Positions 1 to 64,000 of a stretch of 64,000 nucleotides of DNA are shown here, piece after piece; position 1 is the first letter of the stretch; each line of letters opens with the position of its first letter. The position numbers and the translations under genes are program-made. The notes beneath the pieces are model-generated. The model was not told the DNA's origin. It worked only from the letters and a program-made list of their open reading frames with translations, and did no database searches. This stretch comes from Sphingorhabdus lutea (GTDB lineage: Bacteria > Pseudomonadota > Alphaproteobacteria > Sphingomonadales > Sphingomonadaceae): NCBI RefSeq assembly GCF_001889025.1, contig NZ_CP018154.1:1354501-1418500 (forward strand). The letters are read 5' to 3'.

Positions 1-853
1 GTTTGGATGTTTCCCACCAAATAAGGTCAGCATGTTCAGCAAATGCAATGCCGCGTTTGATACAATGGTCAACACCTGTCCCTTCTTTTAAGCGGAAAAA
101 GCCTTCTGGAGTGCGTTCGCCAGTTAAAAATTCATGGTCGCGTTCATCAACATCAGAAGTAATTAACTTTGCGCTTTCCGCATCGGTGCGGGCGATAAGC
201 ACAGTAGGGGTGCCGCATACGTCGGCGGCCAAACGCGCAGCGTTCAGATTGCGAATATGCGCCTGTGTGGGGATAAGAACCTTGCCGCCCAAATGGCCGC
301 ATTTCTTTTCCGCAGCCAATTGGTCTTCAAAATGGACGCCGGCAACGCCTGCGGCAATATATGCCTTCATAATTTCAAAGCAATTTAATGGTCCGCCAAA
401 TCCGGCCTCTGCATCGGCCACAATAGGTGCAAACCAATCACGCGATACAGCGCCTTCGCTATGTTCAATTTGATCGGCCCGTTGCAGGGCATTGTTAATT
501 TTGCGGGCAAGCTCTGGTCCTGCATTTGCGGGATATAATGATTGGTCAGGATACATTGCACCAGCGGTATTTGCATCGGCGGCCACTTGCCAACCGGATA
601 AGTAAATCGCCTTTAACCCGGCACGCACCATTTGCATACCCTGATTACCGGATAATGCGCCAAGAGCGTTAATATAGGGTTCTTCTTTTAACAAATCCCA
701 CAATTTATTCGCGGTGCGCTTTGCCAAAGTATATTCAATGGGAACAGAGCCACGTAGGCGGTCAACATCTGCTGGGGTATAGGTGCGGTTAATGCCATCA
801 AAGCGGCCCTTGGCGGCGGGAACAAAATCATCAAATGATTGGGGAGTTGCCAT
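1..853 (-). CDS. aceA: Isocitrate lyase (3' end outside window)
   Basis: Cleaves isocitrate to glyoxylate and succinate, the first step of the glyoxylate shunt in the cytosol. The reverse strand reads open from an ATG at 853 ([10 protein letters not shown]...) to the window edge, giving 284 residues of a family usually about 420-430 long, so the C-terminus is missing. The signature KKCGHLGGK, with the catalytic cysteine near residue 185, is present, as is the typical N-terminal stretch LSGNQGMQM...[13 protein letters not shown]. The gene is divergent from an ScfR/RamB-like regulator, the expected arrangement for acetate-responsive control. Identification is near certain; only the end is unseen. 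Confidence 0.96.
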
Positions 854-870
854 GTTAAAATCCTTTACTA

Positions 871-1020
871 AATTTACAAAAAAGAAATATATTTTCTTGT
901 TACAAAAGTAATAGCGGCAGTTTTTGGAGTTTTTATAGTATAAACCGAAAAAAAACTGTGTGATTCAATGTATAAACCAACAGTCAATTTGTAATTTAGT
1001 AATATATTTACAAAAGTTGA
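871..1020. promoter_or_regulatory. Divergent aceA/regulator control region with repeated TTACAAA boxes
   Basis: The 235-base gap between the divergent starts (853 and 1089) carries a repeated word. TTACAAAAGT occurs exactly at 900-909 and 1008-1017, TTTACAAAA at 873-881, and an inverted TTTGTAA at 988-994. The known RamB box of Corynebacterium (AAAACTTTGCAAA, reverse complement TTTGCAAAGTTTT) resembles TTTACAAAAGTTG at 1007-1019. I infer these are operators for the adjacent regulator acting on aceA and on itself. The region is AT-rich, so some similarity may be chance. Confidence 0.5.
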
Positions 1021-1088
1021 AGTTGCGGATATAATATTTAATATTTCAGGCTGTTTTAGATAATGGTCGTCCGTGATAAAGGGAAAAA

Positions 1089-2534
1089 ATGGCGCAAGAT
1101 AAGGTATTTGCTGGTCATGTGGTGCGAAGATTGCGCCGTGATAATGGCATGACGCAGGTGCAAATGGCGGAGCTTTTGGAGATTTCGGCCAGCTATCTGA
1201 ACCTTGTGGAGCGTAATCAGCGGCCCTTAACAGCATCATTTATCTTAAAATTAGTCGAAAAATTACATTTTGATCCACGTAGCTTAAGCGGGCCAGAGCC
1301 AGGCGGCGGGGTGGAGGCTGTTCGGCGGCGGCTGGGCGATCGGTTATTTCAGGATATTGGCGTTGATAGGGCGCAAATTGTTGAATGGTTGGCCAGTGCG
1401 CCGGACACGGCGGAGGCATTTGCCCGATTATATGATATGAAGGCAATGGGTGATGCAGGAACAGCGGCGGAAAATATTGGCGCAAATAATATAACAATAT
1501 TGGTCCGTCAGGAAATTGAACGGTGGAATAATCATTTTGCCGATTTGGACAATATGGCTGAAAAATTGGCCGATGATTTGCGATTGCAATCAGGCGATGT
1601 CAATGGGGCAATGGTGACAAGGCTGCGTGAAAAACATCAATTGGGGGTTCGTATTTTACCCGCCGATATTTTGATAAATGCAAGCTGGAAATTGGATTAT
1701 CATGCGCGCCAAATTCAAATATCTGAATTATTGGACCATAGCAGCCGTAATTTCGCCCTAGCCGCCTCTTTGGCAAGATTGGAGGCGGTGGATGAAATAG
1801 AGGCATTGGTACGCGGCGCAGCATTTGATAATAAAGTCCAAGAACAGCTATATCGGCGGCATTTACGGTCATATTTTGCGGCGGCCATTTTAATGCCCTA
1901 TGGCCGGTTTGTCAGGGCATGTGAATCCAGCGCCTATGATTTTACCATATTACAACGCCGTTTTTCTGTTGGTTTTGAACAATTGGCGCATCGGTTAACA
2001 ACGTTAAACCGCGTGGGACAGCGCGGACTGCCATTTTTTATGCTGCGTATAGATAAGGCAGGGCAGGTATCAAAACGATTTTCAGGGGCCAGCAATTCGC
2101 CCTTGGTCGCGGGGACGGCCCGTTGCCCGCTATGGAATGTGCATGATGCATTTTATTCACCGGGCAGTTTTTGCACCCAATATGTGGAGTTGGAGGATCA
2201 AAGCAGGTGGTTCACCATCAGCCGAACCGTTTCGCGCCTGTCCCCCCATGCCCCCAGCATGCAAAATGTAGGCAGGGCAGAGTCAATTGGTGATGTGAAT
2301 GCACGGGGCATTTCCGCATCGCAATTTGCCATATCATTGGGGGTGGAGGCGTCCCATGCGGGCAATATCTGTTATTTTGATCAGGCGAAAATGCATGTTC
2401 ACGCGGTTGGATTGGGCTGCGCCCAATGTACGCGCGCTAATTGTGCGCAACGCGCCGCGCCGCCGCAAAATCGCGCATTGATTTTTAGGGAAAATGAACG
2501 TGCATTTACCCCATTTTCCTTTATTGAGGAATGA
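1089..2534 (+). CDS. XRE-family regulator of the ScfR/RamB type, probable glyoxylate-shunt regulator
   Basis: A 481-residue cytosolic DNA-binding protein. Residues about 8-62 form an XRE helix-turn-helix (VRRLRRDNGMTQVQMAELLE..SYLNLVERNQRP). The middle is an IrrE-like domain without an HExxH protease motif. The C-terminal third is the short-chain-fatty-acyl regulator domain and ends in a cysteine cluster (GCAQCTRANCAQR). Corynebacterial RamB of this architecture controls aceA and aceB. Divergent placement next to aceA supports the same role here, but that role is inferred. The ATG at 1089 has an AAAGGG-type ribosome site just upstream. Confidence 0.85.
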   Translation: MAQDKVFAGHVVRRLRRDNGMTQVQMAELLEISASYLNLVERNQRPLTASFILKLVEKLHFDPRSLSGPEPGGGVEAVRRRLGDRLFQDIGVDRAQIVEWLASAPDTAEAFARLYDMKAMGDAGTAAENIGANNITILVRQEIERWNNHFADLDNMAEKLADDLRLQSGDVNGAMVTRLREKHQLGVRILPADILINASWKLDYHARQIQISELLDHSSRNFALAASLARLEAVDEIEALVRGAAFDNKVQEQLYRRHLRSYFAAAILMPYGRFVRACESSAYDFTILQRRFSVGFEQLAHRLTTLNRVGQRGLPFFMLRIDKAGQVSKRFSGASNSPLVAGTARCPLWNVHDAFYSPGSFCTQYVELEDQSRWFTISRTVSRLSPHAPSMQNVGRAESIGDVNARGISASQFAISLGVEASHAGNICYFDQAKMHVHAVGLGCAQCTRANCAQRAAPPQNRALIFRENERAFTPFSFIEE

Positions 2535-2551
2535 GCGTTTAGGATAAAATA

Positions 2552-3829
2552 ATGCCCCAAGATAAAAAATTACACATATTATCAAAAAAATATTGGTGGG
2601 TTTTATTGCCTGCTTTGTCACCATTATTCGCCATTATATTCACCTTTAATCTTGATGGTAAATATTCGCATATTCAATCAATATTCCGTTTTTGGTGGAT
2701 GGCCGCTTTATTGGCGGAGCTGTGCGTTATAATGATTGCAATGGCGCGCGGCATGACCATATGGGGCGCGTTAAAAAAATTACAGGCATGGCGCGGATTG
2801 GCGCTTGCCATTTGGTTTACGGTCATTGCTATTGGCATTTACCGTGCGCCATTTGATCAAATTGGTGCAATTTTTGGTGCAATAATATGGTCCATTCATG
2901 CATTATTTGCCGCCTCTGCTTATCATTTAATTTTTAATCATCCCTCGGATAAACCAGTTGAGGTTGATCAATCAATTTCCCCGTTGGAGCGGCTGGCATT
3001 ATTATTTGGCCATATTGTTGCATTATGCGCCATTTGCATATTTGCCTTTATCTATTTAACCGAGGGGAAAGGCGGTATTGAATGGTCAACCGACCTTCCT
3101 GGACAGGTTAATATTCGCCATTTTGGATATTATTTCCTGCCTGCCGCCGCCTTATGTTCGGCATATTTGTTAAATGGGAATAGCCGTTTTCGGCTCTATC
3201 ATGCAATATTTTTTATTGCCGCGTTAACATTTTTATTTTGGTCGGGTTCGCGCGGCCCGATTTTTGCTTTGGCGGGAATATTGCTTTTATATATTGTCAT
3301 ATTCTTTAAAAAATTGGCCTATCAAAATATCGGTTTTTTATTGGGCGCAATTGCCATTTCTGCGGCGGGCAGCATGGTCATATTAACCCCGCCGCATCCA
3401 TCATTTGGATTTTTTCAACGCCCCTTGACAAGTCAGGTTGATAATGAATGGGGATATAGCAGCGGGCGCACCGCATTATGGAAAGATACAATTCCCTATA
3501 TCGAAAAACGGCCCTTATTGGGATATGGCGCACATCAATTCCGCGCCATTGTTCCAGAGGCGCGGGGCATGTCGCGTCACCCGCATAATGTGATATTACA
3601 GGCATTATTTGAATGGGGCATTTTGGGCACTATTGCGTTATTTTCGTTGATAATCCCTATGGGGTGGGCAATATTGCGCAGATTATTTGACGATCCCATC
3701 ATTTATGGTCCGGCCGCCATCACCATTTCATCAATGGCGGCATTTTCCATGATTGACGGTGTGTTTTATTATCCGCTGGCCATCATGCTATTTTTCATGA
3801 TTTCATGGTTGCCCAATAAATCTGAATAA
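2552..3829 (+). CDS. O-antigen ligase/polymerase (WaaL/Wzy_C) family membrane protein
   Basis: A 425-residue integral membrane protein with about ten or more hydrophobic segments. A large external loop precedes the Wzy_C-type region: SGSRGP near residue 230, then the loop containing RTALWKDTIPYIEKRPLLGYGAHQFR and RHPHNVILQALFEWG, the usual landmarks of O-antigen ligases and EPS polymerases. It starts 17 bases after the upstream regulator gene and faces the polysaccharide locus. It could be a lipid-A ligase or a polymerase; sequence alone does not decide. Two other members of the superfamily lie at 10765 and 18273. Confidence 0.8.
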   Translation: MPQDKKLHILSKKYWWVLLPALSPLFAIIFTFNLDGKYSHIQSIFRFWWMAALLAELCVIMIAMARGMTIWGALKKLQAWRGLALAIWFTVIAIGIYRAPFDQIGAIFGAIIWSIHALFAASAYHLIFNHPSDKPVEVDQSISPLERLALLFGHIVALCAICIFAFIYLTEGKGGIEWSTDLPGQVNIRHFGYYFLPAAALCSAYLLNGNSRFRLYHAIFFIAALTFLFWSGSRGPIFALAGILLLYIVIFFKKLAYQNIGFLLGAIAISAAGSMVILTPPHPSFGFFQRPLTSQVDNEWGYSSGRTALWKDTIPYIEKRPLLGYGAHQFRAIVPEARGMSRHPHNVILQALFEWGILGTIALFSLIIPMGWAILRRLFDDPIIYGPAAITISSMAAFSMIDGVFYYPLAIMLFFMISWLPNKSE

Positions 3830-3884
3830 TGGCGATTATTGCCTGATAGCTTGCTTATAGGCAGCTTGCTTATTGGTTGGTTAA

Positions 3885-5186
3885 TTAACTGGCCAGTGGC
3901 AATATAACCGGCTTAATTGATAAATGATCGGGTTGATCGCGCCAAATACCGCGCACATCATAAACGATTTTATCGGCGCGTTCGGCCAAGGGGACAGCCT
4001 TAAACGCATCATGATCGACCAAGGTGATCAAAATGTCGCACCCCAATAGGGCGCTGTCCAAATCAATTAAATTGGCCCCGCTTTGCGCCAATGCCTTGGG
4101 CAGGGTGGCGGCATATGGTTCAATAATATTGATACGGCTGCCATATTTTTCGGCCAAAGCCTCGGCCACTTTAACGGCGGGGCTTTCTCGGAAATCGTCA
4201 ATATTCGCCTTAAAGGCAAGGCCCATGCAGCCAATTTTGGCCGTGGGATATTTGGCTATCATCGCCTCCGCTTGGCGGATGACATGATCTACCTTGCCAT
4301 CATTTACACCGCGTGCAGTGCGGATTAACGGGGTTTCTTCGGGGGCGCTATGCACGATAAACCATGGGTCAACTGCAATGCAATGGCCGCCCACGCCGGG
4401 GCCGGGTTGTAAAATATTAACCCGTGGGTGCAAATTGGCAAGGCGGATAACCTCCCACACATTTAATCCCATTTTGTCGGCCACAATTGATAATTCATTG
4501 GCAAAGGCTATATTCACATCGCGATAGGCATCTTCGACCAATTTGGTCATCTCGGCCGACCGCGCGTCGGTGGTTACACATTCGCCGCGCACAAATCTTT
4601 TATAAAAGCTAAGCGCCTTTCGTGCACAGCGCGGGGTAATGCCGCCTATGGAACGGTCATTATTGGTCAATTCTTCCAATATTTTGCCCGGCAAAACGCG
4701 CTCTGGGCAATATGCAATGGAGATATCGGGTGTTTCCTGGCTGATGCCGGGGATTTTTAAATCAGGGCGCAAGGCGGCAATTAAATCGCGCATTTTTTCG
4801 GTTGTGCCGACGGGCGATGTGCTTTCCAAAATAATGGTATCGCCAGTTTTTAATGCGGCCGCAATATTGGTCGCTGCATCCAAAACATAGCTGATGTCCG
4901 GAGCATAATTTTCATCAAAAGGCGTGGGAACGGCAATGACGAAAACGTCGCTTGGTTCTACTTGGGTCGCGGCGCGTAATGTTTTGCGGGCAACCACACC
5001 TTGGACCAAACCGTCCAAATCCACTTCCTCAATATGAATTTCGCCGCGATTTATAGTGTCGACGACATGTTGGTTCACATCAATACCCAATGTCATACAG
5101 CCCGAACGGGCAATAACCGCCGCCGTGGGCAGGCCAATATAGCCAAGGCCCATTACACATACATTAGGTTTTTTTTCCGCCAGCAT
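3885..5186 (-). CDS. wecC: UDP-N-acetyl-D-mannosamine dehydrogenase
   Basis: Oxidises UDP-ManNAc to UDP-ManNAcA using two NAD+ (nucleotide-sugar dehydrogenase family). The N-terminal Rossmann motif VMGLGYIGLP is followed by the central domain, and the catalytic cysteine sits in GPGVGGHCIAVDPWF. An in-frame ATG at 5240 would add 18 residues. I prefer 5186 because the family begins close to the Rossmann motif and 5240 lacks a ribosome site. The partner epimerase wecB is 22 kb away at 27597, on the far side of the locus, and the gene is divergent from wbpA. The choice of WecC over other 6-dehydrogenases rests on resemblance. Confidence 0.85.
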   Translation of the reverse strand: MLAEKKPNVCVMGLGYIGLPTAAVIARSGCMTLGIDVNQHVVDTINRGEIHIEEVDLDGLVQGVVARKTLRAATQVEPSDVFVIAVPTPFDENYAPDISYVLDAATNIAAALKTGDTIILESTSPVGTTEKMRDLIAALRPDLKIPGISQETPDISIAYCPERVLPGKILEELTNNDRSIGGITPRCARKALSFYKRFVRGECVTTDARSAEMTKLVEDAYRDVNIAFANELSIVADKMGLNVWEVIRLANLHPRVNILQPGPGVGGHCIAVDPWFIVHSAPEETPLIRTARGVNDGKVDHVIRQAEAMIAKYPTAKIGCMGLAFKANIDDFRESPAVKVAEALAEKYGSRINIIEPYAATLPKALAQSGANLIDLDSALLGCDILITLVDHDAFKAVPLAERADKIVYDVRGIWRDQPDHLSIKPVILPLAS

Positions 5187-5494
5187 TGTCAATCTTTCAT
5201 CATCATGGGTGGGCGGCCAATGAATATTTGCACGCACCATTAAAAATTTGACCCATCTATTTCATGAAAAGGTGAATAATTCGCAAAAATTAAGAATAAA
5301 AAGAGCAATTAAATTTTTATAAATATAAAATTCACTCGCAATTGTGATGCAATAGGGTTAATGGCGATTGAAATTCAGGCCTGCTTAACTATAAAAAATC
5401 AACATATTGGGCGGGTAAACATTATCTTCGTTAAGCCTTTGGGCATATGGTCCGTTAAAAGGGGGGTATATAATGAAGAAATGAAAGGTTGTTT
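5187..5494. promoter_or_regulatory. Divergent intergenic region between wecC and wbpA
   Basis: About 300 bases separate two divergent sugar-dehydrogenase genes, so both arms should have promoters here. The stretch 5245-5345 is very AT-rich. The wbpA start at 5495 is preceded by GAAAGG at 5483-5488, a good ribosome site that selects this ATG over an in-frame TTG at 5489. I could not identify a convincing -35/-10 pair or operator. Confidence 0.35.
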
Positions 5495-6808
5495 ATGAGT
5501 GATTTGAAGAGCCAGTTTTTAGATAAAATTAAAAATAAACAGGCAGTAATCGGCATTGTCGGCATGGGATATGTGGGGCAACCTCTTGCTCTTCGTTTTA
5601 CCGATGTTGGTTTTAAGGTGCTTGGCTTTGATATTGATCAGACAAAGGTTGATGAATTAAATGGCGGCCATTCCGCCATTGAACATATTGATGATAGCTT
5701 AATCGCTGGAGCGGTTGCATCTGGCATGGAATGCACGACCGATTTTGCCCGCATTACCGATGCCGATGCCATTATCCTATGTGTGCCAACGCCGCTTAAT
5801 AAACATCGTGAGCCGGATATCAGCTATGTCACCGAAACCTGCGATGCGATTGCGCCATATTTACGCGCTGGCCATATTATTTCGTTGGAAAGCACCACCT
5901 ATCCCGGGACAACAGATGAAGAGGTTGTGCCGCGCGCAACCAAAGGTGGATTGAAAATTGGTGAGGATATTTTTGTTGTTTATTCGCCCGAACGCGAAGA
6001 TCCGGGGAATGCGCATTTTAACACAAATACGATACCAAAGGTTATTGGCGGGGTTACACCGGCCTGTCTTGAAATTGGTTCGGCCATTTATGAACATGCC
6101 ATTGACAAGGTTGTTCCGGTCAGCTCCACCAAGGCGGCGGAAATGACCAAATTGCTAGAAAATATCCATCGCGCGGTGAATATTGGTCTGGTCAATGAAA
6201 TGAAAATTGTCGCCGATAAAATGGGCATTGATATTTTTGAGGTTATTGACGCAGCAGCGACCAAGCCATTTGGCTTTACCGCATATTATCCTGGCCCCGG
6301 TCTTGGCGGGCATTGTATCCCGATTGACCCATTTTATTTAACATGGAAAGCGCGCGAATATGGCGTGAACACCCGTTTTATTGAGCTTTCAGGTGAGATA
6401 AATCAGGCCATGCCAGCATATGTTTTTGATAAGCTGGTCAGCGCATTAAACGATGCGAAAAAACCGCTTCGCGGCAGCAAAATTTTGGTATTGGGCATTG
6501 CATATAAGAAAAATGTCGATGATATGCGCGAATCTCCATCGGTGGAAATTATGGAGATGATCCGTGATAATGGCGGCGATTTATCATATAGTGACCCACA
6601 TGTGCCGACATTTCCCAAAATGCGCGAGCATAGTTTTAACCTATCATCGGTGGATTTATCACCAGAGGTTTTGGTTTCTTATGATGCGGTTATTTTGGCA
6701 ACGGACCATGCCAAATTCGATTATGATATGATAAAGGCAAATGCCAAATTAATTGTGGATAGTCGCGGCATTTTCCGCAATGTTGAGCCGCATATTATTA
6801 AAGCATAG
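5495..6808 (+). CDS. wbpA: UDP-N-acetyl-D-glucosamine 6-dehydrogenase
   Basis: Oxidises UDP-GlcNAc at C6 to UDP-GlcNAcA, the first step towards 2,3-diamino-uronic acids. The NAD-binding motif [13 protein letters not shown] is at residues about 18-30. ESTTYPGTT and the catalytic [16 protein letters not shown] follow, in a protein of 437 residues, normal for WbpA. It heads a same-strand run wbpA-B-D-E in which the next gene starts 27 bases downstream. The neighbours wbpB, wbpD and wbpE make the WbpA assignment stronger than homology alone. Confidence 0.9.
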
Positions 6809-7777
<969 letters not shown>

Positions 7778-7778
7778 T

Positions 7779-8357
7779 ATGTCTCAAGTCCATCCCTCTG
7801 CAATTATTGATGATGGCGCGACCATTGGCGACAACTGCCGTATTTGGCATTTCAGCCATATTTGTGCAGGCGCGATTATTGGGTCGGGCGTTTCCATTGG
7901 GCAAAATGTTTTTGTCGGGAACAGGGTGAAAATTGGCAATAATTGCAAAGTGCAAAATAATGTGTCGGTTTATGACAATGTTTATTTGGAGGACGGCGTT
8001 TTTTGCGGGCCCAGCATGGTTTTTACCAATGTGCATAATCCGCGCGCAGAGGTGGAGCGCAAATCGGAATATCGCGATACTTTGGTGAAAAAGGGCGCAA
8101 GCTTGGGTGCAAATTGCACGATTATTTGCGGCGCGACCATTGGCCAATATGCTTTTATTGGCGCGGGGGCAGTGGTTTCAAAAAATGTTCCTGATTTTGC
8201 CCTGATGGCCGGTGTGCCTGCTCGCCAAATAGGGTGGATGAGCGCATTTGGTGAGAAATTGGATTTGCCCTTAACCGGCGATGCGCAATGCATTTGCCCA
8301 CATAGCGGGGATAAATATATCCTTCGCGATGGAAAATTATTCAGAGAAGCAGCTTGA
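7779..8357 (+). CDS. wbpD: UDP-2-acetamido-3-amino-glucuronate N-acetyltransferase
   Basis: Acetylates the 3-amino group made by WbpB/WbpE, giving UDP-GlcNAc3NAcA. The 192-residue protein is built of hexapeptide repeats (left-handed beta-helix) typical of this trimeric acyltransferase family: [40 protein letters not shown] and further turns, then [11 protein letters not shown] near the C-terminus. The ATG at 7779 is one base after the wbpB stop; an upstream in-frame TTG at 7761 would overlap wbpB and lacks support. The stop is followed after one base by the wbpE start. Confidence 0.9.
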
Positions 8358-8358
8358 T

Positions 8359-9441
8359 ATGAACTTCATCGACCTTGGCGCACAACAGGCGCGGATTAAA
8401 GATAAAATTGATGCCGCCATTGCCCGTGTTTTGGCGCATGGCCAATATATTATGGGGCCAGAGGTAAAGGCTTTGGAAGAGCTGCTTTCCACCCATACGG
8501 GCGCAAAGCATTGTATTAGCTGCGCCAATGGCACCGATGCGTTGCAAATTGCTTTAATGGCACTTGGCGTGGGAGAGGGCGATGAGGTTATCACCCCAGG
8601 CTTTAGCTATATTGCCACCGCAGAGGCTTCGGCCATTTTGGGCGCAAAACCGGTTTATATCGACATTGATCCCATCAGCTATAATATGGACCCTGCATTG
8701 TTGGAGGCGGCAATTACGACAAAGACAAAGGCGATTATTCCCGTATCGCTTTACGGTCAATGCGCCGATTTTGATGCAATAAATGAAATTGCCGCGCGGC
8801 ATAATATCCCCGTGATAGAGGATGGCGCGCAAAGTTTCGGCGCAAGCTATAAGGGTAAAAAATCCGGAAATTTAACCAATATTACCACGACCAGCTTTTT
8901 TCCATCAAAACCGCTTGGTTGCTATGGCGATGGCGGCGCAATATTCACCAATGATGATGATTTGGCGTTAAAGCTGCTGCAAATTGCCCGCCATGGTCAG
9001 GAACGCAGATATTATCATGTCCGCGTCGGCATGAACAGCCGTCTGGACACGTTACAGGCCGCGATATTGCTGGCCAAAATGGAAATTTTTGACGAAGAAC
9101 GCACCTTGCGTCAGGCGGTGGCCGATAGATATAATGCTGCATTTGATCAATTGGGCATTACCCGCCCGCAAATTGCCCAGCATAATGAAAGCGTGTGGGC
9201 GCAATATACCGTTCGGGTTGAAAATCGCCCCGATGTTCAGGAAAAATTGAAACAATTGGGCGTGCCGACCGTGGTGCATTATCCCATGCCATTAAATAAA
9301 CAACCCGCTGTGGCCGATACATCGGTGCATTTGCCCCATGGCGATTTGGCCGCGGATCAGGTGTTAAGCCTTCCCATGCATCCATATTTGACGCATGATG
9401 AACAAGATATGGTGATTGAGAAATTGGCGCAAAGCCTATAA
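8359..9441 (+). CDS. wbpE: UDP-3-keto-GlcNAcA aminotransferase, DegT/DnrJ/EryC1 family
   Basis: A PLP enzyme that transfers an amino group to C3 of the keto sugar made by WbpB. The N-terminus MNFIDLGAQQARIK is the family start. GTDALQIAL, EDGAQSFGA and SFFPSKPLG are present, the last with the probable PLP lysine at residue 184. The length of 360 residues is typical. In-frame ATGs upstream (for example 8329) lie inside wbpD, while the start at 8359 sits one base after the wbpD stop. It ends the tightly packed wbpA-B-D-E run; a 47-base gap and a strong drop in GC follow. Confidence 0.9.
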   Translation: MNFIDLGAQQARIKDKIDAAIARVLAHGQYIMGPEVKALEELLSTHTGAKHCISCANGTDALQIALMALGVGEGDEVITPGFSYIATAEASAILGAKPVYIDIDPISYNMDPALLEAAITTKTKAIIPVSLYGQCADFDAINEIAARHNIPVIEDGAQSFGASYKGKKSGNLTNITTTSFFPSKPLGCYGDGGAIFTNDDDLALKLLQIARHGQERRYYHVRVGMNSRLDTLQAAILLAKMEIFDEERTLRQAVADRYNAAFDQLGITRPQIAQHNESVWAQYTVRVENRPDVQEKLKQLGVPTVVHYPMPLNKQPAVADTSVHLPHGDLAADQVLSLPMHPYLTHDEQDMVIEKLAQSL

Positions 9442-9488
9442 CCTCAATTAAATAAAATGACAAAATGCCATTTTCGGGGGAATAGTTT

Positions 9489-10772
9489 GTGCCAATAAAC
9501 CGCGTCAAAAAACTGTTAAACCCAGATGGTTTTTTGGGCCAAGCTTCTAAAATAGCTGTTTTAACTATCGTTGGCCAATTAGCTTATTTTCTAGCTGGGC
9601 CAATAATTTCACGTATATATACACCCGAAGAAGTTGGTTTATATGGCCTTACCCTTTTTCTTTATATCCTTTTATGTGGCGGCCTAAGTTTCTTTTTTGA
9701 TATGTCTATTTCAAGCACATTGTCAGATAGAAAAGCAAATAGAATTTCCTATTTTTGTTATAAATTGGGTATGTTTAGTAGCGGCTTAGGTTCTATTGTT
9801 TTTGCAATTTTAATCTTATTAAATATTTCGGACTTGGGTAAAATTCCACTTTGGTTTGTTCTTGTTTTTTTTGTAGGCTTGATAATTCAAAATTGCATAC
9901 AAATTTTTAATTACGTTCTTGTCAGAAATGGCAATGTTGTAGTTATTGCGGAATCTAATCTTTTATTAAATTTTTGTAGAGGATTTATTCAGGTAACTGG
10001 AGGTTTTTTAACATCTGTTTCATTAATTCTAATGGGTGCAGAAATAATAGGACGTTTCTTCTCTTTAATTTATTTGCAAAGAAAATTTGCTGCGCTGAAA
10101 TTACGATTTCAGAACTGGAAATATGATTATGTAATTTTTAAGTCTGAATTAAAAACAGCAGTCGCTTTTTTCCCCTCCTATATTGCAGATAGTTTGGCCG
10201 TGTTTCTGCAAAGCTTAATAGTAGGCGCATATTTCGGTGCTACTGAAATGGGAATTTATTTTATGATGCGGCGCACATTGGATATGCCTATTGCTTTTAT
10301 CACTAGAGCATTATCTGATTTAATTTTTTCTAAACAGGTTAATCTATCTAAAACATCTTATAAATTATTGAAAAACTTTCACATTAAAATTACGGCTTTG
10401 CTCTTGTTATTGGGGTTTTTGATGTTAACCCCTGTCGTAATTTGGGGAGAAGAACTCTTTTCTTTTGTTTATGGAAGCGATTGGTCAAATGCAGGTAAAA
10501 TGGCAGCGATTATGGTTCCAGGCTATTTAATAAGCATTGCTGTTGTGCCATCAGCACGAATTTTCGCAATCAGCAGAAAACAACATCTAAGACTATATCC
10601 ATCCATTTTTAATCTTTTGTCGACGGTTTTTCTATCTTTGTATCTATATGCATTTAATTTAGATTTATGGGGTTTGATTATTGCTTTTTCAATTATCATG
10701 AGTACGCATTATTTAATATATTTTGGGGTTAGCTACATAGCTATGATAAATTCAGGTAAGTCCTTTGAATAA
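9489..10772 (+). CDS. wzx: Wzx-type oligosaccharide flippase
   Basis: A 427-residue inner-membrane protein of the polysaccharide-transport (MATE/MOP) superfamily, expected to flip undecaprenyl-linked repeat units to the periplasm. It shows about twelve hydrophobic segments and the usual N-terminal pattern SKIAVLTIVGQLAYFLAGP..SRIYTPEEVGLYGL. The start is GTG at 9489, preceded by GGGGG at 9475-9480. It is the first gene of the AT-rich block, and the next gene overlaps its stop. The function class is clear; specificity cannot be read. Confidence 0.87.
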   Translation: MPINRVKKLLNPDGFLGQASKIAVLTIVGQLAYFLAGPIISRIYTPEEVGLYGLTLFLYILLCGGLSFFFDMSISSTLSDRKANRISYFCYKLGMFSSGLGSIVFAILILLNISDLGKIPLWFVLVFFVGLIIQNCIQIFNYVLVRNGNVVVIAESNLLLNFCRGFIQVTGGFLTSVSLILMGAEIIGRFFSLIYLQRKFAALKLRFQNWKYDYVIFKSELKTAVAFFPSYIADSLAVFLQSLIVGAYFGATEMGIYFMMRRTLDMPIAFITRALSDLIFSKQVNLSKTSYKLLKNFHIKITALLLLLGFLMLTPVVIWGEELFSFVYGSDWSNAGKMAAIMVPGYLISIAVVPSARIFAISRKQHLRLYPSIFNLLSTVFLSLYLYAFNLDLWGLIIAFSIIMSTHYLIYFGVSYIAMINSGKSFE

Positions 10773-11976
10773 AATACAAAACAGTGACGTTATGAATATG
10801 GTAAACACATTTGATAGTCGTTTTGGCTTGATTTTGTTTGCTCTGCTTTTTTCACTTTTTCCTGTTTATCAATTTTTATTATATAATGGATTAATTGGCC
10901 CTTTTCTGGGCGGTTACTACGCACAGATGAGCGCAGTTTGCTTTGCCATTGCATTTATTTATTGGTTAATAACGATTATTAGAAGGGTCGAAAAATTTTA
11001 TTCAGTGGATGCGGCATTTATATCTGTTTGTTTATTATTTAGTGCAGTAGCGGTATATCACTTAAATAATTTCAATAAATATGACAGTTCGATTGATCTT
11101 CTTTCATCTATACCACAACTTGGGGCTTTTTTTTATATTTTCAGATATTTAAATATAAGCGAAAGAGTAACCAAGATTGTAATATTTATAAGTTTTCTAA
11201 TATATTCTTATGTACTTTTCACTCTTAAACTAGGTTCTTTTACTACTGAGTTAGAGCTTAGTTCTAATGATCTTTCCAGCTATGCTACTTATCAATCACT
11301 CTCATTATATTATTTGATAGTTGTTATTGCGCTATTGGTGAATGCAAAGTTTCTAATTTTCAGGCTTGCTATATATTTAATTGCATTTTGGTGCCTGTAT
11401 TTAACTGGCGCTCGTTCCGAATTTCTGATTTTCTTGGTCATCGTCATAGTTAATGAGGTAATTCATAGTTCTCCCGCACAATTGGTAATTGAAGGGATAG
11501 GCATTTTCTTTGCGCTGTTAATTCTATATTTGCTGGGATTAAATATTTTCGGTTTTTTTGAGACTGATAATCGAATTTATGCTCTTTATTCTGAAGGTGC
11601 ATATGATCAATCATTCGTAGCGAGAGAATATATTTTGAAGGATGGGCTAACTACCATTTTGCATAATCCATTTTTTGGTAATTTTGCTTCATACCGCAGT
11701 GGTGAATATATGCATAACATACTCTCACTATGGGCCGACTATGGTGGTGTCATATTTTTTATATTTTTATACTTTCTAATTAAATTTATTTATAAATTAT
11801 TTGCACTAGTTCATATGAGTAAAATTAGATCAAGTACCCTATATTTTAGTTATTTGTTGTTCATCGTTTACTTCATTGAAATACTAGTTTTGAAGCCATA
11901 CAATTTCCAATTAACTGGCTTTTTCTTCTGTATTGCTTTGTTTTTTCAAAGGCAGAACAGCATTTCTCCTAAATAG
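10765..11976 (+). CDS. Polytopic membrane protein, probable Wzy polymerase
   Basis: A 403-residue hydrophobic protein with about ten membrane segments. A soluble loop holds the landmarks FVAREYILKDGLTTILHNPFFGNF and SGEYMHNILSLWADYGG, the pattern seen in Wzy/O-antigen polymerases, and TGARSEFL lies before it. With wzx directly upstream and a GT downstream it is the best candidate for the repeat-unit polymerase. The start is TTG at 10765, which overlaps the wzx stop and has AGGTAAG at 10754-10760; the later ATG at 10792 lacks a ribosome site. Assignment is by pattern and place. Confidence 0.65.
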   Translation: MNKIQNSDVMNMVNTFDSRFGLILFALLFSLFPVYQFLLYNGLIGPFLGGYYAQMSAVCFAIAFIYWLITIIRRVEKFYSVDAAFISVCLLFSAVAVYHLNNFNKYDSSIDLLSSIPQLGAFFYIFRYLNISERVTKIVIFISFLIYSYVLFTLKLGSFTTELELSSNDLSSYATYQSLSLYYLIVVIALLVNAKFLIFRLAIYLIAFWCLYLTGARSEFLIFLVIVIVNEVIHSSPAQLVIEGIGIFFALLILYLLGLNIFGFFETDNRIYALYSEGAYDQSFVAREYILKDGLTTILHNPFFGNFASYRSGEYMHNILSLWADYGGVIFFIFLYFLIKFIYKLFALVHMSKIRSSTLYFSYLLFIVYFIEILVLKPYNFQLTGFFFCIALFFQRQNSISPK

Positions 11977-11991
11977 TTTAAGGTAGGCAAT

Positions 11992-13209
11992 ATGAGAATA
12001 GCGCAGGTAGACGTTAACTACGGTTACTCCAGCACTGGAAAAATCGTCGAATCTTTGTCTAAATCATTAATATTTAATGAGGATGAGTTCTTATGCCTTT
12101 ATGGCAGAGGCACAAATTCTAATTCAGAAGTAGTTTATAAATATGGTTTAGACGTTGAAACGATTATACATGCCGGCATGACAAGGATTACAGGTTATGA
12201 TGCAATTTATTCACCCTTTTCAACATGGAGACTAATAAATAAACTAAAGAAATTTAAGCCAGATATAGTGCATTTACATGATTTGCATGGCTATCATTTA
12301 AATATTGGACGACTTATTAAATTCTTAACTGCATCTGACATACCAGTCGTATGGAGCTTTCATTGTGAATACCAATATACTGGAAAGTGCGGACATGCAT
12401 TTGATTGTGAAGGCTGGCTAAATCAATGTGGTAATTGCCCTCAAATTAATGTGTATCCTAAAAGTTTTTATCTGGACAAAACAGATAAAATGTTAAAGCA
12501 AAAGGTATCTTATTTTAGGTCATTAAAAAATCCAGTTATAACGTGTCCATCTGAATGGCTTTCGGATCGTGTTATTCAATCACACCTTAGTGCTTCGAAC
12601 GTTCAGGTAGTACCAAATGGAATAAACAATAGTGAATATTTTGTTCCTCAAGAATCAAATATTCGAAAAGAGCTTGGAATAGCTGATGACGATTTTCTCA
12701 TTTTGGTTATTGGGTCGGATATCATGTCTCCTGCAAAAGGAGGTAAATATATATTTGAGTTGCTGCCGCGCATTAAAAATAAAAAAGTAAAAATTCTAGT
12801 TGTTGGTGCAGATCAAGATGAACAAGCCCCTAATAATCAAATTATTTTTCTAGCAAAACAAAAATCTCAACATGATTTAGCTAAAATATATACTGCGTCA
12901 AATGTAACTTTACTTTTGAGTCGTAGGGAGACTTTCTCAATGGTCTGCGCTGAGAGTCTTTCTTGCGGCACTCCCATAATTGGCTTTGAAGCGGGAGCGC
13001 CAGAGAAGGTCGCGCCGAAGCCCTATGGCTTTTTCATAGAATATGGTAATCTTGAAGCTCTATCGAAACTGGTTAATTCCATTATGGATAAAGAAGTATT
13101 GTTGGCAGGTGCGAAGGAATGTGCAGAATTTGCTATCAAAAACTATTCAGATATCCGTATGGCTGAAAACTTTAAAAGAATATATGAGGAGAGGTTAAAG
13201 CTTTTATGA
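11992..13209 (+). CDS. Glycosyltransferase, GT4 family
   Basis: A 405-residue GT-B fold transferase of the cytosolic membrane face, likely adding one sugar of the repeat unit. It has the N-terminal acceptor domain (VDVNYGYSSTGKIVE), a cysteine-containing insertion (CGHAFDCEGWLNQCGNCP) seen in some GT4 enzymes, and the C-terminal nucleotide-sugar site SRRETFSMVCAESLSCGTPIIGFEAGAPEKV with the E-x7-E signature. It lies wholly in the AT-rich block. Its stop overlaps the next start as ATGA, indicating coupling. Donor sugar unknown. Confidence 0.85.
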   Translation: MRIAQVDVNYGYSSTGKIVESLSKSLIFNEDEFLCLYGRGTNSNSEVVYKYGLDVETIIHAGMTRITGYDAIYSPFSTWRLINKLKKFKPDIVHLHDLHGYHLNIGRLIKFLTASDIPVVWSFHCEYQYTGKCGHAFDCEGWLNQCGNCPQINVYPKSFYLDKTDKMLKQKVSYFRSLKNPVITCPSEWLSDRVIQSHLSASNVQVVPNGINNSEYFVPQESNIRKELGIADDDFLILVIGSDIMSPAKGGKYIFELLPRIKNKKVKILVVGADQDEQAPNNQIIFLAKQKSQHDLAKIYTASNVTLLLSRRETFSMVCAESLSCGTPIIGFEAGAPEKVAPKPYGFFIEYGNLEALSKLVNSIMDKEVLLAGAKECAEFAIKNYSDIRMAENFKRIYEERLKLL

Positions 13210-14348
13210 AGATCTTACATATCTGTCTATATTCTTGTTTTACAGAAGAAATGTCTTATCAAGATAATGAATTGCCCAACCAGAATGCCGCAGATGGGCA
13301 TGAGGTTCTAATCATTTGTGATACTTATAAATTTGAGAACGCAAGAGTAGTGAAAACTAAATTGGAAAGAAAGCAGTTAAAGGAGGGGCCATATCTTATA
13401 AGATTACCCTTCAAAAAACATCTGCCTGAAAAGTTAACATTTCATTTAAGATGGATGGATGGCTTATACAATGAGATAGCGGCCTTCAAGCCTGATGTTA
13501 TTTTATATCATGGTGCTATTGGTATTGAGCTCCTTACGGTTAAACGTTATTTGAAAATGCATCCTAAAGTCACACTTTATGTAGATTCCCATGAAGATTT
13601 TTATAATAGCGCTACTAGCTTTATTTCTAAATGGATATTGCATTGGATGTTGCATCGTTCTTTTTTAAAGAGAGCGTTGCCCTATATCACAAAAATATTG
13701 CCGATAAATATCAGCTCCATTCGTTTCCTGCGTGATTTTTATGGCGTGCCAGAGGATCTGTTGGAATTTTACCCCCTTGGCGGTAAAGTCCCCGATGATA
13801 CGGAATATGGGGAAAAGCGGGCACGCACCCGCGCCGCGCTTAACATCAATGATAACCAAATTTTAATCGTGCAATCGGGTAAATTTGAACCACGCAAGAA
13901 ATTGGCGGAATCGCTGCGTGCCTTTGCCAAGGTTAAGGGTGATAATTTCCAATTTCGCATCACCGGATATTTTTATCCAGAGGTGGAGGAGGAGTTAAAC
14001 GCCCTTATCGCCGCCGATAATCGCGTGCAATTTTTGGGATGGAAAACCCCCGATGAATTGGGCGATATTTTATGCGCGGCCGACCTATATAGCCAGCCCG
14101 GAACCCAATCCGCCACCATGCAGATGAGCATTGGCATGCGCTGTCCCGTCATTTTGGATGATGAGGAAAGCCACGTCCCCTATATTGATGGCAATGGGTG
14201 GTTGACGGGCAAAAATATGACCATTGAGCAGGCATTTGCCGACATGGCAAAAAATGCAGAAAATCTTGATGAAATGTCGAGAAAATCTCATGCTGTTGCT
14301 TTACGTTTGCTTGATTACAAGCTACTTGCGGCAAGACTTTATAGATAA
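13206..14348 (+). CDS. Glycosyltransferase, GT4-like; composition changes inside the gene
   Basis: A 380-residue GT-B type protein. The C-terminal half has the recognisable donor domain (IVQSGKFEPRKKLAESLRAF, VQFLGWKTPDELGDILCAADLY). Codon use in the first 475-500 bases is AT-rich like the upstream genes. From about 13700 it becomes host-like (CGC, GCC, GGC codons), pointing to a recombination joint between acceptor and donor domains. The reading frame is intact, so the chimera may be functional. It overlaps the preceding gene by four bases. Donor and acceptor unknown. Confidence 0.78.
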   Translation: MKILHICLYSCFTEEMSYQDNELPNQNAADGHEVLIICDTYKFENARVVKTKLERKQLKEGPYLIRLPFKKHLPEKLTFHLRWMDGLYNEIAAFKPDVILYHGAIGIELLTVKRYLKMHPKVTLYVDSHEDFYNSATSFISKWILHWMLHRSFLKRALPYITKILPINISSIRFLRDFYGVPEDLLEFYPLGGKVPDDTEYGEKRARTRAALNINDNQILIVQSGKFEPRKKLAESLRAFAKVKGDNFQFRITGYFYPEVEEELNALIAADNRVQFLGWKTPDELGDILCAADLYSQPGTQSATMQMSIGMRCPVILDDEESHVPYIDGNGWLTGKNMTIEQAFADMAKNAENLDEMSRKSHAVALRLLDYKLLAARLYR

Positions 14349-14364
14349 ATTTAGGACCAATTTC

Positions 14365-15519
14365 ATGAGTGCAGACCAAAATAGCCGTGAATATCAAATT
14401 TGCACAAGATGCATTATGGACACATCCGATCCGCGCATCCAATTTAATGATGATGGCCTGTGCGAATATTGCATAAATTTTGACACGACGATTAAGCCCA
14501 ATTGGCATACGGATGAGCGCGGCGCGCGTGAATTGGCCGCTCTGTCCGAAAAAATTAAGGCAGAGGGCAAGGGCAAGGATTTTGACTGCATCATCGGTCT
14601 GTCTGGTGGATTGGATAGCAGCTATGCCACCTATATTGCGGTGGAGAAAATGGGGCTGCGGCCTTTGCTTTACCATGTGGATGCGGGGTGGAACACCGAT
14701 CAGGCGGTGGGAAATATTGAAAAACTGGTCGATGGACTGGGCATGGATTTATATACTGATGTTATCAATTGGCAGGAGATGAAGGACCTGCAAACTGCAT
14801 TTTTGAAATCGCAAATTTCGGATCAGGATTTGCCACAGGATGCGGCATTTTTCTCCTCCCTTTATAAATTTGCCCGTAAGAATAAGATTAAATATGTGTT
14901 GACCGGTGCGAATTTTTCCACCGAATGTTGCCGTGAGCCAGAGGAATGGGGCGGCTATACCGGCATTGATACCATGTTATTTGGTGATATTCACCGCCAA
15001 TTTGGTAAGCGTGAGTTAAAGACTTTTCCTTTGATGGATATTTTCGTCTATAAAATTTTCTATCAACGCATTTTGGGAATGGAAGTGGCCAAGCCATTAA
15101 ACCTTGTCCCCTATATAAAGGCGGATGCCGAGGCATTGTTGGAAAACAAATTTGGGTGGAAAAAATTTCAACATAAACATCATGAAAGCCGCTTTACCCG
15201 TTTTTATGAAGATTATTGGATGCCAAAGAAATTTGGATATGAAAAACGACGCGCCCATTTTTCCAGTTTGATTATGACGGGGCAATTAACCCGCGATGCG
15301 GCGTTGGAACGGATTTCAAAGCCGGAAATGGACGAACATTTCTTGCGTCAGGAATTTGAATATGTCGCCAATAAATTGGATATGAGCGTTGCCGAATTGC
15401 AAGAGATTTTCGAAGGCGAAAATAAAACATATAAAAATTATAAAAATAAACGCTGGGCCATTGGCCTTGGCGCAAATATTATGCGGATGCTTGGCATGGA
15501 AAATAGGCTGCTGCGATGA
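14365..15519 (+). CDS. wbpG: N-acetyl-sugar amidotransferase, PP-loop ATPase
   Basis: With HisH2 and HisF2 it converts an N-acetyl group of a nucleotide sugar into an acetamidino group, as WbpG does in Pseudomonas aeruginosa O5 and PseA/LegG-type enzymes do for nonulosonic acids. It has an N-terminal zinc-finger-like pair (CTRCIMD...CEYC), the PP-loop SGGLDSS near residue 85, and 384 residues in total. I start it at the ATG at 14365 because residues upstream of it in the longer frame overlap the GT gene. The stop overlaps hisH2 as ATGA. Confidence 0.88.
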   Translation: MSADQNSREYQICTRCIMDTSDPRIQFNDDGLCEYCINFDTTIKPNWHTDERGARELAALSEKIKAEGKGKDFDCIIGLSGGLDSSYATYIAVEKMGLRPLLYHVDAGWNTDQAVGNIEKLVDGLGMDLYTDVINWQEMKDLQTAFLKSQISDQDLPQDAAFFSSLYKFARKNKIKYVLTGANFSTECCREPEEWGGYTGIDTMLFGDIHRQFGKRELKTFPLMDIFVYKIFYQRILGMEVAKPLNLVPYIKADAEALLENKFGWKKFQHKHHESRFTRFYEDYWMPKKFGYEKRRAHFSSLIMTGQLTRDAALERISKPEMDEHFLRQEFEYVANKLDMSVAELQEIFEGENKTYKNYKNKRWAIGLGANIMRMLGMENRLLR

Positions 15520-16130
15520 TCCATATTATTGATTATGGCCTTGGCAATTTGCAGGCATTTTTAAATGTATATAAACGGTTGGATATACCCGCCGTTCGCG
15601 CAAAAAATGCCGATGAGTTAAAGGATGCGACCCATCTTATCCTGCCCGGTGTGGGCGCTTTTGACACCGCGATGGATTTATTTAGCGAAAGCGGAATGCG
15701 CGGGCCGGTGGATGAAATGGTGCGTTCGGGCAATGTCGCGGTTATTGGCGTATGTGTGGGCATGCAAATGATGGCGGAAAAAAGCGAGGAAGGCGTGCGC
15801 GACGGCCTTGGCTGGATAAAGGGCACGGTGCGGTCATTCCGCAATAATGAACAAAGTGCGTCTTTGCCCATGCCGCATATGGGGTGGAATGATGTTACGC
15901 CCATGGCCGGCTCACCCTTGTTTAAAGGCATGGAGGATGATGCGCGTTTTTACTTTCTGCATAGTTTTTATTTTCATTGTGCGGACAAGGCAGATTGCAT
16001 CGCGCATGCCGATTATGGGTTCAAATTTGATTGTTCGGTGGGCAATGGGCGCGTTTTTGGCGCGCAATTTCATCCGGAAAAAAGCCATCATTGGGGGCAA
16101 CAGCTCCTAAAGAATTTTGCGGAGATTTAA
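15516..16130 (+). CDS. hisH2: HisH-like glutamine amidotransferase subunit
   Basis: A 204-residue class-I glutaminase that supplies ammonia to the WbpG/HisF2 complex. The catalytic triad is visible: the nucleophile Cys80 in IGVCVGMQMM, and His and Glu in AQFHPEKSHHWG. It resembles the histidine-pathway HisH. However, placement between wbpG and hisF2, with overlapping reading frames on the wbpG side, assigns it to surface-sugar amidination rather than histidine synthesis. No other his genes are in the window. Confidence 0.88.
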   Translation: MIHIIDYGLGNLQAFLNVYKRLDIPAVRAKNADELKDATHLILPGVGAFDTAMDLFSESGMRGPVDEMVRSGNVAVIGVCVGMQMMAEKSEEGVRDGLGWIKGTVRSFRNNEQSASLPMPHMGWNDVTPMAGSPLFKGMEDDARFYFLHSFYFHCADKADCIAHADYGFKFDCSVGNGRVFGAQFHPEKSHHWGQQLLKNFAEI

Positions 16131-16131
16131 T

Positions 16132-16932
16132 ATGCTGCGCCCACGTATCATCCCATGCTTGCTTGTCCATGAGGGCGGCCTTGTTAAAACTGTTCAGTTT
16201 AAAGATCCCAAATATGTGGGCGACCCGATAAATGCGGTAAAAATCTTTAATGAAAAAGAGGCTGATGAGCTGGTCGTTTTGGACATAGACGCCAGTGCAA
16301 ATGGCGTAGAGCCTGATTTTCAAATGATTGCTCATTTGGCTGCGGAATGCCGAATGCCGCTTTGCTATGGCGGCGGGGTAACAACGGCGGCGCAGGCGAA
16401 TAAAATAATCGGTCTAGGCGTAGAAAAAGTGGCGATTAGCGCAGCAGCAATTGATAATCCCACCTTGGTTAGCGAAATGGCCGCTGCCATTGGTTCGCAA
16501 AGCGTGGTTGTAATTTTGGATGTGAAGAAGAAAACAGGCCTGTTCAAAAAGGGATATGAGCTGACCAGTCATAATGCCAAAAAATCCCATAAAGTGGATA
16601 TTTTTGAATTTGCAGCGGCAATGGAACGTGCCGGGGCAGGGGAAATCATTATCAATATGGTTGACCGTGATGGCATGATGGATGGATATGATATTGAACT
16701 TGCTAAAGAATTTAGAGACATATTGAATATTCCCATGACCATATTGGGCGGCGCAGGTTCGCATGACCATATAGAGGATGTCATCGCCAATTGCGGCATT
16801 ATTGGCGCATCAGCGGGCAGTTTATTTGTCTTTAAAGGACCGTATAAGGCGGTTTTAATCAATTATCCTGAACCGGCAAAAAAAGATGTGATTAGCGCCA
16901 ATGCCATGCAACGTCTTGGTGCAAATGGATAA
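16132..16932 (+). CDS. hisF2: HisF-like amidotransferase partner
   Basis: A 266-residue (beta-alpha)8 barrel of the HisF family that channels ammonia from HisH2 to the sugar-modifying step. Family landmarks are MLRPRIIPCLLVHEGGLVKTVQF at the start (the paralogue type used in LPS clusters), VVLDIDASANG, CYGGGVTT and NMVDRDGMMDGYD. The ATG at 16132 is one base after the hisH2 stop. The next transferase begins within its last codons (ATG at 16925), so the run wbpG-hisH2-hisF2-GT is co-translated. Confidence 0.88.
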   Translation: MLRPRIIPCLLVHEGGLVKTVQFKDPKYVGDPINAVKIFNEKEADELVVLDIDASANGVEPDFQMIAHLAAECRMPLCYGGGVTTAAQANKIIGLGVEKVAISAAAIDNPTLVSEMAAAIGSQSVVVILDVKKKTGLFKKGYELTSHNAKKSHKVDIFEFAAAMERAGAGEIIINMVDRDGMMDGYDIELAKEFRDILNIPMTILGGAGSHDHIEDVIANCGIIGASAGSLFVFKGPYKAVLINYPEPAKKDVISANAMQRLGANG

Positions 16933-18217
16933 TATCATGCCGTCAGATGAAAATGAACATGGATTGCTGGATGAAAAAAAGGGCGGGTTAAAAATATTAT
17001 TTTTATCGCAATATTTTTATCCGGAAAGTTTTTCGAATAATGTCATTTCAAAACATCTTGTCGATAGCGGTCATGATGTATTGTTCATCCCTTGCGTGCC
17101 CAATTATCCCGAAGGCGTTTTTGCCAAGGGATATAGCAATAAATTACGCCGTAAAGATGAATGGAATGGGGTTCAGGTGCGCCGCGCATGGACGGTGGCG
17201 CGGGGATCATCCAAATTACGGTTAATCGCCAATTATTTCACCTATCCCTTTGCCGCATTTTGGGAATTGGTCAAAATGAAGGGCGCGGGGGCAGAGGTCA
17301 GCTTTGTGTCCATGCCATCACCCTTAACACAATCTTTGGCGGCGATTTTGGCCAAATGGTTTTACAAAATCCCGACCATTTATTGGGTGCAGGATATTTG
17401 GCCCGAAAGTGTCACCATGACCCTTAACATTAAAAATAAGCCGATTATTTGGATGTTGGAAAAAATGTGCGGTTGGATGTATCGCCGCGCCGATATTGTC
17501 ATGGTGCAAAGCGAGGCATTTTTTGACCGTATTAAATCATTTGGCGTGGATGAGGAAAAAATCGTTTTTTTCCCAAATAGCGCACCGGATCATTATCGGC
17601 CCTTAACCCCCACCGAAATTGATCCAAAAATTGCAGCGATGATACCGCAGGCGGAAACAAAAATTATGTTTGCCGGCAATATTGGTGAAAGCCAGGATTT
17701 TGATACGATTATCGCGGCAGCGGATTTATTACGGGATGAAACGGGATTAAAATGGGTCATTATCGGCTCTGGCCGTGATATGGAGCGCGTTGTTCAAAAA
17801 ATTAAGGATATGGGCCTGTCGTCGCAATTTTCATTTTTAGGGCGGCATGAGGAGCATTTAATGCCGCAATTTTTTACCCATGCCGATGCCATGTTGGTTA
17901 GTTTGAAGGATTATCCCATTTTCGCGCTGACCGTGCCATATAAAATGCAATGCTATATGGCGGCGGGTAAGCCGATTATTTCCAGCCTGAATGGCGAAGG
18001 TGGCCGTATTATGGAAAAATCGGGCGCGGGATTGTCCGTACCTGCATCGCAACCAGAAATATTGGCGCAAAATGTTCGCGCCTTTATGAAATTATCCGCT
18101 GTGGAAAAAGAACAAATGGCATTGTCCGCACGCGAATATTTTAATTCGACCTATGCGCCGGATAAAATATATGAAATTTTGGAAAATGCCCTACAGAAAA
18201 CCGCGAAGAAACGGTAA
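16925..18217 (+). CDS. Glycosyltransferase, WbuB-like GT4
   Basis: A 430-residue GT-B transferase. After a short hydrophilic N-terminus it reads ILFLSQYFYPESFSNNVI, PNYPEGVFAKGY, YWVQDIWPES and, in the donor domain, MFAGNIGESQDF...VIIGSG, all typical of the WbuB/WcaI group. In Escherichia coli O26, WbuB works with the FnlABC pathway as an L-FucNAc transferase. Since fnlABC lies on the opposite arm, transfer of L-FucNAc is a reasonable but unproven guess. It ends the plus-strand arm, convergent with the gene at 18273. Confidence 0.85.
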   Translation: MDNIMPSDENEHGLLDEKKGGLKILFLSQYFYPESFSNNVISKHLVDSGHDVLFIPCVPNYPEGVFAKGYSNKLRRKDEWNGVQVRRAWTVARGSSKLRLIANYFTYPFAAFWELVKMKGAGAEVSFVSMPSPLTQSLAAILAKWFYKIPTIYWVQDIWPESVTMTLNIKNKPIIWMLEKMCGWMYRRADIVMVQSEAFFDRIKSFGVDEEKIVFFPNSAPDHYRPLTPTEIDPKIAAMIPQAETKIMFAGNIGESQDFDTIIAAADLLRDETGLKWVIIGSGRDMERVVQKIKDMGLSSQFSFLGRHEEHLMPQFFTHADAMLVSLKDYPIFALTVPYKMQCYMAAGKPIISSLNGEGGRIMEKSGAGLSVPASQPEILAQNVRAFMKLSAVEKEQMALSAREYFNSTYAPDKIYEILENALQKTAKKR

Positions 18218-18249
18218 ATTTTTGAACATATGGTTTAGGCGATAGGATA

Positions 18250-18274
18250 AAAGGGCCGATGTTTGAGCCCCTTT
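18250..18274. terminator. Possible hairpin between convergent arms
   Basis: AAAGGG at 18250-18255 can pair with CCCTTT at 18269-18274, with a further imperfect C-G step after a bulge. It sits between the two convergent polysaccharide arms and overlaps the stop of the minus-strand gene. No clear T-run follows, so it is a weak candidate. Confidence 0.25.
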
Positions 18275-19739
18275 ACCCTGCCTTATTTCCCACTGGTTTA
18301 AAATATATGGCCAGCGATATTATAATGAACACGGTTATAATAGGTGTTCTTACTGGATAATCGCCGACACTGGCAAATATACACAAAATAATCGATCCCG
18401 CCGCCGCCATTGCAGCAAGAACATTTTTTATATCATCATGACGCGCCGTCCATAATGATTTAAATTGCGCCATGCCCTTTATAAATAATGCGCCGATAAT
18501 CAAAATAGGGAAAATTCCGCCCTCTATTGCAAATTGAACCCAATCATTATGTGCTTGATTTAAATAGGTGATACGTAATAAATTATGCGGTTCATAAATG
18601 CGATATACATGTTCAAAACTGCCAAAACCGGCGCCAAATAACCAAAAATCGGATGCCATTTTTGTGGTTATGGGCAGGACCAGACTGCGCATATCCTCAA
18701 TCGCATCTTCTTTAAATAAACGGTCAATCGCCTCCGCCCGTGATAGGTAAAATGACAGGGCGGCAATTGATAAAATGACCAAGAAAAATAACCCAATTGC
18801 TGCAAGCTGCATCCGTTTTTTCTTTACCGCTTGTGCGTTGGTCCATTTATCCTGCTTAATATGGCTTTGTTTTTTTGTGCCGCCATTTAGGATGAAAATA
18901 GCCGCGATAATCAGCGCAAAAACCACCGACAATACGGCCTGAAATATACCGCTGCGCGACCCAATTTGCAGGATGAAGGGGAAAAGAAACATTATTAACG
19001 CCCCCGCAATAAGCGCGGATTTATAATCCAAATTTGACTTATCGTCATATTTTAATCCCAAATAGGCAATCATTGGAATAATCGCGCATAACATGGTCGC
19101 ATGATGGTTTCGATTGGCGAAAAAACCCACCAAAGAGCCATTATTGGTGATACGATAGCTATAGGCGATACTGTCCATTGGTCCGGACAATTGGATGAAG
19201 GCCAACAGGGTGGATGCAAAGCCCGCAATGATGAAAACCACCATTATTTTTGGGTTTCTGGGTGCGGGTTGAATGGCATATAATAATAAACCGGCAAGCC
19301 CGACGGACAGCGCCATTAAGCTATTCATCGTTTTGGATGGAGACAGGCTAATCGGGCGCCATATGGGTTCCAATCCGGCAAGCTTGTCAAAAGTAACCAA
19401 TAACTCCCTATTGGGCAGCATTGACCAGATGGCGGGGGGCAGGGGGATAAGCTGTATCACCATGATTAACCCCAATCCCAATACCGTCATTAGCGGGATT
19501 TTAATCCGGTTAATTTGGTTTTTATCAATGACCAAAAGGCAATATCCAATCACCGCGATAGCAAGTGGGCGCAATATTATTAACGACAATGCATCATCGC
19601 GCGCCGTGCCGCCGCCAAGGAATAAGCAAGCAAAAAATAGATAAAATAATATTTTGGACATTTTATTTTGGGGCATTGCTGCTCCATTTGCTCTTTCGCC
19701 CAATATCTGTGTGGATTGGTTCATCGACATAACCTTCAT
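18273..19739 (-). CDS. O-antigen ligase/polymerase (Wzy_C) family membrane protein
   Basis: A 488-residue polytopic protein with ten or more hydrophobic segments. The signature loop contains RSGIFQAVLS and, later, FGSFEHVYRIYEP..LRITYLNQAHNDWVQFAIEGG, as in exopolysaccharide polymerases and O-antigen ligases. It is the last gene of the minus-strand arm. Its ATG overlaps the stop of the upstream gene as TAATG, so the two are translationally coupled. Whether it polymerises the capsule or ligates to lipid A cannot be told; see also 2552 and 10765. Confidence 0.8.
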   Translation of the reverse strand: MKVMSMNQSTQILGERANGAAMPQNKMSKILFYLFFACLFLGGGTARDDALSLIILRPLAIAVIGYCLLVIDKNQINRIKIPLMTVLGLGLIMVIQLIPLPPAIWSMLPNRELLVTFDKLAGLEPIWRPISLSPSKTMNSLMALSVGLAGLLLYAIQPAPRNPKIMVVFIIAGFASTLLAFIQLSGPMDSIAYSYRITNNGSLVGFFANRNHHATMLCAIIPMIAYLGLKYDDKSNLDYKSALIAGALIMFLFPFILQIGSRSGIFQAVLSVVFALIIAAIFILNGGTKKQSHIKQDKWTNAQAVKKKRMQLAAIGLFFLVILSIAALSFYLSRAEAIDRLFKEDAIEDMRSLVLPITTKMASDFWLFGAGFGSFEHVYRIYEPHNLLRITYLNQAHNDWVQFAIEGGIFPILIIGALFIKGMAQFKSLWTARHDDIKNVLAAMAAAGSIILCIFASVGDYPVRTPIITVFIIISLAIYFKPVGNKAG

Positions 19740-20968
19740 TAAGAGCCAGATTGACGGCGGATCGAAATTTGATTGATGCTCGCTTGTGAACTTGCCCCAT
19801 TGGGCAGATCAGCGCGCAGCTTTAACCAAAAATATCTGCATGGCGAAATATTGCTAAATTCGCTTTGTTTCTTCCCCGATGGCATGGCAAATTCAATCGC
19901 GGGCAGGGCGGTTAATTTCGGCTCTGCGCATTGCAATTTTGCATAATGCTTGGCCGCGCCCTGTTGTTCCATATTGGTGGAAAATAAATATTTACCAGTT
20001 GGTATGCGCACCAATTGCTGTGCAAATAAACCATTGGTGAAGCCAAAAATATCGATATTCAACTTACCCGCTGGCCCATCGATAAAAACCTCTTGTCCGG
20101 TATTGCTGAACAAATTCCAATCAAATGGTTTTAATTTCGGCGTCATGGTAAAATCGGCATTGACCACCTGTTCCAATTTATTTTTATTTTGCGCTACCAC
20201 CCCATTTTTTTTATCAAATAGGGCAAAGGCATCGTCAAATTTTTGATTGTTAATCAATAATTGGATAAGATTTTGATCTAAATCCTCATTTTCCGCCGCG
20301 CTCATTTTTTTGCCAATGGTGGATTGCGCCAAACGAATTTTTGATAAATTGACCAAGCTTTGCGGGTTGGCAAGTCCTGCGGCCCAAAAATTAACCTCCC
20401 ATTCCGGATTATCGTTTAATAATTTGACCAAAGGCTTAATCGAAACATCCTGTTGAACAGCTTGAATCAAACCGGGAAGCAGCAAGTCCGAGGCGGCATT
20501 ATTGGTGCGCATGGCCCGATCAAAGCCAAGCAAAGTTGCCCCCACATTTTGCGCCAATGCATCATCACGTAGCAGCCATAAATTGCTGCTATAATCACGT
20601 TTGGAGAATTTCAGGCCATGGCGCATCATTATACGCGCCTTGTCCAAAGATTTTGGCCCATATTGGGTCAGTGCAATATTGCGAATGGCCGCTTCAGACA
20701 GCGGTTCTTTATAATATGCATTTATCGCCAATTGCTGAATTTCTTGGCGATTCTTCGCAATTACCAACGGGCTTTTTTCATCTTGTTTTTTTTGCTCAAT
20801 ATTTTGTTTAATTAGCAGGTCGGCGGCGCGGGCCACCGCGAAACCATTAGTCGGCGAAACAGCGGCGGCCATGGGGGTGTTTTGATATTTAAACACCCCG
20901 CTAATCGTTGCTGCCGCGCTTAAATACACAAAAGTCGATGTGCCAATTAGTATCAATATTTTGCGCAT
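19739..20968 (-). CDS. Unknown secreted or membrane-anchored protein of the polysaccharide locus
   Basis: I do not recognise this 409-residue protein. It starts with a positively charged N-terminus and a hydrophobic segment (about residues 3-28), consistent with an uncleaved anchor or signal peptide. A helical, Asn/Gln/Lys-rich middle of about residues 60-270 looks repeat-like. The C-terminal region, about residues 285-409, has two cysteines and a beta-rich look. It is coupled to the polymerase/ligase downstream and follows wzc, so a periplasmic accessory role in chain assembly is inferred from position only. Confidence 0.7.
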   Translation of the reverse strand: MRKILILIGTSTFVYLSAAATISGVFKYQNTPMAAAVSPTNGFAVARAADLLIKQNIEQKKQDEKSPLVIAKNRQEIQQLAINAYYKEPLSEAAIRNIALTQYGPKSLDKARIMMRHGLKFSKRDYSSNLWLLRDDALAQNVGATLLGFDRAMRTNNAASDLLLPGLIQAVQQDVSIKPLVKLLNDNPEWEVNFWAAGLANPQSLVNLSKIRLAQSTIGKKMSAAENEDLDQNLIQLLINNQKFDDAFALFDKKNGVVAQNKNKLEQVVNADFTMTPKLKPFDWNLFSNTGQEVFIDGPAGKLNIDIFGFTNGLFAQQLVRIPTGKYLFSTNMEQQGAAKHYAKLQCAEPKLTALPAIEFAMPSGKKQSEFSNISPCRYFWLKLRADLPNGASSQASINQISIRRQSGS

Positions 20969-21019
20969 AAAATTCTCTATATTATATAAATTCTTTAAAA
21001 GGATGGCCGCATTTTAAAA

Positions 21020-23191
21020 TTAAGCATCCTTATCCGAATCATATCCATAGCCATAGCCATAATCACTGCCATAGCCATAGGCGGCGTTTCTGGTATCAAC
21101 CTTTGTCGTAAGCGCACCAAAAATGGTCGCGCTTGCGCTGCGAAGGCGGGTAATGGCGGAATCAATTGCGCGTATTTTCATACGATTTGCTTCAATTGTA
21201 TAAATCACGCCTTCGGCTGCGGAGCTGATAAGTGGCGCGTCGGCAAGGCCAAGAACAGGAGGGCCGTCAATCACAATATGATCAAAGCTGTTACCCATAT
21301 CTTTGACAAGCTGTTTCAGCCTTTTGCTGCTAAGCAGTTCGGCGGGATTGGGTGGTTTTGGTCCAGCGGTTAAAATATACAGATTTTCCTCGCCGCTGCC
21401 GACAATATTTTTCTGCCAATCATCCTGACCGGACAGATAATTAGACAGGCCATGTTCGTCAGCAATGCCAAGCAGGCTGGCCACGGATGGGTTGCGCATA
21501 TCGGCGTCAATTAACGCAACCTTATGCCCCTGACGCGATAATATGCTGGCAAGGGCATATGCGCTAAGGCTTTTACCCTCATTGGCAACCGTGCTGGTAA
21601 ACATCATTGATTTTGGTGTGCCATGGTCGGTTAAGAAAGACAGGCTTGTCTGAATGGACAAATAAGCCTCTGCCAAGGGTGATTTGCGATCCAATAAATC
21701 CTCTTTTGGATTGCCGCCCGCTGTCTGCGGTGTCGTGCCCAATAGGCTGAGGCCCAAAACACGTTCCACATCCTTTGGATCTTTTAATGTTTGGTCAATT
21801 TGTTCCAGAGCAAATATTGTCGCAAGGGCAAGACCGCCGCCAGCGATAAGCGATAATAACAGATTAAGGATTAAAATCGGGCTAGAAGGTTTTTTAGGCG
21901 CTTCGGCGGTATCCACCACCAATATATTATTATCCTCCACACTAACAACGCCAATTTCCTTATATCGTTGCAGCAGGCTATTATATAATTCGCGGGTGGT
22001 ATCAACTTCGCGTTGGAAAATATTATATTGGATGCTGTCGCCGCGTTGTTTAATCAGTTCAGATTTTAAGCCTTCAACCTTTGCTTTTAGCGTTTGTTCA
22101 CGTGCCGCTGCTTGCCTGAATTCGGCATTGTCATTGCGGCGATATCTGCTTTCTTCGCGCGAAATGGCGCGTTCTAATTCATTGATTTTTGATGCCAGCG
22201 CCTTTGCCTGTGGATAGCCTGGTTCAAAACGGACCATCAATTCGGCATATTCAGATTTTGTTTTGGCAAGATCGGCCCGTAACAGACCCAGGGCATTATT
22301 ATTTAACGCAGCAGAGCTAATTTCCCCGGCCTGAACCATACGGCTTTGCGTCATAATACGTTCGGCGGTGGCGGTGGCCAATTCCTTGTTCAAAACCTCT
22401 AAATCATTAGCCGCCAAAGTTCTTTCATTGCGGGTGCGGCCATCGGCATCGGTATCCGCCGACAAGGCGATAATTTTTTTGTCCGAGGCATAGGTGACAA
22501 GGTCGGTTTCCGCTTTTTCCAATTTTTCGCGCAGGTCATCTAATTCTTTTTCAAGGAAACTGCGCGCTTCGGCGGTGGAGGCATAGCGGCGCTCCAAATT
22601 TCTTTGTGTATATTGTTTGACCCAACTATTTGCAATTTTTGCCGCCAATTGCGGGGAGGGGCTGGTGAAACGAATATCGACCAAGCTGGACCCGCGAATA
22701 GGGGAAATATCTATGCCGCCCAATAATATGCCCGTAGCCTGATCCAATTCTTTTTGACGAGAGGATTGAGCAGATGCGCCGGCACGATCGCCGTCTTCCT
22801 TATCTTCAAATCCATATGCCTCGCGAAATGCGGGATCGCGGGTTAAGTTTAAATCGCGGACCACACGTTCGGCCAATGCGCGCGATTCAAGCAAGCTATA
22901 TTGCGTTGTGTAAAATTCCAAAGATTGGCCAACCTCATCACGCTCAACATCTTTAACATTGGCGACATTATTTTGCAGACGTTTAATTTCAATACGCGTG
23001 CTGGATGTATATTGCGGTGTGGTCAGCAATGTTAACAACATGCCCAAAATAACAACCGCGCCAATTATCGCCAAAATCAGCCATTTATAGCGGTAAAAAA
23101 CCCGCCAAAAATATTCAATAATGGATTGATCCATTATTTTTACATTGGCAATATTCGCTTCCGCGATGCTTGATTTTACTTGGTTGTTCAT
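21020..23191 (-). CDS. wzc: Polysaccharide co-polymerase with C-terminal tyrosine autokinase
   Basis: A 723-residue inner-membrane protein controlling chain length and export. It has an N-terminal Wzz domain with a first membrane helix at residues about 32-53, a long periplasmic coiled-coil region (about 200-420), and a second helix after KPSSPILILN (about 430-460). The cytosolic BY-kinase domain carries Walker A NEGKS (about residue 537), Walker A' ALIDADMR and Walker B IVIDGPPV. The tail is a tyrosine cluster (AAYGYGSDYGYGYGYD) for autophosphorylation. The start is 7 bases downstream of the wza stop. Confidence 0.93.
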   Translation of the reverse strand: MNNQVKSSIAEANIANVKIMDQSIIEYFWRVFYRYKWLILAIIGAVVILGMLLTLLTTPQYTSSTRIEIKRLQNNVANVKDVERDEVGQSLEFYTTQYSLLESRALAERVVRDLNLTRDPAFREAYGFEDKEDGDRAGASAQSSRQKELDQATGILLGGIDISPIRGSSLVDIRFTSPSPQLAAKIANSWVKQYTQRNLERRYASTAEARSFLEKELDDLREKLEKAETDLVTYASDKKIIALSADTDADGRTRNERTLAANDLEVLNKELATATAERIMTQSRMVQAGEISSAALNNNALGLLRADLAKTKSEYAELMVRFEPGYPQAKALASKINELERAISREESRYRRNDNAEFRQAAAREQTLKAKVEGLKSELIKQRGDSIQYNIFQREVDTTRELYNSLLQRYKEIGVVSVEDNNILVVDTAEAPKKPSSPILILNLLLSLIAGGGLALATIFALEQIDQTLKDPKDVERVLGLSLLGTTPQTAGGNPKEDLLDRKSPLAEAYLSIQTSLSFLTDHGTPKSMMFTSTVANEGKSLSAYALASILSRQGHKVALIDADMRNPSVASLLGIADEHGLSNYLSGQDDWQKNIVGSGEENLYILTAGPKPPNPAELLSSKRLKQLVKDMGNSFDHIVIDGPPVLGLADAPLISSAAEGVIYTIEANRMKIRAIDSAITRLRSASATIFGALTTKVDTRNAAYGYGSDYGYGYGYDSDKDA

Positions 23192-23198
23192 ATTTTTA

Positions 23199-23921
23199 TT
23201 ACTTCTGGAATAAAATGATAAGGGGCGTGGTCAATAATGGCGCAGCCTGTAACAAGTCTTTAAATATTCTTCTTGATGCAGAATCGCCCACAATAACAAT
23301 GTCGTTGGCGTAAATTTCTGGATCGGGATAATTGCCGTTTCTAATCGCGCCAATATCATAAAGACCGGCAAATTTTTGGTCATTTACCGTTCTAAACACC
23401 ACCACGTTGTTCAATTTTGCAAATTCGCTGGTTCCACCTGCCGTGGCCACGGCGCCCATCAGCGTCATTCTGCCAATAACGGGGTAAAGGCCGGGTTTAT
23501 CAACCTGTCCATCAACGGTGACGACTTGGCTTAAAGTTTCAATTAAATTCACCGAAACATAGGGGTCGCGCACATAATTGCCGCGTAATTTCGCCTCTAT
23601 ATTTTTACCTAATTCACCGGGGGTAAGGCCGGCCGCTTGCACCACACCGATTAATGGCATGGAGATTTGACCGCTGGCATCGGCCTGTAATTCGGCTCTG
23701 CTAATTTCAGGAATGCCAAAAACATCAATAGATAATTTATCAAATGGCCCGATTAAATAGGGGCGCGCGCTGGCGATTAAGTCCCTTGCCTCTGGCGGGG
23801 GAAGGTCAGCATAGTTTATCACCTTAATATCTGATGCCTGACCAATTGGGGGAGCGCCACCGCAGGATACCAAAATTATTGAGATGAAGGCAGCAAAAAC
23901 CACTTTTAATTGAAAACGCAT
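23199..23921 (-). CDS. wza: Outer-membrane polysaccharide export lipoprotein
   Basis: Forms the outer-membrane exit channel that works with Wzc. The ATG at 23921 (MRFQLKVVFAA) has GGAG six bases upstream and begins a lipoprotein signal with lipobox LVSC-G near residue 18. A longer frame from 23993 would bury that signal, so I reject it. The Poly_export domain (RPYLIGPFDKLSIDVFG) is followed by SLBB-like segments (VTVDGQVDKPGLYPVIGRMTL). At 240 residues it is short for Wza, closer to the GumB/ExoF class. Confidence 0.9.
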   Translation of the reverse strand: MRFQLKVVFAAFISIILVSCGGAPPIGQASDIKVINYADLPPPEARDLIASARPYLIGPFDKLSIDVFGIPEISRAELQADASGQISMPLIGVVQAAGLTPGELGKNIEAKLRGNYVRDPYVSVNLIETLSQVVTVDGQVDKPGLYPVIGRMTLMGAVATAGGTSEFAKLNNVVVFRTVNDQKFAGLYDIGAIRNGNYPDPEIYANDIVIVGDSASRRIFKDLLQAAPLLTTPLIILFQK

Positions 23922-24068
23922 ATTAGGCTCCAAAACTGCAAAAACATATTTGCATGGTGAATAGGCAATAGTAAGCAACGAGTCTAGCTGCAAATAGATA
24001 AGTGCCTATAATATAAGATATAAATTAAACAAGATTTGCGGGTGGTTTTTTTACAAAAATTGACCCAT

Positions 24069-25226
24069 TCATCCTACATAATCATGCATGCGGATTCCAT
24101 CCCAGCTATTGGATAATTTTGCTGTTCCCATGATCAATTTGACCACCCGTTCAGAGCTGTTTAAAATTTGATAATCCGCTGGCACTGGGCAGGCAATGCC
24201 ATTTTCTTTACGTTCATCATAAATGGCGCGGACAAGTTTAATCGATTGTAATATGGTGCTGCTGTCCAATCCGGTCATCACAATATTGCCGGTGTCCACT
24301 GCTTCTGGCCGTTCAATGGCATCGCGCGGTGTAATCGCCGGAAAATCAAGCATGCTGCTTTCTTCGGCAATGGTGCCGCTGTCTGAAATGGCGCAATATG
24401 CATTCATTTGTAGATTATTATAATCATGAAAACCAAATGGTTTCATTTCCTGAATCCGTTCGTCAATTTGGACATTGGTTAAATTTTCCAAACGGTTTTT
24501 GGTGCGCGGATGGGTGGATAAAATAATTGGTATATCATATGTTTGGGCGATATTGTTAAGTGCCATCATCAACATGGTCAGCCTTTCTTTGCTGTCCACA
24601 TTTTCTTCCCTGTGCATAGAAACAATAAAATATCCGTCTTTTTTCAGTCCCAATTCAGCCAAAATATTGGAGGCATTTATTCTATCGCGATAATGGTGCA
24701 GCACCTCATGCATGGGTGATCCGGTTAAATTTATCCGGCGATGATGTATCCCCTCTGATAATAAATGGCGGCGTGCATGTTCGGTATATACTAGGTTAAA
24801 ATCGCTAATATGATCGACCAATTTGCGGTTGGTTTCTTCGGGCACATTGCGGTCAAAGCTGCGATTTCCCGCCTCCATATGATAAACAGGAATTTTCAAA
24901 CGCCGCGCCATAATTGCCGAAATAGCGCTGTTCGTATCGCCAAGGACAAGCAAGGCATCAGGCCGGTTTTCCTTTAATTCTTTTTCCGTTTCGATTAAAA
25001 TACCGCCCAAAACAGCGCCCAAGGAGCTGGTGTCAACGCCCAAAAAACGATCAGGTTGACGCACATTTAAATCATTAAAGAAAATTTCGTTCAGCTCATA
25101 ATCCCAATTTTGGCCGGTATGCACGATACGATGGTCAGTATGTTGGTCCAATCGTGCCAAAACGCGCGACAGACGGATAATCTCCGGTCTTGTGCCCAAT
25201 ATGGTGGTAACTTTTAATTTGCTCAT
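24069..25226 (-). CDS. fnlC: UDP-N-acetyl sugar 2-epimerase of the FnlC/WbjD/Cap5G type
   Basis: Last step to UDP-L-FucNAc: 2-epimerisation of UDP-2-acetamido-2,6-dideoxy-L-talose. The 385-residue non-hydrolysing epimerase fold shows ILGTRPEIIRLSRVL, the catalytic-region HMEAGNRSFDRNVPEETNR and SDSGTIAEESSML. The NRSFDRNVPEE variant, rather than the WecB GLRTHNLYAPFPEE form, together with the adjacent fnlB and fnlA, points to the FucNAc branch. It follows fnlB by 29 bases and is followed by a 147-base gap before wza. Confidence 0.88.
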   Translation of the reverse strand: MSKLKVTTILGTRPEIIRLSRVLARLDQHTDHRIVHTGQNWDYELNEIFFNDLNVRQPDRFLGVDTSSLGAVLGGILIETEKELKENRPDALLVLGDTNSAISAIMARRLKIPVYHMEAGNRSFDRNVPEETNRKLVDHISDFNLVYTEHARRHLLSEGIHHRRINLTGSPMHEVLHHYRDRINASNILAELGLKKDGYFIVSMHREENVDSKERLTMLMMALNNIAQTYDIPIILSTHPRTKNRLENLTNVQIDERIQEMKPFGFHDYNNLQMNAYCAISDSGTIAEESSMLDFPAITPRDAIERPEAVDTGNIVMTGLDSSTILQSIKLVRAIYDERKENGIACPVPADYQILNSSERVVKLIMGTAKLSNSWDGIRMHDYVG

Positions 25227-25255
25227 GTCATGCTCCGAATTGGCCGCGATTTTGA

Positions 25256-26392
25256 TTATATGGCGTCCGCAAAAGTATCTGGATTTTTTGGGTCAAATAA
25301 ATGATGCGCCCAAAAATAGGTGATAACATTGTCATCACCCTCATTTTCAATATGATGTGTGTGCAAGGGCGGCATATCAATGGCAACTGGGGTATCACCG
25401 CTTACATGAAATGTCTGCACTTCATCGGTCAAAACTTTACGCACCCTGATGGTTGCATTTCCTGCCACAACCAAAAAACGCTCCACCAAGTCCAAATGGA
25501 AATGATCGCCGCGTTTTTGTCCGGGCAAAGTGGTGGATATGAAGGATTGGCTGCAATCGCCGCCCTTTGCGCTTTCAAATAATATGCCGCGATTGTCCGA
25601 ATTCACCTTAATCGGTTTTGGATAATGGGCCGGATAGCCGCCTGTGCGATAACTGTTAAATAATGCCAGTTCAAAATCATCGGCAAAATTGGGGAAAATA
25701 TTGGCCGAATAATCATCATGAAATTTTTGCAATTTTGCAAATAGATCAATGACAGAAATAGGCCGTCCTTGCGGCTTCATTCGTTGACAAGACGTGTCCC
25801 CACCCAAAATGGCAAGGCCGGTATCAATGGCCAATTGGGCTGCCGCCCCTGCATGTAACAGCTCTACCTTGCCATCTGGGTTAATGTCGGGTTGTTCATT
25901 TTTCCAAATTTGGTCAATCAATGTTGCGGTGACATTATTATAATATGGCCGCGCACATTCGCCAAAAATATGTGGTAAAATGATATCGCAATATTTTTCA
26001 CCTGCAAATATGGCCAGCTTTTCCCCTGCAATTCGTTTTGAACGACCATAAAAGCTGTCATTGGCGGCATGGGTGCTATTTGCATAAATCAGGGCAGGGG
26101 CAATGCCCGCGCGTTGGCATGCTGTAACCAATTGGTCGGCAATGGCGGGGTTTGCGGCCTCCACTTCATCTTCTGGCCCGCGGTTGACGCCGGCAAAATG
26201 CAGGATGATGTCGGTATTTTTTAACGCAGCGGCAAGTGCATCGGCATTTTGGAATATATTGCGGTCAATTTGGATGAGTTGATATGGCTCTGCCTCACCT
26301 TTAAATTTTGCCGCGCAATTTTGTGCATGAATGCGCGCGGCGCTATGCCAACCAAGCAGTCCCGTCGCGCCCGTGATTGCAATTTTTATCAT
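25256..26392 (-). CDS. fnlB: Bifunctional SDR/cupin enzyme of the FnlB/CapF type
   Basis: Acts second in UDP-L-FucNAc synthesis, with epimerase and NADPH-reductase steps on the 4-keto intermediate. It is 378 residues long, with an N-terminal SDR domain (IAITGATGLLGWH) and a C-terminal cupin with histidines for metal binding (GDHFHLDLVERFLVV, PPLHTHHIENEG), the exact CapF architecture. The ATG at 26392 overlaps the fnlA stop (TAATG). An upstream in-frame start would extend it only five residues. Confidence 0.9.
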   Translation of the reverse strand: MIKIAITGATGLLGWHSAARIHAQNCAAKFKGEAEPYQLIQIDRNIFQNADALAAALKNTDIILHFAGVNRGPEDEVEAANPAIADQLVTACQRAGIAPALIYANSTHAANDSFYGRSKRIAGEKLAIFAGEKYCDIILPHIFGECARPYYNNVTATLIDQIWKNEQPDINPDGKVELLHAGAAAQLAIDTGLAILGGDTSCQRMKPQGRPISVIDLFAKLQKFHDDYSANIFPNFADDFELALFNSYRTGGYPAHYPKPIKVNSDNRGILFESAKGGDCSQSFISTTLPGQKRGDHFHLDLVERFLVVAGNATIRVRKVLTDEVQTFHVSGDTPVAIDMPPLHTHHIENEGDDNVITYFWAHHLFDPKNPDTFADAI

Positions 26393-27423
26393 TATTGACC
26401 CTGCCAACCTTGCAATTCGGCCTGAACTTCGGGAAGGGATAATAATAATTCCTTCACGCCTGCCACATCCAAACGATGGGTATTATGCGAATGATAATCA
26501 TCCAATTGGGCTGTCTTGCTTTCACCCTCGTCAAAAAAGCTGCTATAATTTAAATCGCGCCCATCAAGCTGCAACCGCCAATAATCGCCCAAATCTTCCG
26601 ACGTGGTCAGCTCTTGTGCGCTTGCCAATGTTTCATATAATTTTTCGCCATGCCGCCACCCAATCACAATAACCTTGTGATCCGGCGCATTAAATAATTG
26701 TTTCAATGCCTCGACAAGGTCAGCAATTGTTGCAGCCGACGCCTTTTTAACAAATAAATCGCCCTGACGAACATGTTCAAACGCATAATGGACCAAGGCG
26801 ACACTATCGCGCAGGGGCATTAAAAAACGCGTCATTTCCGGTTCGGTTATGGTGATCGGCGTGCCTTCTTTAATCTGTTTAATGAATAAAGGGATAACCG
26901 ATCCACGCGAATACATGACATTACCATAACGAACGCAGGCAATTTTTGTGTCGCCATCTGCGCCAATTTCCCGCGCTGCGGCCTGTGCATGTTTTTCCAT
27001 CATCGCCTTGGACATGCCCATTGCGTTTATGGGCATAACCGCCTTATCGGTTGATAGGCAGACCAAAGTTTTCACCTTATGGTGGATGGCCGAACGAATA
27101 ACATTTTCGCTGCCCATAATATTGGTGCGTACCGCCTCAAATGGGAAAAATTCACAACTTGGCACTTGTTTCAGGGCGGCTGCATGGAAAATGGCATCCA
27201 CACCGTTAACGGCGCGGTCGACACTGCTTCTATCGCGAATATCACCAATGAAAAAACGAACGCGCGGATCATTTAACTGTGACCGGATGGCATCCTGTTT
27301 TTCTTCGTCCCGGCTTAAAATTCGGATTTCGGGTGTGTCACGTTCCAACAGGCTGCGCATCATTGTTTTGCCAAATGATCCGGTGCCGCCGGTAATCAGT
27401 ACTGAATTGATTTTATTTGCCAT
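26392..27423 (-). CDS. fnlA: UDP-GlcNAc 4,6-dehydratase/5-epimerase of the FnlA/WbjB/CapE type
   Basis: First enzyme of UDP-L-FucNAc synthesis. The 343-residue extended SDR has the NAD(P) motif ITGGTGSFGKTM at residues 9-20. It has HAAALKQVPSCEFFPFEA and a catalytic region STDKAVMPINAMGMSKAM in which Met replaces the usual Tyr of YxxxK, as known for CapE-like inverting dehydratases. It heads the minus-strand arm fnlA-fnlB-fnlC-wza-wzc-unknown-polymerase. The 173 bases to the divergent wecB should hold both promoters. Confidence 0.92.
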   Translation of the reverse strand: MANKINSVLITGGTGSFGKTMMRSLLERDTPEIRILSRDEEKQDAIRSQLNDPRVRFFIGDIRDRSSVDRAVNGVDAIFHAAALKQVPSCEFFPFEAVRTNIMGSENVIRSAIHHKVKTLVCLSTDKAVMPINAMGMSKAMMEKHAQAAAREIGADGDTKIACVRYGNVMYSRGSVIPLFIKQIKEGTPITITEPEMTRFLMPLRDSVALVHYAFEHVRQGDLFVKKASAATIADLVEALKQLFNAPDHKVIVIGWRHGEKLYETLASAQELTTSEDLGDYWRLQLDGRDLNYSSFFDEGESKTAQLDDYHSHNTHRLDVAGVKELLLSLPEVQAELQGWQGQ

Positions 27424-27596
27424 TTTATTTGCCTAATTAAAGATAATTTTTACATTTGATAGGGCATATAAATGCTAATTATATTGCCATTTTACGGGTA
27501 AATGGCCGTTTATCAATTTTTTTGCAAGGATTTGCTTATATAAATATATCAAAGGTCAAAATATCACGCCTCAACAAAATATAAAATGGGATAAAT

Positions 27597-28751
27597 ATGT
27601 CGGATAAGATGAAAATAATGCTGGTTTTCGGGACAAGACCAGAGGCGATTAAAATGGCCCCTTTATTGCACAAATTACGGGAATATCCTGAAATATTTGA
27701 CGTGAAATGCTGCGTCACGGCGCAACATCGCCAAATGTTGGACAATGTTCTGGAAACTTTTTCAATCACGCCCGATTATGATTTGGACATTATGAAGGCT
27801 GGACAGGATTTAACCGATATTACCAGCAATGTTTTAACCGCACTTCGTGATTTATTTAAGACCGAGCGGCCAGATTTTATCTTGGTTCATGGCGATACCA
27901 GCACGACAATGGCGGCATCAATGGCAAGTTTTTATGCCGGCATTAAAATTGGCCATGTAGAGGCGGGGCTGCGCACTCATAATCTTTATGCGCCATTTCC
28001 CGAAGAATTTAACCGAAAAATGGCGGGAATGGTGGCGAATTTGCATTTTGCGCCAACCCAAAAAAGCGCACAAAACCTTATCAATGAGGGGGTGGATAGC
28101 CAGAAGATTTTTATCACGGGTAATAGTGTGATTGATGCTTTATATTTTATGACCGATAAATTGGACAATGATGCCGATTTTACCGTGAAAATTGATCATG
28201 AAATAAATTCCCAGCTTGGCTTTGATTGGCAGGCATCCCAATATATTTTGATGACAGGACATAGGCGGGAAAATTTTGGTGTAAATTTCATCAATATTTG
28301 CCGCGCGATAAAGCATTTATCGGTGAAATATCCCAGCACACAATTTATTTATCCGGTGCATTTAAACCCCAATGTGATAAAACCCGTCAATGATATATTG
28401 GCCGATTGCCCCAATGTGCATCTTATCAAACCGCTTAATTATGAACCATTTGTTCGATTGTTAAGTAAATCACATATTATATTAACCGACAGTGGCGGGA
28501 TTCAAGAAGAAGCGCCCAGCCTGGGCAAACCGGTATTGGTAATGCGCGATGTAACCGAACGGCCAGAGGCGGTGGACGCGGGCACGGTGAAATTGGTGGG
28601 GGCGGATTATGAAAATATTATCCGCCATGTTTCAATGTTATTGGATGATAATGCATATTATCAAAGCATGTCGGGCGCTCACAATCCCTATGGCGATGGG
28701 ACAACTGCTGAACAAATAGTTAAGATTTTGGAAAATCACAAAGCTGATTAA
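27597..28751 (+). CDS. wecB: UDP-N-acetylglucosamine 2-epimerase (non-hydrolysing)
   Basis: Interconverts UDP-GlcNAc and UDP-ManNAc, feeding the WecC dehydrogenase at 3885-5186. The 384-residue protein shows MLVFGTRPEAIKMAPL, QHRQMLD, VHGDTSTTMA, HVEAGLRTHN..PFPEEFNR and LTDSGGIQEEAPSLGKP, the standard WecB landmarks. It is divergent from fnlA and followed by a strong bidirectional terminator, which marks the right end of the polysaccharide locus. A WbpI-like function is less likely from these motifs but not excluded. Confidence 0.92.
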   Translation: MSDKMKIMLVFGTRPEAIKMAPLLHKLREYPEIFDVKCCVTAQHRQMLDNVLETFSITPDYDLDIMKAGQDLTDITSNVLTALRDLFKTERPDFILVHGDTSTTMAASMASFYAGIKIGHVEAGLRTHNLYAPFPEEFNRKMAGMVANLHFAPTQKSAQNLINEGVDSQKIFITGNSVIDALYFMTDKLDNDADFTVKIDHEINSQLGFDWQASQYILMTGHRRENFGVNFINICRAIKHLSVKYPSTQFIYPVHLNPNVIKPVNDILADCPNVHLIKPLNYEPFVRLLSKSHIILTDSGGIQEEAPSLGKPVLVMRDVTERPEAVDAGTVKLVGADYENIIRHVSMLLDDNAYYQSMSGAHNPYGDGTTAEQIVKILENHKAD

Positions 28752-28803
28752 ATCAGCTATGGCAGGATGAAGATCAAAAAGAGCGCAAAAATAATGATGG
28801 CAT

Positions 28804-28841
28804 AAAAAAAGACCCGCTGAAGTTAATCAACGGGCCTTTTT
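28804..28841. terminator. Bidirectional rho-independent terminator after wecB
   Basis: The stem CCCGCTGA (28813-28820) pairs with TCAACGGG (28827-28834) around AGTTAA with one mismatch. It is followed by T5 at 28837-28841 on the plus strand and preceded by A7 at 28804-28810, so it can stop transcription from either side. Confidence 0.75.
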
Positions 28842-28861
28842 CAATTATTTGCTGTCGCAAA

Positions 28862-28883
28862 AATTTCTGGAAAACCAGAAATT
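28862..28883 (-). terminator. Terminator of the small lipoprotein gene
   Basis: A perfect 9-base inverted repeat: AATTTCTGG at 28862-28870, loop AAAA, CCAGAAATT at 28875-28883. On the minus strand it ends in a T-run and overlaps the lipoprotein stop codon (28882-28884). Confidence 0.7.
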
Positions 28884-29082
28884 ACATTGCGTTTGCAACG
28901 GTGTTGCCAGCTTCTTCAACTGTGTTGCCAGCGTCTTCAACAACGTTACCAGCTTCTTCAACTACGTTTGCAGTTTCTTCTACTGTGTTTTCAACGGTGT
29001 TTTCAGCTTTTTCGCCGCAACCAGCAAGGCCAGCGCCAACCAAAACCATAGCAGCTGCTGTAGCTTGAACAAATTTCTTCAT
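28882..29082 (-). CDS. Small entericidin-like lipoprotein with heptad repeats
   Basis: A 66-residue predicted lipoprotein. The start at 29082 (MKKFVQATAAAMVLVGAG) gives a signal peptide ending in the lipobox LAGC, and AAAGGGG lies just upstream; a longer frame from 29157 would hide the signal. The mature part is four seven-residue units of the form E-E-A-G-N-T-V, encoded by 21-base repeats at 28906-28989. Size and lipobox recall entericidins, small envelope lipoproteins of uncertain role. The regular heptads suggest an amphipathic helix or coiled coil. It stands alone with its own terminator. Confidence 0.82.
   Translation of the reverse strand: MKKFVQATAAAMVLVGAGLAGCGEKAENTVENTVEETANVVEEAGNVVEDAGNTVEEAGNTVANAM
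28906..28989. repeat. Four 21-base tandem repeats in the lipoprotein gene
   Basis: Units at 28906-28926, 28927-28947, 28948-28968 and 28969-28989 share the pattern (g/t)cCAGcnTCTTCaACnncGTT, read on the plus strand, with a few substitutions each. Each unit codes one heptad, so copy-number change keeps the reading frame. Confidence 0.75.
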
Positions 29083-29214
29083 TAAATTAACCCCTTTAAT
29101 TTGTAATGTTTCCGAAACGGAATGACAGCAAATAAGGAAGTCGTGCTTTAATTGCAAGCATGTTTGTATAAAAATAGATATTTTTTTAGGGTAAATGGCA
29201 GAAATAGGTAGTTT

Positions 29215-29628
29215 TTACTTATCTGTTCCCTTCGATTTTCCCCATTGACGGGCGGCTGTATAGCCTAAATAGCCTGTCGCGAACAAAGCATATAGCTCTT
29301 CAGGTAGCCCATTTAGATAAATATTCATCCCATTTGCGATATGTTGTGCCGATTCCGGTTTGAATGCTGCAATAATACCCATGGGAATCGACCATAATAT
29401 AATAAGATAGATTACATATAAAAAACTTGGCCTTGCTCTGCTTGTCCATGGGTCTTTTGAGTTTGCTTCTTCGATAATGGCGGATAGCTGAACCTTTATC
29501 AGGTCCATTTCTTGATTCGCTTCTAATTTTAAAAGCTCCAGCTTTGCCTTATCGCGTGCTGTCTTATCTGGTATCACCTTGTCAATTATTTGCACCAATG
29601 GGCTGATTAAATCGGCGATTATAGGCAT
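29215..29628 (-). CDS. Three-helix holin of the gene-transfer-agent type
   Basis: A 137-residue protein resembling the GTA_holin_3TM family. An amphipathic N-terminal part (ADLISPLVQIIDKVIPDKTARDKAKLELLKLE) is followed by KDPWTSRARPSFLYVIYLIILWSIPMGIIAAF and a last hydrophobic stretch ELYALFATGYLGYTAARQWGK. Such holins perforate the inner membrane so the paired endolysin reaches peptidoglycan. In Rhodobacter capsulatus a holin/endolysin pair releases GTA particles and lies away from the structural cluster. It follows the endolysin gene by 52 bases on the same strand. No capsid genes are in the window. Confidence 0.82.
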   Translation of the reverse strand: MPIIADLISPLVQIIDKVIPDKTARDKAKLELLKLEANQEMDLIKVQLSAIIEEANSKDPWTSRARPSFLYVIYLIILWSIPMGIIAAFKPESAQHIANGMNIYLNGLPEELYALFATGYLGYTAARQWGKSKGTDK

Positions 29629-29680
29629 AAAAATCCTTTCATTTATTTTTTTGAAATTAAGTCGAATTTATTGGCTTCAA

Positions 29681-30217
29681 TTAACCAATACGGTTTGCAA
29701 TCCATCCATAGGTAAAGCTTTCATTTCGGGGGCGCTTTTCGCTTATCTCAATATAAAAATGCCCTTGAAGCGCATTTATTGCTTTTACCAAAACTTTGGC
29801 GCCTTGTGGCCCGCGATATGCGATAAATTGACTTGTCGCGGTTAAGGTTGATGGCCCAATTTGGCCATCAATACGCAGGTCATGATAATCTTTTTCCTGC
29901 CGATTTAGGGCGTTTAACGCACGTTGAAGGAATTTTATCGATCGTGTATTTCCCATATTTACAGCAATATCAAAAAGCTTTGCGGATATTATAGGGGCAA
30001 TTTCATATATTTTGTGAAATTGTGGGCCTGTCCAATATTGTTTGCGATAAATATTTTTTGCAAATTCGATGCTGATGTCGCGCATTGCGCCATCATATCC
30101 ACATTGCCGGGCCACTTTTTCGGTAATGCCATATTTTGTTGGGCCGCCCTTGTCATCGGGATGGTCGATATATCCGCCTTCAACCTTAATAATTTTATCT
30201 AGTAAATTCTCTATCAT
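29681..30217 (-). CDS. Endolysin, glycoside hydrolase family 108
   Basis: A 178-residue peptidoglycan hydrolase. The family 108 N-terminal motif is clear: Glu13 in KVEGGYIDHPDDKGGPTKYGIT is the expected catalytic acid. The C-terminal part (IDGQIGPSTLTATSQF) matches the associated peptidoglycan-binding segment. No signal peptide is seen, so export through the partner holin is expected. The ATG at 30217 has AAGGA upstream. A palindrome at 30243-30255 lies 25 bases before the start and nearly equals one before the XRE gene at 36152, suggesting repression by that protein. Confidence 0.88.
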   Translation of the reverse strand: MIENLLDKIIKVEGGYIDHPDDKGGPTKYGITEKVARQCGYDGAMRDISIEFAKNIYRKQYWTGPQFHKIYEIAPIISAKLFDIAVNMGNTRSIKFLQRALNALNRQEKDYHDLRIDGQIGPSTLTATSQFIAYRGPQGAKVLVKAINALQGHFYIEISEKRPRNESFTYGWIANRIG

Positions 30218-30242
30218 GCCGCTATCCTTTCCGCATGATAAT

Positions 30243-30268
30243 AACCAAATAGGTTATTTGTAGGAAAG
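30243..30268 (-). promoter_or_regulatory. Operator-like element upstream of the endolysin gene
   Basis: AACCAAATAGGTT at 30243-30255 differs by one base from the perfect palindrome AACCTAATAGGTT at 36174-36186. A second word, TGTAGGAAAG at 30259-30268, is the exact reverse complement of CTTTCCTACA at 36191-36200. TAGG cores at 30250 and 30261 are 11 bases apart, about one helical turn. Position just upstream of the start fits a repressor site. Confidence 0.6.
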
Positions 30269-30432
30269 AATAATTTTTATAAATGGGCGTTTAGTTTGTT
30301 ATATAATGGCGGCGTAAAGTAGCAGTGGGCGCTATATATATAAATTAAAAATATTATGCTGATCTAAGGTTGTGATAAAGCCTGCCCGAAATAAACAGGG
30401 CTATAAAATAAATCAGATTTTTTTAGAAAAAT

Positions 30433-30509
30433 TGGTCGGGACGAGAGGATTCGAACCTCCGACCCCCACACCCCCAGTGTGATGCGCTACCAGGCTGCGC
30501 TACGTCCCG
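30433..30509 (-). tRNA. tRNA-Pro(GGG) with encoded CCA
   Basis: On the reverse strand the acceptor CGGGACG (from 30509) pairs with CGTCCCG ending at 30437. The D-arm GCGC...GCGC, the anticodon arm TCACA-CTGGGGG-TGTGG and the T-arm with GGTTCGAATCC are complete. Positions 34-36 read GGG, so it decodes CCC/CCU proline codons. The discriminator A is at 30436 and the CCA end at 30433-30435 is encoded. It stands alone between the endolysin operon and yajC. Confidence 0.95.
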
Positions 30510-30892
30510 ACCATGGGCAGGCATATATGTGGGACGGGATATAAGTGCAAGCAACTTTAACGATATAAAGCAAAAATATTGAGATTTTTTCGAAGATGTA
30601 AAAATTTAGCGCTGAGTTCATGTTCAAAATATTAGTTAATTGATGAAAATATAAGAGTGAGGATAGGTAATTAAGGCGAAATCCCACCTCGTCATAATTC
30701 GCTATAGGCCTTGTTTGGCGTTGCAGTATATTATGCAGCATGATAAGCGCGTGCATTGAAAAAATAGGATGCCGAACTTATTTGATTGAAAGCTGTTTTA
30801 TATTCAAATCTTTGAACAGTTTGAATATAAAACAATGCCGGTAAATTATTGAAATTATTTGGCAATGTAAAATATCTAGTGGGGAATATATA
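30510..30892. other. 383-base intergenic region before yajC
   Basis: AT-rich, with no credible reading frame on either strand. It must hold the tRNA promoter near its left end and the yajC-secDF promoter on the right. The only clear structure is the long inverted repeat at 30794-30834. Confidence 0.5.
30794..30834. repeat. Perfect 15-base inverted repeat in the yajC leader
   Basis: TGTTTTATATTCAAA (30794-30808) is exactly complementary in reverse to 30820-30834 across an 11-base loop. The loop itself contains TTTGAA at 30811-30816, which can pair with TTCAAA at 30803-30808, so two exclusive hairpins are possible. No T-run follows. It lies 59 bases before the yajC start. Confidence 0.7.
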
Positions 30893-31225
30893 GTGGATTA
30901 TTTGTTTTTTATGGCGCAGGGCGCTGCATCATCATCATCAGGTGCAGGATTTTTGGTTAATGTCATGCCATTAATTTTGATATTTTTTGTGTTTTATTTC
31001 TTCATTATTCGCCCACAAAGCAAACGTCAAAAGGCGCATGAAGCCAAAATTGGTGCGGTTCAAAAAAATGATAATGTGGTTACCGCAGGCGGCCTGATGG
31101 GCAAGGTTACAAAGGTTGCTGATGACCATGTGGAGGTGGAAATTGCCACTGGTGTTCGGGTAAAGGCTGTAAAAAATACCCTGGCCGATGTGCAATCGCG
31201 CAATGCAAAACCTGCAAATGACTAA
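30893..31225 (+). CDS. yajC: Preprotein translocase subunit YajC
   Basis: A 110-residue single-span membrane protein, partner of SecD/SecF in the Sec holotranslocon. After an N-terminal extension it has the membrane helix NVMPLILIFFVFYFFIIRPQSKRQK and the conserved cytosolic domain VQKNDNVVTAGGLMGKVTKVADDHVEVEIATGVRVK. The start is GTG at 30893; an ATG at 30911 is the alternative. It is followed by secD after 77 bases, the classic yajC-secD-secF order. Confidence 0.94.
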   Translation: MDYLFFMAQGAASSSSGAGFLVNVMPLILIFFVFYFFIIRPQSKRQKAHEAKIGAVQKNDNVVTAGGLMGKVTKVADDHVEVEIATGVRVKAVKNTLADVQSRNAKPAND

Positions 31226-31302
31226 TCAGGTTTTATAAATTTAATACTTATACATATTGGTTACCTCTATTTATTTTAGAGCTGATTTGAACGGAATATT
31301 GA

Positions 31303-32901
31303 ATGTCAGATTTTACCAAGCCAAGAATTTGGTTCTTAAACGCAATATTATTGGTGGGGATATTATTTTCCTTGCCAAGTTTGTTGCCGCAAAAAATTCA
31401 TGATCAAATTCCTTCATTTCTGCCCAGCAAAACAATCAATCTTGGACTCGACCTTGCCGGTGGTAGCCACATTTTGTTGGAAGCTGACCCAGCAGAGGTA
31501 ATCACCATTAGGCTTGAGCAAATGGAGGATTCGGTTCGTAGCGCCATGCGCAAGGCCGAGCCGCGCATTGCGATTGAGAATATATCACGTGCGGGTAATA
31601 AATTAAGCTTTGTGGTTACAGACCCCAGTCAGGTTGATGCCGCGCGGGAGGCTGTATTACCGTTAATGGGCTCTGCCTCTGGCGGGCGTGATTATGAATT
31701 AAGCGTAGTTGACGGCAATAAAATGATCCTGACCCCAACGCAGCAAAGCATTTCCGATTCAATCGACAATGCGATGGATTCTGCCAAGGATGTTATTGAC
31801 CGCCGGATTAACGCACTTGGCACATTAGAGCCGACAATTATTCGTGAAGGGAGTGAGCGTATTGTGGTGCAGGCTCCTGGGCTTGCCGATCCAGAGGCGT
31901 TGAAAAGATTAATTGGTAAAACGGCAAAGCTGGAATTTAAGTTGGTGGATGAAAATGCCGATCCAGCGGAAACCGCGCAGGGCAAGGCAAGGGTAGGCAG
32001 CCAGATTCTGCCCTATCCCTCTAACCCAAGTGGCACGCCAGTTATTGCTGTCCGCCGGTTGGGCGGCATTGGCGGCGATCGGTTGACCGGCGCACAACAG
32101 GGATTTGACAGCCAAAGCAATGAACCGGTTGTCAATATCTCCTTTGATACAGAGGGCGGGCGCAAATTTGCCGATATGACTACAAAAAATACTGGTAAAT
32201 TATTTGCCATTATTTTGGATGGTCAGGTTATCTCTGCGCCGCGGATTAACGAACCCATTCGCGGCGGGCAGTCGCAAATTTCGGGCAGCTTTACGGTGGA
32301 AAGCGCCAATGACCTTGCCATTGCATTGAACAGCGGCGCATTGCCCGTTGAATTAAAAGTGGTGGAGGAGCGCTCCGTTGGTCCAGATTTGGGTGCAGAC
32401 TCCATTAAAAAAGGTGTGTTAGCAGCGCTTATCGGAACAACGGCTGTTTTGTTTTTTATGCTGCTTACCTATGGCCGATTTGGTGTTTATGCCAATTTGG
32501 CGTTGGTATTAAATGTGTTTTTAATTTTAGGTGTCATGGCGATGATCGGTTCTACCCTGACATTGCCGGGCATTGCCGGATTCGTGCTGACCATTGGCGC
32601 GGCGGTTGACGCAAATGTGCTTATTAACGAGCGGATACGCGAAGAACAAAGGCGAGGGCGCAAAATTATCGCCGCGATTGAAAATGGTTATAAAGAGGCC
32701 AGTCGCGCAATTTTTGACGCGAACATCACCAATGTGATTGCCGGTGTTTTATTATTTGCATTTGGCTCTGGCCCTGTTCGCGGATTTGCCGTGGTTCTTA
32801 TCATCGGTATTATCACCAGTGTGTTTACCGCCGTTACAATTACAAGAATGTGGGTATCTTTCTGGTTAAAAAGAAACCGCCCCACAGAATTGGTTATATA
32901 A
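31303..32901 (+). CDS. secD: Protein translocase subunit SecD
   Basis: A 532-residue inner-membrane RND-like subunit that uses the proton gradient to help pull exported proteins across. There is one N-terminal helix, then the periplasmic P1 region with LGLDLAGGSHILLEAD, then ALNSGALPVELKVVEERSVGPDLG before five C-terminal helices (TIGAAVDANVLINERIREE). The length is usual for alphaproteobacterial SecD. secF starts 7 bases after the stop. Confidence 0.96.
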   Translation: MSDFTKPRIWFLNAILLVGILFSLPSLLPQKIHDQIPSFLPSKTINLGLDLAGGSHILLEADPAEVITIRLEQMEDSVRSAMRKAEPRIAIENISRAGNKLSFVVTDPSQVDAAREAVLPLMGSASGGRDYELSVVDGNKMILTPTQQSISDSIDNAMDSAKDVIDRRINALGTLEPTIIREGSERIVVQAPGLADPEALKRLIGKTAKLEFKLVDENADPAETAQGKARVGSQILPYPSNPSGTPVIAVRRLGGIGGDRLTGAQQGFDSQSNEPVVNISFDTEGGRKFADMTTKNTGKLFAIILDGQVISAPRINEPIRGGQSQISGSFTVESANDLAIALNSGALPVELKVVEERSVGPDLGADSIKKGVLAALIGTTAVLFFMLLTYGRFGVYANLALVLNVFLILGVMAMIGSTLTLPGIAGFVLTIGAAVDANVLINERIREEQRRGRKIIAAIENGYKEASRAIFDANITNVIAGVLLFAFGSGPVRGFAVVLIIGIITSVFTAVTITRMWVSFWLKRNRPTELVI

Positions 32902-32907
32902 GGGATT

Positions 32908-33903
32908 ATGACGATGAAACTATTGAAACTGGTTCCAGACAATACCAATTTTCGTTTTTTAAGATTGCGCAATTTTGCCATTGGCATCAGCGTGCTTTTA
33001 ATGATTGCCTCGTTAATTTTGGTCGGCACGCGCGGGTTAAACTATGGCGTCGATTTTATTGGCGGACAGATGATAAGGGCGACATTCACCCAAACAAAAG
33101 AAGCACCAGTGTCCGAATTGCGTCACCAAATTGGCGCTTTGGGTTATGGTGAGCCGACAATACAAAGATTTGGGCAAGAAAACCAAATCTCCATCCGGAT
33201 GAAATTACCTGAAGGCGCGGATAAAAATCCAGAACTTGCCAATATTATGGCGGATAAAATTACCGCTTCGTTGAAAAGCAATCATAAGGATGTACGGGTC
33301 GATGGCGTGGATTCGGTTTCGGGTAAGGTGTCATCGGAATTGTTCAGCACGGGTATCATTTCATTATTGGCGGCTATGATTGCCATTTCAATTTATATTT
33401 GGGTGCGGTTTGAATGGCAATTTGGCGCTGGGGCAATTTTTGCGTTGGTCCATGACGTTACTTTGACCTTTGGCTTATTCTCGCTGACCCAGATGGAATT
33501 TGACCTTAATATCATCGCGGCCTTGCTAACCATTATTGGTTATTCGTTAAATGACACGATTGTGGTATATGACCGCATCAGAGAAAATTTGATGAAATAT
33601 CGTAAGATGGAAGTTCCCGCTTTGCTGGATCTTTCGGTCAATGAAACCTTGTCTAGAACAGTGATGACAAGTTTGACCATTTTAATGCCATTATCGATTT
33701 TGGTTCTTTTCGGTCCAAATGTAATTTTTGGTTTTGCGGTGGCAATGGCATTTGGTATTTTTGTCGGCACTTATTCCTCCATTTATATGGCTGCGCCTTT
33801 CCTGATTTGGTTAAAAGTTCGCGCGGACAGCTTTGTCCCTGTAAATGAAGGAAATGACGATAATGCAGCGCGGATGCAGGAAGGATATGGCGCGGTGGTT
33901 TAA
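32908..33903 (+). CDS. secF: Protein translocase subunit SecF
   Basis: Forms the SecDF complex with the upstream product. The 331-residue protein has one N-terminal helix, GLNYGVDFIGGQMIRATF, a periplasmic domain, and five C-terminal helices including YSLNDTIVVYDRIRENL and NETLSRTVMTSLT. The ATG at 32908 lies six bases after the secD stop with AGGG before it. A small Mth938-like gene follows 24 bases downstream. Confidence 0.96.
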   Translation: MTMKLLKLVPDNTNFRFLRLRNFAIGISVLLMIASLILVGTRGLNYGVDFIGGQMIRATFTQTKEAPVSELRHQIGALGYGEPTIQRFGQENQISIRMKLPEGADKNPELANIMADKITASLKSNHKDVRVDGVDSVSGKVSSELFSTGIISLLAAMIAISIYIWVRFEWQFGAGAIFALVHDVTLTFGLFSLTQMEFDLNIIAALLTIIGYSLNDTIVVYDRIRENLMKYRKMEVPALLDLSVNETLSRTVMTSLTILMPLSILVLFGPNVIFGFAVAMAFGIFVGTYSSIYMAAPFLIWLKVRADSFVPVNEGNDDNAARMQEGYGAVV

Positions 33904-33927
33904 TCCACCGTTTCATACACGCTTTTT

Positions 33928-34311
33928 ATGATAGAGCTTCATCGTGATGATGCACCTCAAGGGCCGTTTATTTCGCATATGGGCGAACGCGGTTTTTGCA
34001 TCAATAAAATTTGGTATAGCGGCGGCATTTGGATGACGGGTGACATGGCATGTGATTGGTTGCCGCCTGCACTGGAAAATCTTACGCTTAATGATTTACA
34101 GCCTTTATTTGACCAATTGCCACATATTGAAATGCTATTATTGGGCACGGGGCAAAATCTTATCTGGCCAAATGGCACAATGCGGCGTGCGATGCGCGAT
34201 ATTGGCATTGGTTTAGAGGTTATGGACAGCAAAGCAGCGGCGCGCAGCTGGTCATTTCTGCGTGCGGAGGGGCGATTGGTCGCGGCGGCTTTATATCCGC
34301 ATGGTGCATAA
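33928..34311 (+). CDS. Mth938/NDUFAF3-like small protein
   Basis: A 127-residue soluble protein of the Mth938-like (DUF498) family, related to mitochondrial complex I assembly factor NDUFAF3. Conserved patterns are GGIWMTGDMACDWLP, LLLGTGQNLIWP, GIGLEVMDSKAAARSWSFL and RLVAAALYPHG. A position downstream of secF is common in Alphaproteobacteria. The biochemical role in bacteria is not settled. It ends the secDF operon. Confidence 0.82.
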   Translation: MIELHRDDAPQGPFISHMGERGFCINKIWYSGGIWMTGDMACDWLPPALENLTLNDLQPLFDQLPHIEMLLLGTGQNLIWPNGTMRRAMRDIGIGLEVMDSKAAARSWSFLRAEGRLVAAALYPHGA

Positions 34312-34337
34312 ATTTCCGTCCTATGTGGCCGAATATA

Positions 34338-35531
34338 TCATTGTGATTGGTTTATACCGACAATATTTTTAAAATATTTTGCCAATAATCGGCCATTTTC
34401 ATGCCATGAAAATTGGGCAGCTTGCTCCGCAATGGCTGCTGGAGTGGCGCGGTTTTTGGCAAGTAAATTTACCGCATCGACAATCGCATCGGCGCTGCGT
34501 TCAATCAAATATCCGCTATCTGGGCCTCTGACCAATTCCTCTGCACCGCCCACATTACATGTTATAATCGGTGTGCCGCAACCAATGGATTCGACCCACG
34601 CATTGGCCAACCCTTCGGACGCAGTGGGCAACACCATGGCAAAGGCATGTTGGTATAAGGACGGCAGGTCTTCATTATCCACATTGCCCAAAAATGTGAC
34701 ACGGTCCGAAAGGCCAAGCGAGGCTGCCTGAGCACGTAAAGCTGCTTCATCTGGTCCGCTGCCGGCCAAAACATAATGATAATGCTTGGGTAAAGACGCC
34801 ACCGCGTCAATGACAAATGATTGGCCCTTACGTTCGATTAAGGCGCCAACGGATAATAAATAAGGGGCATTACCACCTTTGGAGGTTAAAATATCGGGTA
34901 ATTGCCCTGCCTTTGTGCTGGGGTGAAATTTATTGCGGTCCAAACCTGTATAATGGACGGTTATTTTATTTTCATTCACGCCATACGCCACAATATCGCG
35001 TTTTAATGCGCCCGAAACGGCAAATAAATGCACTGCATTGTCCGCCGCCTTTTTCCATAAATTTTTGCAACCAAATTTACTTCCCCAAAGATGAACATCG
35101 GCGCCCCTTGCCTTTATGGTATAAGGGATGTTCAATTTTTCCGCCACTATCATCGCGGCAGGACCATCGGGATAGAAAAATTCTGCATCAATCACATCAA
35201 TGGGGGATTGGGCATGAATTTTTTTTATGATTGGTAAAATGGCCGATGCAATGAAGTGCGGATTTACTGGCCCACCAAATTTGGGGATAAGAGGAAATGA
35301 GGGGCGAAAAATTTTTAATCCGCGCCAATCTGAGGCAATATTTGAAACCAGATGTTTATTTGTCGATGGCATAAATATTGAAATGGGCCATGGGGCAATG
35401 CCAATGGGGTTGATTACCGTGACCTTTACATTATCTTGCGCTGCAAGTGAGGCGGTTTGACGCTCAACAAATATGCCGAAATTCGGCCTGTCGCTATTTG
35501 GAAAAAGTGTAGAGAGCGTCAAAATATGCAT
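34338..35531 (-). CDS. Glycosyltransferase, GT4 family
   Basis: A 397-residue GT-B enzyme: the N-terminal domain MHILTLSTLFPNSDRPNFGIFVERQ is typical of a GT4 subgroup for exopolysaccharide or lipid-linked sugars. The donor domain contains LSVGALIERKGQSFVIDAV, VTFLGNVDNEDLPSLYQHA and PTASEGLANAWVESIGCGTPIITCNVGG. It is isolated from the polysaccharide locus by about 5.5 kb and convergent with the secDF operon. Codon use is host-like. Substrate unknown. Confidence 0.87.
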   Translation of the reverse strand: MHILTLSTLFPNSDRPNFGIFVERQTASLAAQDNVKVTVINPIGIAPWPISIFMPSTNKHLVSNIASDWRGLKIFRPSFPLIPKFGGPVNPHFIASAILPIIKKIHAQSPIDVIDAEFFYPDGPAAMIVAEKLNIPYTIKARGADVHLWGSKFGCKNLWKKAADNAVHLFAVSGALKRDIVAYGVNENKITVHYTGLDRNKFHPSTKAGQLPDILTSKGGNAPYLLSVGALIERKGQSFVIDAVASLPKHYHYVLAGSGPDEAALRAQAASLGLSDRVTFLGNVDNEDLPSLYQHAFAMVLPTASEGLANAWVESIGCGTPIITCNVGGAEELVRGPDSGYLIERSADAIVDAVNLLAKNRATPAAIAEQAAQFSWHENGRLLAKYFKNIVGINQSQ

Positions 35532-35585
35532 TTAATGTCATTATGCCCCATGAATAAATTTATTGAATAAAAATAGGCTTAATAT

Positions 35586-36152
35586 TTACATAAGCTGCCG
35601 AAATAAATTGCGTGCGCGGCCAATCCACGCCGGATCGTTCAAAATTTGTTGTCTTTGCCCCGCATGATGCGGCAAAATTTGAATACGTCCATTCTCGCGC
35701 CCAATTAAACGGCCAAAGATAAAGCGCCCATCGGGTCGCGGGACCAAAATATCGGCGTTTAGCGCCTCAATAAATTGGGTGGGGGGTAATTTTTGCAGCC
35801 AAATCTCATCACCTGCGCGATATTCGCCGCTGCTTATTGCCATGCGCATTGCCATCATATTTTCATCGGCCATGGGGCTTAATGATTTTTGCGGCGTGCC
35901 GGGCGCAAGGCAGCCTTTTTCATCCAAAATTGCTGCTATTTCAATTTCTGACTGCTGCGCAATGGCGATTAAATCGGCGCTATTCACATTTAAAGCTGCG
36001 GCAATACGGTTTAACCAATCAATCGATAATGTCCGCATGCCCGTTTCCAAACGGCCAATTGTCTGCGCTGTAGTGGGCGGGGTGCAGCGCATGGCAACAT
36101 CGGCCAAAGTCATTTTTTTTTGAATTCTTATGCTGCGAATATGGTTTTTCAT
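35586..36152 (-). CDS. XRE-family regulator divergent from a DUF6456 gene
   Basis: A 188-residue DNA-binding protein. Residues about 3-60 form a Cro/CI-type helix-turn-helix (IRSIRIQKKMTLADVAMRC...TIGRLETGMRTLSIDWLNRIAAAL). The C-terminal part (GDEIWLQKL...DILVPRPDGRFIFGRLIG) has the beta pattern of a LexA-like dimerisation domain, without a visible autocleavage site. A perfect palindrome 21 bases before its start is the likely autoregulatory operator, and a near copy precedes the endolysin gene. I infer a repressor of a lysis/GTA circuit; this is not shown. Confidence 0.8.
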   Translation of the reverse strand: MKNHIRSIRIQKKMTLADVAMRCTPPTTAQTIGRLETGMRTLSIDWLNRIAAALNVNSADLIAIAQQSEIEIAAILDEKGCLAPGTPQKSLSPMADENMMAMRMAISSGEYRAGDEIWLQKLPPTQFIEALNADILVPRPDGRFIFGRLIGRENGRIQILPHHAGQRQQILNDPAWIGRARNLFRQLM

Positions 36153-36173
36153 CTTGCTGCCTAAAATTTTTTT

Positions 36174-36200
36174 AACCTAATAGGTTTTTACTTTCCTACA
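36174..36200. promoter_or_regulatory. Palindromic operator between the XRE and DUF6456 genes
   Basis: AACCTAATAGGTT at 36174-36186 is a perfect palindrome with 6-base arms around a central A. CTTTCCTACA follows at 36191-36200. CCTA/TAGG cores recur at 36176, 36181 and 36195. A second inverted repeat, GCCAAAATGGC, is at 36206-36216. Both divergent promoters must lie in this 99-base gap. Compare 30243-30268. Confidence 0.6.
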
Positions 36201-36251
36201 TTATCGCCAAAATGGCAAGTATATATTTATATTTTAAGATGGAGAATCAAT

Positions 36252-36770
36252 ATGAATAAAAAAATGTCGGTGGGTGATATTGGTTATAATTTCGGGATGG
36301 ACCGTAAAATGGTGGATAAAGATATTAAAGAAAATATAGGAATATCGGGCCGGGTTCGAAAAAGAACCGTTTCGGTTAATTTACATGAATCCCCCTTGGG
36401 ATGGTTGCACAGCCACGGCCATATTAACGACGCGCAATTATTAGCAGGAGAGAAATTGCGCCGTGATTTTGAAATGGCGGGTCTATCGCCCAATGTGACC
36501 ATGAATTGGGATGGGTTATCGGTGCGTCATGGAAAAAATGGCGCGGCGCAAAGCCCGATTAGCCATGTGGCAATTGATGCAAAGGCCAGATTTCTGTTGG
36601 CGATGAAAGAAATGGGCAGCGATTTATATGATATTTGTTGGCGGGTTATTTGCGCGGGAGAGAAGATAAATTTGGCTGAGCGTCAATTGGGCTGGCCAAA
36701 TCGTTCCGGAAAACTGGTGCTGCGCATTGCTTTGGACCGATTGGTGCGGCATTATAAAATATCATTATAA
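36252..36770 (+). CDS. DUF6456 domain protein
   Basis: A 172-residue soluble protein. It has a short basic N-terminal part, then the DUF6456 pattern: ESPLGWLHSHGHINDAQLLAGEKLRRDFEMAGL, IDAKARFLLAMKEMGSDLYDICWRVICAGEKI and RQLGWPNRSGKLVLRIALDRLVRHY. The last region looks like a sigma-region-4 or HTH-like helical unit. From memory, related domains occur in alphaproteobacterial gene-transfer-agent activators (GafA/GafY group); this needs a profile search. GGAG precedes the ATG. Divergence from an XRE repressor suggests an activator under its control. Confidence 0.78.
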   Translation: MNKKMSVGDIGYNFGMDRKMVDKDIKENIGISGRVRKRTVSVNLHESPLGWLHSHGHINDAQLLAGEKLRRDFEMAGLSPNVTMNWDGLSVRHGKNGAAQSPISHVAIDAKARFLLAMKEMGSDLYDICWRVICAGEKINLAERQLGWPNRSGKLVLRIALDRLVRHYKISL

Positions 36771-36832
36771 TTATTGCAGCAGCATGGAATTTTTACTGCA
36801 TAGCATAGTCGCTGCGTGGTTGGCCGCGCCTG

Positions 36833-38647
36833 TTACTGATTAAATTTCTCGGCCAATTCGGCGACTTCTAACCATCTTAATTCAGCTTCATCCTTTTGAT
36901 TGCGAAGGTCCTCATTTTTTTGGGTAAGGGCGGAAAATCTATCAAAATCATTACTATATAAATTGGGGTTGGAGAGTTCAGCTTCATTCGCGGCAATTTC
37001 CGCCTCAATCTTTTCAATTTTTGCAGGCAATAATTCAAAATCGCGCTGTTCCATATAGGATAATTTTTGCTTCGGCGCTGATGCTGTCCTATTTTCAACC
37101 TTAGCATTATCCTTTGAAAGGGGCTTTGATTTGGTGATTTGTTCCTTTGGCGGGGTGCGTTTTGCCTCCCAATCGGCATAGCCGCCGGCAATAATGTCGA
37201 CCTTGCCTGACCCATCCAGACCAAGGGTTAAGGTGACGGTGCGGTCCAAAAAGTCGCGATCATGGCTGACCAATAAAACCGTGCCGTCATAATCGGCAAT
37301 TACCTCTTGCAATAAATCAAGGGTTTCAAGGTCTAAATCATTGGTAGGTTCGTCGAGCACCAATAAATTTGCCTCCCGCGCAAATTCACGCGCCAATAAA
37401 ATTCGCGAACGCTCCCCGCCGGATAAAGTGCCGATTTTGGCCTCAATCAATTCAGGATCGAATAAAAATTCTTTCAAATATCCCTGCACATGCTTTTTAT
37501 GGCCGCGCACCATAATCCAATCACTGCCATCGGCAAGGACGTCACGAACCCGTTTGTCGGGGGATAATAATTTGCGCTGTTGGTCAATCACAATGCCGGT
37601 CAGGGTTTGTGCCCTTGTTGCTGTGCCTGTATCTGGCTCTAACTCACCGGTTAACATTTTGATCAAGGTGGTTTTACCTGCGCCATTGCGCCCGACAATG
37701 CCAATACGGTCGCCGCGTTGAATGCGCAGGGTAAAATTATCAATGATGGTGCGTTTATTCTCACCCTCGCCAAAGGATTTGCTTATCCCATCGGCATTGA
37801 TAACGGTTTTTGTTTTGCTGTCATCATTGCCTGCCGCCAATTTTGCCGTACCCTGTGGGCCAAGCATGGCCGCGCGCTGCGCCCGCAATTCATATAATTT
37901 TTCCAGCCGCCCCTGATTTCTTTTGCGCCGCGCGGTGACCCCGCGTGCCAACCAATGCGCCTCAATCTTTAAATGGGCATCCATTTTTTTGGTGGCGCGG
38001 GCTTCTTCTTCATGGACTTTTTCCATCCATGCTTCATATCCGCCAAAGCCAATTTCATTGCGGCGCATCTTCCCGCGATCAAGCCAAAATGTCTGTCTGG
38101 TTAAGCTGGTTAAAAAACGCCTATCATGGCTGATGACCAAAAATGCGCCCTTAAAACGCTGTAACCAATCCTCCAGCCACTCAATCGCAGCCAAATCCAA
38201 ATGATTGGTTGGTTCGTCCAATAATAATAAATCTGGCTCGCTGGCCAATGCCTTGCAAATGGCGGCGCGGCGTTTTTCTCCGCCGCTTGCGGTGCTGCTT
38301 TTCGTGCTTAAATTTATGCCAATTTGTTCGGCAATTGCCTCCACCGCATATTGGGGAGGGGCATTTTCGCCCGCAACACAAAAATCAAGCAATGTTTCAA
38401 ATGGCCCAAAATCCGGATTTTGATTCAACATCACAATATGCGTGCCGGGAATGACGCTTCTTGTGCCCTTATCCGCCTCTATCTGTCCGGCGATAAGTTT
38501 CATCAATGTGGTTTTGCCTGCACCATTTCGGCCAATTAAGGCAAGTCGGTCGCGTGGTCCGATATGCAAGTCCATATCCGAAAATAACCATCCCGCGCCC
38601 TGATGCAGTGAAAGGCCCTCATATGAAAAAATTGGTGGTTGCGACAT
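36833..38647 (-). CDS. uup: ABC-F family ATPase (Uup-like)
   Basis: A 604-residue cytosolic protein with two ABC domains and no membrane segments, acting on ribosomes or DNA-related processes. Walker A sites are LIGRNGAGKTTLMKL and IVGRNGAGKTTLIKML. ABC signatures are ASGGEKRRAAI and LSGGERSRILLA. Walker B regions are DLLLLDEPTNHLD and NLLVLDEPTNDLD. There is an inter-domain linker and a C-terminal coiled coil (LSYMEQRDFELLPAKIEKIEAEIAA type) as in Uup. I start at 38647 (MSQPPIF) since this matches the family; 38683 is the longer option. Confidence 0.88.
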   Translation of the reverse strand: MSQPPIFSYEGLSLHQGAGWLFSDMDLHIGPRDRLALIGRNGAGKTTLMKLIAGQIEADKGTRSVIPGTHIVMLNQNPDFGPFETLLDFCVAGENAPPQYAVEAIAEQIGINLSTKSSTASGGEKRRAAICKALASEPDLLLLDEPTNHLDLAAIEWLEDWLQRFKGAFLVISHDRRFLTSLTRQTFWLDRGKMRRNEIGFGGYEAWMEKVHEEEARATKKMDAHLKIEAHWLARGVTARRKRNQGRLEKLYELRAQRAAMLGPQGTAKLAAGNDDSKTKTVINADGISKSFGEGENKRTIIDNFTLRIQRGDRIGIVGRNGAGKTTLIKMLTGELEPDTGTATRAQTLTGIVIDQQRKLLSPDKRVRDVLADGSDWIMVRGHKKHVQGYLKEFLFDPELIEAKIGTLSGGERSRILLAREFAREANLLVLDEPTNDLDLETLDLLQEVIADYDGTVLLVSHDRDFLDRTVTLTLGLDGSGKVDIIAGGYADWEAKRTPPKEQITKSKPLSKDNAKVENRTASAPKQKLSYMEQRDFELLPAKIEKIEAEIAANEAELSNPNLYSNDFDRFSALTQKNEDLRNQKDEAELRWLEVAELAEKFNQ

Positions 38648-38743
38648 GGCACAGCGCATAGCCGCACCGGTTAAAATGGGCAAGCCAAATTGGCGGGCTT
38701 GTTAATTATGCAAAAGCGCGGATACGGGTTTTACCCATAATAT

Positions 38744-39487
38744 TTATGGCGTCATTTCATAGGCAAGCACAAGAGCTGCCGTAATTTCAATATCGCTAGG
38801 CATGAAATTTGCAGGTTCAGGGGCGACTGCCTCTACGGCGGCTTCATATGCCATTTCGACAGTGTCTCTTGTCGCCATGGCTTCGCTTTCAATATTTTCT
38901 TTTACATTAAGCAATTTAACGCCCGAATATCCGGCAAATTTTGCGTGCCAATTTGCGCGTTTTTTGGCGTTTAACAATGCCGTTTCGGTGGCCTTTTGCA
39001 AATAGGGTTCTTTGTTTAATAAATCAAATTCAGTGTAATTTAGGCTGCTTGCTCCTGATTTAATAATATTATTGGCGATATTATTGACCTTCTCAATATC
39101 GGCTATATCTTTGATAATAATATTTAAATTACGGTGCGCACTATATCCCTTTACCTTATAAGGGGTGGTGTCATAATCATAATCGGGGCTGATGTTTTTT
39201 TGATCGGAGACGATGTCTTCTTCCATTATTCCGGCGGATTTTGCTGCTGCTATGGCCTGACCCAATTTTTGATCGGCGGCCAAAATGGCCTTATTTTTAT
39301 CCTTATCCTGTGCCGATATGGTAAAATATAATGTCACCATATCGGGTTTTACTTTAATGGTCTCCCTGACGCTTAAATCAATAACCGGTCCGGTTGGGTT
39401 GGTCATATTCACCGTTTCAGCGGCGGCAATGTTTAAGGGGATAAAGGCAGTAAATAACGCAAGCGAACAAAATAATGATTTATTCAT
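38744..39487 (-). CDS. SIMPL-domain (DUF541) periplasmic protein
   Basis: A 247-residue exported protein. It has a signal peptide MNKSLFCSLALFTAFIPLNIAAAET, then a SIMPL/DUF541 domain: VDLSVRETIKVKPDMVTLYFTISAQ-like start (residues about 38-60), YSAHRNLNIIIKDIADIEKV in the middle and ATETALLNAKKRANWHAKFAGY. The role of the family is poorly known and has been linked to oxidative or envelope stress. It is divergent from the PepSY/two-component operon, 106 bases away. Confidence 0.85.
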   Translation of the reverse strand: MNKSLFCSLALFTAFIPLNIAAAETVNMTNPTGPVIDLSVRETIKVKPDMVTLYFTISAQDKDKNKAILAADQKLGQAIAAAKSAGIMEEDIVSDQKNISPDYDYDTTPYKVKGYSAHRNLNIIIKDIADIEKVNNIANNIIKSGASSLNYTEFDLLNKEPYLQKATETALLNAKKRANWHAKFAGYSGVKLLNVKENIESEAMATRDTVEMAYEAAVEAVAPEPANFMPSDIEITAALVLAYEMTP

Positions 39488-39593
39488 AAATATCCTCCGG
39501 ATAATAAATTTCCTTATGATGCGAATATTTTATTAAGGTTACAAGAATAAATATAAATATTCATATTGCGTTCAAAAGATATTGTTTAAATAA

Positions 39594-39932
39594 ATGATTA
39601 TGAATTACAAAAACCGACATAAATTGAACATGAAGGGCGCGGCTTTGCTGACGCTATCTATGATATTATTATCGCCCATATCGGCGACACATATTCATGC
39701 AATGGATAGGCAAAGCGACCAAAATCAGGCGCGAAATCAAATGAAATCGGGTAAGGTTAAATCCCTTAGAGAAATTGAGGGCATTGTCATCCCGCGCATG
39801 GGTGGGGCGGAATATCTTGGCCCGGAATATGATTCGATTGCACAAGTATATCGGTTAAAATTCATTGATAAGGGGCGCGTTATTTTTGTCGATGTTGACG
39901 CGCGAACCGGCCAAATTCTACAGCGCAGATAA
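39594..39932 (+). CDS. PepSY-domain exported protein
   Basis: A 112-residue protein with an N-terminal signal (about residues 12-34, ALLTLSMILLSPISATHIHA) and one PepSY-like domain in the second half (SLREIEGIVIPRMGGAEYLG...YRLKFIDKGRVIFVDVDARTGQIL). Small PepSY proteins often precede OmpR-type regulator/kinase pairs and may sense or inhibit in the periplasm. The response regulator starts 122 bases downstream. The start has no strong ribosome site; ATG at 39600 is an alternative. Confidence 0.82.
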   Translation: MIMNYKNRHKLNMKGAALLTLSMILLSPISATHIHAMDRQSDQNQARNQMKSGKVKSLREIEGIVIPRMGGAEYLGPEYDSIAQVYRLKFIDKGRVIFVDVDARTGQILQRR

Positions 39933-40054
39933 AATTTCGGTATTGCAAAAATATAGGTGCATATTTTTTGATAAAAAAATGGCCTTTTTTCCGAATAATG
40001 TTAAACCATATTCATCAAATTTATGAATATGAGAAATAAAGATAGGGGAAGTCT

Positions 40055-40720
40055 ATGCGCGTTCTAATAGTTGAAGATGAACCGACGCTTGGCCAACAGC
40101 TTAAATCCACATTGGAATCAAATGGCTATGCCGTTGATTTGTCAACCGATGGCGAAGATGGCCATTTTATGGGATCGACCGAAAATTATGATGCGGTGAT
40201 ATTGGATTTGGGTTTGCCCGAAATTGATGGCCTTACCGTTTTGAATATGTGGCGAAAGGAAGGGCGCAAATTCCCCGTCCTTGTCCTTACTGCGCGTGAC
40301 AGCTGGTCTGATAAAGTGGCCGGATTGGATGCCGGGGCCGATGATTATTTGGCGAAACCTTTCCAAACGGAGGAATTGATTGCACGGCTTCGGGCGCTTA
40401 TCCGCCGCGCATCGGGTAATGCGAGCAGTGAACTTACCGCCGGTGATGTGCGGCTTGACACACGTTCAGGCAAGGTGACTTTGGCAGGTGAGCCAGTGAA
40501 ATTAACCGCTCAGGAATATAAGCTTTTATCCTATTTAATGCACCATAAGGGCAAGGTTGTGTCGCGCACAGAATTGATTGAACATATTTATGATCAGGAT
40601 TTTGACCGTGATTCCAACACGATTGAGGTTTTTGTGACCCGTATTCGTAAAAAATTGGGCCAAGACGTCATCTCCACCATCCGGGGGCTTGGCTATAGTC
40701 TTGAGGATATTACAAGCTGA
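40055..40720 (+). CDS. OmpR/PhoP-family response regulator
   Basis: A 221-residue two-component regulator. The receiver domain has acidic residues in VEDEPTLG, the phosphoacceptor Asp51 in DAVILDLGLPEIDG, and the conserved Lys in YLAKPFQTEELIARL. The C-terminal winged helix (residues about 125-220) ends in the family pattern DRDSNTIEVFVTRIRKKLGQDVISTIRGLGY. A GGGGAAG stretch precedes the ATG. The kinase gene follows at once, so the two form an operon, probably with the PepSY gene. Confidence 0.94.
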   Translation: MRVLIVEDEPTLGQQLKSTLESNGYAVDLSTDGEDGHFMGSTENYDAVILDLGLPEIDGLTVLNMWRKEGRKFPVLVLTARDSWSDKVAGLDAGADDYLAKPFQTEELIARLRALIRRASGNASSELTAGDVRLDTRSGKVTLAGEPVKLTAQEYKLLSYLMHHKGKVVSRTELIEHIYDQDFDRDSNTIEVFVTRIRKKLGQDVISTIRGLGYSLEDITS

Positions 40721-40731
40721 CCCAAGATAAT

Positions 40732-42183
40732 GTGACATATTCGGATAATGTAGTAAAAGCTGATCTGACCACTGCCGATGTGGCCAGAGCCGATATGGCG
40801 AAAGCAGAATTTGCGGCGGATAAAATGGCAACCGCACCGCGTGAGGGCACGGGTTCGCTTAGCCGACGGATGATTGTTATCGCCGCGATTTGGATAAGCA
40901 TATTATTATTAAGCGGCGGCGCGGCGCTTGACCGTGCATTGACCAATAATGTTTCAAAAAATTTTGACGGGCAGCTTGAATATTTGTTAAATTCCCTAAT
41001 CGGGTCGGCGGAAATCGGCCCCGCTGGGGAGGTTCGGTTAAACCGTCCGCTGGGCGACCAGAAATTTTTAGAGCCCAATAGCGGCCTATATTGGCAGATT
41101 AGCGGCAAGGGATATGAAAATTTTCCTTCCCGCTCGCTTTGGGATCGGGCCATAATAACCAAAAATGATCATAAGGATTTTGACAGCCATTTTCGCGACA
41201 GTGATGAATTTACCGATGAACCTTTACGTATCGTAGAGCGAACCATTTTATTGCCGGATTCCGAGGTTGAGTGGCAATTTGTCGTGGCGCAAAGCAGGGC
41301 AGGCCTGAATAATCAAATTACAGAAATCCGCTATACCTTAATCATCAGCTTTGCCCTATTGGCGCTTGGCCTTATCATTTTGGCGGCCCTGCAGACGCTT
41401 TATGGTCTATGGCCGCTACGTTCTGTTCGCGTGGCGATAGCAGAAATGCGCAGCGGACGCACAAATCGGTTGGTGGAGGCTTTGCCCGATGAAGTAATGC
41501 CGATGGTCAATGAATTAAATGCGCTGCTTGACCATAATGAAAAGCAAGCTGAGGAAGCCAGAAGGCATGCGGGCAATTTGGCCCATGCATTAAAAACGCC
41601 CTTAACCGTGATTATGAACGCCGCCACGGCAAAGGCAGAGGATATTAACGAAACAGTGATTAGGGAAGCGACCACTATGCGGCGTCAGGTGGACCATCAT
41701 CTTGCCCGGGCGCGTGCGGTGGGACGACGCGGCAATTCACATAGCCGATCAAAATTATGGCCCAGTTTGGAATCGGTGGAACGTGCGGTGGGCCGGCTTT
41801 ATGGACATGTGCGTTTGGACATTGCAGGTGCAAAACAGGTGTCGGTTTGTGTGGAGCGACAGGATTTGGACGAAATGCTGGGCAATTTAATTGAAAATGC
41901 TGCCAAATATGGCGGGGGCAGTGTGTTTGTCACCGTGGAAGAAAAGATAGAATTTGTCGAAATTATTGTCGAAGATGATGGGCGCGGCATACCACAGGCC
42001 GAACGCAGCCGGATTTTTGATCGCGGCGTTCGGTTGGATACGGGTAAGCCAGGCACTGGATTGGGGCTGGCCATTGTGCGCGATGTTGCCGAAATTTATG
42101 GCGGGTCGGTTACTTTGGAGGAAAGCGAGGATATGGGCGGATTATTGGCAAGATTATCCCTGCCAAAATCACCCGATGAATAA
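40732..42183 (+). CDS. Sensor histidine kinase
   Basis: Partner of the upstream regulator; 483 residues. There is an Ala/Asp-rich N-terminal extension (residues 10-35, four near repeats of the type A-D-x-A), a first helix (RMIVIAAIWISILLLSGGA), a periplasmic sensor of about 135 residues, and a second helix. HAMP and an H-box follow (AGNLAHALKTPLTV), then N (NLIENAAKYGG), G1 (EDDGRGIP) and G2 (GTGLGLAIV) boxes. The start is GTG at 40732, 12 bases after the regulator stop. ATG at 40796 or 40826 would remove the repeats. Confidence 0.93.
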   Translation: MTYSDNVVKADLTTADVARADMAKAEFAADKMATAPREGTGSLSRRMIVIAAIWISILLLSGGAALDRALTNNVSKNFDGQLEYLLNSLIGSAEIGPAGEVRLNRPLGDQKFLEPNSGLYWQISGKGYENFPSRSLWDRAIITKNDHKDFDSHFRDSDEFTDEPLRIVERTILLPDSEVEWQFVVAQSRAGLNNQITEIRYTLIISFALLALGLIILAALQTLYGLWPLRSVRVAIAEMRSGRTNRLVEALPDEVMPMVNELNALLDHNEKQAEEARRHAGNLAHALKTPLTVIMNAATAKAEDINETVIREATTMRRQVDHHLARARAVGRRGNSHSRSKLWPSLESVERAVGRLYGHVRLDIAGAKQVSVCVERQDLDEMLGNLIENAAKYGGGSVFVTVEEKIEFVEIIVEDDGRGIPQAERSRIFDRGVRLDTGKPGTGLGLAIVRDVAEIYGGSVTLEESEDMGGLLARLSLPKSPDE

Positions 42184-42189
42184 AAAACA

Positions 42190-42486
42190 TTATCCCTTTT
42201 TTATTTGCTGATGGTGTCTAATCACCTCATCAATGATGAAACGCAGGAATTTTTCAGTAAAATCTGGGTCTAAATTTGCATCCTGCGCCAATTTACGCAA
42301 TCTGGCAATTTGCAATTCCTCACGATTGGGATCGGCGGGGGGCAAATTATGTGTCGCCTTAAACTGGCCAACCGATTGAGTGATTTTGAAGCGTTCTGCC
42401 AACATACAGACAAGCGCCGCATCAATATTATCAATGCTCTGTCTATATTGTTTTAATATATCAATTTCGTCCATAAATTCGCTCAT
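42190..42486 (-). CDS. Chorismate mutase, AroQ class
   Basis: Converts chorismate to prephenate for Phe/Tyr synthesis. The 98-residue all-helical protein has IDILKQYRQSIDNIDAALVCMLAERFKITQSVGQFKATHNLPPADPNRE, the AroQ pattern with the active-site Arg/Lys set, and a C-terminal helix FTEKFLRFIIDEVIRHHQ. I start at 42486 (MSEFMDEID); the frame continues upstream but overlaps the divergent promoter zone. It is convergent with the kinase gene and divergent from the prenyl synthase. Confidence 0.85.
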   Translation of the reverse strand: MSEFMDEIDILKQYRQSIDNIDAALVCMLAERFKITQSVGQFKATHNLPPADPNREELQIARLRKLAQDANLDPDFTEKFLRFIIDEVIRHHQQIKKG

Positions 42487-42569
42487 GCAACATGATTGCG
42501 CAATGCACAAGCATATTTGCGGATAATGCACTTGCAAAATGCCGCAACTCTTGCCAAATCGGATATGAA

Positions 42570-43583
42570 ATGACAGCTACTATCCACCATATTGACGCCA
42601 AAAAGGCGCCTTCGCTTTCCCCCATGATGAATATTGTCGCGGCGGATATGAATAAAGTGAATGCGGTTATTTTGGACCGTATGCAATCGCAAATTCCCCT
42701 TATCCCTGAATTGGCCGGGCATTTAATTGCCGGTGGCGGCAAAAGAATGCGGCCCATGCTTACATTGGCATGTGCCAAATTATTGGATTATTCGGGCGAA
42801 AGACATCATAAATTATCTGCAGCTGTGGAATTTATCCACACCGCAACTTTGCTGCATGATGATGTTGTGGATGGCAGCGACATGCGGCGCGGCAAAACGG
42901 CGGCCAATTTAATTTTTGGCAATCCTGCGGCGGTATTGGTGGGTGATTTCCTTTTCAGCCGCGCATTTGAATTGATGGTCGAAGATGGATCGTTAAAGGT
43001 GCTGAAAATCCTGTCCCACGCATCTGCCGTCATTGCTGAGGGTGAGGTTAATCAATTAACCGCGCAGCGTCAGGTGGAAACCAGCGAAGATCAATATTTG
43101 GATATTATCGGCGCGAAAACCGCAGCTTTATTTGCCGCAGCATGTAAAATTGCCGCCGTGGTTGCCGAACGCGGCGATCATGATGAACAGGCTTTGGATT
43201 GTTATGGCCGCAATTTGGGCATTGCATTTCAATTGGTGGATGATGCGATTGATTATGTGTCAACCGGTGAGGCGATGGGCAAATCGGTGGGCGATGATTT
43301 TCGCGATGGTAAGGTGACATTGCCCGTTATTTTGGCATATAGCCGGGGCGATGCGGATGAGCGTAAATTTTGGCATGCCGCGATGATTGGCAATCGGATT
43401 AGCGATGAAGATTTAACCCATGCCATTTCATTATTGCAAAAACATAATGCAATTGATGATAGTTTGAACCGTGCGCGTTTATATGGCCAGCGGGCGATTG
43501 ATGCGCTGTGCCATTATCCCGATGGACAGGCAAAATCGGCGTTGATTGAGGCGGTAGAATTTGCGATTGCGCGTTCTTATTAA
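42570..43583 (+). CDS. Polyprenyl diphosphate synthase (quinone side chain)
   Basis: Builds the long isoprenoid tail of ubiquinone, probably octa- to decaprenyl. The 337-residue protein carries both aspartate-rich motifs: FARM LLHDDVVDGSDMRRG and SARM QLVDDAIDYVS. GGGKRMRPMLTL and SVGDDFRDGKVTLPVI are also typical of IspB/DdsA enzymes. The ATG at 42570 (MTATIHHID) fits the family N-terminus; 42492 would add 26 non-conserved residues. Product chain length cannot be read with certainty. Confidence 0.9.
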   Translation: MTATIHHIDAKKAPSLSPMMNIVAADMNKVNAVILDRMQSQIPLIPELAGHLIAGGGKRMRPMLTLACAKLLDYSGERHHKLSAAVEFIHTATLLHDDVVDGSDMRRGKTAANLIFGNPAAVLVGDFLFSRAFELMVEDGSLKVLKILSHASAVIAEGEVNQLTAQRQVETSEDQYLDIIGAKTAALFAAACKIAAVVAERGDHDEQALDCYGRNLGIAFQLVDDAIDYVSTGEAMGKSVGDDFRDGKVTLPVILAYSRGDADERKFWHAAMIGNRISDEDLTHAISLLQKHNAIDDSLNRARLYGQRAIDALCHYPDGQAKSALIEAVEFAIARSY

Positions 43584-43639
43584 GAGAATTTATTGCGCGT
43601 AAATATTGCTTAGGTCATATTTGCTGATAAACCCATGCA

Positions 43640-46117
43640 ATGGCCGATATTATGATGAACTTACCACCCATAGCGCATATTTATGATGATATTGCAAAGG
43701 CAATGGGGCATCATCAAAATTTGGTGCTTATCGCGCCTCCAGGGGCGGGCAAGACAACATTTGTTGCACCCAAATTATTATCCGAAAAATGGTGTAATGG
43801 CCGTATTATCTTGCTGCAACCGCGCCGATTGGCCGCGAAAATGGCCGCCAGTTTCATTGCATCCCAATTGGGGGAGGATGTGGGACATAATGTGGGCTAT
43901 ATCACCCGATTGGATAAGAAAACTTCCCCGCAAAACCGGTTGATTGTGATGACGCAGGGCGTGTTTCGCAATATGTTAATCGATGATCCAGAGCTTCATA
44001 ATATATCGGCCATTTTATTTGATGAGGTGCATGAACGCGGATTAGATAATGATTTTAATTTGGCGCTATGTTTACAGGTGCAATCGGTTTTTAGGACTGA
44101 TTTGAGAATATTGGCAATGTCGGCCACCATGGACGGCGCGGGCTTTGCAAAAATTTTAGGCGATGCGCCCATTTTGGAATCACAGGGCAAGGCGCATCGG
44201 TTAAACCATCATTATCTTGGCCGCAGGGGTGAATTAAGCATCGAAGATGACATTATTTTGGCGGTAAAGCGCGCCATGATGGACCATCCAAATCAAGGCG
44301 GCATAGGCAGCGATATGTTAATCTTCCTTCCTGGCGTGGGGGAGATTGAACGAACCGCCGAACGATTATCTGCCATATATAATGCCGAACAATTTTCCAT
44401 ATTGCCCTTGCATGGCAGCCAATCACCACAGGAACAAAAAACAGCCCTTTCCGCCGATAAAAATGGACGGCGTAAAATTATTTTGGCGACCAATATTGCA
44501 GAAACCAGCCTGACTATCGATAATGTAAATATTGTTATCGATAGCGGAATGACCAGAAGGCCAAGATTTGACCGGCAAAGCGGGTTAATGCGATTGTCCA
44601 CCGAACGGGCCAGCATGGCATCTTGTGATCAACGTGCGGGCCGCGCCGCACGTCAGATGGAGGGGCATTGTTACCGATTATGGGAAAAATCCGGCAATGG
44701 CGGTTTATTACCTCTTGAACCAGCAGAAATTTTGGAAAGTGATTTAAGCGCATTGATGCTGGATTGCGCCAAATGGGGAGAGGCCGACCCAAGCCTATTG
44801 GATTGGTTGGACGCGCCACCCCGCGCAGGGTTGGATGCGGCGCGCGCCATGCTTTATGCATTGGGCGCGATTGATCAAAATGGCGGCATAACCACACATG
44901 GCCATAATATTGGCGCGTTGCCATTGCCCGTTTCCTTGGCGCATATGATATTATTGGCGGCAACATCAGGGCAGGCTGAACAGGCGGCTATATTGGCCTT
45001 AATCCTTCAGGAAAAGAGGTTGAACGGCGGCCGTGATGATTTGGAATATGGCTTTGCCAGTGCAAAAAATAATAAAAGTAGCTATGCCCAATCTGCATTG
45101 CAAATGGCAAAAAATTGGGCAAAAATTGCCACGTCTTTGGTTGATGCCGTTTCACCCAAATTACCATTGGCGGGATTATTGGCACAGGCATTTCCCGATA
45201 TGGTGGCAAAAAAACGCATGGGCGATGATCCAAAATATATCAGCGCGGGGGGCAAGGAATATCGGCTGCGCGATGGTTCGGCGCATATTGGCGCGGACTG
45301 GTTGGTGATTGGTCAGGCATCGGGCAGGGCGAGCAGCGCAACGATATTGAGCGCGATGGCGATTGACGAGACGGCGTTAATATCATGCTGCGCAGGGCAT
45401 TTTACCTCAAAAACCGAGGTAAATTTTGATCAAGGCAGCGGTAAAATATTGGCGGTGGAGCAGCAATATTTTGGCCAGATAAAATTAAACCGCCGGCCCA
45501 TTCAAAAAATTGATGAAGCTGATTCATTATCGATTTGGGCAAAATTGGTCAAAAAAAATGGCATTGAAATTTTTAATTGGGATGACAAGGGCAGGGCATT
45601 TTTGGCCCGATGTGCCTTTGCCGGCTTGGATCAGGTAAGCGGGGAAAATTTAATTGCCAATATGGATGCGTGGCTTCCCATTTTGGTGGAAAATAAAAAA
45701 TCGCTGGATCAGATAAAATCACATGATTTAATCAATGCCGTTCGCAATATTTTGTCATGGGATGAAGGGCAGCAGCTTGAAAATTTAGCCCCTGCATATT
45801 TTACGCCGCCAGCGGGCGGGGAATATGCAATTGATTATAGCAATGGCGACCCGTCGGTGACATTGCGGGTACAGGCATGTTTTGGGTTAAAAGAACATCC
45901 GCTATTGGGGGTGAAGAAAATCCCCATAAGATTATTATTAACCTCTCCGGCGGGCCGGCCCATTCAAACCACTTTGGACCTGCCCGGATTTTGGCAGGGA
46001 AGCTGGCATGATGTGGCAAAGGAAATGCGGGGTCGATATCCCAAACATGCATGGCCCGATGACCCGACAATCGCCATTGCCAGTTTGAAAACCAAAAAAG
46101 CGTTAAATCGAAACTGA
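43640..46117 (+). CDS. hrpB: ATP-dependent helicase HrpB
   Basis: An 825-residue DEAH-type RNA helicase of the HrpB family. Motif I is APPGAGKTTFVAPKLL, motif II DEVHERGLDNDF, motif III SATMDG, then FLPGVGEIERTAERL, TNIAETSLTIDNV and DQRAGRAARQMEGHCYRLW (motif VI). The HrpB C-terminal domain ends in the conserved RYPKHAWPDDP. Length matches the family. It is a monocistronic-looking gene downstream of the prenyl synthase. The biological role of HrpB is not well defined in most bacteria. Confidence 0.93.
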   Translation: MADIMMNLPPIAHIYDDIAKAMGHHQNLVLIAPPGAGKTTFVAPKLLSEKWCNGRIILLQPRRLAAKMAASFIASQLGEDVGHNVGYITRLDKKTSPQNRLIVMTQGVFRNMLIDDPELHNISAILFDEVHERGLDNDFNLALCLQVQSVFRTDLRILAMSATMDGAGFAKILGDAPILESQGKAHRLNHHYLGRRGELSIEDDIILAVKRAMMDHPNQGGIGSDMLIFLPGVGEIERTAERLSAIYNAEQFSILPLHGSQSPQEQKTALSADKNGRRKIILATNIAETSLTIDNVNIVIDSGMTRRPRFDRQSGLMRLSTERASMASCDQRAGRAARQMEGHCYRLWEKSGNGGLLPLEPAEILESDLSALMLDCAKWGEADPSLLDWLDAPPRAGLDAARAMLYALGAIDQNGGITTHGHNIGALPLPVSLAHMILLAATSGQAEQAAILALILQEKRLNGGRDDLEYGFASAKNNKSSYAQSALQMAKNWAKIATSLVDAVSPKLPLAGLLAQAFPDMVAKKRMGDDPKYISAGGKEYRLRDGSAHIGADWLVIGQASGRASSATILSAMAIDETALISCCAGHFTSKTEVNFDQGSGKILAVEQQYFGQIKLNRRPIQKIDEADSLSIWAKLVKKNGIEIFNWDDKGRAFLARCAFAGLDQVSGENLIANMDAWLPILVENKKSLDQIKSHDLINAVRNILSWDEGQQLENLAPAYFTPPAGGEYAIDYSNGDPSVTLRVQACFGLKEHPLLGVKKIPIRLLLTSPAGRPIQTTLDLPGFWQGSWHDVAKEMRGRYPKHAWPDDPTIAIASLKTKKALNRN

Positions 46118-46193
46118 TACTTGACCAAATGGGTGGATTTGGGGCAATAGCATGAAAAATAATTAAAGCATTTTTAGTGAAAAGACAAAAAAC

Positions 46194-46490
46194 ATGCCTG
46201 CCCAAATCGTAAAAAAAGCCACCATTTACCAACGTCCGAAAAATGCCATGCAATCGGGTAAGGCGCGCATGTCCGATTGGGTGTTGGAATTTCCACAAAA
46301 TGAAAAACGCCATGCTGATCCTTTAATGGGGTGGAGTGGTTCGGGCGATACACAGGTGCAGGTGCAGTTAAATTTCCCAAATTTGGCCGCTGCGCAGGAT
46401 TATGCTGCGCGAAAGGGAATAAAGGCCGATGTGGTTGCTTCCCCCGCGCATAAATTAAAAATACAGGCTTATTCCGATAATTTTCGGTAA
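46194..46490 (+). CDS. NDUFS4-like complex I accessory subunit
   Basis: A 98-residue protein of the ETC complex I subunit (NDUFS4/B17.2-associated 18 kDa) family, a supernumerary NADH dehydrogenase subunit found in Alphaproteobacteria and mitochondria. Conserved patterns are KATIYQRPKNAMQSGKARMSDWVLEF, DPLMGWSGSGDTQVQVQLNF and AAQDYAARKGI. It is separate from any nuo operon in the window. The ATG at 46194 is preceded by a weak purine stretch. Confidence 0.9.
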   Translation: MPAQIVKKATIYQRPKNAMQSGKARMSDWVLEFPQNEKRHADPLMGWSGSGDTQVQVQLNFPNLAAAQDYAARKGIKADVVASPAHKLKIQAYSDNFR

Positions 46491-46501
46491 TTTTTATTGC
46501 T

Positions 46502-47020
46502 TTATAAAGTTAAAAGTAACGGGAGTAATTTTGCGTCCATGGCGCAGCCTTCATCCTGTTTTTGGCGAATGAATTCGGCTATATTCGGCAATGGCACCCG
46601 GTGAACGGTGATATTTTCTCCATCAACCCCGCCGCCATCGCCAATTTTGGTTACATTATGCGCGCGCATCATGAAAAATTTCTCGCTCACCATGCCGGGG
46701 GAGGAGTAAAACTCACCAATAATTTCCATGCGCCCCGCCTGATATCCGGTTTCCTCCACCAATTCACGCATCGCAGCATCAATGGGGTTTTCATTTTCGG
46801 TTTCATCACCAATTAATCCAGCGGGCAATTCCAAACAATTACGCCCCAATGGCACACGAAATTGCTCCACCAAAATGATATTTTTCCCTGTCTCATCCTC
46901 ATCAATTGCCAAAATGACCGCCGCCTTTATCCCCCGCGGACGGCCCACAAATTCCCAACTATCCTGATTATAAACGGTGATATAATTTCCGGACCAGACG
47001 ATATCTTTTGATAATGGCAT
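46502..47020 (-). CDS. NUDIX hydrolase, ADP-ribose pyrophosphatase-like
   Basis: A 172-residue hydrolase of nucleoside diphosphate derivatives. A complete NUDIX box, GX5EX7REUXEEXGU, is present (G-DETEN-E-NPIDAAM-RELVEETGY, about residues 72-94), and the proline-containing stretch after it (GEFYSSPGMVSEKF) is typical of ADP-sugar diphosphatases. It is convergent with the complex I subunit gene and 30 bases downstream of the TPM gene. Confidence 0.88.
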   Translation of the reverse strand: MPLSKDIVWSGNYITVYNQDSWEFVGRPRGIKAAVILAIDEDETGKNIILVEQFRVPLGRNCLELPAGLIGDETENENPIDAAMRELVEETGYQAGRMEIIGEFYSSPGMVSEKFFMMRAHNVTKIGDGGGVDGENITVHRVPLPNIAEFIRQKQDEGCAMDAKLLPLLLTL

Positions 47021-47050
47021 AATAATTTCTATTTTGGATGAAAGGTGAAT

Positions 47051-47740
47051 TTACAATTCGATTAAGCGATCGGGCAATTCATTGGGATTTTTATCCGATT
47101 TTGGGAAATATAGTGATAAAATTTCGCCGATGGAGGCAATGGCATGAACCATTGCCTGTTCGACATTACCCTGTGCGATTTCTTCGGTTAAATGCGACAT
47201 GATGTCGCCCCATTGGTCGCTATCCACCTTGTCATTTATTGCTTTGTCCGCCACCAATTCGGCGCGATGTTCGCCCGTGGATAAATATAACATGACACCG
47301 GTTAAGCCTGCTGTTTTGCTTTCCGTGCCGACACGAAATAACCTTATTGCACGTGCACGAACCCTTTTGCGTTTTACCCATGAGGGGACAAGCCAAAAAC
47401 GAAGCGGTTTAATTAACAAAAATAGATAAGTCCCGCCAAATTTCAACGTCATGGCAAGGCCAATGAAGGTAATATAGCTTGCCGCACTATGCTGCGCGCC
47501 CCAACCGCCTAAAAACCAATCAAATATGGATAGATAGAAATCAGGCATGATTGCGATGGCGAATAATAATAGAAATGACGCGGCCATTGACCATAAAATC
47601 GCGATGTCATGATAATCATCTGATTGTTCAGCAATGATGGTCACGATTTCGCCATTGCTGTTTAATTCGGCGCGTTTCACGGCTGCGCTGATATTTTCAT
47701 GGGCGGCTGCGTTTAATATATTCATTTTATGATATGCCAT
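47051..47740 (-). CDS. TPM-domain membrane protein
   Basis: A 229-residue protein with a TPM (YgcG-like) fold split by two membrane helices (about residues 48-66 and 90-115). The first part, NISAAVKRAELNSNGEIVTIIAEQSDDY, and the later TGVMLYLSTGEHRAELVADKAINDKV match the small paralogue found next to larger YgcG proteins. It is the last gene of the lemA-TPM-TPM cluster, six bases after its larger paralogue. Function unknown; probably envelope-associated. Confidence 0.82.
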   Translation of the reverse strand: MAYHKMNILNAAAHENISAAVKRAELNSNGEIVTIIAEQSDDYHDIAILWSMAASFLLLFAIAIMPDFYLSIFDWFLGGWGAQHSAASYITFIGLAMTLKFGGTYLFLLIKPLRFWLVPSWVKRKRVRARAIRLFRVGTESKTAGLTGVMLYLSTGEHRAELVADKAINDKVDSDQWGDIMSHLTEEIAQGNVEQAMVHAIASIGEILSLYFPKSDKNPNELPDRLIEL

Positions 47741-47746
47741 AATATA

Positions 47747-48601
47747 TCACCATCCCCCCGATGCACCGCCGCCGCCAAAGCCGCCGCCACCACCACCAAA
47801 ACCGCCGCCGCCAAAGCCGCCACCGCCAAAGCCGCCAAATCCGCCGCCCTTATCATTATCGTCAAAACCACCACCCCAAATAATCACTGGACTAGTTCCA
47901 TGACGACCTTTGCGATATTTTTTGCCTTTTTTACCTCGGCTAAACATTGGGATGATGAAAAATATTATGAATATGATTATCCAAAAAAATAATAAGCCAT
48001 TTCCGCTATTATCTTTTTTTCTCTCAGCGGCTTTCGCGGCCAATTTTGCTCTATCTTCGGGGGATAATTTCAAAATGGTGGAAATTTTGTCCACACCGGC
48101 ATTTATCCCTGCGGGCAAATTGCCCTCTTTAAAATAAGGCGTGATGTCATTGCGAATTATATCACTGGATAGGGCGTCGGTTAATATCGGCTCAAGGCCA
48201 TATCCAACCTCTATACGCATTTTGCGTTCACTTGGCGCAATGATTAAAATGACGCCATCATCACGTTCTTTATCGCCAATTGCCCAATGACGGCCAAGTT
48301 GATAGCCATAATCGGATATGTCATAGCCCTTTAAATCGGAAATGGTGGCAACGACCAATTGGCGCTGTGTTTCATTTTCCAATAGCAGCAATTTTTGGGT
48401 TAATGCCGCTTCTTCGGCAGGGGACAATAAATCGGCCTGATCAACAACGCGGCCCGATAATTTGGGAAAATCCGGCCCCGCCGCATGGGCCGATGCGGCG
48501 AATAGCATGGTAAATAATATGATGCACAGCGCAATATATCCCGCCAATTGGGCCGGAGAAAATGGGCGAATTTGGGCCTGTGCCTGCATCATTTTATTCA
48601 A
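47747..48601 (-). CDS. TPM-domain (YgcG-like) protein with glycine-rich tail
   Basis: A 284-residue exported protein. An N-terminal hydrophobic signal segment (about residues 16-40) is followed by the TPM domain (FPKLSGRVVDQADLLSPAEEAAL, YGYQLGRHWAIGDKERDDGVILI, RIEVGYGLEPIL). A membrane helix follows at about 205-220 and a Gly/Phe-rich tail of repeated GGFGGGG units ends in SGGW. It overlaps lemA by four bases. LemA and TPM genes pair widely; their shared role is not established. Confidence 0.88.
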   Translation of the reverse strand: MNKMMQAQAQIRPFSPAQLAGYIALCIILFTMLFAASAHAAGPDFPKLSGRVVDQADLLSPAEEAALTQKLLLLENETQRQLVVATISDLKGYDISDYGYQLGRHWAIGDKERDDGVILIIAPSERKMRIEVGYGLEPILTDALSSDIIRNDITPYFKEGNLPAGINAGVDKISTILKLSPEDRAKLAAKAAERKKDNSGNGLLFFWIIIFIIFFIIPMFSRGKKGKKYRKGRHGTSPVIIWGGGFDDNDKGGGFGGFGGGGFGGGGFGGGGGGFGGGGASGGW

Positions 48602-49203
48602 TTGGAAAAATCAACCTTTGGTGCGGCCTCTGCCCCAGGGGTAACTGATTTATATGGCTGCATAGGCTTTGCGCCATGAATTATTTTTGCGCCAATGGCA
48701 TCGGGAAATGTCCGAATGGTGGTGTTATATTGCTGTACAGCCTCATTATAATCGTTAATGGCCACCCTGATACGGTTTTCCTGTCCCTCAATCTGGCTTT
48801 GAAAGTTTAAGAATGTTTCTTGGCTTTTTAATTGTGGATAGGCCTCCACACTAACCAACAGGCGCGATAGGCTGCCCGAAAGTTGGTTTTGTGCGCCCTG
48901 AAAGGCGGCCATTTTGGCAGGATCAGTTAAATCATCGCCATCCACGCTTATATTGGTGGAGGTCGCCTTTGCCCGTGCCTCGACCACTTCGGTAAGGGTT
49001 TTATTTTCTGCGCCCGCCGCGCCCTTAACAATTTGTTCCAAATTGGGGATTAAATTGGCCCTGCTTTGAAATGCAGCTTCGACATTGCCCCATTTTGCCT
49101 TTGCATTTTCTTCGGCGGTTGGCACGCTATTTATACCGCAGGCGGATAAAGAGACGACAGCAATTGGCGCGATTAAAAAACCTAAAGCACGTTTGTTCAT
49201 CAT
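48598..49203 (-). CDS. lemA: LemA family lipoprotein
   Basis: A 201-residue LemA protein. The N-terminal segment LIAPIAVVSLSACG has a lipobox (LSAC) near residue 23, so the protein is probably a lipoprotein here. The LemA core shows KWGNVEAAFQSRANLIPNLEQIVKG, SLSRLLVSVEAYPQLKSQETFLNFQSQIEGQENRIRVA and NDYNEAVQQYNTTIRTFP. It is the first gene of a three-gene cluster with two TPM proteins and is divergent from mscL. Confidence 0.9.
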   Translation of the reverse strand: MMNKRALGFLIAPIAVVSLSACGINSVPTAEENAKAKWGNVEAAFQSRANLIPNLEQIVKGAAGAENKTLTEVVEARAKATSTNISVDGDDLTDPAKMAAFQGAQNQLSGSLSRLLVSVEAYPQLKSQETFLNFQSQIEGQENRIRVAINDYNEAVQQYNTTIRTFPDAIGAKIIHGAKPMQPYKSVTPGAEAAPKVDFSN

Positions 49204-49320
49204 AAACTCCCCATTTGTAAAACAATGTTATAAAAATGTAAGGTGGCGATTAACGCCTTGCAAGGGGTAATATGAACATATAGTAATTCATCATGTAAAA
49301 TTTTCAGGTGAAAATATATT

Positions 49321-49734
49321 ATGATAAATGATTTTAAGCAGTTTATTGCCAAGGGTAATGTCATGGATTTGGCCGTTGGTGTGATTATTGGCGGTGCATT
49401 TGCCACCATCACCACCTCTTTGACCGAAGATGTGATTATGCCCGTTGTGTCATGGGTGTTTGGCGGCGTGGATTTGTCCAGCAAATATATATTATTGGGC
49501 GATGTTCCGACGGGAATTGACCCTGAAAATTATGCGGCGTTAAAGGAAGCCGGCGTGGCCATGCTTGGCTATGGTGCATTTATTACCGCGATTATCAATT
49601 TCCTTATCCTTGCCTTTGCGGTATTTTTGATTGTGCGCAATGTGAATAAAATGATGGTCAATAAAGAAGAAGCGGCAGCAGGGCCAAGTGAGATTGATTT
49701 GCTGACCGAAATTCGCGATTCATTGAAGAAATAA
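49321..49734 (+). CDS. mscL: Large-conductance mechanosensitive channel
   Basis: A pentameric inner-membrane channel that opens under hypo-osmotic shock. The 137-residue protein starts with MINDFKQFIAKGNVMDLAVGVIIGGAFATI (N-terminal helix and TM1 with the glycine-rich pore lining). TM2 is ITAIINFLILAFAVFLIVRNVNKM and the C-terminal bundle ends in LLTEIRDSLKK. All family landmarks are present. Confidence 0.96.
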   Translation: MINDFKQFIAKGNVMDLAVGVIIGGAFATITTSLTEDVIMPVVSWVFGGVDLSSKYILLGDVPTGIDPENYAALKEAGVAMLGYGAFITAIINFLILAFAVFLIVRNVNKMMVNKEEAAAGPSEIDLLTEIRDSLKK

Positions 49735-49750
49735 ATTCATATTAAATTTT

Positions 49751-49800
49751 AAGGGCCGCCCTTCATCTTCTGATTTGCGAAGCATGCCCATATTGGGCAT
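49751..49800. repeat. Two short inverted repeats between mscL and the CFA gene
   Basis: AAGGGC-C-GCCCTT at 49751-49763 and ATGCCCA-TAT-TGGGCAT at 49784-49800 are both perfect. The first may terminate mscL, although no T-run follows. The second ends nine bases before the next ATG (49810), where a ribosome site is expected but weak. Confidence 0.45.
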
Positions 49801-49809
49801 AGATTTGGC

Positions 49810-51102
49810 ATGAGCGATTCTGAAGCAAATAGGGGCGGCCATTTGGTTAAGCCATCAGGGCGGATATTGGGTGCATTGGGTTTATCTGGCCTTATCGCGC
49901 GGCCAATATCTCGCATTATCGCCAATAAAATTGACACTGCTATTATCTATGGCTCCATTGACGCGATGATGCCCGATGGAAGCCAAAGGCAGATTAGGGG
50001 ACAGCATATCGGCCCCCACGCCATTATCCATTTGCATGATTGGCGTGCGCTGGTGCGTTTGGTGCGCGGTGGTTCGGTTGGATGGTATGAGGCTTGGGAG
50101 GACGGCCAATGGTCAAGCCCTGATCCAGTTAAAATATTCGATATATTTCTTCGCAATCGCGCTACATTGGGGCAGCTTGGCCGGGCGGCCGGTATGCGCA
50201 AATTATTTGGCCGTTTTTTCCATTGGTTGAACAGAAATAATCAAACAGGGTCAAAACGCAATATTCAGGCACATTATGATTTGGGCAATGATTTTTACAA
50301 ACTTTGGCTGGATGAAAGTTTAAGCTATTCATCCGCCTTATTTGATGGAAAATCGGGCAAAGATATTTCCTTATTTGATGCGCAAAATCGCAAAAATGAC
50401 CGAATTTTGGAACAGATTAAAATAAAAAATGGCCAGTCAATATTGGAAATTGGTTGTGGGTGGGGTGGCTTTGCCAAACAGGCATTTAATGCGGCAAATA
50501 TAAATTATCATGGCATAACATTATCGGCGGAGCAGGCGGCCATTGCCCGCGAAAAATTGTCCATTTTGTCGCGGCAGCATGATATAAAAAATAATCGAAA
50601 TTTTCAAATTAGCCTGACCGATTACCGAGATGTGGACGGACAATATGATGCAATTGTCAGCGTTGAAATGGTGGAGGCTGTGGGGCAGAAATATTGGCCA
50701 TCCTATATGCAAATGATTGCGCGCAATTTAAAATCATCGGGTCGGGCTGTAATCCAATATATTGGTATTGATGACGCAATTTTTGAACAATATTCAAAAA
50801 ATATAGACTTTATTCAGGCATATATATTCCCCGGTGGATTGTTAATTTCCCAATCAAAATTTCGCGCATTGGCCATGGAAAATGGGTTGATATGGGAAGA
50901 TCATTTTGAATTTGGCCATGATTATGCCACAACATTGAAAATATGGCGGCAGAATTTTGATAAGGCCGATGCGGCGGGGAAAATTCCCGCTGGATTTGAT
51001 GAGAAATTTAAGCGTCTGTGGCGTTATTATTTAATGTATTGTGAGGGCGGATTTGCCAGTGGCGGAATTTATGTTGCGCAATTAACGCTGAAGAAAAGTT
51101 AA
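49810..51102 (+). CDS. Cyclopropane-fatty-acyl-phospholipid synthase family methyltransferase
   Basis: A 430-residue SAM-dependent enzyme of the CFA synthase family, which methylates double bonds of membrane phospholipid acyl chains. The middle has RNIQAHYDLGNDFYKLWLDESLSYSSALF, the SAM-binding motif ILEIGCGWGGFAKQA, and SVEMVEAVGQKYWPSYM, all standard. The C-terminus (WRYYLMYCEGGFASGGIYVAQLTL) also fits. Possible coupling with the serine hydrolase 22 bases downstream. Exact modification is uncertain. Confidence 0.88.
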   Translation: MSDSEANRGGHLVKPSGRILGALGLSGLIARPISRIIANKIDTAIIYGSIDAMMPDGSQRQIRGQHIGPHAIIHLHDWRALVRLVRGGSVGWYEAWEDGQWSSPDPVKIFDIFLRNRATLGQLGRAAGMRKLFGRFFHWLNRNNQTGSKRNIQAHYDLGNDFYKLWLDESLSYSSALFDGKSGKDISLFDAQNRKNDRILEQIKIKNGQSILEIGCGWGGFAKQAFNAANINYHGITLSAEQAAIAREKLSILSRQHDIKNNRNFQISLTDYRDVDGQYDAIVSVEMVEAVGQKYWPSYMQMIARNLKSSGRAVIQYIGIDDAIFEQYSKNIDFIQAYIFPGGLLISQSKFRALAMENGLIWEDHFEFGHDYATTLKIWRQNFDKADAAGKIPAGFDEKFKRLWRYYLMYCEGGFASGGIYVAQLTLKKS

Positions 51103-51124
51103 ATATGGGCGGGGAGGCCAAAAT

Positions 51125-52321
51125 ATGAAAAAATGGATTATTGCAATTTTGCTTATCATTGGTGCTGCGGGGGCATATGGATATGCCAGCATGGACAAGG
51201 AAGGGCGCAATTTGCTAGCCAATTTGCCGACCGACAGAAATGTTTTATTTTGGACAGTCCCACAGCGCGATGCGGCATTTCGCGCATTGGACAAATTATC
51301 TATTTTGGCTGATTCCCGGACAATAAGCGCCGGCGGCGCCGTTAAAAAATTGACTAAGGGAGACCCTATATCCGTTAATATCGATATGGATAAATATATG
51401 GCCGAACAGCGCAATGCCGGTTTAATTATTATCCAAGGCGATAAAATCAGATTTGAAAAATATGCTCTTGATTATAATGCATCGGGCCGTTGGACCAGTT
51501 TTTCGGTGGCAAAATCATTTACATCCACATTGGTTGGCGCGGCGATACAGGATGGATATATTAAAAATGTGGATGATAAAGTTACCGATTATATCCCCGA
51601 TTTAAAGGGGTCGGTTTATGATGATGTTAGCGTGGAACAATTATTGACCATGACATCGGGCGTTAAATGGAATGAGGATTATACCGATCCCAAAAGCGAC
51701 GTGGCGTTATTTAATGAGCATAAGGCGGATAAAGGCGTTGATGCAACGGTTTCATATATGCGCAAATTATCGCGCGAAGCTCCGGCGGGCAGCAAGTGGG
51801 TTTATAAAACTGGCGAAACAAATTTAATTGGGGTTCTGGTCAGCGAGGCAACAGGAAAAAATCTTTCGCAATATTTGTCCGAAAAAATATGGGCGCCTTA
51901 TGGCATGGAACAGGATGCATTTTGGTTATTAGGATCGACGGGCCATGAAATAAGCGGATGTTGTATTTCCGCCAGCCTGCGTGATTATGCGCGTTTTGGC
52001 ATGTTTATTGGCGAGGGCGGCGTGGTAAATGGCAAATCAATTTTGCCCAATGGCTGGTTGGATAAAGCAACAAAGAAACAGGCAGAAATTGGCACGCCTG
52101 GCCGTGGATATGGGTATCAATGGTGGACCAATGATGATGGCAGCTTTGCCGCACAGGGCATTTTTGGGCAGGGGATATTCATTGATCCGGCGCGTAAATT
52201 GGTCATAGCCAGCAATGGTAATTGGCCAACGGCAAATAATCCCGGCACGTTGGGAAAACAGCGCGAGGCATTTTATAAGGCGGTTCAGGCGGCAATAGAT
52301 ATGGAAATAGCCGCAAAATAA
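51125..52321 (+). CDS. Serine hydrolase, class C beta-lactamase-like
   Basis: A 398-residue protein with an N-terminal membrane or signal segment (KKWIIAILLIIGAAGAYGYA). The SxxK active-site motif is in WTSFSVAKSFTSTLVGAAI, and TMTSGVKWNEDY and GSKWVYKTGETNLIGVLV are typical of EstB/6-aminohexanoate-dimer-hydrolase relatives. A KTG-like third motif is not certain. Likely an esterase or peptidase in the periplasm rather than an antibiotic-resistance enzyme. It ends just before a long hairpin. Confidence 0.85.
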   Translation: MKKWIIAILLIIGAAGAYGYASMDKEGRNLLANLPTDRNVLFWTVPQRDAAFRALDKLSILADSRTISAGGAVKKLTKGDPISVNIDMDKYMAEQRNAGLIIIQGDKIRFEKYALDYNASGRWTSFSVAKSFTSTLVGAAIQDGYIKNVDDKVTDYIPDLKGSVYDDVSVEQLLTMTSGVKWNEDYTDPKSDVALFNEHKADKGVDATVSYMRKLSREAPAGSKWVYKTGETNLIGVLVSEATGKNLSQYLSEKIWAPYGMEQDAFWLLGSTGHEISGCCISASLRDYARFGMFIGEGGVVNGKSILPNGWLDKATKKQAEIGTPGRGYGYQWWTNDDGSFAAQGIFGQGIFIDPARKLVIASNGNWPTANNPGTLGKQREAFYKAVQAAIDMEIAAK

Positions 52322-52364
52322 AAAAGGCTCAGCTTACTATTTTGGGGGTTTAGTAAGCTGAGCC
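52318..52364. terminator. Long perfect hairpin terminator between convergent genes
   Basis: GGCTCAGCTTACTA at 52326-52339 is perfectly complementary to 52351-52364 across an 11-base loop. On the minus strand it is followed by T-rich sequence (plus-strand A-run before 52326), so it best terminates the PilZ transcript. It may also act on the hydrolase transcript. Confidence 0.8.
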
Positions 52365-52529
52365 ATTATAACGCATTATTAAAATGATATGGACCAGATA
52401 TTATTTTTGAATAATGCGGCTTTTTACCAACGATATAATTTATTAACAGCGCATGGTTGGGGGCTGTTTTTACTGATGGAACAGGAGGGATGGGGCCTGC
52501 CATCATTATATCGCCGATAAAAATTCAAC

Positions 52530-52901
52530 TTATAATTTTATTTGTACAGGATGACGGGTAATAATATTTTGCAACACTGCCTGATTTAGCAAATCGGTAA
52601 AGGCACATCCAATTTTTGCGCCAGTATTCCAAATAACTTCTGCCTGAAGCCCTCCCATCATGGGGATGCGAACCCAGCATCGCGCCCCCTTTGGCATGCC
52701 GCTGACGCCCTTGCACGCAAAGCCGGCGCGTGAAATATCGCAAATCTCTATATCAAATGGTTTGCTGTTCGTTTGCCGCAAACTGGCAAAAATGGTGACA
52801 TTATATCTTTCGACACATCGATCTTCCATCATGGGGTTGGTAGATATATTATTTTGTTGGTTCATATTGTTCGAACCATCTTGTTTAAATGATATGGTCA
52901 T
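52530..52901 (-). CDS. PilZ-domain protein, probable c-di-GMP receptor
   Basis: A 123-residue soluble protein. The PilZ ligand motifs are RCVERYNV (RxxxR, near residue 28) and DISRAGFAC (D/NxSxxG, near residue 56), followed by GARCWVRIPMMGGLQAEVIWNTGAKIGCAFTD, the usual beta-barrel end. It should bind cyclic di-GMP. The start at 52901 is fixed by a strong AGGAGG at 52908-52913. It is a single-domain protein, so output must come through a partner. The 165 bases after it contain no gene. Confidence 0.87.
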   Translation of the reverse strand: MTISFKQDGSNNMNQQNNISTNPMMEDRCVERYNVTIFASLRQTNSKPFDIEICDISRAGFACKGVSGMPKGARCWVRIPMMGGLQAEVIWNTGAKIGCAFTDLLNQAVLQNIITRHPVQIKL

Positions 52902-53061
52902 TATTTACCTCCTAAAACTGACAAATAAACTCTGACCGTTTGGCGTTAATATTTGGACAAATAAGATGGTTTTTAAGATTAATTTTCTTGTTTACCATAT
53001 TTACATGGCCGGATTGATAGCAAATGGTTGCAAAATATGGTCGAAAGCGCCATATGGCCTT

Positions 53062-53151
53062 TGGGAATCGGGTGGACGTGACGGTCGCCAACCTGGTCAG
53101 GTCCTGACGGAAGCAGCCACAACGATTTTTTTGCGGGTCGCCCGGTTCCTA
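53062..53151 (+). ncRNA. ffs: Signal recognition particle RNA (4.5S, small bacterial type)
   Basis: The apical domain contains the universal GGTCAGGTCC-TGAC-GGAAGCAGCC region at 53095-53118. The ends pair: GGGAATCGGGTGGAC from 53063 with GTCGCCCGGTTCCT ending at 53150, giving one long hairpin of about 90 bases. The tetraloop TGAC at 53105-53108 is of the UNAC class instead of the common GNRA. Position upstream of dnaX is the classical arrangement. Exact ends are estimated from pairing. Confidence 0.9.
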
Positions 53152-53294
53152 CTTCTTCACAAAAAATCAATATAAATTCGATGCTATTTGGGCATATGCT
53201 GATGACATATATGTCAGGTGGGATAAGATATTGGACATATATTGTTCGACATTCATTGTTCGACATTCTGGGCGGGCGCATTTAAGGTGGGATT

Positions 53295-55274
53295 ATGAAT
53301 GATTCCAATCAAAATAATGATGAAGTTCCTGTGCCCCATGATGAGGAAATAGGATTTGATTTAGGCGGGCAAGCGCCCACAGCAAATGCCGCGCCATCGG
53401 GCAATGGCATTTACCGCGTATTGGCGCGCAAATATCGTCCGTCAAAATTTTCTGAGCTTATCGGCCAAGATGCGATGGTTCAAACGCTTGCCAACGCGAT
53501 AAAGCGTGAACGATTGGCCCATGCATTTTTGATGACGGGGGTTCGCGGGGTCGGCAAAACATCCACCGCGCGGTTAATTGCAAAGGCGCTAAACTGCATC
53601 GGCGCAGATGGGCAAGGCGGCCCGACAATTGACCCATGCGGGCAATGTGAACCATGCATCGCCATTGGCGAGGGGCGGCACATGGATGTTATTGAAATGG
53701 ACGCGGCCAGCCATACCGGCGTTAATGATGTGCGCGAGATAATAGAGGCGGTGCGTTATGCCTCTGTTTCGGCGCGGTATAAAATTTATATTATTGACGA
53801 AGTGCATATGCTGTCCACCAATGCATTTAATGCGTTGTTGAAAACATTGGAAGAACCGCCGGAGCATGTGAAATTTTTGTTCGCGACGACGGAAGTTGAT
53901 AAAGTGCCGATTACGGTATTGTCACGATGTCAGCGGTTTGACCTGAAACGCATTAGCTCTGAATTATTGGCAAAACATTTTACGCAGATTATTGCGCTGG
54001 AAAATTGTGAGGCAGAGGAAGAGGCCATTGCCCTTATTGCACAGGCGGCAGAGGGGTCGGTTCGCGATGGGCTTTCTATTTTGGATCAGGCCATTGCCCA
54101 TTCCGATTTTGAAGGTGATGGCAAAATTTTATCGGCCAAGGTGCGCGATATGCTTGGGCTGTCCGATCGGGGGGCGATACGCGATTTAATGCAATCGCTG
54201 TTGGATGGTGATGGGAAAATGGCGTTGACGCATGCCAATTCTCAATATGATTTGGGGGTTGACCCAAAGGCAATTATCAATGGTTTAATGCGCGAGGTGC
54301 ATTTAATTTCGATTGCCCAAATTGGCGCGCCACAGGATCAAAGCATGTCCAAAGAAGGACAGGAAAAGCGCGAAAAATGGGCGCAAAATATTTCCGCGCC
54401 AAGATTACAAATGTTTTGGCAGCTATTATTACAGGGTTTGGAGGATTTAAGGCGAGGCAGCGTGCCGACCCAATGTTGTGATATGATAATATTGCGCATT
54501 ATTCATGCGACAAAAATGCCCGATCCGTCCGATCTTGCCAAATTATTGCAAAATGGAATGGCAGGCGTGAACGCTGGCCCAAATTCTGGCCCAAATTCTG
54601 GCCCATCAAATGAACCATCAGCACAAGCATCAAATGTGCAATTTTCAAATGCACAAATAGGCATAGCATCCTCCATTGCTCTGGCTGATTCCTCGGTTTC
54701 CAATGGTTCTGCCTTTGTGGGCGAGGAAGTGGCCGCCTTGGAAAATGCCCCCCAGCAAAAATCGGTTGAGCAGAATATAGCTTCACAGAAGATTGAGCAT
54801 GGCAAAGAAAATGTTCATCATCCTTATAAAGAAGGTGATGCGCAAAAAATTGTAAAATTGCCGTCGAGTTTCGAAGCCTTAATTTCCTTAGTAGGTACAA
54901 AATTCCCGGCGATAGAGGCGGATTTGCGCGATGTTGTGCGTCTGGTCGAATATGATGTGACACAATCGCCGCCCAATTTATTTTATCAATTGGCAGGCAA
55001 GGTTTTTCCCCGTTTTGAACAGGATTTGTCCCACGCCCTATTCCAATTAACCAATATTAGATGGAATTTGGCGGTAAAGGAGGGGGAGGCACAGCCCAGC
55101 GAATATGAAGTGGAAATTGCCAAGGTTGAACAGGCAAGGCAGGAAATTTTAAATTCGCCCATGGTTAAATCCATTATGAGCACATTCCCCAATGCTCAGT
55201 TAATTGAAGATGAAACCATTGAAAATCATCAGGATGAAAATATTATGAACCAACAAAATATGCGGAGTGCGTAA
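53295..55274 (+). CDS. dnaX: DNA polymerase III subunit gamma/tau
   Basis: Clamp-loader ATPase of the replisome; 659 residues. Walker A is in GVRGVGKTSTARLIAKAL and the zinc-binding cysteines in CIGADGQGGP..PCGQCEPC. Walker B is IYIIDEVHMLS and sensor 1 is VKFLFATTEVDKVPITVLSRCQRFDL. A Pro/Ser/Asn/Gln-rich linker at about residues 425-510 contains tandem NSGP units encoded by 12-base repeats, before the tau-specific C-terminus. AAGGTGGG precedes the ATG. It lies between the SRP RNA and ybaB. Confidence 0.95.
   Translation: MNDSNQNNDEVPVPHDEEIGFDLGGQAPTANAAPSGNGIYRVLARKYRPSKFSELIGQDAMVQTLANAIKRERLAHAFLMTGVRGVGKTSTARLIAKALNCIGADGQGGPTIDPCGQCEPCIAIGEGRHMDVIEMDAASHTGVNDVREIIEAVRYASVSARYKIYIIDEVHMLSTNAFNALLKTLEEPPEHVKFLFATTEVDKVPITVLSRCQRFDLKRISSELLAKHFTQIIALENCEAEEEAIALIAQAAEGSVRDGLSILDQAIAHSDFEGDGKILSAKVRDMLGLSDRGAIRDLMQSLLDGDGKMALTHANSQYDLGVDPKAIINGLMREVHLISIAQIGAPQDQSMSKEGQEKREKWAQNISAPRLQMFWQLLLQGLEDLRRGSVPTQCCDMIILRIIHATKMPDPSDLAKLLQNGMAGVNAGPNSGPNSGPSNEPSAQASNVQFSNAQIGIASSIALADSSVSNGSAFVGEEVAALENAPQQKSVEQNIASQKIEHGKENVHHPYKEGDAQKIVKLPSSFEALISLVGTKFPAIEADLRDVVRLVEYDVTQSPPNLFYQLAGKVFPRFEQDLSHALFQLTNIRWNLAVKEGEAQPSEYEVEIAKVEQARQEILNSPMVKSIMSTFPNAQLIEDETIENHQDENIMNQQNMRSA
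54576..54605 (+). repeat. 12-base tandem repeat in the dnaX linker
   Basis: GGCCCAAATTCT is repeated exactly at 54576-54587 and 54588-54599, with a half copy at 54600-54605. It codes Gly-Pro-Asn-Ser in the flexible linker, so copy-number change would keep the frame. Confidence 0.8.
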
Positions 55275-55277
55275 AAA

Positions 55278-55613
55278 ATGAAAGATATGGAAGAAATGAT
55301 AAAAGCTGCGCAGGAGGCTGCGCAGAATATTCAAGTGCAAATGGAGCAAGCTCAGGCAAAATTAGATGAAATCATGGTAGAGGGTGTTTCTGGAGGTGGC
55401 CTTGTGAAGGTGCAGGCCAGCGCAAAAGGACGTATTACCGGATTGGATATTGACCCCAGCCTGTTGGTGGTAAGCGAAAAGCAAATGCTGGAAGATTTAG
55501 TCGTTGCGGCATTTAACAATGCGCGGGAAAAAGCCGATGAGGCCAGCAATGCAGAAATGGGTAAGATGAGCAGCGGGCTGCCTTTGCCCCCTGGATTTAA
55601 AATGCCGTTTTAA
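55278..55613 (+). CDS. YbaB/EbfC family nucleoid-associated protein
   Basis: A 111-residue dimeric DNA-binding protein. The N-terminal helix MEEMIKAAQEAAQNIQVQMEQAQ and the core GGLVKVQASAKGRITGLDIDPSLL match YbaB/EbfC. It starts three bases after dnaX, the conserved dnaX-ybaB pair. recR, which often follows, is absent here: the next 164 bases lead to lon. Confidence 0.92.
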   Translation: MKDMEEMIKAAQEAAQNIQVQMEQAQAKLDEIMVEGVSGGGLVKVQASAKGRITGLDIDPSLLVVSEKQMLEDLVVAAFNNAREKADEASNAEMGKMSSGLPLPPGFKMPF

Positions 55614-55660
55614 TATTGCCATTTTAATGAAGTAAATTTGCCCTTAAAAATTGATGTTCA

Positions 55661-55690
55661 CTTGAAAGGGGCAATTTGATGACAATATAT
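55661..55690 (+). promoter_or_regulatory. Possible heat-shock (RpoH) promoter of lon
   Basis: CTTGAAAG at 55661-55668 resembles the RpoH -35 element. CAATATAT at 55683-55690 could serve as a degenerate -10, 16 bases further on. lon is a classical heat-shock gene, which raises the prior, but the -10 lacks the usual CCC. A short hairpin TGGGC-CATGTT-GCCCA at 55751-55766 sits just before the lon ribosome site. Confidence 0.35.
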
Positions 55691-55777
55691 ATTAAAGCGA
55701 TAAAATAAAGGCTTTGCCTATATAGCAATAGGCATTGCCCCCTTAAAATATGGGCCATGTTGCCCAATGGAGTATGA

Positions 55778-58213
55778 ATGAAAAAGAGCCTGCCTATCCT
55801 TCCCCTGCGTGATATTGTTGTATTTCCGCACATGGTCGTCCCCTTATTTGTGGGGCGTGACAAATCGGTTGCTGCATTAGAAGCCGCAATGGAAAGCGAT
55901 AAGGAAATATTTTTGGTCGCGCAGCTAGACCCAGCAAAGGATGATCCAGAGGCAGTCGATTTATATGATATGGGTGTCACCGCGACTATCATGCAATTGT
56001 TAAAATTGCCCGATGGGACGGTTCGTGTGTTGGTTGAGGGTAAAGAGCGCGCAAAGTTGATTTCATATAATGCGCCAGCATCTGATGGCAAAGACCGTGA
56101 AACCGCCGTACCCGAAAGCGCATTGGCCGAAATTGAGCTGATTGAAACAGGGGTTGCAGAGGAGTCCGCCGCAGATGCAAAGGCGCTGATGCGTTCAGTA
56201 TTGGAGCAATTTGAAAATTACAGCAAATTGAACAAGAAAATGAATGCAGAAACCGGTGTTCAGTTGAATGAGATTGAAGACCCATCGCAATTGGCCGATA
56301 ATTTGGCCGCGATTATCGGTGTTAAAGTATCGGATAAGCAGGCTTTGTTGGTTGAAACCGACGTCATGCGGCGCATGGAAATGGTCTTTGCCTTTATGGA
56401 GGGGGAGCTTGGCGTATTAAAGGTTGAGAGGAAAATTCGCGGCCGGGTGAAACGCCAAATGGAAAAGACACAGCGCGAATATTATTTGAATGAACAGATG
56501 AAGGCCATTCAACGCGAATTGGGCAATGATGATGGTGAGGGCGGCGATGAGCTGACCGAATTAAGCACCAAGATTGAGGAAATGAAATTATCGGCGGAGG
56601 CCAAGGCAAAGGCACAAGCGGAATTGAAAAAATTACGCTCAATGGCGCCCATGTCGGCAGAAGCGACCGTCGTGCGTAATTATTTGGACAATTTATTGGG
56701 GCTTCCATGGGGGAAACGCAGCAAGTTAAAGCGCGATATTGCCAAGGCCCAATCAATATTGGATGAGGATCATTTTGCCCTTGAAAAGGTAAAAGACCGT
56801 ATCATTGAATATTTGGCAGTGCAGGCACGGACCAATAAATTAAAAGGACCGATATTATGCCTTGTTGGCCCTCCAGGTGTAGGTAAAACATCGCTTGGTC
56901 GTTCGATAGCCAAGGCATGTGGCCGCGAATTTATCCGCCAATCATTGGGCGGTGTGCGTGATGAGGCAGAAATTAGGGGGCATCGCCGGACCTATATTGG
57001 CTCTATGCCGGGCAAGGTTGCATCAAATCTGAAAAAAGCAGGGACAATGAACCCTTTATTCCTGCTTGATGAAATTGATAAATTGGGACAGGATTTTCGC
57101 GGCGATCCGGCATCCGCATTGTTAGAAGTATTAGATCCAGAACAAAATAATAAATTTAATGACCATTATTTGGAAATTGATTTGGACCTGTCGGACATTA
57201 TGTTTGTGACAACGGCCAATTCAATGAACCTGCCGCAACCATTGCTTGATCGGATGGAGATTATCCGGCTTGAGGGATATACCGAAGATGAAAAGGTTGA
57301 AATTGCCTCGCGCCATTTATTGTCAAAGCAGATAGAGGCACATGGATTGAAAAAGGGCGAGTTTATTTTAGAAGAAGATGCACTGCGCGATTTAATCCGT
57401 TTTTATACCCGTGAATCCGGTGTTCGGACATTGGAACGTGAAATTGCCCGTTTGGCCCGTAAATCACTGCGCAAAATTTTGGAAAAAGAAGTGAAATCCG
57501 TTACCATTACGACGGAAAATCTTGCTGAATTTGCTGGTGTGCGCAAATATCGCCACGGCATGGGAGAGGCGGAGAATGAAATTGGCACGGTTACCGGCCT
57601 TGCCTGGACCGAGGTTGGGGGAGAGCTGCTTACTATTGAGGCGATTACCGTTCCTGGCAAGGGACAGATTAAATCGACAGGTAAATTGGGCGAGGTGATG
57701 AATGAGTCGATTCAGGCCGCTTTATCCTATGTAAAGTCTCAGGCACCGCAATTTGGCATTAAACCCAGCCTGTTTAACCGAAAAGATGTGCATATTCACC
57801 TTCCCGAAGGTGCTGTGCCAAAAGATGGCCCTTCGGCCGGTATTGGCATGGTGACATCGATTGTTTCGGCGTTAACCGGCATTGCTGTTCGCAAGGATGT
57901 GGCAATGACGGGAGAGGTTACTTTGCGCGGGCGGGTGCTGCCCATTGGGGGATTGAAAGAGAAGTTATTGGCGGCTTTGCGCGGCGGAATTACCACTGTT
58001 TTAATCCCTTCAGAAAATGTGAAGGACTTAAAAGAAATTCCAAATAATGTAAAAGAAGGCATTGAAATTATTCCTGTATCTCATGTTCGAGAAGTGTTGG
58101 ATGTTGCCCTTTGTGAAAAATTATCTGCCATTGAGTGGAGCGAGGCCGAGGATTTATCTGCATTTCCTGCATCGCCAGCAACACCAACGGGAAATAATCC
58201 GATCGCACATTAA
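55778..58213 (+). CDS. lon: ATP-dependent protease Lon
   Basis: An 811-residue cytosolic protease. It has the N-terminal substrate domain (LPILPLRDIVVFPHMVVPLFVG), a coiled coil, and an AAA+ module with Walker A GPPGVGKTSLGRSIA and Walker B FLLDEIDKLG. The C-terminal Ser/Lys protease domain carries the nucleophile in PKDGPSAGIGM and the partner lysine downstream in GGLKEKLLAALRGG. Length and motifs are complete. In Caulobacter Lon degrades CcrM, DnaA and SciP; here ccrM lies two genes downstream. Confidence 0.96.
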   Translation: MKKSLPILPLRDIVVFPHMVVPLFVGRDKSVAALEAAMESDKEIFLVAQLDPAKDDPEAVDLYDMGVTATIMQLLKLPDGTVRVLVEGKERAKLISYNAPASDGKDRETAVPESALAEIELIETGVAEESAADAKALMRSVLEQFENYSKLNKKMNAETGVQLNEIEDPSQLADNLAAIIGVKVSDKQALLVETDVMRRMEMVFAFMEGELGVLKVERKIRGRVKRQMEKTQREYYLNEQMKAIQRELGNDDGEGGDELTELSTKIEEMKLSAEAKAKAQAELKKLRSMAPMSAEATVVRNYLDNLLGLPWGKRSKLKRDIAKAQSILDEDHFALEKVKDRIIEYLAVQARTNKLKGPILCLVGPPGVGKTSLGRSIAKACGREFIRQSLGGVRDEAEIRGHRRTYIGSMPGKVASNLKKAGTMNPLFLLDEIDKLGQDFRGDPASALLEVLDPEQNNKFNDHYLEIDLDLSDIMFVTTANSMNLPQPLLDRMEIIRLEGYTEDEKVEIASRHLLSKQIEAHGLKKGEFILEEDALRDLIRFYTRESGVRTLEREIARLARKSLRKILEKEVKSVTITTENLAEFAGVRKYRHGMGEAENEIGTVTGLAWTEVGGELLTIEAITVPGKGQIKSTGKLGEVMNESIQAALSYVKSQAPQFGIKPSLFNRKDVHIHLPEGAVPKDGPSAGIGMVTSIVSALTGIAVRKDVAMTGEVTLRGRVLPIGGLKEKLLAALRGGITTVLIPSENVKDLKEIPNNVKEGIEIIPVSHVREVLDVALCEKLSAIEWSEAEDLSAFPASPATPTGNNPIAH

Positions 58214-58277
58214 ACAAAAAATATAGTTCACGCATTTTGTCCGTATAAATTTGGATAAATATTCTTCTTACCTTTCG

Positions 58278-58308
58278 AATATTCTGGCTCTTTATTGGGC
58301 CAGATATT
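58278..58308. terminator. Hairpin after lon, possible terminator
   Basis: AATATTCTGGC at 58278-58288 pairs with GCCAGATATT at 58299-58308 with one bulged T. It is not followed by a T-run. The rest of the 227-base gap between lon and the HU gene is AT-rich, with no reading frame of note; the HU gene has GAGAGGGGG as ribosome site. Confidence 0.35.
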
Positions 58309-58440
58309 TGACAAAACTGGTAAAAAGTGTGGAAAACTGGGATATTTCTTTTGACAATTCGACGATAATTCTTCTTTATCTGCATACGGGTGTGACCGTG
58401 ATTCTAGAATTAACAATTATGAGAGGGGGATTTCCCAATT

Positions 58441-58713
58441 ATGAATAAACAAGATTTGATCAATAATGTTGCTGATGCAAGCGGCCTAACCAAGGCGGAT
58501 GCTGCAAAGGCAGTGGACGCAGTATTTGCTTCTGTAACCGATTCATTGAAAAAGGGTGATGATGTTCGCTTGGTAGGTTTTGGCACATTTGCTGTTACCC
58601 GTCGTAAGGCGTCAACAGGCCGTAACCCACGTACTGGCGAAGCAATGCAAATTGCTGCTTCAAATGTACCAAAGTTTAAAGCTGGTAAAGCGTTGAAAGA
58701 CGCCGTTAACTAA
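58441..58713 (+). CDS. hup: HU-family DNA-binding protein
   Basis: A 90-residue histone-like protein. [29 protein letters not shown] and the DNA-binding arm [45 protein letters not shown] are textbook HU. The order lon-hup is conserved widely in Proteobacteria. A rho-independent terminator lies 57 bases downstream. Confidence 0.96.
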
Positions 58714-58769
58714 TCAAAAAATTAAACGATTATCGTTTTTGGTGTCGTTTTTTAGGTTAAATATTAAAG

Positions 58770-58797
58770 CCGTTCCATATTTTGGGGCGGTTTTTTT
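58770..58797 (+). terminator. Rho-independent terminator of the HU gene
   Basis: CCGTTCC at 58770-58776 pairs with GGGGCGG at 58784-58790 (two G-U pairs). It is followed by seven Ts at 58791-58797 and more T-rich sequence. Confidence 0.8.
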
Positions 58798-58822
58798 ATT
58801 TTTTTAAAAAATTTTTGGTCCT

Positions 58823-58974
58823 GAGTCTTTTGTGTGACACCACCATTTATGGAGTCACGGATTCTTTGCGGGACTCAATATGTTGATTTGTCCACTATTT
58901 GTTCCAATTGTTAACCATGTAATTGGCGGTTTTCTGCTATGTTAACGCACTTGACGTTAACCATATTTAGATTC
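58823..58974. promoter_or_regulatory. ccrM control region: five GANTC sites and two CtrA-like half sites
   Basis: GANTC occurs at 58823-58827, 58852-58856, 58860-58864, 58872-58876 and 58970-58974. Five in 152 bases compares with well under one expected at random. GTTAACCAT, containing the alphaproteobacterial CtrA half-site TTAACCAT, occurs at 58910-58918 and 58956-58964, with a third GTTAAC at 58941-58946. The region lies between the HU terminator and ccrM (59047), so it most likely holds the ccrM promoter under CtrA and methylation control. Confidence 0.65.
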
Positions 58975-59022
58975 AATCCAGCTATTCAATATCAAAGTGC
59001 ACATTGAATAGTCGCGTTTTGA

Positions 59023-60201
<1,179 letters not shown>

Positions 60202-60223
60202 TGCGTAAAATAGGGGCATTAAA

Positions 60224-61324
60224 ATGTCAGTAATATATCTGAAAGCATGCGGTTTTGTTGACCATCCCCAATTTCATGATGGGGCGACGCGCCGTTTGGC
60301 CGGCACCATGCTATGGTTTAGTCAGGTTGAGATATATTATAAAGATGCCGAGGGCGCATTTCATCGTAATTTGATAAATATTACCGAATTTGAACAATAT
60401 ATCAAAATATTGCCTGCGGAACTTCAGCCAAAGGCAAAGGTTCAAATGGCGCATATTTGCACACCGCGCCCGCCCATAAAAATGGGCGATCGTATCATCA
60501 ATTTGGATCAGCCGCGCGTGATGGGCATATTGAACATGACACCGGATAGTTTTTCCGATGGCGGCGCGGTGGATGATGATATCGGCCTTGCCCTGCAGGC
60601 GGCGGTGGATATGACGGCAAATGGCGCCGCGATTATTGATGTGGGCGGTGAAAGCACGCGGCCCAATGCAAAATTGCTATGGGAGGGGGATGAGATAAAG
60701 CGCGTCCAACCCATTATCGAAAAATTATCGGCAACTGGCGCGGCAATTTCCATAGATAGCCGCAAATCAGCTGTTATGCAGGCCGCCCTTGGCGCGGGTG
60801 CACGGATGATAAATGATATTTCTGCATTATTATATGATGATAATAGCATTGATATTGCGCGGCATAATGATGTCCCAGTGGTTTTAATGCACGCGCCCAG
60901 CCAATCGAGCAACCCGCATAAAAATGATGGATATGATAATGTCTTGTTCGATGTTTTTGACTGGTTGGAAAAACGGGTGGATGAAGTGATAGCGGCGGGC
61001 GTGCCGCGTGAGAGAATATGCATTGACCCCGGGCTGGGATTTGGAAAATCGCTGTCGGACAATTTGACCATTATCAATAATCTGGCCTTATTTCACGCCA
61101 TTGGTTGCCCCATATTATTTGGCGCAAGCCGTAAACGGATGATAGGCGCATTGTCGAATGAAGCGGCGGCGGACAATCGATTGGGCGGTTCAATTTATTT
61201 GGCGATGAAGGCAGTGGAGCAGGGCGCCCATATTTTGCGCGTGCATGATGTTGCCGAAACTATTCAATCCATTCATGTTTGGCGCGGGCTACGCGATGCG
61301 GCATTAACGGCGCGGGCTGAATGA
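60224..61324 (+). CDS. folP: Dihydropteroate synthase
   Basis: Joins dihydropterin diphosphate and p-aminobenzoate in folate synthesis. The TIM-barrel core begins at about residue 95 with VMGILNMTPDSFSDGG; IIDVGGESTRPNA, ISIDSRKSAVM, NDISALL, VLMHAPS and CIDPGLGFGKSLSDNL follow. The 366-residue length includes about 90 extra N-terminal residues, as often seen in sphingomonads, whose role is unclear. It is downstream of ccrM on the same strand. Confidence 0.94.
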   Translation: MSVIYLKACGFVDHPQFHDGATRRLAGTMLWFSQVEIYYKDAEGAFHRNLINITEFEQYIKILPAELQPKAKVQMAHICTPRPPIKMGDRIINLDQPRVMGILNMTPDSFSDGGAVDDDIGLALQAAVDMTANGAAIIDVGGESTRPNAKLLWEGDEIKRVQPIIEKLSATGAAISIDSRKSAVMQAALGAGARMINDISALLYDDNSIDIARHNDVPVVLMHAPSQSSNPHKNDGYDNVLFDVFDWLEKRVDEVIAAGVPRERICIDPGLGFGKSLSDNLTIINNLALFHAIGCPILFGASRKRMIGALSNEAAADNRLGGSIYLAMKAVEQGAHILRVHDVAETIQSIHVWRGLRDAALTARAE

Positions 61325-61394
61325 TAAGGGCATAAAAATATCGGCCATTTGGGGGCATAAAATCATACCCTTGCAAAGATAAAATACCGATATT

Positions 61395-62822
61395 TTATGC
61401 CGCGTTATCAATGCCCAATTCGCTTAATTTACGATATAGGGTCGATCGACCAATGCCCAATCTGCGGGCGACTTCGGTCATTCTGCCCCGATAATGCCCA
61501 ATGGCAAGGCGAATAACATCGGCCTCAATCTCTTCCAATGGGCGCATATTGCCGTCACTTTCATATAAGGTAACGCCAATGCCATCATTATTTATATTGC
61601 TTGTCTCTTGCCCCATGCCGCTTTGTTGCAATGCGGATTTGATTTGCGGAAATTCCTCCACGGTTAAGGCGTCGCGGTCGCACAAGACGGCGGCGCGAAA
61701 CAGCACGCTTTGTAATTGGCGGACATTGCCGGGCCAATTATAATGGCGCAGCAGGTTTAGCGCCTCATCGGTAATGCCCAAACTGCGCAGGCCAGGCTGC
61801 GATGCCAATCGGGTAAGGAAATGCCGCGCCAATGCCGCAATATCACCGGTGCGCTCGCGCAGTGGAGGGATGGATAAATTAACGACATTTAACCTATAGA
61901 ATAAATCTTCTCGAAATTCTCCCTTTTCCAATAAGGGGGCGAGCGCCTTATCACTTGCGCTGATGATACGCACATCGACCTGATAGCTATGTTTGCAGCC
62001 AATTGGCTGTATTTCATTTTTGGTGAGCAGGCGGACCAAGCGTAATTGCGTTTCTGGCGGCAATTTTTCAATTTCATCTATGAATAAAGTTCCGCCATCT
62101 GCCTGTTGGATAAGGCCGATGCGCCGTTCAAATGCACCGGTAAATGAATTTTTTTCATGCCCAAATAAGATGGAATCGAGCAAGCTGGGCGATAATGCCC
62201 CGCAATTTAGCTTTAAAAAAGGCATTTTGCTACGTGAGCTGGTGATTTGAATGGCATCTGCAATCACTTCTTTGCCGACGCCGCCTTCGCCTTCGATATA
62301 AATGGGGGCTTTGGAGCGTGCAGCCTTTGCCGCGACGGCCAATGCAGCGCGAAATGCGGGCGCTGCGCCGACAATTTCTTCAAATTCCAATGGCTGGGAA
62401 TTTTTTTCAACCATGGGGTGCAGCTCACCCATTTTTTTGCTTTGATCGGTGGCCAGATTTAATGCTTCCATCAATCTTTCTGGGGCAACGGGTTTTGTGA
62501 CATAATCCGATGCGCCAGCGCGCATTGCCTCCACCGCGGATTCGGTTGACCCGATGGAGGTCATTAAAATAATAGGTAGAGCAGGGCGCCTGCTTTTCAA
62601 TTCGGCGATTAATTCGGCGCATTCCGATCCTGGAACCCATTGGTCCATTAAAATGGCATCCAACATCATGCCATCTTGTGTGCCAAGCATGGCGATGGCG
62701 GTTTCCGAATCGCGTGCAATGATGGTGCGCCAGCCAGCACGAGACGCAAGCGCGGTGACAAAGCGGCATTGCGCCGGTTCATCATCCACCAACATTAATA
62801 ATCTGACTGTATTTTCGCTCAT
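61395..62822 (-). CDS. NtrC-type response regulator with AAA+ domain and altered GAFTGA loop
   Basis: A 475-residue regulator. The receiver domain has LVDDEPAQ, the phosphoacceptor in ILMDQWVPG, and the Lys in YVTKPVAPE. In the AAA+ domain, Walker A is EGEGGVGKEVIADAI and Walker B GGTLFIDEIEKLPPE. The sigma-54 contact loop reads NSFTGA (about residues 225-230) instead of GAFTGA. A Fis-type HTH is at the C-terminus (MTEVARRLGIGRSTLYRKL). GGGATAAGA sets the start at 62822 rather than 62840. No kinase gene is adjacent. Confidence 0.9.
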   Translation of the reverse strand: MSENTVRLLMLVDDEPAQCRFVTALASRAGWRTIIARDSETAIAMLGTQDGMMLDAILMDQWVPGSECAELIAELKSRRPALPIILMTSIGSTESAVEAMRAGASDYVTKPVAPERLMEALNLATDQSKKMGELHPMVEKNSQPLEFEEIVGAAPAFRAALAVAAKAARSKAPIYIEGEGGVGKEVIADAIQITSSRSKMPFLKLNCGALSPSLLDSILFGHEKNSFTGAFERRIGLIQQADGGTLFIDEIEKLPPETQLRLVRLLTKNEIQPIGCKHSYQVDVRIISASDKALAPLLEKGEFREDLFYRLNVVNLSIPPLRERTGDIAALARHFLTRLASQPGLRSLGITDEALNLLRHYNWPGNVRQLQSVLFRAAVLCDRDALTVEEFPQIKSALQQSGMGQETSNINNDGIGVTLYESDGNMRPLEEIEADVIRLAIGHYRGRMTEVARRLGIGRSTLYRKLSELGIDNAA

Positions 62823-62923
62823 TCTTATCCCATTTTTCATGCAAAATTCTGCAAACTGGGATTATTGGTAACAGCAAGGAGTAAAGAGGCGATTAAACTA
62901 TACGAATATTTTTTTTCTTAATA

Positions 62924-62951
62924 TTGACATGCAGTCATATCACTCTATCGA
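62924..62951 (+). promoter_or_regulatory. Weak candidate promoter for the pntA operon
   Basis: TTGACA at 62924-62929 is a perfect -35 hexamer. TATCGA at 62946-62951, 16 bases on, matches only three of six -10 positions. It is correctly placed upstream of the small oxidase-subunit gene at 63020. Confidence 0.35.
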
Positions 62952-63019
62952 TGAATTTATGTATTTAATGCACGTTTAAGCGGGTATTTGTAATTTTAAT
63001 GCAAAAAAGGGAGCATAAA

Positions 63020-63139
63020 ATGGCCAATGATAATATGGCGTTCGCCGAACAAAATTATGTCGGTTTTCTAAAATTTCTTAAATGGGGTTCTATTGCAACG
63101 GCAATAATTGTTACCTTAGTCGTTATGATAATAAGCTGA
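63020..63139 (+). CDS. Short aa3-type cytochrome c oxidase subunit IV
   Basis: A 39-residue single-span membrane protein: a soluble head MANDNMAFAEQNYVGFLKFL followed by a helix KWGSIATAIIVTLVVMIIS. It matches the bacterial aa3-type oxidase subunit IV family, whose members are tiny and often missed. GGGAG at 63009-63013 precedes the ATG. It lies seven bases before pntA, an association common in sphingomonads, so co-transcription is likely. Its contribution to the oxidase is thought to be structural. Confidence 0.85.
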   Translation: MANDNMAFAEQNYVGFLKFLKWGSIATAIIVTLVVMIIS

Positions 63140-63146
63140 TTATTAT

Positions 63147-64000
63147 ATGACCCATATTGCAATATTGATGGAGCAGGCTGTGGGGGAAACCCGTGTGGCC
63201 GCTATTCCCGAAACGGTGAAAAAATTTGTTGCCCTTGGCGCGAATATTATGGTGGAAAAAGATGCGGGCAAATCAGCCAGCATTAGCGACGCCGAATATG
63301 AAGCGGTAGGCGCGAAAATAGTCTCTAGAGCAGATGCAGTAAAAAATGCTGACATCATTCTAGCAATTCAGGGGCCTGATCCCAAAAGCATTTCGGGTGC
63401 AAAAACTGGTGCTGCATTGCTTGCCTCGCTCAACCCATTTGTGGAGCGCGGTAATATCGATGCTTATGCCGCATCGGGTTTGGACGCGATGGCCATGGAA
63501 TTTATGCCGCGTATTACACGCGCGCAAAGCATGGATATATTATCATCGCAATCCAATCTTGCCGGATATAAGGCCGTATTGGAGGCTGCGTCCCATTATG
63601 GCCGCGCATTTCCCATGATGATGACAGCCGCCGGCACGGTTAGCGCGGCTAAGGCATTTGTTATGGGGGTTGGTGTTGCTGGGTTACAGGCAATTGCCAC
63701 CGCGCGGCGTCTTGGCGCTCAAGTATCGGCGACCGATGTCCGATCTGCGACCAAAGAACAAATTTTGTCGCTTGGTGCAAAGCCGATTTTTGTGGAAAAT
63801 GTTGCCGGGATTGAAGGCGAAGGTTCGGGCGGCTATGCCACCGAAATGAGCGAGGAATATCAAAAGGCGCAAGCTGAATTAGTGTCCAGCCATATTGCGA
63901 AACAAGATATTGTCATCACCACTGCGTTAATTCCCGGACGTGCCGCACCACGTTTGATTAGCGACGCGCAAATTGCAACCATGCGGGCAGGGTCGGTTAT
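63147..64000 (+). CDS. pntA: NAD(P) transhydrogenase alpha subunit (3' end outside window)
   Basis: Proton-translocating transhydrogenase subunit that reduces NADP+ with NADH. The visible 284 residues form the NAD-binding domain I: AILMEQAVGETRVAAIPETVKKF, EFMPRITRAQSMDILSSQSNLAGYKAVL, MMTAAGTVSAAKAFVMGVGVAGLQAIATARRLGAQVSATDVR, and ALIPGRAAPRLI near the edge. The first of these is the family start, so the ATG at 63147 is right. In this group pntA is usually split from a second alpha part and pntB, expected beyond the window. Confidence 0.95.
   Translation, partial: MTHIAILMEQAVGETRVAAIPETVKKFVALGANIMVEKDAGKSASISDAEYEAVGAKIVSRADAVKNADIILAIQGPDPKSISGAKTGAALLASLNPFVERGNIDAYAASGLDAMAMEFMPRITRAQSMDILSSQSNLAGYKAVLEAASHYGRAFPMMMTAAGTVSAAKAFVMGVGVAGLQAIATARRLGAQVSATDVRSATKEQILSLGAKPIFVENVAGIEGEGSGGYATEMSEEYQKAQAELVSSHIAKQDIVITTALIPGRAAPRLISDAQIATMRAGSV

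Follow-up and report, generated by a model that had tools for sequence, protein, structure and literature searches.

How gene transfer agents (GTAs) are controlled is established for Rhodobacter and Caulobacter, and Sphingomonadales carry RcGTA-like clusters. In Rhodobacter capsulatus, GafA is described as a direct regulator of its own gene as well as of the GTA operon and endolysin cassette, and the N-termini of GafY and GafA are described as DnaA-like (PMC6363796, PMC9638019). RogA of Caulobacter crescentus is presented as a helix-turn-helix (HTH) protein with a LexA/CI-like C-terminal domain that lacks the key cleavage residues; it represses the activator, a GafZ-family protein, of an RcGTA-type GTA, and the ChIP peaks reported for it are only gafYZ and one gene unchanged under GTA induction (PMC9632790). 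CdxB of the same species, an XRE-type repressor of 132 aa whose dimerisation part is short and for which 115 ChIP peaks are reported, is described as linking lysis genes to the activator genes of the GTA, with lypABC as its lysis target (PMC13236601). Among open-licence PMC papers, we found no repressor or operator described for a Sphingomonadales GTA.

A palindrome at three GTA modules

The window analysed here is a 64,000-nucleotide stretch of the Sphingorhabdus lutea genome, in which an endolysin–holin operon and a divergent XRE/DUF6456 gene pair share an operator-like sequence of 13–17 bp with the arms AACC-N5-GGTT (Table 1). The coordinates that the initial annotation had given for AACCTAATAGGTT, AACCAAATAGGTT, CTTTCCTACA and TGTAGGAAAG were all exact on re-checking; its description of the 36174 site as a perfect palindrome stands for the symmetric arms but not for the central base, which breaks the symmetry.

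Table 1. Features of the lysis and XRE/gafZ loci, in window positions
Feature	Position	Strand	Remarks
Holin, GTA_holin_3TM, 137 aa	29215..29628	-	PF11351 4.1e-28
Endolysin, GH108 + peptidoglycan-binding domain, 178 aa	29681..30217	-	PF05838 1.4e-23, PF09374 3.7e-19
-10-like TATTAT of lysis promoter	30238..30243	-	17 bp from -35-like hexamer
Operator AACCAAATAGGTT, lysis promoter	30243..30255	.	25 bases ahead of endolysin start
Word TGTAGGAAAG (= CTTTCCTACA on minus strand), lysis promoter	30259..30268	-	T[TG]TCCTACA at 20/22 genus, 16/17 family loci
-35-like TTCCTA of lysis promoter	30261..30266	-	inside conserved word
XRE putative repressor gene, 188 aa	35586..36152	-	Cro/CI-type HTH + predicted LexA/CI-fold C-terminal domain
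Operator AACCTAATAGGTT, XRE/gafZ gap	36174..36186	.	exact arms; 21 bases ahead of XRE start
Word CTTTCCTACA, -35-like, toward gafZ	36191..36200	+	T[TG]TCCTACA at 24/25 genus, 34/36 family loci
Second palindrome GCCAAAATGGC, possible GafZ element	36206..36216	.	read from sequence
gafZ-like gene, DUF6456, 172 aa	36252..36770	+	PF20057 6.9e-38; divergent from XRE

The whole 2.53 Mb genome holds three exact copies of AACCWAATAGGTT, all of them intergenic and GTA-related: upstream of the endolysin–holin genes, in the XRE/DUF6456 gap, and upstream of a terminase–portal–capsid operon. The initial annotation had suggested scanning the genome for sites ahead of GTA capsid or terminase genes, and the sole other exact copy does precede such an operon, in a cluster 0.96 Mb away. 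As read from its genes, the cluster is RcGTA-type, with contiguous terminase, portal, prohead protease, HK97 capsid and tail genes (PF17289/PF03237, PF04860, PF04586, PF05065, PF06199 and PF23666 Rcc01698_C). The scan covered AACCWAATAGGTT with up to one mismatch; at that threshold eight further places matched, every one within an ORF, and no intergenic copy beyond the three was found. Many copies at unrelated genes, which the initial annotation had set against its own proposal, did not occur. Bare counts are unremarkable: six matches in the window at up to two mismatches against a shuffle mean of 2.65, with 8/100 shuffles reaching six (no enrichment); 7 forward and 5 reverse matches in the genome at up to one mismatch, where the backward control gives 15 and 8; and, for the 10-base word, four exact genome copies, no more than its control. 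The non-random property of the motif is its placement and conservation, the bare count aside.

Conservation across Sphingomonadales

Comparison across Sphingomonadales, also proposed in the initial annotation, found the operator at the same three places (XRE/gafZ, capsid operon, lysis) throughout the genus, in numerous genera of its family and, in part, in sister families; loss of the motif in close relatives did not occur. With at most one mismatch and within 250 bp upstream, AACC-N5-GGTT stands at the XRE gene in 24/25 genus loci (permuted arms 0, 2, 0, 1 and 4) and at the endolysin gene in 22/22 (permuted arms 12, 2, 0, 12 and 4). ARAGORN assigns 11 of the 12 matches of the ACAC control to the anticodon stem of a tRNA-Pro close by, and the 12th has the same sequence. 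In the family, 33/36 XRE/gafZ and 15/17 lysis loci carry the operator at up to one mismatch, and the true arms stand well above permuted arms at both places in genus and family alike. The family XRE set (n = 36) consists of 28 of the best-scoring 30 of 189 XRE matches plus eight named records, L142 and L145 being already in the genus set; the lysis counts leave aside G156, G133, G096, G071 and G067 (no XRE match), the second copies G003b and G023b, and G029, and the TerL counts leave aside G133, G067, the fragments G003, G013, G115 and G156, and the second G002 piece.

The GTA operon carries a consensus TTGACA, and the operator lies 7–9 bp ahead of TTGAC at 13/14 genus and 11/18 family loci (arms with two mismatches at most); the block so defined is absent in 7/18 family loci, with a looser version in G121 and G065. 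In 1300-bp TerL windows, controls with one-mismatch arms reach 8/14 genus and 8/18 family loci, so only exact arms and spacing count as evidence there; exact arms occur at 6/14 genus loci against 0 for controls and at 4/18 family loci against 0–2.

The opposite orientation of the 10-base word at gafZ and lysis has a simple account: at both it follows the direction of transcription, and the palindrome precedes it at gafZ and follows it at lysis. T[TG]TCCTACA was found at none of the GTA operons (0/14 genus, 0/18 family loci), and its conservation at two of the three promoters rules out an unrelated repeat. Its role as a -35 element at gafZ is uncertain, since another hexamer pair outscores it in this genome.

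XRE is divergent from gafZ in 25/25 genus genomes and in 9/9 sister-family loci in which XRE was found, with terminase genes just downstream in the latter; f5, f7 and f8 lay outside the whole-genome XRE search. One f7 locus has a transposase-like ORF at the expected XRE position, and the other ends at a contig edge. The capsid operon, the taxonomic spread and the sister-family layout were not part of the initial annotation and are added here.

The XRE protein and its divergent partner

XRE carries its Cro/CI-type HTH at about residues 5–60 (HTH_3, 4.1e-07 in a profile search) and has a C-terminal domain of 120 residues. That domain was modelled separately because the full-length VIA list held the HTH half only and full-length Foldseek was uninformative (a single match at E ≤ 0.001, to an enzyme, followed by an HTH). 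The resulting model (pLDDT 90.7) resembles LexA and lambda CI by Foldseek and VIA, with modest Foldseek support of two matches at E ≤ 0.001, and the predicted two-domain plan fits a repressor. Searches with XRE gave HTH-level matches only, far under the cut-off, in NCBIfam, HTH-level and chance matches only among PDB sequences, and zero matches in 50,697 phage records. In the sequence columns of 16 C-terminal domains, no Ser or Lys is invariant and one Lys is nearly so; the catalytic residues thus appear unconserved, in which case RecA-driven self-cleavage would not be expected.

The DUF6456 gene belongs, by its domain match, to the GafZ/GafA family; PF20057 also matches in the Caulobacter vibrioides control genome, and a search of the same 50,697 phage records returned a single weak match. 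The adjacent gene, the one examined for a GafY-like partner, is XRE with its Cro/CI-type HTH; this and the predicted LexA/CI-fold domain rule out XRE as GafY, since the N-termini of GafY and GafA are described as DnaA-like.

XRE was found in 189/199 family genomes and 91/96 genera, and 9 of the 10 genomes without it also lack DUF6456. XRE and the operator co-occur in part. G194, G051 and G184, which have XRE but no GTA matches, retain the site, and G067, with the GTA but no XRE match, has lost it. In the other direction, G096, G133 and G156 keep lysis operators (G133 also the GTA operator) without an XRE or DUF6456 match; these assemblies are fragmented, so a missing contig is possible.

Proposed control and comparison with known systems

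These observations make it probable that XRE is a dedicated CI-like GTA repressor directly gating the regulator, capsid and lysis modules. With the architecture of a CI from a temperate phage, XRE would read AACC-N5-GGTT through its HTH domain and occupy one operator per module, at the divergent XRE/gafZ promoter, the terminase–portal–capsid operon and the endolysin–holin operon, while its LexA/CI-fold domain would probably serve dimerisation, self-cleavage having probably been lost. Bound XRE would keep the antiterminator, the particles and the lysis enzymes off; once it was released, all three modules could fire, with GafZ then presumably acting as an antiterminator by analogy with Caulobacter. 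We infer XRE binding to the operator, its repressive sign and GafZ antitermination alike. The initial annotation had proposed that XRE represses itself, gafZ and the endolysin–holin operon, and the HTH, the predicted C-terminal fold and two promoter arrangements support it. The lysis operator sits in the -35/-10 spacer (TTCCTA-17-TATTAT; 8/12 bases match the consensus, a score equalled by one other pair), as it does within a TTGAAA-17-TATAAT spacer in two f4 genomes, and in six sister-family genomes (f2, f4, f6) the gafZ -10 TATAAC overlaps the operator. Neither the lysis nor the GTA promoter stood out in a sigma-70 scan.

At gafZ and the GTA operon of the window's family, the operator lies upstream of a -35-like element, which is not textbook repressor placement and makes activation also conceivable there. 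A dual regulator, like lambda CI at PRM/PR, would repress lysis and itself while activating gafZ and the GTA operon, so that lysis would be delayed until particles are made. The spacing of 7–9 bp upstream of the GTA TTGACA and, at most gafZ loci, of 4–8 bp ahead of the word would suit this arrangement. We nevertheless hold it unlikely: a consensus TTGACA should need no activator, judging by a Caulobacter test of a near-consensus -35 described in PMC11150451, and the sister-family operators overlap the -10 or -35 of gafZ.

It is less probable still that GafZ, not XRE, reads AACC-N5-GGTT, the sites being activator or antiterminator loading sites. Caulobacter GafZ reportedly needs a palindrome in the -35/-10 spacer of the GTA promoter (PMC11150451), and the lysis palindrome here is likewise placed; against this, G194, G051 and G184 keep an exact-arm palindrome beside XRE with no DUF6456, TerL or holin match, whereas G067 has DUF6456, TerL and holin with no XRE match and no palindrome. 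The second palindrome (GCC-N5-GGC) is also the better GafZ candidate. A block related to GCCAAAATGGC occurs at most genus gafZ promoters and several GTA promoters, and GafZ binding there is our guess by analogy with the account in PMC11150451; searching by arms plus this palindrome is too loose to inform beyond the closest relatives.

The persistence of XRE in the same three genomes without GTA matches would suit a broad regulator with the GTA modules a few among many targets, as in Caulobacter CdxB. Among sites within one mismatch of AACCWAATAGGTT, to which the genome-wide search was confined, the genome has no intergenic one beyond the three, and we regard a broad regulator as very improbable. 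Chance likeness between two short sequences, for which the bare counts, not above controls, might speak, is refuted by the comparison with permuted arms, which shows conservation specific to position at three loci and in dozens of genomes, and its probability is negligible.

With a dedicated repressor, one gene and a 13–17 bp operator would make GTA induction directly testable, and the operator/XRE pair would offer a handle on GTA switch-on and a marker for live versus decaying GTAs. Among described regulators, RogA has the same domain plan as XRE, a likeness drawn from its published description and not from sequence; its reported sites are at gafYZ, whereas those of the XRE system are also at the capsid and lysis operons, with the gene divergent from gafZ. 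CdxB is likewise XRE-type and couples activator to lysis, as proposed for XRE, but it has 132 aa against 188 aa with a predicted 120-residue LexA/CI-fold domain, so that XRE departs from the CdxB/Rtr size plan, and its described target is lypABC where the candidate XRE targets are the holin–endolysin and capsid operons. GafA offers the precedent of one direct regulator for all three modules, although it is described as an activator with a DnaA-like N-terminal domain, whereas XRE is CI-like and most likely represses. With lambda and 186 CI and LexA, XRE shares a predicted two-domain fold, palindromic operators and a repressor gene that diverges from one of activator type; it differs in its apparently unconserved catalytic residues and in operators dispersed over the host chromosome. 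We give an even chance to the view that the prophage ancestral to the Sphingomonadales GTA has left an immunity region that still functions, in which a CI-like repressor remains divergent from the activator gene and the operator stayed with each scattered piece (activator, capsid operon, lysis cassette), as a single-tier switch through which one repressor would directly gate particles and lysis across much of the order; the switch may thus have outlived its prophage.

Putative operator copies in the window and genome

On re-reading of the window, the palindromes that the initial annotation had placed ahead of the XRE and endolysin genes lie exactly where it put them (see table), and its lysis pair was upheld as a GH108 endolysin and a GTA_holin_3TM holin. 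The DUF6456 protein (GafZ), divergent from XRE, matches PF20057 (6.9e-38), described as a domain of GafA/GafZ (PMC9638019, PMC9765227). YajC/SecD/SecF-like ORFs and a glycosyltransferase-like ORF, named by eye, separate the lysis and XRE-gafZ loci. The window spans 1354501-1418500 of the genome, a single contig of 2.53 Mb, and a scan of that genome yielded three exact copies of AACCWAATAGGTT, namely both window sites and one preceding a small-terminase-like ORF, after which come genes for TerL, portal, S78 protease, HK97 capsid and an RcGTA-type tail. The check that the initial annotation suggested, whether such sites also precede GTA capsid/terminase genes, was thus positive. One-mismatch matches fall in eight more places, every one within ORFs, and raw motif totals do not stand out from the controls in either window or genome.

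Coordinates of the putative operator copies and neighbouring elements
Feature	Window	Genome	Strand
Operator, XRE/gafZ	36174-36186		
Operator, endolysin-holin	30243-30255		
Operator, terminase-to-tail cluster		2349031-2349043	
10-base word, XRE/gafZ	36191-36200		
10-base word, endolysin-holin	30259-30268		
GCC-N5-GGC palindrome	36206-36216		
tRNA-Pro(GGG) gene	30433-30509		-

The tRNA-Pro(GGG) gene, directly upstream of the lysis cassette, occupies the same place at 12 of 22 genus lysis loci (these 12 scanned by ARAGORN) and at four of 17 family loci, and may reflect synteny or a former attachment site. The lysis and XRE-gafZ loci share a contig, at most 25 kb apart and often about 4-6 kb, in 14/22 genus genomes.

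Conservation at three loci

XRE and DUF6456 genes are divergent in 25/25 genus genomes, and a block near ACCAAATAGGTTTTTTCTTTCCTACAaTATTtaCCAcATGGCAAG is common to 24 of these loci; in G004 a single base of the word is changed. The operator arms (AACC-N5-GGTT) are exact ahead of XRE in 6/25 genomes and present in 24/25 with one mismatch allowed. Across the family, XRE was found in 189/199 genomes and 91/96 genera. At 36 family loci (28 of the best-scoring 30 of 189 matches, plus eight named records), the 250 bp upstream of XRE hold exact arms in 27 and arms with at most one mismatch in 33, against 0-1 and 0-10 for permuted arms. The 124 pooled sites give aTAACCwAwTwGGTTAt, with CC and GG at 99%; as the sites were chosen by their arms, that choice itself accounts for part of the arm figures, though not for those of the flanks and core.

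At the lysis cassette, all 22 genus genomes with an endolysin match carry the word, 3 bp and then the palindrome, 25-40 bp ahead of the start (AACC-N5-GGTT in 20, ATCC-N5-GGTT in 2). Family lysis loci hold exact arms in 9/17 and, with one mismatch allowed, in 15/17 (permuted, 0-2 and 0-5), and the element precedes the holin instead in family genomes without an endolysin match. At the GTA operon, one-mismatch controls are high in the 1300-bp TerL windows (up to 8/14 in the genus and 8/18 in the family), so the evidence there is exact arms (genus 6/14 versus 0 in the control; family 4/18 versus 0-2) and fixed spacing. The operator, with up to two arm mismatches, stands 7-9 bp ahead of TTGACAT-G in 13/14 genus loci, the 14th (G011) having a similar block bearing TTGACAACG. 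An operator-TTGAC block with consensus TAACCaaAtnGG-N8-TTGACAtcGTCACGCT precedes 11/18 family operons and a looser form two others (G121, G065); none was seen in the remaining five of the 18.

XRE adjoins gafZ divergently at nine of 11 DUF6456 loci in sister families (f2, f3, f4, f6); the other two, both f7, are one cut by a contig end and one (L036, genome G030) with a transposase-like ORF in XRE's place. Terminase genes lie downstream of gafZ inside eight of the nine XRE loci and 1.8 kb away in the ninth. The gafZ operator has at most one mismatch in five of the nine (all three f2; G027 and G033 of f4) and two in G039, G029 and G035; the f3 locus (G026) has no clear operator and retains the word. 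Within 1.5 kb upstream of the holin, exact arms occur in G025 and G032 (f2), G027 (f4) and G035 (f6); G033 and G039 (f4) have degenerate sites in pairs. No convincing site was found over that distance in G038, in G029, in G026, where just the word is present, or in the genomes of f5, f7 and f8; some of these show lone one-mismatch matches at the level that chance gives in such windows. XRE is also encoded on five viral-collection contigs, three with gafZ 0.7-2.8 kb from the terminase; exact-arm sites lie ahead of terS in L244 and L245 and next to XRE in L245-L247. In the genus, most DUF6456 ORFs are 165-180 aa long; those of sister families measure about 240-331 aa, a difference suggestive of an N-terminal part lost in the genus.

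Candidate reader and sign of regulation

On comparative sequence grounds, the palindrome is a real, widely conserved putative GTA operator, with the predicted CI-like protein as its candidate reader. XRE is pointed to because three genomes (G194, G051, G184; 99-100% complete; 8, 40 and 5 contigs) with no DUF6456, TerL or holin match keep XRE and, 18 to 90 bp ahead of it, an operator with exact arms, while G067 (100%, 5 contigs), with DUF6456, TerL and holin and no XRE match, has no site with up to one mismatch at any of the three loci; CTGTCCTACA still stands ahead of its holin. DUF6456 is also absent from nine of the ten XRE-less genomes. Against this pairing, G096, G133 and G156 (200, 90 and 360 contigs) retain exact-arm operators with neither an XRE nor a DUF6456 match.

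Within the genus, TerL has no match in nine of 25 genomes (G006-G009, G014, G016, G017, G020, G023) and is only fragmentary in G003 and G013; despite this, XRE persists in all 25 and the lysis genes in most. The endolysin gene is broken in G007 and G023 and DUF6456 in G008, and G003 retains an operator-bearing GTA promoter ahead of its short TerL. The pattern resembles that of a decaying GTA whose repressor is the last part to go.

The lysis operator occupies the spacer of TTCCTA-17-TATTAT (8/12 consensus bases; another pair ties). Reading the word as a -35 element there is supported by TTGACAT in G096 and TTGAAA-17-TATAAT in f4 genomes at the matching place. At gafZ, TATAAC, the end of the best-scoring promoter-like pair, overlaps the operator in three f2 genomes, two f6 genomes and G027. 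These spacer and overlap sites are repressor positions, whereas the family gafZ and GTA sites, upstream of a -35-like element, could serve repression or activation. A Caulobacter GTA promoter with a near-consensus -35 is described as active with or without GafYZ (PMC11150451); by that analogy, the consensus -35 at the GTA operon would fit a promoter that needs to be held off.

At gafZ in the window's genome, the best-scoring promoter pair is not the word's. T[TG]TCCTACA is kept over nine bases at the gafZ and lysis promoters, exceeding the need of a -35 hexamer; it may have a second reader as well, whether GafZ, an activator or another sigma factor. At both gafZ and the GTA operon, the stretch separating the -35-like from the -10-like element contains the second palindrome (GCC-N5-GGC) or a related block, in the promoter place that the GafZ element has in Caulobacter.

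Comparison with known GTA regulators

Our search of open-licence PMC papers found no sphingomonad GTA repressor or operator. RogA is described as having an HTH and a LexA-like domain without key cleavage residues and as repressing gafYZ (PMC9632790), CdxB as repressing gafYZ and lypABC alike (PMC13236601), and further XRE proteins as repressing gafYZ too (PMC10688885). The system here would act as RogA and CdxB combined, and has sites at the capsid operon and a holin-endolysin operon as well. The same three kinds of module are reportedly reached by GafA in Rhodobacter, in that case by activation (PMC6363796).
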